DNA of 34,318 nt, from assembly GCA_011389655.1 (NCBI GenBank), contig JAABTX010000029.1:1-34318 (forward strand). The letters are read 5' to 3'. The translations under genes and the position numbers were made by a program. Below the pieces are notes generated by a model. It did no database searches. It was given only the letters and a program-made list of their open reading frames with translations, and had not been told where the DNA came from. This DNA comes from Thioalkalivibrio sp. (lineage in GTDB: Bacteria > Pseudomonadota > Gammaproteobacteria > Ectothiorhodospirales > Ectothiorhodospiraceae). Position 1 is the stretch's first letter, and the number at the start of each line of letters is the position of its first letter. Shown here piece by piece: positions 1 to 34,318 of this stretch.

Positions 1-10
1 CGATGCCCGC

Positions 11-165
11 CCCGATCGAGCCCTGTAGGAGCGGCTTCCAGCCGCGATGCCTCCCCCGATCGCGCCCAGAGGGCGCTCCCACCAACCCCGATCGAACCGT
101 GGGAGCGGCTTCCAGCCGCGACACCAACCCCGATCGAGCCCTGTAGGAGCGGCTTCCAGCCGCGA
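11..165. repeat. Array of GTAG-type REP palindromes
   Basis: Three near-identical copies of a palindromic element begin GTAGGAGCGGCTTCCAGCCG or GTGGGAGCGG... at 25-47, 99-121 and 143-165. A diverged, inverted copy lies at about 62-82. Copies one and three share the preceding spacer CCCGATCGAGCCCT, so the array has a larger period of about 118 bp. The core GCGGCTTCCAGCCGC is a hairpin. Elements of this type (GTAG tetranucleotide plus imperfect hairpin) are known REPs mobilised by RAYT (TnpA-REP) transposases; no RAYT gene is present here. The same family recurs at 13520-13628 and 30057-30117. Confidence 0.85.
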
Positions 166-187
166 TGCCCAGGCCTCGATGTTCAGG

Positions 188-799
188 TCAAGGTGCGAGC
201 GTCAACCCGCGCAACAGCTCGGGCGGGCAATGCACCAGGTCTTCGGGCCGGTCAATGTCGGGACAGGGCGGCAGTTCCACCAAACGCAGCCCGAGCTGCG
301 CACAGTGCCGGCGTGTCTGGTCCAGGACCTCGGAACCACCCCAGCCAATACCCTCGAAGAGCCGCGGGGCCGGGACTCCAAGCCCGATCAGCACGTAGCC
401 TCCGTCCAGCGCAGGCACCAGTACGCAGTCGCTGCCCCCTCCGAGTGCCGCGGCCGCGGCACTCACGGTGCTGGCGGTCAGGCCGGGCGCATCCGAACCC
501 AGCAGCACCGCCGGCAGACCGGACTCCAGCGCGACGCGCATGCGCTGGCCCAGATCACCGTCCGGCTGGGCCTGCAGCCGGCAATCGAAGTCACGCCCGC
601 ATTCCCGCAGGAAACCATGACCGCAGTCGGGAGCGCACCACAATTCCACCGACCCTGCCTGCGAGGCGGAAGCCGCCTCCAGCGCCCGCCGAACGAGGCG
701 GCCATGCAGCCGGGCCGCGCCCTCCGTGCCGAGCGCGGGAACCAGTCGGGTCTTCGCCTGACCCGGTACCGGTGCCCGCGCAAACACCAGGAGCCTCAC
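188..799 (-). CDS. TIGR04282-type (DUF2064) glycosyltransferase, arsenosugar-biosynthesis type
   Basis: A 203-aa protein with a nucleotidyltransferase-like (GT-A/CofC-like) fold. The N-terminus carries the nucleotide loop RAPVPGQAKTRL (residues 8-19, KTRL at 16-19), followed by GSDAP at 101-105 and PALDGGYVLIG at about 129-139. These motifs mark the DUF2064/TIGR04282 family, annotated as an arsenosugar-biosynthesis-type glycosyltransferase. The likely start is GTG at 799, overlapping the TGA of the upstream TIGR04283-type gene by four bases (GTGA), so the two are translationally coupled. The pair is a common tandem. The specific acceptor sugar cannot be read from the sequence; ArsJ lies in the same window about 12 kb away but not in the same operon. 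Confidence 0.85.
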   Translation of the reverse strand: MRLLVFARAPVPGQAKTRLVPALGTEGAARLHGRLVRRALEAASASQAGSVELWCAPDCGHGFLRECGRDFDCRLQAQPDGDLGQRMRVALESGLPAVLLGSDAPGLTASTVSAAAAALGGGSDCVLVPALDGGYVLIGLGVPAPRLFEGIGWGGSEVLDQTRRHCAQLGLRLVELPPCPDIDRPEDLVHCPPELLRGLTLAP

Positions 800-1521
800 C
801 GGTACCGCTCCGCCAGCCGGGCCGGGTCAGCCCCCCGCCAGTAGGCGAGACGCAACCGCCACATCAGCAGGATGGTGCGCACCACACCGCGTTGCTCCCA
901 GCGCCGGCTGGAGGTCACCAGGGAACTCCGCACGCAGGCGGGCCGTCCCGCCCGCCGCTTCAGCCGCCGCGACATCTCGATATCCTCCATCAGGGGGATC
1001 GCGGGAAACCCGCCAACCGCATCGAAGGCAGACCGCATGACGAAGACCCCCTGGTCGCCGGTGGCGATCCCGGTCAGGCAGGAACGCAGGTTCATCAGCC
1101 GGGCGGTCAGCGCCAGCAGCAGGCCGTCGCCCGAGAGGCGGACCGCACAGCGTCCCCAGGCCCGCCCCTGCGCGAGCGCGGAGATCACCGCAAGCGCGAC
1201 GGGCTCGTCGATCCGGCTGTCCGCGTGCAGAAACCACAGAGCGGAGCCGCGGGCTCGCGCAGCCCCGGCATTCATCTGCAGCGCCCGCCCCGGAGCCGTT
1301 CGGAGCACCCTGTCCGCGCCCGCAGCGGCCAGTGCGGCACTGGAGTCCTCACTGCCGCCATCGACCACAATCACCTCGTGCCCGCGACTGCGGAGCGTCT
1401 GCAGGTCACGCAGAAGCCGCGGCAGCCCATCCTCCTCGTTCAGGCACGGAATAACCACCGACAGCATCGGTTCCGGCCGGCCCGGGCCGGATTCAGGTAC
1501 CGGGGAGCCTGCTGGCACCAT
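796..1521 (-). CDS. TIGR04283-type family 2 glycosyltransferase
   Basis: A family-2 glycosyltransferase (GT-A fold). It shows the N-terminal strand MLSVVIPCLNEEDG, then VVDGGSEDSS (nucleotide-sugar site), GRALQMNAGA, and LHADS as the DXD-like metal site. The ATG at 1521 is chosen because GGAGAGG lies 6 nt upstream, giving 241 aa; the frame stays open to 1602, and an alternative ATG at 1467 directly precedes the conserved domain but has no good ribosome site. The family is annotated as arsenosugar-biosynthesis glycosyltransferase and is usually paired with the TIGR04282 gene, as here with a 4-bp overlap. The C-terminus (RTILLMWRLRLAYWRG) is basic and amphipathic, typical for membrane association. 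The real substrate is unproven. Confidence 0.85.
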   Translation of the reverse strand: MVPAGSPVPESGPGRPEPMLSVVIPCLNEEDGLPRLLRDLQTLRSRGHEVIVVDGGSEDSSAALAAAGADRVLRTAPGRALQMNAGAARARGSALWFLHADSRIDEPVALAVISALAQGRAWGRCAVRLSGDGLLLALTARLMNLRSCLTGIATGDQGVFVMRSAFDAVGGFPAIPLMEDIEMSRRLKRRAGRPACVRSSLVTSSRRWEQRGVVRTILLMWRLRLAYWRGADPARLAERYR

Positions 1522-1768
1522 CGTCCGCCTCTCCGGATCGGCCCGCGCGGTGTGGGCAGACCGCAGCAGCGCGCGCTTGCAACACCGCGCCAGGGGCGGC
1601 AACCACGCCGGACGCCGCCGTCACCGAACGCCTCCTTTCCATCCGCGTGGCCCCCTTGCCCCTTCTGTCGCAAACGCCGCTCCAGTGCATCCGGCGGATA
1701 CCCCGGGCGGGTGACCCGGGCCGACCGGGAAGGGTAGCAACCGAGCGGACGGCCTGCACTTACCGGCC
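1522..1768. other. Intergenic leader of the glycosyltransferase pair
   Basis: This 247-bp gap lies between the intrinsic terminator at 1769 and the glycosyltransferase start. It must hold the minus-strand promoter of the pair, but no clear -35/-10 pair was found. Frames open across it have no supported start and run through the terminator, so they are not called as genes. Confidence 0.5.
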
Positions 1769-1793
1769 AAAAAAAAACCGCCCCGTGGGGCGG
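1769..1793 (-). terminator. Rho-independent terminator of the sigma-54 small-ORF transcript
   Basis: Read on the minus strand: CCGCCC-CACG-GGGCGG followed by nine T (the A run at 1769-1777 on the plus strand). A 6-bp GC stem, tetraloop and long U tract make a strong intrinsic terminator for RNA coming from about 2066. It separates this transcript from the glycosyltransferase genes downstream. Confidence 0.9.
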
Positions 1794-1798
1794 TGAAA

Positions 1799-1820
1799 GC
1801 GCGATGGAGGAGAATCGCGC
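1799..1820 (-). other. Hairpin with anti-Shine-Dalgarno loop
   Basis: In the minus-strand RNA, GCGCGA pairs perfectly with UCGCGC and the ten-base loop is UUCUCCUCCA. The loop contains UCUCCUCC, complementary to strong Shine-Dalgarno sequences (GGAGGAGA). The hairpin sits 5 nt upstream of the terminator stem. Exposed C/U-rich anti-SD loops are a known seed design of bacterial sRNAs; the role here is inference. Confidence 0.6.
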
Positions 1821-1950
1821 ACGCAAGTCCATAAAAACAAAGGCCAACGGCATGGGGGACGCCCGACAGGACCGGGTTCCGGACCGGATCGGAAGACCGC
1901 AGTGGACGCGGGTGGGACCGCGCGGACCGGCCAGCCTTATCGCACTGGAT

Positions 1951-2025
1951 CTATATCGAATATGCGAGCAGCATGGCTCCGGCAATCGTCAGCGACGCCA
2001 TGCCCGATGCGACCAGTATCTTCAT
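1951..2025 (-). CDS. 24-aa predicted membrane peptide in sigma-54 transcript
   Basis: A 24-codon ORF starting ATG at 2025 and ending TAG at 1951-1953. The peptide begins MKILVASGMASLTIAG and ends LLAYSI: one Lys at the N-terminus, then an uninterrupted hydrophobic, Ala/Leu/Met-rich stretch long enough to span the membrane once. A strong ribosome site, AAAGGA, lies 7 nt before the ATG. The ORF lies about 41 nt downstream of the predicted sigma-54 start and is followed by a long 3' region and a terminator. No family is recognised. It could be a regulated membrane peptide, a small subunit, or a leader peptide. Confidence 0.6.
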   Translation of the reverse strand: MKILVASGMASLTIAGAMLLAYSI

Positions 2026-2075
2026 GCTCTGTTCCTTTGACTCGGGCGACCCTCTGCGCCCCTCTCATGGAACCT

Positions 2076-2093
2076 AAGCACATGCCGTGCCAA
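2076..2093 (-). promoter_or_regulatory. Sigma-54 (-24/-12) promoter of the 24-aa ORF
   Basis: On the minus strand the sequence reads TTGGCACGGCATGTGCTT. Against the RpoN consensus YTGGCACGrNNNTTGCW there is one mismatch (GTGC for TTGC); the invariant GG and GC are correctly spaced. The predicted start is near 2066. An AT-rich tract (about 2095-2155) lies just upstream, where IHF-assisted bending would be expected, and a sigma-54 activator gene lies beyond it. Confidence 0.75.
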
Positions 2094-2208
2094 ATTATGA
2101 CCTTTAGAAGAATATCTCTATTAACTGCATGTTTATATTATTTTTTCCAATATCTCTCCGGAGTAATTCGGATGGGATATTGCTGCAACTTCGAGAAGGG
2201 AGGTGCCA

Positions 2209-2239
2209 CATCTGTCAGTTCTCCGGCGCCATCTGTCAG
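2209..2239 (-). promoter_or_regulatory. Tandem candidate enhancer (UAS) for the sigma-54 activator
   Basis: The decamer CTGACAGATG (minus strand) occurs twice, at 2209-2218 and 2230-2239, with a 21-bp period (two helical turns). Each copy contains CTGACAG, a 7-bp near-palindrome. They lie about 145-170 bp upstream of the predicted sigma-54 start, a normal distance for an upstream activating sequence, and just past the end of the activator gene. A related CTGTCA lies before the activator's own start (about 3669). Binding is inferred. Confidence 0.5.
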
Positions 2240-2320
2240 GCCGCTTCGCCGATGGCGATGGAAGACACCTCAGACATGCCTCGGGATGGCTCCCGGCAGC
2301 CCAGCCCCGGAGGCAATCCG

Positions 2321-3655
2321 CTATCTTCGGGAGCGGTGCTCCAGACCCTTCAGCTTGCGGTAGAGCGTGCGCTCGGACACGCCCAGCCGGCCGGCCAGCT
2401 CCTGGCGATCCCCGGGGAACTCCGCGAGCACCCGGCCGAGATAACGCTGCTCGAGCTCCTCCAGCGGGATCACCTCACTGCCCTGAGGGCACGGGTCCGG
2501 CGCCCGCTGCAGATCCAGGTCCGCTGCAAGTTCCCGCTCGCCGATCTCCTGACCGTCCGCAAGCAGGCTGGCCCTCTCGAGCAGGTTGCGTAATTCACGG
2601 ATATTTCCCGGAAAGTCCATGCCCTGCAGGGTGGCCATCGCCTTCGGCGTCAAGTGCTTGCCCCGACCGGATCGGATGCGCCCGAGCAGCGCGGGCACCA
2701 GCAGCGGCAGGTCCTCGCGACGCTGGCGCAACGAGGGCAGGGGGATCGGGAAGACGCTGATCCGGAAATACAGATCGAGCCGGAATTCGCCGGCCGCCAC
2801 CTGCGCCCGGAGGTCCCGGTGCGTCGCACAGACCAGGCGGAAGTCCGCCTCCTGCTCGACGCTGCTGCCCACCCGGCGGAACCGTCCGGTCTCGAGCAGG
2901 CGCAGCAGCTTCACCTGCATGGAAAGCGGGATATCGCCCACCTCGTCCAGAAACAGGGTCCCGCCCCCGGCGGCCTCGACCAGGCCGGTCTTCTGCGCTG
3001 TGGCCCCGGTGAATGCCCCGCGCTCGTGCCCGAAGAGCTCGCTCTCGAACAGGGATTCGGTCAGGCCGGCACACTCCACCGGCACGAAGGCTCCATTGCC
3101 ACGGGCGCTCGCTTCGTGGATCGCGTGCGCAACCATTTCCTTCCCCGTGCCGGTCTCGCCGAGCAGCAGCACGGCTGCCTGGCTTGGCGCCGCGCGCTGC
3201 ACCAGCTCCAGCATCCGCACGAAGGCCGGGGAACGCCCCACCATGCGGTCGGCGCTGGGTTCGGGGCTGGCGAGCCGCGTGTGCCGCATGATTTCCAGCA
3301 CATACCGCACCCGTCCGTCCTCTCCGGGGATCGCCCGGGTCTCCACATCCACGTGTTCCTCACCCCGGGGCGTGTGATGCACGTGCATCACCCGGCTGAC
3401 CTTCCCGGATTCCAGGGTCGACCGCAGCGGACAGCACTCACCGGCCTGGTCGCAGGGCTTCGCATAGCCGTGGGAGACCTCGAAGCAGCGCCGTCGCCCG
3501 GTCACCGGAGCCGTGCCGAAGATGCGCTGGTAGGCGGGGTTCGCCGCCAGGATGTTGTACTGGGAATCGAGCAGCACCGCGGGCTCCGTGTAGACCTCCA
3601 GCATCGCGAGGGTCTCCGCCGGTATGGCCGCGGAGGCGGTATCGGTTTCCTTCAT
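2321..3655 (-). CDS. Sigma-54-dependent activator with Cys-containing PAS sensor domain
   Basis: A 444-aa bacterial enhancer-binding protein that would open sigma-54 promoters by ATP hydrolysis. The N-terminal PAS domain (about 14-125) carries C57, C68, C74 and C75 plus an HxHH at 91-94. The AAA+ domain follows, with Walker A GETGTGKE (166-173), the sigma-54 contact loop GAFTGA (213-218) and Walker B LFLDEVG (234-240). A Fis-type helix-turn-helix lies at about 417-437 ([16 protein letters not shown]). All catalytic elements are intact. There is no response-regulator receiver domain, so the signal is probably sensed directly; the Cys pattern (C-x10-C-x5-CC) suggests a metal, Fe-S or redox input, which is inference. 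Its nearest plausible target is the sigma-54 promoter at 2076-2093, downstream on the same strand. Confidence 0.95.
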
Positions 3656-3783
3656 GTCACTCGACCTGTCATTTTTGGCAGCCGGAGCTTAACAGCAACC
3701 ACGGCCAGCCGCATTTCCCGGGCTGATCCGAAAGGGCACGGCCGTGCACTCCCAACGCGCGTTCTTCGGCACTAAACTGGGGC

Positions 3784-4881
3784 ATGGACCGGCAAACACT
3801 CACGGATGCGCTGGCGCAGGACCGGGCGGAGAGTCACCACTTCGAGGGCCTCCGCTACGCGCGCCTGACCGAGACGGTGAGTGGCCACCCGCGCGGCAGC
3901 GTGGTGCTCCCCGGCGGCGCGGTGATCCGCGGCTACCCCTCGATCGCGCGCATCCATGCGCTGACTGCCGGACTGCGGCAGCAGTTCCAGGGGCCGTTCT
4001 GGGCCGAGGAAAAGATCGACGGCTACAACGTCCGCGTGGTCTTTCACGAGGGACAGACCTACGCCTTCAGTCGCGGCGGGTTCGTCTGCGCCTTCAGCAC
4101 CGACCGTCTGCAGGACCTCCTGCCGCCCGGGATCTTCGAACGGGAGCCCGACCTGGTGCTGTGTGCCGAGATCGCCGGACCGGACAACCCCTATCTCGAG
4201 GGCTCGCCACCGTTCGTCACGGAGGATGTGCAGCTGTTCGTGTTCGACATGATGCGCAAGGGCCAGCCCGGCTTCCTGCCACAGCGCGAGAAGATGCGCC
4301 TGATCGAGGAGCTGGGTCTGCCCGCCACCCGGATATTCGGTCGGTTTCTGCCCTCGGATGAGGCTGTCCTGCGCGATCTGATCCTGCAGCTCGATGCCGA
4401 GGGCGCCGAGGGACTCGTACTGAAGGCCGAGTCCGGCGATACCCGTTCCAAGTATGTGACCGGCCGCTCCAATATCGTCGACATCGGCGTCTGCAGTGCC
4501 CAGCTGCTGGACCTGCCGCCGGAGTATTTCACCAACCGCCTGATGCGCATGGCAATCTTCATGCACGAGAACCGCCAGCACGGAGACCCCGATCTGGAAC
4601 GCAGCCTCGGGCGGGCCTTCCTGGCCGGTCTGGAGCGAGCGGTCGCCGGGAGCCGGGGGCACGGCCGGGTGGACCACCGCTACCGCTGCCGCTTCCGGGA
4701 ACACCGCAATGCGCTGCACTTCATCGCCCACATGGCGGCGACGGGGGGGCAGCGAGTGCATGTCCTGCCCGACATGCCGCGCGAGGAAGACGGTTACTGG
4801 GTGCTCGAATTCGAACGTGTGTTCGACCGCATGACCGGCACGCTTGCGACCGCGTTTTCCGGTGCCATCCAGTTCGATTGA
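3784..4881 (+). CDS. Pab1020-type (Rnl3) ATP-dependent RNA ligase
   Basis: A 365-aa nucleotidyltransferase-superfamily ligase. Motif I is EKIDGYN with the AMP-accepting lysine K77. Other motifs are CAEIAG (127-132, motif III), LFVFDM (151-156, IIIa), EGLVLK (209-214, IV) and RSKYV (221-225, V). Length and motif spacing match the homodimeric archaeal Pab1020/Rnl3 family (TIGR01209), which joins or circularises RNA and is found in a minority of bacteria. The C-terminal part (about 245-365) fits the family's dimerisation and extra domains. It is convergent with its known partner gene (HARP/TIGR03875), 24 bp away. A TAAACT -10-like hexamer at 3773-3778 is so close to the ATG that the message may be nearly leaderless. 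Confidence 0.92.
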   Translation: MDRQTLTDALAQDRAESHHFEGLRYARLTETVSGHPRGSVVLPGGAVIRGYPSIARIHALTAGLRQQFQGPFWAEEKIDGYNVRVVFHEGQTYAFSRGGFVCAFSTDRLQDLLPPGIFEREPDLVLCAEIAGPDNPYLEGSPPFVTEDVQLFVFDMMRKGQPGFLPQREKMRLIEELGLPATRIFGRFLPSDEAVLRDLILQLDAEGAEGLVLKAESGDTRSKYVTGRSNIVDIGVCSAQLLDLPPEYFTNRLMRMAIFMHENRQHGDPDLERSLGRAFLAGLERAVAGSRGHGRVDHRYRCRFREHRNALHFIAHMAATGGQRVHVLPDMPREEDGYWVLEFERVFDRMTGTLATAFSGAIQFD

Positions 4882-4905
4882 TCGCCGCCGGCCGCAGTGG
4901 CGCCC

Positions 4906-5502
4906 TCAACCGGCCGGCGCGCTCCCCCGCCCGTCCGCCAGGTTCTCCATCACCCGGCGCAGGTAGTCCGCCGTGATCAGCTTGATACCCATGCGGTTGC
5001 CCAGCTTGCGCATGCCCTCGTCGGCACTCGCCAGCTCGGCGTCCAGCTCGAGGGCCAGCAGCACCGCGTCCACGTCTTCCCGGGAGTCCACCAGCCCCTT
5101 GCGCATCGCCTCGCGAAAGCGTTCCCGGAGCTGGGTGATCAGTTCCGGTGGCATGTCGGCGGCGGCCCCGGCCCGCTTGGTATGCTCCTCCGCGATGCGC
5201 AGGCCGCGGTCGATCCGGCGGCGCACCTCGTCGATGAACTCGTACAGCACGTCACTGGGAATCGTCAGGGAGAAGCGCCGGGGCGAGCGCACCCAGACCA
5301 CGGTCTCGAAATCGGCCGCCAGTTCCTCCAGGTCGCGCATCGTCCGGAACTCCTCGTACACCGACAGCGGCATGTAGAACTCCGCGGGACAGCCCCGGGC
5401 GAGCTGCAGGAAGGTGCGCAGCCCGTCGCCGGGATCCTCGCCGAACTGGCCGAAGACGTGGGGGTTGGTAAAGACGCTGGTATCCAGTACAAAGCGGCGC
5501 AT
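4906..5502 (-). CDS. HARP-family PIN nuclease, protein-only RNase P candidate (RNA ligase partner)
   Basis: A 198-aa PIN-domain protein of the 'RNA ligase partner, MJ_0950' family (TIGR03875), also called HARP (Homologs of Aquifex RNase P), the smallest protein-only RNase P. It starts VLDTSVF with D7; further acidic positions are E50/E51, D143, D145 and D161, matching a PIN-type metal site. The middle (about 85-135) is the long helical insertion through which HARPs oligomerise. AGGAA lies 8 nt before the ATG. The neighbouring Rnl3 ligase fits the name 'RNA ligase partner'. In bacteria that also carry rnpA/rnpB, HARP may be redundant or have another RNA target; that cannot be judged from this window. 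Confidence 0.92.
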   Translation of the reverse strand: MRRFVLDTSVFTNPHVFGQFGEDPGDGLRTFLQLARGCPAEFYMPLSVYEEFRTMRDLEELAADFETVVWVRSPRRFSLTIPSDVLYEFIDEVRRRIDRGLRIAEEHTKRAGAAADMPPELITQLRERFREAMRKGLVDSREDVDAVLLALELDAELASADEGMRKLGNRMGIKLITADYLRRVMENLADGRGSAPAG

Positions 5503-5643
5503 CGCGGGTTCCTGCCGTGACCTGCAGGTCTGCCATCATGGTGGGACCCGTCGGGACCCGTCAACCGGCGTGCGGGCGTTCCCGGGCAACCCCCCGGGAC
5601 GATCGTTGTCCATCAATGCACAGGCATTGACATGGAGGCTGGC

Positions 5644-6240
5644 ATGCGCGGGATCGAGCATATCCCCTGGCTGTACGACGCACTGATGAGCGTGATGGAC
5701 CTCACCGGCTTCCGGCGCTGGCGTCACAAGCTCGTGGGCGAGACGGACAGCCCCACGCTGGAGGTCGGCTGCGGAACCGGGCGCAATCTTCCGCTGTACC
5801 CTGCCGGTACCGAGGTGGTCGCGATCGATCCCGACCTCGGCGCATTGCGCCGGGCACGGCGCCGTGCGCCGCACGCATTGCTCGTCGTGGCGCGGGCCGA
5901 GGCCTTGCCCTTTCGCGCGCAGAGCTTTCCGGTCGTGGTCAGCGGGCTGGTCTTCTGCAGCGTCCGTGACCCGGATCAGGGCCTGGCCGAGATCCGCAGG
6001 GTACTGCTCCCCTCGGGGCAGTTGCGCATGATCGAGCACGTCCGCCACCACCACCCCGCGCTGGCCCGGATGCAGGACGGCGTGCAGCCCGCGTGGACCT
6101 GGTTCACGGGCGGCTGTCACCCGAACCGGGACACCGAGTCCGCGGTGGAACGCGCGGGGTTCTCGTTCGACCCCGAGGATCGGGTGGCCAGGGGGGTGAT
6201 GCGTCGCTTCTCGGCCCGAATCCGGCCGGAAGAGACCTGA
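5644..6240 (+). CDS. Class I SAM-dependent methyltransferase (UbiE-like)
   Basis: A Rossmann-fold methyltransferase of about 198 aa. The SAM-binding motif I is LEVGCGTGRNLPLY, followed by VVAIDPD, then the motif ALPF and FCSVRDPDQGLAEIRRVLLPSGQL, typical of Methyltransf_11 (UbiE/METTL7-like) proteins. The ATG at 5644 is preferred over the ATG at 5632 because GGAGG (5633-5637) sits 5 nt upstream of it. The C-terminal part contains HPNRDTESAVERAGF, as in small phospholipid- or quinone-type methyltransferases. The substrate is unknown. The gene is monocistronic and convergent with the next. Confidence 0.88.
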   Translation: MRGIEHIPWLYDALMSVMDLTGFRRWRHKLVGETDSPTLEVGCGTGRNLPLYPAGTEVVAIDPDLGALRRARRRAPHALLVVARAEALPFRAQSFPVVVSGLVFCSVRDPDQGLAEIRRVLLPSGQLRMIEHVRHHHPALARMQDGVQPAWTWFTGGCHPNRDTESAVERAGFSFDPEDRVARGVMRRFSARIRPEET

Positions 6241-6284
6241 GAGAACGCCCCACGCCCTCCCCGCCTGCGCAGGGGCGGACCCCG

Positions 6285-8135
6285 CTACTGGCCGCCACCG
6301 ATCAGCAGCGGCCCGATGTCCGTGCCATTGACCAGCAACTCGCCCCGGCTGCTGGCCTCCACCCGCAGGTAGTGGATCACCTCGCCCTCCGGGCCGCTAC
6401 GCTCCTCCGCGGCCAGCTTCAGGACCGTCGCAACGGCCAGGATCTGCTGCCGCACCGCCTCCGAGGCGCTGAATGCAAGCGCATACTCGATCAGGGTGTC
6501 GAGATTCCGGATCTCCAGCTCGCTGCGGCCGTGCAGCGAGTCCGGGGCACCGGCATCGCCCTCTTCCACATGCGCATTCCCGCTCAGGCGAAGACCCGTG
6601 ATCGGCAGATCGATCACGATCGCGTTGACGTCCAGACGGGTGCGGTTCTCGAGCATCGCGCGAAAGACATCGCCGGGCTCCAGGTCCAGTTCCGCGCCGC
6701 CATGGTCCACGATGGCGCCGGCCGGCAATCCGGAGGCCGACAGATCCAGGACCAGCTCGCGCGGAATGAACTCGCGGGGAATCGGCAGAAGACCCGTCGA
6801 CAGGTCTGAAAGTCCGCGCTGGCGATAACTCAATGCCAGTCCCGGTGCCCGTGTATCGAGTTCGAGCAGGCTCAGACCGAACTCCAGCAGCTCGAGGCCG
6901 TAGACCGCCGCGTCCGGACCCTCCGGGCCCACCCGGCCACCGATGCCGTTGAGCGATGCACCGAGCACGATGCTGCCGACGCCCTCCTCCGTCAGCCCGA
7001 TGAGGTCTTCCGCGGGGAGTTCGTCGGCCATCAGCGACAGCAGGCCCATCCGGAACAGGGCGTCGGGGGTGATGCGGTCGAGCCGCAGATCGACGGTGAA
7101 TGCGTCCATGCGGTGGGCGCCATCGCCGTCGGCGAAATGCCAGTCGCGACCCTGCATGCCAATGCGCAGGTCGCGTTGCCGCGCGCCCTCCGCGCTGGGT
7201 GCGAAAGCAGATTCCAGCCGCGCCGCGCCCACGCTGAACCATGCCGGGTCGCCGGGTTCCCCAGCGCTCAGGTCGACGATCTCCAGCGTCGTTTCGAAGC
7301 CGCCGAGCGCGGCCAGCGCCTCGGCCAGGAGCGCTTCCGGATCCTGCTCCGCCAGCCTGTCCGGATCCGCGGCCAGGTCCGCGATTGCGGAGATCGCGAC
7401 AAGATCGACGTCCCGGTACTCGGCCCCGATGCGCAGGCCGCCCAGTCCGGCCATCAACTCGCCGGCCGAATCCTCCAGCAGCATCCGATCCACGGTCACC
7501 GCCAGCGGTCCCGAGACGACCCCTGGTTCGGATTCCGCCAGTTGCAGGTCCAGCTGGAGCCGGTCGGCCTGGATCCTGCCCGGGGTTCCCTCGGAGTCGC
7601 CGGTCTTCCCCACGCTGCCGCGGTCCGCTCCGATCGCGTCCGCGTCGAACGTCAGGGCAAGACCGCCGAGCCGCAGATCCGCGGTGAGCATGGTCCCGAG
7701 ATCCTGGGCCCACAGTCCGCTCAGGGCCCGCTCGTCGATCTCGAGGACTCCCAGCGCGTTTCCGTGGCCGTCGCGCAGTCTCATCTCGCCGGGGATCTCC
7801 CACTCCGTCTGCCAGCGTCTCTCGGCCACCGGATGCAGGACCACGGTCAGCGTGCCCAGCTCCAGCACGGCAATGTCCGCAACCCCCTCGCCCCGCGAGG
7901 GATCCCGCAGGACCAGCGAGTCCATCACCATGCGCAGCGACCCGTCCGGCCGTTCGAGGATGTCGAGCTCGCCCTCCATCCGCAGCGGCGAATCGGGTGC
8001 CGCCAGGACCTCCAGCCAGGCCTCGCGCACCGACTCCGCCCGTTCGGAGAGCGCGGCCGCCACCGCCGGCTGCAGGAACCCCCACGTGAACACCGCCGCC
8101 AGCGCCGCCCTGCCCAGAATTCGCGTGATCGTCAT
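6285..8135 (-). CDS. Large exported protein, possibly DUF945-like
   Basis: A 616-aa protein from the ATG at 8135, chosen because GGAGAGA lies just upstream and it places a signal peptide at the N-terminus (TRILGRAALAAVFTWGFLQ, cleavage near AVAA). The mature part is acidic, Leu/Asp/Gly-rich and predicted to be mostly beta strands, with recurring phrases such as LSALGLxL and LDLRLDRI. The C-terminus (VEASSRGELLVNGTDIGPLL) resembles the tail of DUF945 (YdgA-like) periplasmic proteins, which are of similar build but usually about 500 aa. I do not recognise it with certainty. It is probably periplasmic or outer-membrane associated. No operon partner is visible. Confidence 0.75.
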   Translation of the reverse strand: MTITRILGRAALAAVFTWGFLQPAVAAALSERAESVREAWLEVLAAPDSPLRMEGELDILERPDGSLRMVMDSLVLRDPSRGEGVADIAVLELGTLTVVLHPVAERRWQTEWEIPGEMRLRDGHGNALGVLEIDERALSGLWAQDLGTMLTADLRLGGLALTFDADAIGADRGSVGKTGDSEGTPGRIQADRLQLDLQLAESEPGVVSGPLAVTVDRMLLEDSAGELMAGLGGLRIGAEYRDVDLVAISAIADLAADPDRLAEQDPEALLAEALAALGGFETTLEIVDLSAGEPGDPAWFSVGAARLESAFAPSAEGARQRDLRIGMQGRDWHFADGDGAHRMDAFTVDLRLDRITPDALFRMGLLSLMADELPAEDLIGLTEEGVGSIVLGASLNGIGGRVGPEGPDAAVYGLELLEFGLSLLELDTRAPGLALSYRQRGLSDLSTGLLPIPREFIPRELVLDLSASGLPAGAIVDHGGAELDLEPGDVFRAMLENRTRLDVNAIVIDLPITGLRLSGNAHVEEGDAGAPDSLHGRSELEIRNLDTLIEYALAFSASEAVRQQILAVATVLKLAAEERSGPEGEVIHYLRVEASSRGELLVNGTDIGPLLIGGGQ

Positions 8136-8467
8136 TCGTTCTCTCTCCATTCGCGTGGCCACGGAGCGCGGCCCACCTTCCGTCGAGCCGTCCAGGGAAG
8201 GTTCCGCATGCGTGTCCTCACACCCATCGTCTTGCCGACACTGTACCTCGAACCCTACGCGCTGCGCCCTCTACCCCTGCCCCCCAGCCCGCGCGCGAGG
8301 GATCCAGCGGTGGCGGATTGCGTGCCCCGAGCCCGGCAACAGGGGCCGAAGCCGGGATCCCGTGGGTGCAAGGCCCCGCGCCGGGGTCTCCGGCGGTGTT
8401 TGCCCGGATGCAGCCTTTCGCCTACATTGGCGCGTCCCTGAGCATCCGCTGATATACCGAAAAAACG
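8136..8467. other. Divergent intergenic region with candidate sodium-channel promoter
   Basis: This 332-bp gap separates the exported protein from the sodium channel. On the plus strand TTGCCC (8400-8405) and TACATT (8423-8428), 17 bp apart, form a plausible sigma-70 promoter with a leader of about 33 nt to the channel ATG. No RNA gene or ORF was supported. Short GC-rich inverted repeats near 8340-8395 have no U tract. Confidence 0.4.
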
Positions 8468-9319
8468 ATGAGCGAGTTCACCGGTGCCCTGCGCCTGCGC
8501 CTGACCCGCGTGGTCGAGGCGCATCTCACCCAGCGCCTGATCATTGGGTTGATCCTGCTGAACGCCCTGACCCTGGGGCTCGAGACCTTCGACGCGGTGA
8601 TGGCCTCCTTTGCCGGGCCGGTGATCCGCGTCGCCGACAAGCTCATCCTCGCGGTCTTCACCGTGGAGGTGCTGGCCAAGATGATCGCGTACGGAGGGCG
8701 GTTCTGGCGCAACCCCTGGCACGTCTTCGACTTCTTCGTGGTGGGCATCGCGCTGGTCCCCGGCACCGGCCCGTTCTCGGTGCTGCGGGTACTCCGCCTG
8801 CTGCGGCTGGTCTCGATGGTGCCGAAGCTGCGCTTCATCGTCGAGGCCCTGTTGCGAGCGATTCCCGGCATCGCCTCGATCCTCGCTCTGCTTGCGCTGG
8901 TCTTTTACGTCTTCGCGATCATCGCCACGGGCCTGTTCCGGGAAAGCCATCCCGAATGGTTCGGCTCGCTGGGTGCGTCGATGTATACCCTGTTCCAGGT
9001 GATGACACTGGAGAGCTGGTCGATGGGCATTTCCCGCCCGGTGATGGAAGAACACCCGTGGGCCTGGGCCTTCTTTGTTCCCTTCATCCTGATTGCAACC
9101 TTCACCGTGCTGAACCTGTTCATCGCGATCATCGTCGACGCGATGCAGCGAATGCATGAACACCAGGTCGCGGCGGAGGAGAAGACCATCACCACGGTGG
9201 TGCACGAGGAAAACGCGAGCCTGCACGCGGAGCTCGCCGCGCTGAGCGAGCAGACGCAGATGCTGCAGGCGCGCCTGAGCCGTATGCAGGCGCTGCTGGA
9301 GGAGCGGCAGAGGGGTTGA
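8468..9319 (+). CDS. Bacterial voltage-gated sodium channel (NavBac)
   Basis: A 283-aa, six-transmembrane, single-domain ion channel that would assemble as a tetramer in the inner membrane. S4 (about 104-125) carries the gating charges R107, R110 and R113 in VLRVLRLLRLV. The pore loop holds the selectivity filter TLESWSM (180-186), identical to the NavAb-type filter and diagnostic of the NaChBac/NavBac sodium-channel family rather than K+ channels. S6 (about 200-225) ends in NLFIAIIVDAM. The tail (about 228-280) is a predicted coiled coil, as in other family members. In alkaliphiles such channels support Na+ re-entry, pH homeostasis and motility. A stretch FRESHPEWFGSL links S5 to the pore helix, as in NavAb. 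Confidence 0.96.
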   Translation: MSEFTGALRLRLTRVVEAHLTQRLIIGLILLNALTLGLETFDAVMASFAGPVIRVADKLILAVFTVEVLAKMIAYGGRFWRNPWHVFDFFVVGIALVPGTGPFSVLRVLRLLRLVSMVPKLRFIVEALLRAIPGIASILALLALVFYVFAIIATGLFRESHPEWFGSLGASMYTLFQVMTLESWSMGISRPVMEEHPWAWAFFVPFILIATFTVLNLFIAIIVDAMQRMHEHQVAAEEKTITTVVHEENASLHAELAALSEQTQMLQARLSRMQALLEERQRG

Positions 9320-9344
9320 GCATCGGACCCTGCCGCGGCCCGAA

Positions 9345-9724
9345 GCACCGCCGGAGGCCAGTCCCCGGCCGGGCAACCCGCGGCGCCCGATCGCCGCGAG
9401 GGTGGCCTTCCGCAGGGGGCTGAGGCGGCCGTGTAGGAGCGTGCCCCGCACGCGAAGGGGCGCCGGGTTGGGATACCCGGCGTTCGGCGCGCCGGCGGCG
9501 CGTTCGCGAGCAGGCTCGCTCCTACAAGGGGGTTCGGCTGGCCGTGTAGGAGCGTGCCCCGCACGCGAAGGGACGCCGGGTTGGGATACCCGGCGTTCGG
9601 CGCGCCGGCGGCGCGTTCGCGAGCAGGCTCGCTCCTACAGGGGGCCGGGAGCACCGCCGGAGGCCAGTGCCCGGCCGGGCAACCCGCCGCGCCCGATCGC
9701 CGCGAGGGTGGCCTTCCGCAGGGG
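9345..9724. repeat. 74-bp direct repeats flanking a duplicated REP pair
   Basis: A 74-bp sequence beginning GCACCGCCGGAGGCCAGT occurs at 9345-9418 and 9651-9724 with very few mismatches. Between them sit two near-identical 96-bp units (see next entry), giving an A-B-B-A layout. The block fills the gap between the channel and the deacetylase and contains no gene. Copy number may vary between strains. Confidence 0.85.
9431..9639. repeat. Two 96-bp tandem REP/BIME units
   Basis: Copies lie at 9431-9526 and 9544-9639. Each unit starts GTGTAGGAGCG and ends CGCTCCTACA, so its ends are inverted, and each contains an inner hairpin CGCCGGG...CCCGGCG. The right half (CGCGTTCGCGAGCAGGCTCG) is a typical pseudomonad-style REP. 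A pair of convergent REPs is called a BIME. The sequence differs from the 'GGCTTCCAGCC' REPs elsewhere in the window, so two REP subfamilies coexist. Confidence 0.85.
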
Positions 9725-9731
9725 TGGCGGG

Positions 9732-10661
9732 TCACTCCTCGGTCAGCACCTTCAGATGGGCGACCACGCTGCGACCGAGTGCGGACAGCTCGTAGCCGCC
9801 CTCGAGGACCGATACCAGGCGCCCCTCGCAGTGACGCTTCGCGATGCCATGAATCTCGCGCGTGAGCCACTCGTAGTCGGACTCGACCAGCCGGAAGTTG
9901 GCCATTTCGTCCTCGAGGTGCCCATCGAAGCCGGCCGAGACCATCACGAGTTCCGGGTCAAAGGCCTCGAGCGCCGGCAGGCAGCGCTCCGCGATCGCCG
10001 ATTGCAGCGCGACACCATCGGTGTCTCGCGGCAGGGGCATGTTGATCACATTGTCGCTGCGGGTGTCGGCACCGGTGTTCGGGTAGAAGGGGTGCTGGAA
10101 ACTGGAGCAGAAAAGGACACGCGGATCGTCCCGGACAATATCCTCGGTCCCGTTGCCGTGATGCACGTCGAAATCGACGATCGCCACACGCGACAGGCCG
10201 TGTTGTTCCAGCGCGTGCATGACTCCGATCGCGACGTTGTTGAACAGGCAGAAGCCCATCCCGTAGTCGCGTCCCGCGTGGTGCCCCGGAGGACGCACGC
10301 TGCAGAAGGCGGTGTGGGTCGAATGCTCGAGCACGAGATCCACACCGAGAACCACGGCGCCGGCAGCACGGTGAGCCGCCTGCAGGCTGTGTTCGCCGTA
10401 ATAGGTGTCACCGCCGTCAAGCGTCGCCCAGTGGCCCGGATTCGGACGACCCGCCTCCAGCGCCTCGAGATATGCCGCATCGTGCACCCGGAGCACCTGC
10501 TCGCGGGTCGCCAGCGGCGCCTCCCGGTGACGCAGCCACGGCTCGATGCCGGACGCGATCAACTGATCGTCGATGGCGTCCAGCCGCTCCGGGGATTCGG
10601 GATGGGCGGAGGGCGGCCGATGCGCCAGGCATTCCGGATGGGATATGAAGAAGGTTTTCAT
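9732..10661 (-). CDS. HDAC-superfamily lysine deacetylase (AcuC/HDAC-like)
   Basis: A 309-aa class II-type histone-deacetylase-fold hydrolase that removes acyl groups from lysine or polyamines using one Zn2+. The signature RPPGHHA is at 123-129, the metal site DFDVHHGNG at 163-171, then SAGFDGHLEDE and EGGY near the C-terminus; all catalytic elements are present. It begins cleanly MKTFFISHPECLAHRPP, so it is cytoplasmic. It is divergent from a Pat/YfiQ-type protein acetyltransferase across a 140-bp shared promoter region, which suggests the two write and erase the same acyl-lysine marks. An acetylpolyamine hydrolase role remains possible. Confidence 0.93.
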   Translation of the reverse strand: MKTFFISHPECLAHRPPSAHPESPERLDAIDDQLIASGIEPWLRHREAPLATREQVLRVHDAAYLEALEAGRPNPGHWATLDGGDTYYGEHSLQAAHRAAGAVVLGVDLVLEHSTHTAFCSVRPPGHHAGRDYGMGFCLFNNVAIGVMHALEQHGLSRVAIVDFDVHHGNGTEDIVRDDPRVLFCSSFQHPFYPNTGADTRSDNVINMPLPRDTDGVALQSAIAERCLPALEAFDPELVMVSAGFDGHLEDEMANFRLVESDYEWLTREIHGIAKRHCEGRLVSVLEGGYELSALGRSVVAHLKVLTEE

Positions 10662-10727
10662 GCTTTCCCCCCTCGAGGCCGGGAAGGTCGTACCGAATCC
10701 GGGAAGGGCCCGGATTGCGTTGCTGCA

Positions 10728-10756
10728 TTGACTATTAGATCAGGACCGGATACACA
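10728..10756 (+). promoter_or_regulatory. Candidate sigma-70 promoter of the acetyltransferase gene
   Basis: TTGACT (10728-10733) and TACACA (10751-10756) are separated by 17 bp. They would start RNA near 10763, giving a leader of about 38 nt with AAGG 10 nt before the ATG at 10802. The region is more AT-rich than its flanks and is shared with the divergent deacetylase. Only the -35 match is strong. Confidence 0.45.
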
Positions 10757-10801
10757 AGTCTTATTGCACTGCGTCAAACGTCACCCGAAGGTCAATCGTT
10801 C

Positions 10802-13489
10802 ATGGGCCCCCATTACCTCAGCCGGATCCTGTCCGCCCGCAGCATCGCCGTGATCGGCGCGAGCAACCAGCCCGACGCGGTGGGCTCCGTGATCTTCCGG
10901 AACCTGCTGGCCATGGGCTACGAAGGAGAACTGTTCGCTGTCAATCCGAAGTACAGGAAGGTGCACGGGCGCAAGAGCTACCCGCAGATCGGAGCGATCG
11001 GCCGCAATATCGATCTGGCGGTGATCGCGATTCCCGCGGAGAACCTGCCCGGGGTGATCCGCGAATGCGGCAATGCGGAGGTCCAGGGTGCGATCGTGAT
11101 GTCCGCGGGATTCGCCGAGGCCGGTCCCGAGGGCACTCGGCTGCAGGACAGGATGCGGGAGGCCGCCCGGGAGACCGGGCTGCGCATCATCGGACCGAAC
11201 TGCCTGGGCGTGATGCGGCCCAGCCGCAAGATCAACGCCACCTTCAGCCGCAACAGTGCGGTTCCCGGTCGTCTCGCACTCGTCTCCCAGTCCGGGGCGA
11301 TCTGTTCCGCCATTCTTGACTGGGCCGAGGATCAGCGCATCGGGTTCTCGCTGGTCGCCTCGCTGGGCGACGCGATGGACGTCGACTTCGGCGACCTGCT
11401 GGATTTCCTGGCGCTGGACCCGGAGACGCGCAGCATCCTGCTCTACGTCGAGGGCATTGGCGATGCGCGCGCCTTCATCAGCGGCCTGCGCGCGGCGGCG
11501 AGGATGAAGCCGGTGATCGTGATCAAGTCCGGACGCCACGCCGAAGGCTCGCGGGCCGCGATGTCCCACACCGGCGCGATGGTGGGTGCCGACGACGTCT
11601 TCGATGCCGCCCTCGAACGCGCCGGTGCGGTGCGTGCAAAGACCGTGCAGCAGATGTTCTCGGCAGCGGCCATCCTCTCGAGCGGCGCCCGCGCGCGCGG
11701 CAACCGGATCGCCATCATCACCAATGCCGGCGGTCCAGGGGTGATGGCCACGGACCGTGCGGTGGAGCTCGATCTGGGAATCGCGGAACTGCAACCGCAG
11801 AGCATGAGCCGGCTCGACGAGGCGCTGCCCCCGCACTGGTCCCACGGCAATCCCGTGGACATCCTCGGCGACGCCGATCCGGCCCGCTATCGGGCCGCGC
11901 TCGAGGCCTGTCTCGCCGACCCCGGAGTGGACGGCGTACTGGCGATGCTCACGCCGCAGGCGATGACCGACTCCGATGCCTCGGCGGAGGCGGTGATCGG
12001 CGGTGCGCACGGCAGCGTCCACGGCAAACCGGTACTGGCCTGCTGGATGGGCGGCAAACAGGTGGAGAGCGGCCGCGATCGCTTCAGCAAGAAGGGGCTG
12101 CCCCACTTCATCACGCCCGAGGCCTCCGTGGAGGCCTTCGCGTACCTGACCGCCCACCAGTCGAACCAGCGTCTGCTGCTGCAGGTTCCGGGACCCCTGA
12201 GCGACCGCAGCCCCGCGGACGTCGAGGGTGCGCGGATGATCATCGAGACGGCGCTGGGAGAGGGCCGCCATACGCTGGGCACCATGGAGTCGAAGGCCGT
12301 GCTGGCGGCCTTCCGCATCCCCGTGACCCAGACGGTGCAGGCGCACAGTGCCAGTGAGGCGCTGGTGGCCGCGAGCACACTGGGTTATCCGCTGGCGATG
12401 AAGATCGCCTCTCCGGACATCACGCACAAATCGGACGTCGGCGGTGTGCGGCTGAACATCACCACCGCCGAATCGGTGCGCAAGAGCTTCCAGGCGATGA
12501 TGCAGGAGGCGGCGGAGGCACGGCCGGAGGCGCGGCTCGAAGGGGTGACCCTGGAACGGATGTACCGCAGCCACTACGGTCGGGAGCTGATGGTCGGCGT
12601 GATGCGCGATCCGGTCTTCGGGCCGGTGATCAGCTTCGGTTCCGGCGGGACCTCGGTGGAGGTGCTGCAGGACCGGGCGGTCGCGCTGCCGCCGCTGAAC
12701 GAGACCATCATCCGCGGCCTGATCAGCCGGACCCGCGTGGCCCGGATGCTGAAGCGCTTCCGGCACATGCCACCCGTGGACGCGGTGGCGCTGGAGCAGG
12801 TGCTGCTGCGCATCTCCGAGATGGTCTGCGAGCTGCCCGAGGTCGCCGAACTCGACATCAACCCGCTGATCGTTGACGCGGAGGGCCTGGCCGCAGTCGA
12901 TGCCCGGGTCGTGGTCGACCAGCCATCCGCGGACGCGGACCCCTACGCCCACATGGCGATCCACCCCTATCCCAGCCATCTGGTCGAGGACTGGCCGATG
13001 CCGGACGGACAGACCCTCACCATCCGTCCGATCCGCCCGGAGGATGCCCAGATCGAGCAGAAATTCGTGCGCAGCCTCTCCGACGAGTCGCGCTACTTCC
13101 GATTCATGCAGGCAATGCACGAGCTGACCCCGGAGATGCTGGTCCGGTTCACCCAGATCGACTACGACCGGGAGATGGCCCTGATCGCGGTGGTGGAGCC
13201 AGACTCCGGACTCGAGACGCAGGTCGCGGTGGCCCGTTACACCGTGAACCCGGACCGGCGTAGCTGCGAGTTCGCGATCGTGGTCGCCGACGATTGGCAG
13301 GGCCGCGGCATCGGCACCCATCTGATGCACTCCCTGATGCGGGTCGCCAAGTCGCGCGGGCTCAACCTGATGGAAGGCGAGATCATGGCGGGCAACACCC
13401 ACATGCTGGCCCTGATGCGCCGGGTCGGCTTCAAGGTCCGGCCCAATCCGGACGACGAGGGCATCGTCGAGGCGGTCCGGGAACTCTGA
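10802..13489 (+). CDS. Pat/YfiQ-type protein lysine acetyltransferase (NDP-forming acyl-CoA synthetase + GNAT)
   Basis: An 895-aa two-part protein, close to the length of E. coli PatZ/YfiQ (886). Residues 1-470 form the CoA-binding and succinyl-CoA-ligase-like part (IGASNQPDAVGSVIFRNL; IGPNCLGVM; MSHTGAM near 253-258). Residues 480-700 form the ATP-grasp subdomain (GYPLAMKIASPDITHKSDVGG; INPLIVDAEG). Residues 725-895 form a GNAT domain (ARYTVNP; acetyl-CoA loop WQGRGIGTHLM near 833). In this family the synthetase part is often catalytically dead and senses acyl-CoA, while GNAT acetylates lysines of acetyl-CoA synthetase and other enzymes. SHTGAM keeps its histidine, so some ligase activity cannot be excluded. 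Confidence 0.95.
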   Translation: MGPHYLSRILSARSIAVIGASNQPDAVGSVIFRNLLAMGYEGELFAVNPKYRKVHGRKSYPQIGAIGRNIDLAVIAIPAENLPGVIRECGNAEVQGAIVMSAGFAEAGPEGTRLQDRMREAARETGLRIIGPNCLGVMRPSRKINATFSRNSAVPGRLALVSQSGAICSAILDWAEDQRIGFSLVASLGDAMDVDFGDLLDFLALDPETRSILLYVEGIGDARAFISGLRAAARMKPVIVIKSGRHAEGSRAAMSHTGAMVGADDVFDAALERAGAVRAKTVQQMFSAAAILSSGARARGNRIAIITNAGGPGVMATDRAVELDLGIAELQPQSMSRLDEALPPHWSHGNPVDILGDADPARYRAALEACLADPGVDGVLAMLTPQAMTDSDASAEAVIGGAHGSVHGKPVLACWMGGKQVESGRDRFSKKGLPHFITPEASVEAFAYLTAHQSNQRLLLQVPGPLSDRSPADVEGARMIIETALGEGRHTLGTMESKAVLAAFRIPVTQTVQAHSASEALVAASTLGYPLAMKIASPDITHKSDVGGVRLNITTAESVRKSFQAMMQEAAEARPEARLEGVTLERMYRSHYGRELMVGVMRDPVFGPVISFGSGGTSVEVLQDRAVALPPLNETIIRGLISRTRVARMLKRFRHMPPVDAVALEQVLLRISEMVCELPEVAELDINPLIVDAEGLAAVDARVVVDQPSADADPYAHMAIHPYPSHLVEDWPMPDGQTLTIRPIRPEDAQIEQKFVRSLSDESRYFRFMQAMHELTPEMLVRFTQIDYDREMALIAVVEPDSGLETQVAVARYTVNPDRRSCEFAIVVADDWQGRGIGTHLMHSLMRVAKSRGLNLMEGEIMAGNTHMLALMRRVGFKVRPNPDDEGIVEAVREL

Positions 13490-13519
13490 TCCCGGCCCCT
13501 GGAAGACCCTCCCCGACGC

Positions 13520-13628
13520 GGGAGTCGCTTCCAGCCGCGGTTCCCACCTTGCCTCGACACCATCGCGGCCAGAGGCCGCTCCCACCACCCCGAGCCCCCC
13601 TTGTCGCAGGAGCGGCTTCCAGCCGCGA
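13520..13628. repeat. Second REP cluster (GTAG family)
   Basis: Three elements of the same family as at 1-170: a diverged GGGAGTCGCTTCCAGCCGCGG at about 13520-13540 (given in part only for orientation), an inverted one at 13563-13585 (TCGCGGCCAGAGGCCGCTCC), and a clean one at 13606-13628 (GCAGGAGCGGCTTCCAGCCG). They fill the gap between the acetyltransferase and arsJ. Confidence 0.8.
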
Positions 13629-13730
13629 TGCGTCGTCCCATCAAGGGCCGGGGAGCGGATATCGAACCGCCGCAGGCGGGCCCGAAGGACGGCGGGCAGG
13701 ATGCCCGGAGTAACGGCCCCCACCCCCAAC

Positions 13731-13752
13731 CCTCCCCCGCCAGCGGGGGAGG
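13731..13752. repeat. GC-rich extragenic hairpin after arsJ
   Basis: CCTCCCCC and GGGGGAGG form an 8-bp perfect stem around GCCAGC. It lies 8 bp past the arsJ stop, so it could act as a transcription end or mRNA-stabilising hairpin for arsJ. There is no U tract. Similar CCTCCCCCGC hairpins are common extragenic repeats in proteobacteria. Confidence 0.6.
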
Positions 13753-13759
13753 AAGATCT

Positions 13760-15001
13760 TCATCGTCGGGAGTGGTCGCTCGTACCCTCGGGCCCCAACG
13801 GGCGCACGGTCCCGCGCGGCAGCAGGGAGGACAGCATCCACGCGGCGAACACGAAGGCGGTGGAGGCCAGCAGGCAGCCGGTGATGCCATGCGTCATGAA
13901 GATCCAGCCGGACAGCACCGTGCCGATCAGCCGTCCGCCCGCATTGGCCATGTAGTAGAACCCGACCTTCATCGCGACCCGGTCCGAATCGGCATAGTCC
14001 AGGATCAGGAAGGAATGAACCGCGGAATTCACCGCGAAGACCACGCCGAAGAGTCCGAGTCCGAAGATCAGCACCAGACCGGGATCGAGCCCGGTCTCCA
14101 GGCCAATGACGATCCCCACAGGTATCAGCATCAGCACCAGCGCCCAGACCCGCGCGGTCAGACCCGTCGGATCCAGGCCACGGCGGGCGATCAGCGTCGG
14201 GACGGCGGCCTGCACGATCCCGTAGCCGATGATCCACAAGGCCAGGAAGCCGCCCACCTGCAGGTGGTTCCAGTCCAGGGTCGCGGTCAGGAACACCGGC
14301 AGCGCGACCACGAACCAGACGTCGCGTGCCCCGAACAGGAAGAATCGCGCGGCCGAGAGCACATTGATCGCCGGGCTGTTGGCGAACATCTGGGTGAACT
14401 TCGGCTTGCCCGCGACACGTCCGAGGCCGCGCGGCAGCCCGAGCGCGGCCAGGCTCAGGCTCAGCACCAGCAACGCGGCCAGCGCGACCAGCGCGCCGCG
14501 GAACCCGACCGTGTACAGCAGGGCCGCGCCGACGAAGAAGCCGAGTCCCTTCAACGCATTCTTGGACCCGGTCAGCCAGGCCACCCAGCGGAACAGTCGG
14601 CCCTCCACGTCGCCGGCCACGAGCTTCACGCCCGACTTCGCGCTCATCTTGTTCAGGTCCTTCGCGATACCCGAGAGCGCCTGGGCGAACATCACGTAGG
14701 CCACCGACAGCCAGGCATCGGGGACGGTCAGCAGCAGAAGCGCCGCGATCTGCAGCAGGGTCCCCGACACCAGCGTGGTATTCAGCCCCAGCCGCGCGGC
14801 GACCCACCCGCCGGTGAGGTTGGTGACGATCCCGAAGAACTCGTAGAACAGGAACAGCAGCGCGATCTCCAGCGCGCTGTAACCCAGCTGGTGGAAGTAC
14901 AGCACCACCAGCATCCGGATCGCACCGTCGGTAATCGTGAACGCCCAGTAGTTCGCGGTGATCCGCGCATACGCGGCGAGCCCGAGCGGCGAGGCGTTCA
15001 A
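13760..15001 (-). CDS. arsJ: ArsJ, organoarsenical (1-arseno-3-phosphoglycerate) efflux MFS permease
   Basis: A 413-aa major-facilitator permease with about 12 membrane segments. The N-terminal region ANYWAFTITDGAIRMLVV, followed by HQLGYSALEIALLFLFYEFF and GGWVAARLGLN, is the distinctive ArsJ signature. ArsJ exports 1-arseno-3-phosphoglycerate made from arsenate by a GAPDH, so the two genes are normally adjacent; here no gapdh or arsR neighbour is present. The frame starts at TTG (15001) with GGAG about 10 nt upstream; no better start was seen. The two arsenosugar-type glycosyltransferases at the left end may be related in function but are about 12 kb away. Confidence 0.88.
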   Translation of the reverse strand: MNASPLGLAAYARITANYWAFTITDGAIRMLVVLYFHQLGYSALEIALLFLFYEFFGIVTNLTGGWVAARLGLNTTLVSGTLLQIAALLLLTVPDAWLSVAYVMFAQALSGIAKDLNKMSAKSGVKLVAGDVEGRLFRWVAWLTGSKNALKGLGFFVGAALLYTVGFRGALVALAALLVLSLSLAALGLPRGLGRVAGKPKFTQMFANSPAINVLSAARFFLFGARDVWFVVALPVFLTATLDWNHLQVGGFLALWIIGYGIVQAAVPTLIARRGLDPTGLTARVWALVLMLIPVGIVIGLETGLDPGLVLIFGLGLFGVVFAVNSAVHSFLILDYADSDRVAMKVGFYYMANAGGRLIGTVLSGWIFMTHGITGCLLASTAFVFAAWMLSSLLPRGTVRPLGPEGTSDHSRR

Positions 15002-15070
15002 CTTCTGCGCTCCAGCGCTGGGGGCGCGCCGGACCGCGCGGGCAGAATCCGGCCGTCGGCGGCTCCGGGG

Positions 15071-15202
15071 CGCTGTGCCGGCCCCGGAGCGGAGGGGCGG
15101 AGTCCGGGCCGTCGGCGGTCATGGATGGCCGCCGTCGAGCGCCCATGGATGGCTTGAGCGTGCCCGGACTCCGCCCCTCCGTTCCGGGGCCCAACCACAG
15201 CG
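15071..15202. repeat. 132-bp inverted repeat with about 40-bp arms
   Basis: Left arm 15071-15109 (CGCTGTG...GGAGTCCGGGC) and right arm 15162-15202 (GCCCGGACTCC...CACAGCG) are near-perfect reverse complements. The 52-bp centre holds a smaller inverted repeat (CGGCGGTCATGGATGGCCGC) and a second copy of CATGGATGG. There is no ORF of note. It could fold into a long hairpin between tspO and arsJ, or be a small MITE-like element. It is not one of the GTAG-type REPs. Confidence 0.85.
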
Positions 15203-15214
15203 CTGAAGCACACG

Positions 15215-15706
15215 TCAGTTCAATACCCAGAATGCGTGGTTCAGAAACGCGGCGAAGCCGACCCAGGCCAGGTAGGGCAACAGCAGCGCGCCTGCGATCC
15301 GGTCGAGGCGCCAGAACAGCACCAGCGTTGCGAGGATCGCAAACCAGAGCACCACGATCTCGAACAGCGCGAGACCGATCTGCTGGAGGCCGAAGAACAG
15401 GATGGACCACAGCAGATTGAGGCCGAGCTGTACCAGGAACAGGCCGAGCGCCCAGGGTGCGCCCCGGAATCCGTGCACGCGCCAGATACGCCAGGCGGCG
15501 TAGGCCATCAACACGTAGAGCAGCGTCCAGACCGGGCCGAAGACGGCGTTCGGCGGCGCGAAATCCGGTTGCACCAACTGCGGATACCAGTCGGTCACCG
15601 AGCTCCGCGTGACCAGGCCGCCGATGATGGCCACCACGAGCACCAGGGCAAGCCAGAGCACCAGGCCGCGCAGATCGCGCCAGGAAATCGCATCACTTCG
15701 GTTCAT
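15215..15706 (-). CDS. tspO: TspO/MBR family protein
   Basis: A 163-aa, five-helix membrane protein of the TspO/peripheral-benzodiazepine-receptor family. The ATG at 15706 follows GGGGGAGA at good spacing; upstream codons in the same frame belong to a Cys/Arg-rich shadow. Family hallmarks are PDFAPPNAVFGPVWTLLYVLM and a hydrophobic C-terminal half with W-rich helices (NLLWSILFFGLQQIGLALFE; LNHAFWVLN). TspO proteins bind tetrapyrroles and modulate porphyrin, stress or light responses in proteobacteria. It lies 37 bp downstream of the TAXI-domain gene on the same strand, so the two are probably co-transcribed. Confidence 0.93.
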   Translation of the reverse strand: MNRSDAISWRDLRGLVLWLALVLVVAIIGGLVTRSSVTDWYPQLVQPDFAPPNAVFGPVWTLLYVLMAYAAWRIWRVHGFRGAPWALGLFLVQLGLNLLWSILFFGLQQIGLALFEIVVLWFAILATLVLFWRLDRIAGALLLPYLAWVGFAAFLNHAFWVLN

Positions 15707-15743
15707 GCCATTCTCCCCCATCTTCCCCGGTCGCCATGGCCGA

Positions 15744-17132
15744 CTAGGCAGTGGTCTCGGTGTCGCGTCGGTCCTCCGCCAGCAGATCGCGCACGCGCTG
15801 GCGCATGTAGGCGATGTGCAGCCGCAGGTTGTAGAACTCCTCCATATAGGACAGCGGCACCTCGGTGGCCGACACGTCCCGGTCGAGACGTTGCAGCAGG
15901 GCCAGGTCGCTCTCCAGCCGGGAGCGCGGCAAGCCACCGCGCGACAGCTCCTCATCGATCAGCCGCACCTGGCGATACCAGCGGAAGATGCGCCGGCGCA
16001 TGCTCCACTGCAACGCCGCCGGCGCAATGCGGAACAGCGGAATGATCACGGTCAGCAGCGGGATGATCAGGATCGCCGTGCGGTCGATCAACGAGGCTGC
16101 CCAGAACGGCAGGTGGCGATGCAGGAGGTTCGGGCCACGCTCGAAGAAGTAGCGCGCGTCCTCCGCCAGGGGGATGTCCGTGTATTCGAGGGACGGAAAC
16201 TCGCTGGCCGATCCCACCAGATGGGGGGTCGGGCTGCGCTGCGCCGCCTCGATCAGGAGCTGAAGGACGCTGCGATGCGTGTCCTTGCGCACCACGAGGT
16301 ATGTCGCTGCCGCGACCATGCGCACGTCCCGGGGCGGCAGATTGCGACGCGGATCCACCACACCCTGGAACAGGGTGACCGCGGACAGGTAGGGCAGGCG
16401 CTGCGCCAGACCGGCGGCCTGTGTCAGGTCCACCACGCCCACCGCGTCTGCGCCCAGCAGCCGTTGCACCAGCGGGGCCTGCGGCGCCATCACGAAGGCG
16501 GCGGCGTCGACGGCGCCGGTCTCCAGTGCATCGGCGGCCTCTCTGCCCCCGATCCTGACGAGATCCGTCCCGATCTCTTCGAGGATGTCATCGAATCCCA
16601 TCTCCGACAGCAGTGCCCGCATCAGGTGCTGCGTCCCGCTGCGCTCGGCGCCGATCGCGATCCGGCCTTCGGCCAGCCGTTCGAGGCGGCCCGAGAGGGT
16701 CGAGGCCCGTTCCTCGCGCTGAGCCGGCGACTGGCGATGGAAGAGGAACAGCGGCTCGAAGGCGATGCTGACGACCGCCTCCAGTTCATTCGCCGCGCCA
16801 GCCGGCGCGGTGCCGCCCTGCACAAGCGCCGCATCCACCGCGCCGGAAAGGAGCAGGTTCCAGTTCTCGACGGAACCGGCCGTGGCAACGGTCTCGAGGC
16901 GGACGTCCTTCTGGGCGAACCAGCGCGCGTAGAGGTCCCCGGTCAGTTCGTAGGCCCCGCCCGGACTCCCGGTCGCCAGGCGCACCTGTTTCGGCGGCGC
17001 GGGCTCCACGAACTGCCAGGCGATGATCAGGGCCAGCAGGCCAATGAGCGCCACTAGGCCCCAGACGAACATCGCGGTGGCCGGGGCCCGCGGGACCAGG
17101 AGTCGTCCCGGCTTCTTCGGGGTATCGTTCAT
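15744..17132 (-). CDS. TAXI-family TRAP-type solute-binding protein, membrane anchored
   Basis: About 462 aa from the ATG at 17132; an ATG at 17144 is an alternative, and neither has an ideal ribosome site. One N-terminal membrane segment (FVWGLVALIGLLALIIAWQF) is followed by a periplasmic TAXI-type binding domain (VRLATGSPGGAYELTGDLYA; ETVATAGSVENWNLL; AALVQGG), then a hydrophobic hairpin (TAILIIPLLTVIIPLF) and a basic, charged cytoplasmic tail (about 390-462). TAXI proteins normally deliver solutes to TRAP permeases, but no DctQM-like permease is here. The fused C-terminal membrane region suggests a sensor or stand-alone role. tspO follows closely. Confidence 0.88.
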   Translation of the reverse strand: MNDTPKKPGRLLVPRAPATAMFVWGLVALIGLLALIIAWQFVEPAPPKQVRLATGSPGGAYELTGDLYARWFAQKDVRLETVATAGSVENWNLLLSGAVDAALVQGGTAPAGAANELEAVVSIAFEPLFLFHRQSPAQREERASTLSGRLERLAEGRIAIGAERSGTQHLMRALLSEMGFDDILEEIGTDLVRIGGREAADALETGAVDAAAFVMAPQAPLVQRLLGADAVGVVDLTQAAGLAQRLPYLSAVTLFQGVVDPRRNLPPRDVRMVAAATYLVVRKDTHRSVLQLLIEAAQRSPTPHLVGSASEFPSLEYTDIPLAEDARYFFERGPNLLHRHLPFWAASLIDRTAILIIPLLTVIIPLFRIAPAALQWSMRRRIFRWYRQVRLIDEELSRGGLPRSRLESDLALLQRLDRDVSATEVPLSYMEEFYNLRLHIAYMRQRVRDLLAEDRRDTETTA

Positions 17133-17306
17133 GAACGGGCGCATTCCCTTTCGATCCGCGCAATGTCTCACGATTCGATCCCGGACGCACCCTGCCGGCG
17201 CTTGACGACTCCCGGCATGGAATGTCCCCGGGACGTCTGTTTGGTTATCCTTGCAGCGCCCGGAGAGACCCTTCCGCAGCACCGATCCCGACACAGACCT
17301 CCCAAG

Positions 17307-18239
17307 ATGAAGAAGACATTCCGGAACCTCCTGCTCGCGCTCTCGCTCCCGTTTGGCCTGTCAGCCGGCCATGCGACCGGCAGCGGTTCCCCGCCGCTCC
17401 CGGATCCGGCGCAACTCCAGCTGGCGTCGGTGCACGCAGCGGTGGCACCGCTCGACAGTGGCGGCACGTTGTACGGCAAGTTCGCCGACCGGCCGGTATC
17501 CATCGCCTCGATCACCAAGCTGATGACCGCGATGGTGGTGCTGGACTCGGGCCAGCCGCTGGACGAGTGGCTTCCGATCCTGGAACGGCAGGACGATCCG
17601 CCGAAGAACAGCTTCTCCCGGCTCCGGCCAGGCTCGGAGGCACAGCGCGGCGACCTGCTCGGGATCACGCTGATGTCCTCCGAGAACCTCGCGGCCTACG
17701 TGCTCGCGCGCCATCACCCTGGCGGCCGGGAGGCCTTCATCGAGGCGATGAACCGCAAGGCGCGGGAACTGGGCATGCACCAGAGCCGTTTCGTGGATCC
17801 CTCCGGCCTGTGGCCGGAAAATCGGGCCACTGCGAAGGACCTCCTGAAGATGGTCCGCGCCGCACACGCCTACCCGGAGATCCGGGAGATGTCCACGGAT
17901 TCCAGCCGACGCGTGCACTTCCGCAGCCCGCGCTACAGTCTGGACTTCGGCAATACCAACCCGCTGATACACTCCTCGCGCTGGGACGTGGGACTGAGCA
18001 AGACCGGGTATATCAACGAGGCCGGACGTTGCCTGGTGATGGTGGCAGACGTCGGCGGCGAACCGATGGCGATGGTGTTGCTGGATTCCTTCGGCACCCG
18101 GACGCCACTGGGCGACGCCGGGCGGATCCGCCGGTGGCTGGAGACCGGGTCTGGCGGTACGGTCGCCGGCGCCGCGCTCGACTACGAGCGCAGAAGGGCC
18201 GCGGCCGTGGCAGGCGCGGGTACCGTTGGCGGCCAGTGA
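17307..18239 (+). CDS. pbpG: D-alanyl-D-alanine endopeptidase (PBP7/PbpG-like, peptidase S11)
   Basis: A 310-aa periplasmic penicillin-binding protein that cuts D-Ala-mDAP cross-bridges in peptidoglycan. The ATG at 17307 gives a clean signal peptide (KKTFRNLLLALSLPFGLSAG). The three serine-peptidase motifs are intact: SITK at 68-71 (nucleophile S68), SEN at 125-127 and KTG at 232-234 (LSKTGYINEAGRC). SRFVDPSGL-like residues (QSRFVDPSGLWPENRA) are typical of PbpG. The C-terminal extension is short and Ala/Arg-rich. The gene is divergent from the TAXI gene across about 175 bp and convergent with the TVP38 gene. Confidence 0.95.
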   Translation: MKKTFRNLLLALSLPFGLSAGHATGSGSPPLPDPAQLQLASVHAAVAPLDSGGTLYGKFADRPVSIASITKLMTAMVVLDSGQPLDEWLPILERQDDPPKNSFSRLRPGSEAQRGDLLGITLMSSENLAAYVLARHHPGGREAFIEAMNRKARELGMHQSRFVDPSGLWPENRATAKDLLKMVRAAHAYPEIREMSTDSSRRVHFRSPRYSLDFGNTNPLIHSSRWDVGLSKTGYINEAGRCLVMVADVGGEPMAMVLLDSFGTRTPLGDAGRIRRWLETGSGGTVAGAALDYERRRAAAVAGAGTVGGQ

Positions 18240-18272
18240 TCGACCGCCGCTTCGGTCTGGCGCGGGGAGAAC

Positions 18273-18935
18273 CTACTCCGCGCGCTCATGTTTGCGCAGG
18301 CGCTGGATGAACCCTGGCAGAAACAGCAGCAGGGCGATCAGCGCGAGCGCAACGAGCAGGAGCTCGATCAGGTTCTCCGCCCCTGCGAGCGACTGACGGG
18401 TCGCATGACCGAGCCAGGTGTAGGCCGCGAGATTCGGTATCAGCGCGATCCCGGTGGTCCAGGCGTAGGTGCTCACGCGAATCCCGGTAAGGCCGAGCGC
18501 GAAGTTGGTGGGGGCGAAGGGGAACACCGGAATCAGGCGCGTCATCGCGACGAACCGCCAGCCCTCGGCCTCCACGCCCCGCATCACCCGGCGCACCTTG
18601 GGTCCAGCGTGACTGCACACGTAGTCGCGGGCGAGATGGCGCCCGATCAGAAAGGCCAGCACCGCCGAAAGGGTGGCACTGGCCAGACTCAGGACCGTGC
18701 CTCCCCAGGGGCCGAACAGGCTGCCCCCGAGCAGGACCCAGAACGTCGTGGGAACCGGCAACAGGGCCAGCATCACGAAGGCCCCCGCGAACAGCAGGTA
18801 GCCCCAGGCACCGAAGCTCTGGAACCGCGTCTCCAGCGCGACGAAGTCGATCTCCTCGAGCGGAATCTCCGCGATCAGATGGATCACCGCCACGGCCACG
18901 GGCAGCAGCACCGCCACCCAGACCCACGGCTTCAC
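18273..18935 (-). CDS. TVP38/TMEM64 family (DedA-like) membrane protein
   Basis: A 220-aa polytopic membrane protein. The conserved SNARE-assoc/VTT core is present: LLPVPTTFWVLLGGSLFGPW, FLIGRHLARDYV, then EGWRFVAMTRLIPVFPFAPTNFALGLTGI and a short amphipathic helix before the last segments. The GTG start at 18935 overlaps the TGA of rarA (GTGA), so it is the last gene of the ftsK-lolA-rarA operon. In enterics serS usually takes this position. The VTT superfamily has been linked to lipid scrambling and envelope stress; the precise role here is unknown. Confidence 0.9.
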   Translation of the reverse strand: MKPWVWVAVLLPVAVAVIHLIAEIPLEEIDFVALETRFQSFGAWGYLLFAGAFVMLALLPVPTTFWVLLGGSLFGPWGGTVLSLASATLSAVLAFLIGRHLARDYVCSHAGPKVRRVMRGVEAEGWRFVAMTRLIPVFPFAPTNFALGLTGIRVSTYAWTTGIALIPNLAAYTWLGHATRQSLAGAENLIELLLVALALIALLLFLPGFIQRLRKHERAE

Positions 18936-20335
18936 GACCCCCCTCCCCGCCCCCCTGTCCTGCCCTTCGGGGGCCGCCCCAGCCTCGCGAGACGTTCCGC
19001 CAGCGCCTGCTCCGTGCCATCACCCCGGGGTTGATAAAAATGGCGGCCGAGCAGCCGCTCGGGAAGGTAGGTCTGCCCGCGCGCGAAGCCGTCCGGCTCG
19101 TCGTGGTCGTAGCGGTAGCCGGCGCCGAACCCCTCCGTGCGCATCAGATCGGTCGGTGCATTGCGCAGATGCAAGGGAACCGGAAGGCTGCCGCTGTCAG
19201 CGATCGCGGCGCGTACCGCCCCGAGAGCGACATATGCGGAATTGCTCTTGGGCGCACTCGCCAGTTCGATCGCCACCTGCACCAGTGCCAGATCGCCCTC
19301 CGGACGTCCCAGCCGCTCGACCGTTTCCCAGGCCGCGAGCACCCTGCCCGCCAGACCCGTGTCGGCCAGCCCGATGTCCTCGTATGCCATGCGCAGCAAC
19401 CGCCGCCCGAGGTAGCCGGGGTCACACCCGGCATCGAGCATGCGCACCAGCCAGTAGGCCGCGGCGTCCGGATCCGACCCGCGCACCGACTTGTGCAGTG
19501 CCGAGATCTGGTCGTAAAAGGCATCACCCTGGCGATCGAACTGCAGGGACTGCGATCCCATGACGGCGCGCAGCGCATCCGGGGTGATCTCTCCGCTCAC
19601 GGCGAGGTCCGCCGCCGTCTCCAGCCAGTTCAGGGCCCGGCGCGCATCGCCGTCGGCCGCGTTCGCGAGGCGCTCGATCCACTCGTCCTCGAGGCGCAGC
19701 GCGATCTCTCCGAGGCCGTGCTCGGAATCGGAGAGGGCCTGGCGGAGGAGTCGGGCGATCGCGTCGACCGGGACCGGCTGCAGACGATAGACCCGAAGCC
19801 GGGACAGCAGCGCGTTGTTCAGCGCGAAGGACGGGTTTTCGGTGGTCGCCCCGATGAACCGGAGGGTGCCATCCTCGATGTGCGGCAGCAGGGCATCCTG
19901 CTGGGCCTTGTTGAAGCGGTGGATCTCGTCGATGAACAACAGGGTTCCCTGCGCGTTCGCCGCCCGCCGCGCCCGCGCCTGCTCGACCACGGCGCGCACC
20001 TCCTTCACCCCGGCCAGCACCGCCGAGAGGGTTGCAAAGGCCAGCGCGCCGCTGTCCGCGACCACGCGTGCGATGGTGGTCTTGCCGGAGCCCGGCGGCC
20101 CCCAGAGGATCATCGACGGGATCTTGCCCGCCTCGATGGCCCGGCGCAGAGCCGCCTCCGGCCCCAGCAGGTGCACCTGACCCAGCACGTCGTCGAGCCG
20201 GCGCGGTCGCATGCGCTCCGCCAGCGGCACGGAGGCGCGGGACCCGTGCGCGGAATTCTCCGGCTCCGCTACCCGCGGTGGCCCGGGAACGGGCGCGTCA
20301 CCGAACAGATCACGGCTGCCGGGATCCCGGGTCAC
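18932..20335 (-). CDS. rarA: Replication-associated recombination protein A (RarA/MgsA)
   Basis: A 467-aa AAA+ ATPase that acts at stalled replication forks, related to clamp-loader subunits and eukaryotic WRNIP1. Walker A is GPPGSGKTT (about 79-87), Walker B LLFIDEIHRFNKAQQDALLP, sensor I ATTENPSF. The C-terminal tetramerisation and MgsA domains follow (SVRGSDPDAAAYWLVRML; RMAYEDIGLAD; YRYDHDEPDGFARGQTYLPE). The GTG start at 20335 overlaps the lolA stop by four bases, and its own stop overlaps the next gene, so three genes are translationally coupled. The 40-residue N-terminus before RMRPRRLDDVLGQ is slightly longer than in E. coli. Confidence 0.97.
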   Translation of the reverse strand: MTRDPGSRDLFGDAPVPGPPRVAEPENSAHGSRASVPLAERMRPRRLDDVLGQVHLLGPEAALRRAIEAGKIPSMILWGPPGSGKTTIARVVADSGALAFATLSAVLAGVKEVRAVVEQARARRAANAQGTLLFIDEIHRFNKAQQDALLPHIEDGTLRFIGATTENPSFALNNALLSRLRVYRLQPVPVDAIARLLRQALSDSEHGLGEIALRLEDEWIERLANAADGDARRALNWLETAADLAVSGEITPDALRAVMGSQSLQFDRQGDAFYDQISALHKSVRGSDPDAAAYWLVRMLDAGCDPGYLGRRLLRMAYEDIGLADTGLAGRVLAAWETVERLGRPEGDLALVQVAIELASAPKSNSAYVALGAVRAAIADSGSLPVPLHLRNAPTDLMRTEGFGAGYRYDHDEPDGFARGQTYLPERLLGRHFYQPRGDGTEQALAERLARLGRPPKGRTGGRGGGS

Positions 20336-20967
20336 GGCCGGTAGACGTCGGTGCCTGGCGGTGGCGTGAACTGAAACTCGCCCGACGCCAGCACGGGATT
20401 GCGCTGCGTGTCCTGCAGGCGGATCTCGGTGCGCTGGCCAAAGACATCCATGAAGGCGAGGCCGAGCAGATCATCATCCGGACCGAGGTCCACTTCCAGA
20501 CGCGTGAAGTCGGCATCAGTGGCACGCGGCAGCAGCACCAGCCGCCAGCCCTCCGCGACCTCCTCTTCGTCGACCGCGAAGTGCTCATCGAGACGGTGGG
20601 GCTGGGTCAGCAGCGCAAGAGGCGTCGCCTCGAGAGCCGTATCGATCGGGCGCACCGTGGCCTGGCGGAGTTCCGGGTCGTGGATCCACAGGTATTCCCC
20701 GTCCGCGACGATCTGCTGCTCGAAGGGGGCGTCGAGTTCCCATCGCAGTTGGTCGGGGAGCCCGATCGAGAAGCGTCCCCCGGCCTCCTGCAGCAGGAAG
20801 CCGGTCTCGTCGGTCAGGGTCTGCGTGAATTCCGCGGAATAGGTCTCGAGCCCCTGCAGGAAGCGGTCCAGCGCCGCGCGCGCGTCGGCAGCGACCGACG
20901 TCGGGACGAACGCGAGTGCCGCGAGCAGCACCGCGTAGGCGATGAACGGGAAGGGTTTGCGTGTCAT
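20332..20967 (-). CDS. lolA: Outer-membrane lipoprotein carrier LolA
   Basis: A 211-aa periplasmic chaperone that carries lipoproteins from LolCDE to LolB. The ATG at 20967 is preferred: it gives a regular signal peptide (FIAYAVLLAALAFVPTSVA) ending in AVAA-like residues, and GGTGA lies 6 nt upstream. The mature protein shows the LolA pattern: FLQGLETYSAEFTQTLTDE, GRFSIGLPDQLRWELDAPFEQQIVADGEYLW, and a C-terminal LGLAFMDVFGQRTEIRL. It lies 82 bp downstream of ftsK and overlaps rarA, the usual ftsK-lolA-rarA order. Confidence 0.95.
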   Translation of the reverse strand: MTRKPFPFIAYAVLLAALAFVPTSVAADARAALDRFLQGLETYSAEFTQTLTDETGFLLQEAGGRFSIGLPDQLRWELDAPFEQQIVADGEYLWIHDPELRQATVRPIDTALEATPLALLTQPHRLDEHFAVDEEEVAEGWRLVLLPRATDADFTRLEVDLGPDDDLLGLAFMDVFGQRTEIRLQDTQRNPVLASGEFQFTPPPGTDVYRP

Positions 20968-21049
20968 CGGCATCACCGTCGGGGAAAAGGATTGCCGGCC
21001 CATGCTGGCACCACGACCGTAAACGGCGGCTGAATCGTCGCGCACCACC

Positions 21050-23347
21050 TCACTCCTTGCCCCCGGGCGCCAGGACCTCCCGGTTGCCGTTGGACTGCAC
21101 CGGGCTGACCACCCCCGCCGCCTCCATGTCCTCCACCATCCGGGCCGCGCGGTTGTACCCGATCTTCAGGCGCCGCTGCACGTAGGAGATCGACGCCTTT
21201 CGCGACTCGATCACGATCTGCACCGCCTGGTCGTACAGCGGGTCACTCTCCGCCTCTGGCGCGGACGCTTCCAGCCCGGGGATCGCCGCTGCACCGGCCT
21301 CGGGTTCGTCCAGAATGCCGGGGTCGTAGTCGGGTTCACCGGTGGCCTTCAGGTACTCGACCACCTGGTGCACCTCGTGATCCGCGACGAAGGCGCCATG
21401 GACCCGCTCCGGCAACGCCTTGCCCGGTGCCAGGTACAGCATGTCTCCGTGTCCGAGCAGGTGCTCGGCCCCCATCTGGTCGAGGATGGTGCGCGAATCC
21501 ACGCGCGAGGAGACCTGAAAGGCGATGCGGGTCGGAATATTGGCCTTGATCAGGCCGGTGATCACGTCCACCGACGGCCGCTGGGTCGCCAGGATCAGGT
21601 GAATGCCGGCCGCCCGCGCCTTCTGCGCGAGCCGCGCGATCAGCTCCTCCACCTTCTTGCCGACCACCATGATCATGTCCGCGAACTCGTCGACCACGAT
21701 CACGATGAACGGCATCCGCTCCAGCACCGGCGGCTCCACCTCGGCCACCTGCTCGTCCGGATTGAAGGTCGGGTCCTGCAGCGGCACCCCCGCGGCCTCG
21801 GCCTCGCGGACCTTCTTGTTGTAGCCGGCGATGTTGCGCACGCCGAGCAGCGACATCAGCTTGTACCGGCGCTCCATCTCGGCGACCGCCCAGCGCAGCG
21901 CGTTCGCCGCGTCCTTCATGTCGGTGACCACCGGAGCCAGTAGATGCGGAATGCCCTCGTAGACCGACAGCTCCAGCATCTTCGGGTCGATCAGGATCAG
22001 CCGGATTTCCTCGGCGGTCGACTTGTACAGCATCGACAGCAGCATGGCGTTCACGCCCACCGACTTCCCGGAACCCGTAGTGCCCGCGACCAGCAGGTGC
22101 GGCATGCGTCCGAGGTCCGCGATCACCGGCGCACCGCCGATGTCCTTGCCGAGCGCGAGGGTCAGCGGCGATCTGGCGTTCTCGAACAGGTTCGAACGCA
22201 GGATCTCCGACAGCGAGACGAGTTCGCGCTCCTCGTTCGGGATCTCCAGCCCCACGGTGGATCGGCCCGGGATCACCTCCACGATCCGGACCGCGATCAC
22301 CGACAGGGAACGCGCGAGATCCTTCGCCAGCGCGGAGATCCGGGCCACCTTCACGCCCGGCGCGGGGTGCAGCTCGAAGCGCGTGATCACAGGGCCCGGC
22401 TGCACCGCGACCACCTCCACGTCGACCCCGAAGTCGCGCAGCTTCAGCTCCACCAGCCGGGACATCGCCTGCAGCGACTCCTCCGAGTAGCCGCTGACCG
22501 CCGCGGGCGGTTCGTCGAGCAGGCCCAGCGGCGGATGGGGGTCGCTGGTGTCGCCCGCAAACAGGGGCACCTGCTTCTCCTTCATCACCCGGGGGCTGGG
22601 GGGTGGCGGATCGACGCGCGGCTCCACGCGCGACGGGGGCCGATGCGCGACCCGCGCCCGCTCGCGCTCCACGCGCACCTCCCGCTGCGCCTTCTCGGCC
22701 GCCCCGATACGCTGATCGCGCAGGGTATCGATGCGCGTGCGGAGGTATTCGATCCCGTCGAGCACCCCCTTGCCAAGACGATCCATCAGGGAAAACCAGG
22801 ACAGCCCGGTGAATACCGTGAAACCCGTCAGGAACAGGGCCAGCAGCAGCAGCGTCGCGCCGACCAGGCCGAGCCCGGACGTGGTGACCCTGGCGACGAG
22901 CTCGCCCAGTATCCCGCCCGCGTTCACCGGAAGATTGCCGGGCAACCAGTGCAGCGCCGCAAGTGCGGAGCCGGAGAGCAGCGCCACCAGCAGCGCCAGT
23001 CCGCGAAGGCCCAGTTCCAGCGAACCCGCGATGCGCGCCTCCCGGCGATGACGGAACAGCCACCAGCCCACGCCGATGAACACCAGCGGAATCAGGTAGG
23101 CGAGATAGCCCAGCAGATGGAAGGCGACATCCGCGAACCAGGCCCCGGCCGCGCCACCGAGATTGCGCACCCCGGCGCCGTCCCCGGTGTAGGACCAGCC
23201 CGGATCCCCGGGGTGGTAGGTGAACAGTGCGACCAGCAGGTACAGCGCCAGCATGCCGAACACCAGCAGCGCGCCCTCGCGCAGGCCGCGCAGCAACTGC
23301 AGGCTCAGGCTTGCATCAGCCCGGGGCTGTACCTTGGTTTGCGCCAT
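21050..23347 (-). CDS. ftsK: DNA translocase FtsK
   Basis: A 765-aa septal DNA translocase that clears the chromosome termini and activates XerCD at dif. The start is taken at ATG 23347 ([19 protein letters not shown]), where the conserved N-terminus begins. Four membrane segments occupy roughly 20-190, followed by a short charged Pro/Arg-rich linker (about 205-290), much shorter than in E. coli. The motor follows, with Walker [15 protein letters not shown] and Walker [14 protein letters not shown]. The gamma DNA-reading domain is at the C-terminus ([20 protein letters not shown]). It is the first gene of ftsK-lolA-rarA-TVP38 and divergent from trxB. Confidence 0.97.
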
Positions 23348-24666
<1,319 letters not shown>

Positions 24667-24721
24667 AGGGGCGGAGACGCGCCTTCCGGCCGGCCGCGGC
24701 GCCGGAAGCCCGGACCACCAC

Positions 24722-25888
24722 GTGATCGGCACGCCGGAACAACCGAGCCTTCGGGTCGAGATCCGCGATGGTCTCGACGCGGTCGAGCCCGGATCCTGGG
24801 ATGCGCTGACGGCCGGGCGCGAGCCCTTCCTCCGGCACGCCTTCCTGGAGGGGCTGGAGCGCTACGGCTGTCTGGGCAGGCGCTACGGCTGGTTCCCGCA
24901 GCACGTGCTGCTGTTCCGCGACGACCGGCTGGTTGCGGCGGCGCCCTGCTACGCGAAGACGAACAACTACGGCGAATTCGTCTTCGACTGGGCCTGGCAG
25001 GCGGCCTGGGAGCGTCAGGGCCAGCCCTACTATCCCAAGCTGGTGATCAGCGTGCCGTATACCCCGGCCACCGGTCCGCGCCTGCTGATCCATCCCGACG
25101 CCGACGACCCGGCGGCGCTGCAGCGCCGGCTGCTCGACGCGGCGGTCGCCCGGGGACAGGAGCTCGGCGCTTCCGGGGTGCACGTGCTGTTCCCCCCGGA
25201 ACCGGAAGCGGCGCTGGCCGCCGAATCGGGTCTGGTGCGGCGGATGGGCTGCCAGTACCACTGGCACAACCGCGGCTACACGGACTTCGACGCCTTCCTC
25301 GCGGCCCTGAGCTCCAAGAAACGCAAGAACGTGAAGCGGGAGCGGCGCCGGGTCCGGGAACAGGGCATCGAGTTCCGCGTCCTGACCGGTGCCACCGCCA
25401 GCGCGGAGGACTGGGCCCGGTTTCACCGCTTCTACCAGGACACCTTCGAGCGGCACATGGGGATACCGACGCTCTCCGAGGGCTTCTTTGCCGGAACCGC
25501 CGCCGCGCTGGGACCCCAGGTGGTGCTGTTCGAGGCATGCCGGGAATCGGCGACCATCGCCGCGGCCCTGTGCTACCGGAGCCATGACACCCTCTATGGG
25601 CGCTTCTGGGGCTCCAGCCTGGAGTTGCCCGACCTGCATTTCGAGACCTGCTACTATCAGGGCATCGAGTACTGCATCGACGAGCGGCTGGCGCGCTTCG
25701 AGCCAGGCGCCCAGGGTGAGCACAAGATCCCGCGCGGATTCCTGCCCGTGCCCACCGCCTCGGCCCACGCCGTGCTGACCCCGGGCTTCGGGGCATCGGT
25801 AAAGGACTTCTGCCTGCGCGAGAGCCAGATGATGCAGGCCCAGTGTCAGCAGCTGATGCAGCACTCGCCCTACCGTCAGGAAGGCTGA
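24722..25888 (+). CDS. DUF482 (COG3146) GNAT/FemAB-like N-acyltransferase
   Basis: A 388-aa protein of the DUF482 family, two GNAT-like halves as in FemAB proteins. Key regions are FLRHAFLEGLERYG, GEFVFDWAWQAAWERQG, YTPATGPRLLI, the basic stretch LSSKKRKNVKRERRRV (about 195-210), YQDTFERHMG, and near the end FETCYYQGIEYCIDERLARFEPGAQGEHK. The start is GTG at 24722; the ribosome site is weak, and it follows trxB by 55 bp. The acceptor is unknown. Members often sit near aat and N-end rule genes in proteobacteria, but no ate (Bpt) gene follows here. Confidence 0.9.
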   Translation: MIGTPEQPSLRVEIRDGLDAVEPGSWDALTAGREPFLRHAFLEGLERYGCLGRRYGWFPQHVLLFRDDRLVAAAPCYAKTNNYGEFVFDWAWQAAWERQGQPYYPKLVISVPYTPATGPRLLIHPDADDPAALQRRLLDAAVARGQELGASGVHVLFPPEPEAALAAESGLVRRMGCQYHWHNRGYTDFDAFLAALSSKKRKNVKRERRRVREQGIEFRVLTGATASAEDWARFHRFYQDTFERHMGIPTLSEGFFAGTAAALGPQVVLFEACRESATIAAALCYRSHDTLYGRFWGSSLELPDLHFETCYYQGIEYCIDERLARFEPGAQGEHKIPRGFLPVPTASAHAVLTPGFGASVKDFCLRESQMMQAQCQQLMQHSPYRQEG

Positions 25889-25952
25889 GGGAAGCGGCGA
25901 TGATCCCCACGTCCCGCCCGCGCGAACCCGTTCCCGTACCGCCCGACCGGCA

Positions 25953-26711
25953 ATGAGCGGCCCCACGCGCCCAATGATCACCTGGCTGCACGCCGGGCTG
26001 GTGGGAGAGCCCTTCCCGTCACCCTCGCAGGCGTGGCTGGAACCCAATGGCCTCCTTGCCGCGGGCGGCGACCTGTCGCTCGCGCGCCTGCTACGCGCCT
26101 ACCGGCAGGGCATCTTCCCCTGGTACGAACCGGGACAGCCCATCCTCTGGTGGAGCCCCGACCCGCGCACCGTACTGGACCCGGCGGCGCTGCGCATCTC
26201 GCGCAGTCTCAGAAAATCCATCCGCAACGGCGGATTCGAGGTCAGCTTCGACCGGGATTTCGAGGCGGTGGTGAGGGCCTGTGCGGCACCGCGGCCAGGG
26301 GCTTCGGGGACCTGGATCACGGTGGAGATGCGCCACGCGTACCTGAGACTGCACCAGGCCGGACACGCCCACTCCCTGGAGGTCTGGCAGCACGGTGAGC
26401 TGGTCGGTGGCCTGTATGGCGTGGCGGTGGGACGGCTGTTCTGCGGCGAGTCCATGTTCTCCCGGGTCAGGGACGCCTCGAAGGTGGGCCTCGCCTGGCT
26501 GTGCCGCCATCTCGTGGCCTGGGAGTGGCCGCTGATCGACAGCCAGACTCCGACGCCGCACATGCTGGCGATGGGGGCCCGCGAGATTCCGAGGGAGCGC
26601 TTCCTGGAACGGCTGCGTGACCTGACCAGCCGCGCACCCGGCGCGGATGCGTGGCAGTTCGACCCCGGCATCCATCCGCTCGACGCGGACTGGCGCCGGG
26701 GCGACGGCTGA
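25953..26711 (+). CDS. aat: Leucyl/phenylalanyl-tRNA--protein transferase
   Basis: A 252-aa enzyme that adds Leu or Phe from tRNA to proteins with N-terminal Arg/Lys, marking them for ClpS-ClpAP (N-end rule). Family blocks are intact: FPSPSQAWLEPNGLLAAGGD, YRQGIFPWYE, ILWWSPDPRTVL, GTWITVEMRHAYLRLHQAG, HSLEVWQ, GLYGVAVGRLFCGESMFS and SKVGLAWLCRHL. The start at 25953 is used; an in-frame ATG at 25974 is possible, and neither has a strong ribosome site. It closes the trxB run; dnaE2 follows after its own LexA-controlled promoter. Confidence 0.96.
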   Translation: MSGPTRPMITWLHAGLVGEPFPSPSQAWLEPNGLLAAGGDLSLARLLRAYRQGIFPWYEPGQPILWWSPDPRTVLDPAALRISRSLRKSIRNGGFEVSFDRDFEAVVRACAAPRPGASGTWITVEMRHAYLRLHQAGHAHSLEVWQHGELVGGLYGVAVGRLFCGESMFSRVRDASKVGLAWLCRHLVAWEWPLIDSQTPTPHMLAMGAREIPRERFLERLRDLTSRAPGADAWQFDPGIHPLDADWRRGDG

Positions 26712-26786
26712 CATGCCGGCCATCGGGAACCGCCTGCCGCTGGCCAGGCACGCCCGGCTGCCGGTGAGGTTGCGGTAACGGCCATA

Positions 26787-26806
26787 TACTGTTTACATGA
26801 ACAGTA
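26787..26806 (+). promoter_or_regulatory. LexA (SOS) box of dnaE2
   Basis: TACTGTTTACATGAACAGTA is a perfect match to the gammaproteobacterial LexA rule CTG-N10-CAG, with symmetrical TA ends. Its last base is 1 bp before the dnaE2 ATG (26808). TATACT at 26785-26790 could double as the -10. Repressor binding would therefore cover the promoter and start region directly. Confidence 0.9.
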
Positions 26807-26807
26807 T

Positions 26808-29800
26808 ATGCAGCCAACGGACGACACCCCTCCCGGCTATGCCGAACTGGCCTGCTGCAGCAACTTCAGCTTCCTGCGCGGCGCCTCGCACCCGGAGGAA
26901 CTGGTGCAGCAGGCGGCGGCACTGGGCTACCACGCGCTCGCACTCACCGACGAGTGTTCGCTCGCGGGCATCGTCCGTGCGCACGAGGCAGCCGAAGCCA
27001 CCGGTCTGCACCTGATCGTCGGCACGGTCCTGCGCCTGCATGACGGACCGCGCCTGACCCTGCTGGCACGTTCCCTGAAGGGCTATCGCACCCTGTGTCG
27101 GCTGATCACCCGGGCCCGCCGTGCCGAACGCAAGGGGCAGTACCGCCTCGGACGGGACGACCTGCTGCGCCCGGAGTGGGCCGGCCTGCCCGACTGCGAG
27201 GTGCTGTGGCATATCGAGGCCGAAACCGGGACGCAGGCATCGGGGGTGGCGGAGCCGCTTCATGCGTTGGGGGTTGGGGATTGGGCGCAATGGCTGCAAA
27301 GGGTGGCCCCGGTGGAGCGCCTGCACCTTGCGGTTACGCTCGAGCGCAGCCCCGACGACACGGCGCTGCGGGAGCGGGCTGCGGCACTGAGTATGGCCAC
27401 CGGAATCCCGGTCGTCGCCTGCGGGGACGTACTGATGCACGTACGTGGCCGGCGCGCGTTGCAGGACGTACTGACCGCGCTGCGGCTGAAACGGCCGGTG
27501 GCGGAGGCCGCACCGGCGCTGTTCCCGAACGGGGAGCACTGCCTGCGCCCCCGCGGGGAACTCGCCCGGCTGTACCCTGCCGCCTGGCTGGCCGAGACCC
27601 TGCAGGTGGCCGGACACTGCCGCTTCCGGATGGACGAGGTCCGCTACGAATACCCCGTCGATGCGATCCCGGCCGGCGAGCGGCCGGGGCCCTGGCTGCG
27701 CCGGCTGGTCGAACAGGGCTGTCGCGCCCGCTGGCCGGAAGGGACGCCGGAAAAGGTCCGCGCGCAGATCGAACACGAACTCGCGATCATCGCCGACCTC
27801 AACTACGAGCCCTACTTCCTGACCGTCCACGACATCGTCCGCTTCGCCCGCGGACGGGGCATCCTGTGCCAGGGCCGGGGCTCGGCCGCGAACTCGGCGG
27901 TCTGCTACGCACTCGGCATCACCGCGGTGGACCCGGCGCGCTCCAGCATGCTGTTCGAGCGCTTCATCTCGCGCGAGCGCAACGAGCCGCCGGACATCGA
28001 CGTCGACTTCGAACACGAGCGGCGCGAGGAGGTGATCCAGTACATCTACCGGCGCTACGGGCGCGAACGCACCGCGCTGACCGCCACCGTGATCCGCTAC
28101 CGGCGCCGCAGCGCACTGCGCGACGTGGGCCGGGCACTGGGCGTGAGCCGCGCCCGCATCGACGCCCTGACCGCGAACATGGCCTGGTGGGACGAGGGCA
28201 TCCCGCGCGAGCGCCTGCAGGAGGTGGGGCTGGACCCGGACGGGCCACTGGCCCGGCAGTGGCAGGTGCTGGCGCAGATGCTGCGCGGCTTTCCCCGGCA
28301 CCTGTCGCAGCATACCGGTGGCTTCGTGATCGCCGCCGGGCGGCTGGACGAACTCGTGCCGATCGAGAACGCGGCCATGGCGGAGCGCACCGTGATCCAG
28401 TGGGACAAGGACGACCTCGACGCGCTGGGCCTGCTGAAGATCGACATCCTCGCGCTGGGAATGCTCTCCTGCCTGCGCCGCTGCCTGGAACTGCTGGGCC
28501 GGCAGCGCGGGCGGAACTGGGGCCTGGCCGACGTGCCGGCCGAGGACCCGGCGGTCTATGCGATGCTGCAGCGGGGGGATACGGTCGGCGTGTTCCAGAT
28601 CGAATCCCGCGCGCAGATGAGCATGCTGCCGCGCCTGAAGCCCGCGACCTTCTACGACCTGGTGATCGAGATCGCCATCGTCCGGCCCGGACCGATTCAG
28701 GGCCAGATGGTGCACCCCTACCTGCGCCGACGGCAGGGACACGAGCCGGTGACCTACCCGGGCCCGGAGGTGCGGCAGGTGCTGGAGCGCACACTGGGGG
28801 TACCCATCTTCCAGGAGCAGGTGATCGAACTGGCCATGGTTGCCGCCGGATTCAGCGCCGGCGAGGCGGACGGCCTGCGCCGCGCAATCGGCGCCTGGCG
28901 CCGCACCGGCAATCTCGCGCAATACCGCGAACGGCTGCTGCACGGCATGCGCAGCCGCGGTTACCCAGAGGCCTTCGCAGAACAGGTCTACCAGCAGATC
29001 CTGGGCTTCGGGGAGTACGGTTTCCCCGAGTCGCACTCCGCGAGCTTCGCGCTGATCAGCTACGTGTCGGCGTGGTTCAAGTGCCGGGAACCGGCGATCT
29101 TTGCCTGTGCGCTCCTGAACAGCCAGCCGATGGGATTCTACGCACCGGCGCAGATCATCGCCGACGCGCGCCGCCACGGGGTCGAGGTGCGGCCGGTGGA
29201 CGTGACCACGAGCGCGGCGGACTGCACGCTCGAACCGGCTGGCGCCGCGGGGCCTCGAGGGGGACGCAGCAACGGCCCGGGCGCCCGCATCACGCCCGCG
29301 CCGGCCCCGGGGGCCGCAGCGCACGCGGGTCCGGAAGCCCTGGCGCTGCGGCTGGGCCTGTCCATGGTGCAGGGTCTGCACGCGGGCAGTGCCGACCGGA
29401 TTGTCGCGGCACGGGCCGAGGCGGCGTTCCACGACGTCGCCGATCTCGTGGCGCGTGCAGGCCTGGACCGCGGCCAGGCCGAGCGACTGGCGCGCGCCGG
29501 GGCGCTGGCGCGGCTCGCCGGGCACCGCCACCGGGCCCGCTGGGCCACGCAGGCGGTGGAGCCGTCACTGCCACTGTTTCCCCTGCCCGGGGAACGCGGG
29601 GAGACGGCGCTGCCGCTGCTGCCCACCCCGACCACCGCGGCCGACCTGATACAGGACTACGCGGCAACGGGGCTCACGCTGGGGCCGCACCCGCTGGCCC
29701 TGCTGCGCAGCCACCCGGGCCTCGCCGCCCTCCCCACCGCCGAGACCCTGATCGCGGGCGGTGCGCGCCGGCGCGTCCGCTATACCGGGCTGGTGATCAC

Positions 29801-30050
29801 CCGGCAGCGGCCGGGCTCGGCCAGCGGCACCGTGTTCCTGACCCTGGAGGACGAATCGGGCACGCTGAACGTGATCGTCTGGCCGGCGCTGGTGGCGAAG
29901 GCCCGGCCGGCAGTGATCCACGCAAGCCTGCTGGAGGTGACCGGGGAACTGCAGCAGGAGGAGGGAGTGACCCACCTGATCGCGCAGCGGCTGCAGGACC
30001 GCAGCGCCTGGCTGGGCGAGCTGGCCGTGCGCTCCAGGGACTTCGGATAA
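26808..30050 (+). CDS. dnaE2: Error-prone DNA polymerase DnaE2 (ImuC)
   Basis: A 1080-aa C-family polymerase III alpha subunit of the mutagenic DnaE2 type. The PHP domain starts YAELACCSNFSFLRGASHPEEL; the palm has PDIDVDFEHERREEV with catalytic aspartates; fingers and thumb include AYVS-like FPESHSASFALISYVSAWFKC; the OB domain near the end is RVRYTGLVITRQRPGSASGTVFLTLEDE. Only a low-complexity Gly/Pro/Ala insertion (about 810-840) is unusual. DnaE2 normally works with ImuA and ImuB in an SOS cassette; neither is adjacent. A LexA box overlaps its promoter. No Shine-Dalgarno is visible, so the message may have a very short leader or none. Confidence 0.96.
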   Translation: MQPTDDTPPGYAELACCSNFSFLRGASHPEELVQQAAALGYHALALTDECSLAGIVRAHEAAEATGLHLIVGTVLRLHDGPRLTLLARSLKGYRTLCRLITRARRAERKGQYRLGRDDLLRPEWAGLPDCEVLWHIEAETGTQASGVAEPLHALGVGDWAQWLQRVAPVERLHLAVTLERSPDDTALRERAAALSMATGIPVVACGDVLMHVRGRRALQDVLTALRLKRPVAEAAPALFPNGEHCLRPRGELARLYPAAWLAETLQVAGHCRFRMDEVRYEYPVDAIPAGERPGPWLRRLVEQGCRARWPEGTPEKVRAQIEHELAIIADLNYEPYFLTVHDIVRFARGRGILCQGRGSAANSAVCYALGITAVDPARSSMLFERFISRERNEPPDIDVDFEHERREEVIQYIYRRYGRERTALTATVIRYRRRSALRDVGRALGVSRARIDALTANMAWWDEGIPRERLQEVGLDPDGPLARQWQVLAQMLRGFPRHLSQHTGGFVIAAGRLDELVPIENAAMAERTVIQWDKDDLDALGLLKIDILALGMLSCLRRCLELLGRQRGRNWGLADVPAEDPAVYAMLQRGDTVGVFQIESRAQMSMLPRLKPATFYDLVIEIAIVRPGPIQGQMVHPYLRRRQGHEPVTYPGPEVRQVLERTLGVPIFQEQVIELAMVAAGFSAGEADGLRRAIGAWRRTGNLAQYRERLLHGMRSRGYPEAFAEQVYQQILGFGEYGFPESHSASFALISYVSAWFKCREPAIFACALLNSQPMGFYAPAQIIADARRHGVEVRPVDVTTSAADCTLEPAGAAGPRGGRSNGPGARITPAPAPGAAAHAGPEALALRLGLSMVQGLHAGSADRIVAARAEAAFHDVADLVARAGLDRGQAERLARAGALARLAGHRHRARWATQAVEPSLPLFPLPGERGETALPLLPTPTTAADLIQDYAATGLTLGPHPLALLRSHPGLAALPTAETLIAGGARRRVRYTGLVITRQRPGSASGTVFLTLEDESGTLNVIVWPALVAKARPAVIHASLLEVTGELQQEEGVTHLIAQRLQDRSAWLGELAVRSRDFG

Positions 30051-30056
30051 CCCCCT

Positions 30057-30117
30057 GTGGGAGCGGCCTCCGGCCGCGATGGTTTGGACGAGGATCGCGG
30101 CTGGAAGCCGCTCCTAC
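30057..30117. repeat. Inverted REP pair (BIME) after dnaE2
   Basis: GTGGGAGCGGCCTCCGGCCG (from 30057) and the reverse-complement element TCGCGGCTGGAAGCCGCTCC (30095-30117) face each other. They belong to the GTAG REP family seen at 1-170 and 13520-13628. They sit in the convergent gap between dnaE2 and dsrE2. Confidence 0.85.
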
Positions 30118-30130
30118 AGAAACACCCCGC

Positions 30131-30164
30131 AAAAACGCCCCGCGCGGCGCTGGCCGGGCGGGGC
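30131..30164 (-). terminator. Intrinsic terminator after dsrE2
   Basis: On the minus strand GCCCCGC (30164-30158) pairs with GCGGGGC (30143-30137), with further GC pairing inside, followed by GTTTTT. It lies 20 bp past the dsrE2 stop and ends the minus-strand cluster. Confidence 0.8.
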
Positions 30165-30183
30165 ATCACCGAGACTCGGCCGT

Positions 30184-30654
30184 TTACATGAACAGGCAGA
30201 TGTCCGACTCGCCGGCGAACTCGAAGAAGGCCGCGGCACCTGCATACTCCACGCCGTCGATGAAATCGCTGGTATCCATCTCGAAGAGATCGACGGTCAT
30301 CTGGCAGGCGATCATGCGCACGTCCGCCTCCAGGCAGAGATCGCGCAGGTCTTCCAGGCTGGCAACGCCCTTCGCCTTCATCTTCTGCTTCATCATTACC
30401 GTCATCATCTTCTGCATGCCCGGCAGCGTCTGCAGCAGCACGGGCACCGGCATCGGCATCGGCATGCCCGGGTTGCCGAGGGAACTGACCTGGAGGTCCA
30501 TGTTCTTCTTCAGCAACTGCAGGCCGTAGAACGTGAAGAAGACCTCCACGTCGTAGCCAAGCGCCGCCGCCGTAGAGGCCAGAATGAACGGAGGATAGCC
30601 CCAGTCGAGACTGCCCTTGGTCGCAATGATTGCCAGTTTCTTGGTGTCACTCAT
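30184..30654 (-). CDS. DsrE2-like DsrE/DsrF/TusD-family sulfur-trafficking protein
   Basis: A 156-aa protein of the DsrE/F/DrsH-like group. The ATG at 30654 is chosen (GGGGA 9 nt upstream; MSDTKKLAIIATKGSLDWGY is the conserved N-terminus). Conserved blocks are PFILASTAAALGYDVEVFFTFYGLQLL, the GMPMPMPVP loop, and RDLCLEADVRMIACQMTVDLF with cysteines in DLC and ACQ, ending SDICLFM. DsrE2 proteins carry persulfide sulfur and usually sit with rhodanese and TusA; neither is adjacent. Instead it ends a cluster with a 53-aa membrane protein, a dynamin-like GTPase and DUF302. A weak TTGCCG-N17-TACAAG (30749-30721, minus) could be an internal promoter. Confidence 0.92.
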   Translation of the reverse strand: MSDTKKLAIIATKGSLDWGYPPFILASTAAALGYDVEVFFTFYGLQLLKKNMDLQVSSLGNPGMPMPMPVPVLLQTLPGMQKMMTVMMKQKMKAKGVASLEDLRDLCLEADVRMIACQMTVDLFEMDTSDFIDGVEYAGAAAFFEFAGESDICLFM

Positions 30655-30762
30655 AGTTACTATCCCCAACTCGGTCGATTGATGGCATGGAGCGCGCTCT
30701 CGCGGGCGATCCATGAAGAACTTGTACACAGCCGGCTGGATTCCGGCAATCCGTGAAATACC

Positions 30763-30924
30763 CTAGACATTCCTTTTGGACGGCGAATCGAGCTGCCGAT
30801 CCCGCTGCCAGTCCCGTACCAGGGCACAGCCCGCACAGACACCCAGCGCAGCCAGGCTTGCCCATACTGAAATGGGCACCAGTACCATCGCCAGAATAAA
30901 CATGATCCATGCCAGAATTGTCAT
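30763..30924 (-). CDS. 53-aa small membrane protein upstream of dsrE2
   Basis: A short ORF, ATG at 30924 to TAG at 30763-30765. An excellent ribosome site, GAGAGGTGG, ends 1 nt before the ATG, with the AGAGG core 4 nt away. The protein has a hydrophobic N-terminal half (begins MTILAWIMFILAMVLVPIS, then VWASLAALGVCAGCALV), long enough for one or two membrane segments with a CxxC (CAGC), then a charged tail (RDWQRDRQLDSPSKRNV). It lies 108 bp upstream of dsrE2 on the same strand and 93 bp after the dynamin-like gene. No family is recognised. The CxxC in or at the membrane suggests thiol chemistry, which is inference. Confidence 0.75.
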   Translation of the reverse strand: MTILAWIMFILAMVLVPISVWASLAALGVCAGCALVRDWQRDRQLDSPSKRNV

Positions 30925-30935
30925 TCCACCTCTCT

Positions 30936-30953
30936 CCCATGCGCTCGCATGGG
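30936..30953 (-). promoter_or_regulatory. Palindrome before the 53-aa ORF (operator or leader hairpin)
   Basis: CCCATGCG and CGCATGGG form a perfect 8-bp inverted repeat around two bases, directly upstream of the ribosome site at about 30926-30935. It lies inside the predicted leader, so it may be an operator for a dimeric regulator or an RNA hairpin controlling translation. Confidence 0.45.
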
Positions 30954-30969
30954 TTTCTTCAAGTCTTGA

Positions 30970-30999
30970 ATTTCACCCGGAACCGCAGGCGACAGTCAA
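30970..30999 (-). promoter_or_regulatory. Candidate sigma-70 promoter for the 53-aa ORF and dsrE2
   Basis: On the minus strand TTGACT (30999-30994) is followed after 18 bp by TGAAAT (30975-30970). RNA would start near 30962, leaving a leader of about 38 nt that contains the palindrome at 30936-30953. It lies in the only gap after the GTPase gene. It allows dsrE2 and the small gene to be expressed apart from the upstream genes. Confidence 0.4.
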
Positions 31000-31017
31000 C
31001 CTGGCGCCGGTGACATG

Positions 31018-32562
31018 TCATCCCTGGCTCCGTTGTTCCTCCGGGCCGACCGCGTCCCCGGCCTCTTCTCGCGCCGGTTGTTCTGCCTCGCCCACGCTGC
31101 CCCTGGCCCCGCTCGCGGTCATGCCGGCGACGGGCGCCTCCTCGTCCATGAACTGATTGTTCAGACGCTGCACGAAGCCCTCCACCTGATCGCGCAGGTC
31201 GTGCAGCTGACGCAACGAGCGGCGGCCAAGCCCCACGGGCGACCTGCGGAAGATCGAACGCCAGAACACGGTATTCTTGCGGAAGGCCGCTCGCCAGTTT
31301 CCGGACGAGGACTCTTCCGGCAGGGAACGGGCCACCCGCCGTGCAACCCAACCGCGGTTGATGAAGTGAATTCCCGCCAGCACGACCAGCAGCAGCACCA
31401 CCGCCAGCACCGAGATGACCGGACGGTCCCCCACCGTCTCCAGCATGGTGCCGTCGAACCACGGCGCGAAGCCTCCGGTCAGCGCCTGAGCCCCCCACAC
31501 CACCAGCGCGAGCACGATGGCCATCAACACCACGTCGGCGCGCACGACATTGCGGCGCCAGCGCGCCATGGCGCTCTGCAGCGCCGGCCGGACATCCATC
31601 TCGATGGACTCCGCGATCGCCTGCATCGCACCCACGATGCGATAGGAACGGGAGGAACTGATCTCCGCGATCTTGGCGTGAATCTCCTCGCGATCGCGCG
31701 ATGCCTTGTGCTCGTACCGGGTGCGCACCTTGTCGTCGCCGATCTCCACCGCCGCACCCTTGTTGTACAGGCAGTAGAACCGGCCGGTGGCATTGCCCTG
31801 CCGCACCACCGCACGCTGCCAGGCCGAGACCACCTCCTCGAGGTTGTCCTCACGCCAGGTGGTGTCGATCATGTTCAGCACGAAGACCAGCTTGGTGAAG
31901 TCGTTGCGCGCCGCGACCCGATTGACCAGGTGTTCGAGGGTATCGCGCATTGCGCCCGGCTCCGGGTGCCGGGCATCGAAGAACACCAGCACCAGATCCG
32001 ACAGATCGATGATGTGGTCGGTCAGCTGCAGGATGGTCGCGCGCTGCTCGTCGGCGTCGAATCCGGGGGAATCGATCAGGATGCGTCCCCGCAGCCGGTC
32101 CGCCCTCACGGTCTTCATCGCGAGGAAGTGATCCACCGTGCGGCCGCCGCCGTCGCTGAGACGCTCGATCTCGTGACTGACCCGGTAGAAGGGGAAGCGC
32201 GGATCACCGTCGAGCGCCAGCCCCGGCAGTTCCTTCACCTTTTCGCTGGAACCGTAGCTGATGACCGTGAACCGGTCATCCACGGCCTGGCTCCCGCTGC
32301 GTTGCACTTCCTTGCCGATGTAATCGTTGATGAAGGTGGACTTTCCGGCTGAAAACGTGCCCAGCACGGCGATCATCGGCCACCAGGAAATGGTGAAGGC
32401 GTAGGAATCCTCTTCGGGGTCGAGGAGACCGGCGCCATAGCCAATCCGGTCCAGCATCCGGAACGGATCCACGATCCCCTCGAGTGCCGGGTTCTCCTCG
32501 GAAAGCCGATCGCTGAGGAGCGCCAGCTGCTGGTTTACGCGATTGCCGGGACGATTGAACAT
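31018..32562 (-). CDS. Dynamin-like membrane GTPase
   Basis: A 514-aa protein; the ATG at 32562 follows AGGGTGG at 5-6 nt (a GTG at 32571 is less likely). The GTPase domain has G1 GTFSAGKST (about 68-76), a G2 threonine in DDRFTVISYG, G3 DSPGFD (about 164-169) and G4 NMID (about 230-233). The long helical stretch after it, then two membrane segments (near 342-358 and 382-402) and an amphipathic C-terminal part, fit the bacterial dynamin family (cf. EHD or LeoA-like). Such proteins remodel membranes. It follows the coiled-coil membrane protein by 37 bp. The combination with a sulfur-carrier gene is unusual, and its target membrane is unknown. Confidence 0.85.
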   Translation of the reverse strand: MFNRPGNRVNQQLALLSDRLSEENPALEGIVDPFRMLDRIGYGAGLLDPEEDSYAFTISWWPMIAVLGTFSAGKSTFINDYIGKEVQRSGSQAVDDRFTVISYGSSEKVKELPGLALDGDPRFPFYRVSHEIERLSDGGGRTVDHFLAMKTVRADRLRGRILIDSPGFDADEQRATILQLTDHIIDLSDLVLVFFDARHPEPGAMRDTLEHLVNRVAARNDFTKLVFVLNMIDTTWREDNLEEVVSAWQRAVVRQGNATGRFYCLYNKGAAVEIGDDKVRTRYEHKASRDREEIHAKIAEISSSRSYRIVGAMQAIAESIEMDVRPALQSAMARWRRNVVRADVVLMAIVLALVVWGAQALTGGFAPWFDGTMLETVGDRPVISVLAVVLLLVVLAGIHFINRGWVARRVARSLPEESSSGNWRAAFRKNTVFWRSIFRRSPVGLGRRSLRQLHDLRDQVEGFVQRLNNQFMDEEAPVAGMTASGARGSVGEAEQPAREEAGDAVGPEEQRSQG

Positions 32563-32599
32563 CAGGACCACCCTGAGGCCGTGGTGAATCAGTGCCGTG

Positions 32600-33133
32600 T
32601 CAGCGGCTGTTCGAGTGTGCCGGGAAATAGGGGCCGGGCGACCCCGGGAATGGTCCCTGATTGCCGCCGAGCGGATTGAACATGTTCATCATACCCAGCG
32701 GCCCGGACACGTTGCGGTTCAGACTCCACATATCACGCTGCATATTCAGCGTCGACCCCGCCATCGTGGTGGTGTCGTTGGCCATGCTGCGGATATTCGT
32801 GTTCATGCTGGTAAGGTCCCGGGTCATTGAACCGATGTTGCGATTCATCATCACCATGTTGTCGCTGATCGTCAGCATGCGTTCGTCGATGTCGCCCATC
32901 TTCGTGGCCATCACCACCATCTCGCGGTCGATCGTACGGGTCATTGCGGACATCTCGATCACCAGGCGGTTCACGTCCCGGGTCAGGCTCGTGATCAGCC
33001 AGAATCCGTAGACGGCAAGCACCACGAAGGCCACCAGCGAGGAATAGACGATCAGCTGCAGACGGCGGGACCGGACATCGTACTCGTCGGGGTCCTCGAG
33101 GCGCGCATCATTGCGGTCATTGAAACTGCTCAT
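32600..33133 (-). CDS. Met-rich coiled-coil inner-membrane protein
   Basis: 177 aa with an acidic, charged N-terminal tail (about 1-25), one membrane segment (about 26-50, LIVYSSLVAFVVLAVYGFWLI), and a long coiled coil (about 55-145) in which Met often recurs every seven residues (IGSMTRDLTSMNTNIRSM). I count 19 Met, 18 of them in or after the coil. The end is a Pro/Gly-rich tail (GGNQGPFPGSPGPYFP). The topology places the coil outside (periplasm) or inside depending on orientation, which is not certain. Its ATGA overlaps the stop of the DUF302 gene. No catalytic motif is seen; it resembles MCP-like or tethering coiled coils. It is probably a structural partner of the GTPase. Confidence 0.8.
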   Translation of the reverse strand: MSSFNDRNDARLEDPDEYDVRSRRLQLIVYSSLVAFVVLAVYGFWLITSLTRDVNRLVIEMSAMTRTIDREMVVMATKMGDIDERMLTISDNMVMMNRNIGSMTRDLTSMNTNIRSMANDTTTMAGSTLNMQRDMWSLNRNVSGPLGMMNMFNPLGGNQGPFPGSPGPYFPAHSNSR

Positions 33134-33759
33134 GAGGTGAATCCACCCAGCATCGGTTCGTTACGGGCATCGGCGCCCTGCGTGCCTGCCGCACGGTCGA
33201 CCATTTCCCGCAGCTGCGCCTGCAGTCCCGCCGCCCGTTCCTGCAGTGCAAGAGGCAGCGGGCGGCTCCCGTGCAGGACCAGGTCGAGATTCGGCACCAT
33301 CACCCAGAGATCGCCCGCCGACTCCTCGTACAGTGTCACCCGGCACGGAAGGTAGGCGGCGGTGGCCGGATTGTGACGCATCAGGTCAACCGCGAGATGC
33401 GGGTCGCAGAAGAGATAGACCTGCAGCAGCGGGAAGTCGTCCCGCAAGCGGGACCGGATCTCCTGCTGTACCGGGAGCATGCCGAGGGATTCCAGCCCGA
33501 GGTCGGCCGCCGCCTGTTCCAGGCTTCGCTCCACGTCGCCCGCGTCACGGCCCGGCACGACCTGGCGCCGGTAGACCAGCGCCTCCATCGCATCACCCGT
33601 GCGCAGAACGGTCTTCGCGACCTCGGTATAGACGCCCAGCGCGGACCCGTCGAGCCCCCGCGCCTTGTTGACATAGGGCTCGAACGCAAGGATCGCCGCG
33701 GCCAGCGCGACAAGCGCGAGGAGCCCGACAAGGGCGAGCAGGTTGCGGACGAGCCTCAT
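33130..33759 (-). CDS. DUF302-domain membrane-anchored protein
   Basis: 209 aa: one N-terminal membrane anchor (about 4-26, VRNLLALVGLLALVALAAA), a helical linker, then a DUF302 domain (about 85-175). The DUF302 signature is seen in RLRDDFPLLQVYLFCDPHLA, then HNPATAAYLPCRVTLYEE and GDLWVMVPN. DUF302 proteins are small alpha/beta domains of unknown function often found in sulfur oxidisers and other redox-active bacteria. The domain probably faces the periplasm. The stop overlaps the next gene by four bases, so the two are co-translated. Confidence 0.85.
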   Translation of the reverse strand: MRLVRNLLALVGLLALVALAAAILAFEPYVNKARGLDGSALGVYTEVAKTVLRTGDAMEALVYRRQVVPGRDAGDVERSLEQAAADLGLESLGMLPVQQEIRSRLRDDFPLLQVYLFCDPHLAVDLMRHNPATAAYLPCRVTLYEESAGDLWVMVPNLDLVLHGSRPLPLALQERAAGLQAQLREMVDRAAGTQGADARNEPMLGGFTS

Positions 33760-33865
33760 GCGCGGCTCCGGCGATACGCGTCAGCGTGTCCCCACGGCAG
33801 GCGATCATCCCCTCTGTAATGGGCAGGCACGGCATCTCGCATCAGACTGACGACAGCGTCGCATT

Positions 33866-34318
33866 CTACCTGAATCGCTCGAGATGCGAGCGTCCGGCCG
33901 GATGGAAGCGGTCGTACAACGGGGCGAGGCGCCGCAGCATCGGTGGCCGTTCCGCCTCGGGGAGGGCCTCCACCGCGGAATCGTAGGCCAGGAGCGCCGC
34001 GGCAAAATCGCCGGACAGGAAGTGGAGATTGCCCAGTTCGCCGTAGAGGTCCGCGCGCCCGGGCGCGTCATCCGGCAGTGCCCGCAGGCCGTCGGCCAGG
34101 ACGTCGGCCGCGGCCCGGGGTCCACGATCACGCTGGACGCTGCGTGCAAGGGCCATGAGGCCGGACACCGTCTCTGTCGCAGGCTCCGGCTCGGCCACAG
34201 GCTCGGGTTCCACCGCAGGCTCGGGCTCCGCCGCAGGCTCGGGCTCCGCCGCAGGCTCGGGCTCCGCCGCAGGCTCGGGCTCCGTTGCAGGCTCGGGCTC
34301 CGCCGCAGGCTCGGGTTC
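33866..34318 (-). CDS. TPR-repeat protein with PEPA repeat linker (5' end outside window)
   Basis: A reading frame open to the window edge, ending at 33866. The first part seen is a repetitive EPEPAA linker (about 8 units), then a folded C-terminal region of about 100 aa with TPR-like helices: RGPRAAADVLADGLRALPDDAPGRADLYGELGNLHFLSGDFAAALLAYDSAVEALP. This suits a protein with an N-terminal membrane or domain part beyond the window, a Pro-rich linker and a TPR scaffold. An internal in-frame GTG at 34213 begins a shorter ORF and is not needed. It is the first gene of the minus-strand run that leads into DUF302 (106-bp gap). Confidence 0.75.
   Translation of the reverse strand, partial: EPEPAAEPEPATEPEPAAEPEPAAEPEPAAEPEPAVEPEPVAEPEPATETVSGLMALARSVQRDRGPRAAADVLADGLRALPDDAPGRADLYGELGNLHFLSGDFAAALLAYDSAVEALPEAERPPMLRRLAPLYDRFHPAGRSHLERFR
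34179..34318. repeat. 18-bp tandem repeats encoding EPEPAA
   Basis: Seven complete and one partial unit of GCAGGCTCGGGCTCCGCC (plus strand), four identical and the rest with one to a few changes, continuing to the window end. On the minus strand they code EPEPAA. Such in-frame repeats easily change length by slippage. Confidence 0.9.

Follow-up and report, generated by a model that had tools for sequence, protein, structure and literature searches.

Genes for DsrE2 sulfur-carrier proteins are described in rhd-tusA-dsrE2 and tusA-dsrE2-sHdr clusters (PMC4175335, PMC6382920), and the DsrE2A subgroup is characterized by two strictly conserved cysteines (PMC4175335). In Thioalkalivibrio K90mix, a gene named 'dsrE' has been displaced from the rhd-tusA-hdr cluster; the portion of that report consulted here does not analyze its new neighbors (PMC3368412).

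Sulfur storage is the second relevant system. Phototrophic Ectothiorhodospiraceae are reported to deposit sulfur outside and to have no sulfur globule proteins (SGPs), and Thioalkalivibrio is listed as a genus whose globules are intracellular and enveloped (PMC8877833, PMC10386293). Published accounts describe SGPs as coat proteins, and the excerpts consulted do not mention a dynamin, ParA or RND operon. Searching the literature for sulfur globules together with dynamin yielded one paper, which says merely that SUP05 has no dynamin. A search pairing DUF302 with dynamin found no paper.

Two further families are related to the genes considered here. ParA/McdA ATPases position cargo such as carboxysomes (PMC10241942, PMC12204374). 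EHD proteins and bacterial dynamin-like proteins (EHD4 5mtv, IniA, the DLP pair 5owv, BDLP and LeoA) have in common with the GTPase studied here their GTPase fold, P-loop and stalk topology. Here we describe a gene cluster at one end of the window, by which we mean the whole 34,318-nucleotide stretch of a Thioalkalivibrio sp. contig that was analyzed. We regard the cluster as candidate machinery for building or handling bacterial sulfur storage globules.

Results

On the minus strand of the window, from 34318 to 30184, lie six co-oriented and tightly spaced genes. They encode, from 5' to 3', a tetratricopeptide repeat (TPR) protein, a DUF302 protein, a transmembrane (TM)/coiled-coil protein, an EHD-like dynamin GTPase, a 53-amino-acid (aa) CxGC membrane peptide and DsrE2. 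Sequence and profile matches recovered every part named in the preliminary description, on the same strand and close together. Its inventory had nevertheless missed the 53-aa gene, its TPR scaffold is incomplete, and its cluster makes up just the 3' portion of a longer operon.

The TPR gene (33866..34318, minus strand; TPR models, E about 5e-4) encodes only the C-terminal 150 aa, its 5' end having been lost because contig C192 stops at 34318. Full-length homologues measure 207 to 423 aa and begin with a hydrophobic segment; their layout is an N-terminal TM anchor, a long acidic/Pro-Ala repeat linker and a C-terminal TPR region. The DUF302 protein (33130..33759, minus strand; 209 aa, N-terminal TM 7-25) scores 55.8 bits against a Pfam DUF302 threshold of 23. 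Its AF2 model (pLDDT 88) matches the fold of the DUF302 proteins 1q9u and 1j3m, with a TM-score of 0.68-0.81 to the target. Unlike these, the window subfamily is membrane-anchored and has invariant FC...PC cysteines, Cys118 and Cys139 being unchanged in an alignment of 14 homologues. The coiled-coil gene (32600..33133, minus strand; 177 aa, TM 33-51) overlaps the DUF302 gene by 4 bp; its TM segment was called from hydropathy. Its product matches no Pfam family; it is conserved in the genus, has profile matches in other families and carries a conserved C-terminal MQRDMWSLNRNVSGPxGMMN segment.

The GTPase (31018..32562, minus strand; 514 aa, with ATG 32562 as the most likely start) scores 58.7 bits with Dynamin_N against a gathering threshold of 27. 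It has a GTFSAGKST P-loop, DSPG and N(Q/M)ID motifs, and a long helical stalk followed by a C-terminal two-TM hairpin is predicted. EHD4 and EHD2 are its best PDB sequence matches, and EHD4 5mtv is the best fold match of its AF2 model (pLDDT 83). An EH domain gave no match, and only a short stretch with a disordered end follows the TM hairpin; we therefore call the protein EHD-like rather than EHD. It also departs from EHDs and known dynamin-like proteins in its two-TM hairpin, its bacterial origin and the operon that its gene shares with those of ParA and globule-like proteins. The GTPase may remodel membranes.

In Thioalkalivibrio relatives, the window genes close a longer operon at its 3' end; it runs adaptor, RND pump, Gly/Tyr-rich secreted proteins, ParA and then the DUF302/coiled-coil/GTPase trio. 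In the window's own genome (G000), the RND gene stands at the end of contig C216. We found no close copy of the ParA gene in this assembly and attribute its absence to the assembly gap that separates C216 from C192, where the globule-like genes are missing too; both are known from the relatives. Two gene clusters of the first maps (c39 and c62) resemble artifactual antisense ORFs that cover Gly-rich genes, and we set them aside. The core operon is spread across the Gammaproteobacteria, mostly without DsrE2: the RND/ParA/TPR/DUF302/coiled-coil/GTPase module is a conserved block of sulfur-oxidizing members, found in many families whose dsrE2 lies at another place in the genome. The GTPase is present in 90 of 370 genomes of the class, which refutes the idea that the trio is an oddity of Thioalkalivibrio alone. 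Strains of the T. thiocyanoxidans type have kept the GTPase and DsrE2, have lost ParA, DUF302, coiled-coil and RND genes from the locus, and show no PF17228 match. The open literature that we searched holds no description of an RND/ParA/dynamin operon. The operon is widespread and, so far, apparently undescribed.

The ParA-type ATPase has a KGGTGKS Walker A motif and is encoded beside candidate membrane adaptors, and in both its type and these adaptors it resembles the ParA/McdA cargo-positioning systems. It differs from them in that its score with NF041546 (138 bits) is below the cut-off of 180, so that it is ParA-like only; neither a ParB-like neighbor nor McdB was recognized in the gene maps. 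The TPR or the coiled-coil protein could serve as its adaptor.

The last two window genes set the Thioalkalivibrio locus apart. The 53-aa peptide (30763..30924, minus strand; Cys30 and Cys33) is kept in every Thioalkalivibrio locus that has DsrE2 there, as well as in loci L040 and L097 (59 bits), and in no other fetched locus. DsrE2 (30184..30654, minus strand; 156 aa) scores 291.9 bits with the NF047629 equivalog model (cut-off 210) and is the sole full copy in its genome, with one match over the cut-off. We place its start at ATG 30654 because homologues begin there, which rules out GTG 30729. Its Cys107 and Cys117, to judge from the sequence, probably correspond to the two DsrE2A cysteines, and the LC...AC pattern is shared with the homologues compared.

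The preliminary description had stated that dsrE2 normally sits with rhodanese and TusA genes and here with membrane proteins. This holds: 15 of 18 dsrE2 loci fetched from other families adjoin TusA, Rhd or sHdr genes. The window dsrE2 belongs to the same DsrE2 family as that of the described clusters and is unlinked to tusA or rhd-tusA. Its genome does have an Rhd-TusA-sHdr-LbpA-DsrE3 cluster (locus L118, contig C334), but without dsrE2, which lies instead at the dynamin operon. GTPase and DsrE2 genes are adjacent and co-oriented in all 27 Thioalkalivibrio genomes in which both are assembled at the locus, and the arrangement is therefore not due to chance. The adjacency is lineage-specific, being confined to these 27 testable genomes and one metagenome-assembled genome (MAG); in other lineages dsrE2 comes after tusA or rhd-tusA. 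Far from never co-occurring, trio and dsrE2 are neighbors throughout the genus, and GTPase and DsrE2 are both present in 73 of the 90 GTPase-bearing genomes. A core role for DsrE2 is nonetheless ruled out by the operons of other families, which lack it; the neighborhood survey thus upholds the adjacency within Thioalkalivibrio and not DsrE2 as a core member of the module.

Perhaps DsrE2 is only a passenger, moved once, in one ancestor, from a tusA-dsrE2-sHdr operon and physically independent of the GTPase and the DUF302 protein? We consider this quite possible, if short of probable. Besides the core operons without dsrE2, the 367 to 711 bp that separate GTPase and DsrE2 genes in the 27 genomes fit such a history. 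So does the difference in conservation across the order, where the best DsrE2 copies per genome are 77-97% identical and the GTPases 51-95%, which is what a separate and conserved task would predict. However, the linkage has been kept as the locus moved between chromosomal contexts, and it recurs in the MAG (L097) despite only 57% GTPase identity. Moreover, the locus of one genome (G024) is split in two, and each part has a small peptide and a DsrE2 of its own. The passenger explanation concerns DsrE2 only and fits the main explanation of the operon; the move may have served co-expression. A DsrE2-based membrane platform for sulfur delivery, as first suggested, is plausible and unproven.

Does the operon have to do with stored sulfur? 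As a marker of globule proteins we used Pfam PF17228, a low-complexity model, at its cut-off of 26.7 bits; three shuffles gave no match. SgpA-D of Allochromatium vinosum belong to PF17228, and the Gly/Tyr-rich secreted proteins of the operon match the model with up to 56 bits. In one test, the operon proteins of six of seven loci scored 27.7-56.2 bits (the seventh, 25.7); in a second, one genus member reached 35.4 bits and three reached 22.8-26.3.

Across the 370 genomes, 51 of 56 PF17228-positive genomes carry the GTPase (odds ratio [OR] 72, p 6e-32), and the association persists among SoxB-positive genomes alone (OR 30, p 5e-16); both statistics ignore kinship. It extends to 25 of 26 PF17228-positive families. 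When globule-protein matches near the GTPase were excluded, 44 of 49 genomes still had the GTPase. Counting against the association, five PF17228 genomes have no GTPase even at E 1e-3, and 39 of the 90 GTPase-bearing genomes lack a PF17228 match; the T. thiocyanoxidans-type strains described above count against it as well. Within the order, the GTPase and over-cut-off PF17228 matches share two genera, Thioalkalivibrio and Thiorhodospira; both are absent from three others (g2, g3 and g4), although a single genome among these gives a match below the cut-off. By association, since the GTPase tracks globule proteins, the first reading's suggestion of globule handling is thus well supported, and the link is much stronger than that reading could show.

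The association could also reflect a shared lifestyle, the operon being a general envelope or export system of sulfur-oxidizing Gammaproteobacteria. RND and adaptor genes lead the operon, several of its secreted proteins are Pro/Met-rich and unlike globule proteins, and the GTPase often adjoins a MreBCD/GatCAB-like gene row (identity judged by gene sizes only). Cargo candidates for such a system would be Gly/Tyr/Pro-rich secreted proteins, hydrophobic compounds or surface structures. We think this explanation unlikely, since the PF17228 association holds within SoxB-positive genomes and exceeds that of DsrE2 with PF17228 (OR 9, kinship again ignored), and the operon itself encodes proteins over the PF17228 cut-off. 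Least probable by some way is a general membrane-maintenance dynamin (surveillance or fission) with a secondary operon context: its fold is related to the general bacterial dynamins IniA, BDLP and LeoA, and it occurs without operon partners in part of 40 loci and, in two Wenzhouxiangella assemblies, with no operon around it, but SoxB or DsrE2 accompanies it in 80 of 90 genomes (neither in 10) and it is found in nearly all PF17228 families. In favor of the globule role, SoxB or DsrE2 was present in each of the 22 genomes with the operon that we examined.

Discussion

The most likely role of the operon would be sulfur-globule biogenesis, positioning or membrane remodeling. We think it somewhat probable that the operon whose distal part lies in the window makes, places or remodels globules, and that DsrE2 hands sulfur to the Rhd-TusA-sHdr relay. 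Periplasmic sulfur would be coated by the secreted Gly/Tyr-rich proteins, and the RND pump would serve the compartment that holds them. ParA and its TPR/coiled-coil membrane adaptors might position the membrane domain that carries the globule along the nucleoid; the dynamin-like GTPase would give the inner membrane its shape around each globule. DsrE2 and the CxGC peptide would have been added at the operon's 3' end in Thioalkalivibrio; sulfane sulfur freed at the globule membrane could then pass via DsrE2 to the cytoplasmic relay encoded on the other contig.

More tentatively, gammaproteobacterial globules may be handled as organelles by dedicated, conserved machinery (the ParA-type ATPase, TPR/DUF302/coiled-coil adaptors, RND pump, EHD-like dynamin and coat proteins), which Thioalkalivibrio would couple to the sulfur relay through the CxGC peptide and DsrE2. 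If the globule role is correct, the operon would supply a first set of candidate genes for the biogenesis of globules and bear on their formation, placement, sharing at division and mobilization. A bacterial EHD-like dynamin would gain a probable job, and the locus would bear on how sulfur passes from a periplasmic store to cytoplasmic oxidation. We suggest the GTPase as a genomic marker that separates globule storage from extracellular deposition.

Some smaller features of the locus deserve mention. An 18-bp palindrome (30936-30953), considered as a conserved operator, is present in the nearest relative and not genus-wide. Downstream of dsrE2, a possible terminator read from the sequence (30130..30164, minus strand; GCCCCG...CGGGGC, then a T-run) faces the convergent dnaE2; a terminator scan returned a weaker stem at 30144-30128, with a number of sites not above that in shuffles. 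In another family, a DUF302 protein adjoins DsrE2 and a YeeE-like transporter.

Organization of the cluster and the GTPase

Six genes in the same orientation occupy the minus strand of the window sequence from its end to position 30184. The first encodes a protein with a weak TPR assignment and is incomplete, as contig C192 stops within it. Next come genes for a DUF302 protein (33759-33130; firm, DUF302 55.8 bits), a TM/coiled-coil protein (33133-32600, sharing 4 bp with the DUF302 gene), a dynamin-family GTPase (32562-31018; firm, Dynamin_N 58.7 bits), a 53-aa membrane peptide (30924-30763) and DsrE2 (30654-30184; firm, NF047629 291.9 bits). The preliminary description had counted five to six co-oriented genes and had missed the 53-aa peptide. 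The next gene, dnaE2, is convergent. Between the GTPase and peptide genes, at 30936-30953, lies a perfect 8-bp inverted repeat, CCCATGCG-CT-CGCATGGG, that is terminator-like on the plus strand; it is kept in the nearest relative, not across the genus.

By sequence, the closest solved structures to the GTPase were EHD4 and EHD2. A structure model built from 37 homologues (pLDDT 83) likewise matched EHD4 best, followed by IniA, mitofusins and bacterial dynamin-like proteins. Hydrophobic segments at 347-365 and 386-404 (numbered on the 517-aa ORF starting at GTG 32571) come after a long helical stalk. Since the EH domain is absent, we regard the protein as EHD-like, not as an EHD protein. Among named records, its relatives were mostly from Thioalkalivibrio, from which we infer that the window derives from a Thioalkalivibrio MAG.

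The operon in Thioalkalivibrio

In all 27 Thioalkalivibrio genomes with both genes assembled at the locus, this one counted, the GTPase gene was followed by dsrE2 in the same orientation, at a distance of 367-711 bp. The placement of DsrE2 here among membrane proteins had been remarked on earlier. On longer contigs, the cluster is preceded by genes for TPR, a ParA-type ATPase, one or two Gly/Tyr-rich secreted proteins, an RND pump and an adaptor. In our genome, contig C216 ends with the RND gene, and the part that would join it to the window cluster is missing; in a close relative (locus L114, GTPase fragment 95% identical), RND to GTPase is complete on a single contig. Neighboring genes vary among strain groups, and genome G024 has the block twice, both times incomplete and with the small peptide and DsrE2 as its last genes. 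We conclude that the block moves as a unit. A MAG whose GTPase is just 57% identical (L097) has the same gene order, small peptide and DsrE2 included.

In T. thiocyanoxidans ARh2 and relatives (L039, L045, L046, L047 and L070), the locus lacks ParA, DUF302, coil and RND. Four of the five genomes of this subgroup have no match to the sulfur globule protein family PF17228; the fifth, G024, keeps the four genes at a second locus, with its only PF17228 match.

DsrE2 is a lineage-specific addition

GTPase profile matches occurred in 90/370 gammaproteobacterial genomes (65/273 genera). The RND/ParA/TPR/DUF302/coil block surrounded the GTPase in 22 of 40 fetched loci, full membership being rare; the others had fewer partners or none. 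The linkage to DsrE2 expected from the preliminary description held in the genus and in L097, but DsrE2 adjoined the GTPase in 0/40 of these class loci. In other families it was found where that description placed it, after TusA in 13 of 18 fetched loci and by Rhd or HdrC in 2 more. Hence, DsrE2 is a lineage-specific addition to a core formed by the block. The window DsrE2 is the sole full copy in the genome, whose Rhd-TusA-sHdr-LbpA-DsrE3 genes lie on contig C334 without dsrE2; the absence of dsrE2 from this relay has also been noted for strain K90mix (PMC3368412).

Association with sulfur globule proteins

Across the 370 genomes, GTPase presence was associated with SoxB (OR 10, p 8e-18) and DsrE2 (OR 11, p 3e-19). 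Much stronger was the link to PF17228, a repetitive low-complexity family: the GTPase was present in 51/56 positive genomes (OR 72, p 6e-32) and the association persisted among SoxB-positive genomes (OR 30, p 5e-16), all the tests in this section ignoring phylogenetic kinship. At family level it was 25/26 (about 173 families in total, taken from the highest label). Thirty-nine GTPase genomes had no PF17228 match. Of 7 loci tested, 6 encoded operon proteins that themselves scored at or above the PF17228 cut-off (up to 56 bits), and three shuffles of one genus operon member gave no match. Were these genes responsible for the association? When PF17228 matches near the GTPase were excluded, it remained (44/49 genomes), so the operon's own genes are not its cause. 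Within the order, PF17228 matches above cut-off belong to the two genera that carry the GTPase, Thioalkalivibrio and Thiorhodospira. Enveloped intracellular globules have been reported for Thioalkalivibrio (PMC10386293); phototrophic Ectothiorhodospiraceae are reported to have external sulfur and to lack globule proteins (PMC8877833).

What the analysis shows is which genes are present, how they are ordered and conserved, what they co-occur with and which folds are predicted; the mechanism is inferred. Globule-like proteins would coat periplasmic sulfur, the dynamin-like GTPase would shape the inner membrane at the site of the globule, ParA and membrane adaptors would place globules, the pump would serve the compartment, and DsrE2 would carry released sulfur to TusA and sHdr. 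Best supported is that the operon acts on globules; the roles proposed for single proteins are less so. Each protein family, ParA-positioned cargos and bacterial dynamins are already known; their combination with globule proteins appears new. In the open literature searched, we found no account of the operon or of a dynamin tied to sulfur globules; most subscription journals fall outside it, so this absence is no proof.

DUF302, the CxGC peptide and minor observations

The DUF302 subfamily has an N-terminal anchor, invariant Cys 118 and 139, and a confident model. In two genomes of one other family (G220 and G087), the gene directly 3' of dsrE2 encodes a secreted Met/Asn-rich repeat protein whose C-terminal DUF302 domain has the same FC...PC cysteines (gene order at L173:2342-4172 and L174:4113-5783). 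Beyond it lie genes for a Met-rich, CxxCH-containing protein and then a YeeE-like transporter. This separate pairing independently supports a DUF302-DsrE2 connection. Every copy of the 53-aa peptide has the CxGC motif. In these operons its gene invariably stands right before dsrE2, and no other fetched locus had one; our guess is that it acts as a membrane sulfur or redox relay.

Two Wenzhouxiangella assemblies and a gammaproteobacterial MAG (L081, L083 and L086) have a GTPase 76-79% identical to that of Thioalkalivibrio without the operon, reflecting either recent transfer or mis-binned contigs. In Thiorhodospira sibirica (L100:10001-11470), the GTPase comes after lepA-lepB-like-rnc genes, the usual place of era. 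In operons of several families, an additional gene lies between the globule-like one and that for ParA or TPR; its product is secreted and about 250 aa long (L130:3691-4455, L133:1524-2258 and L142:10896-11678).
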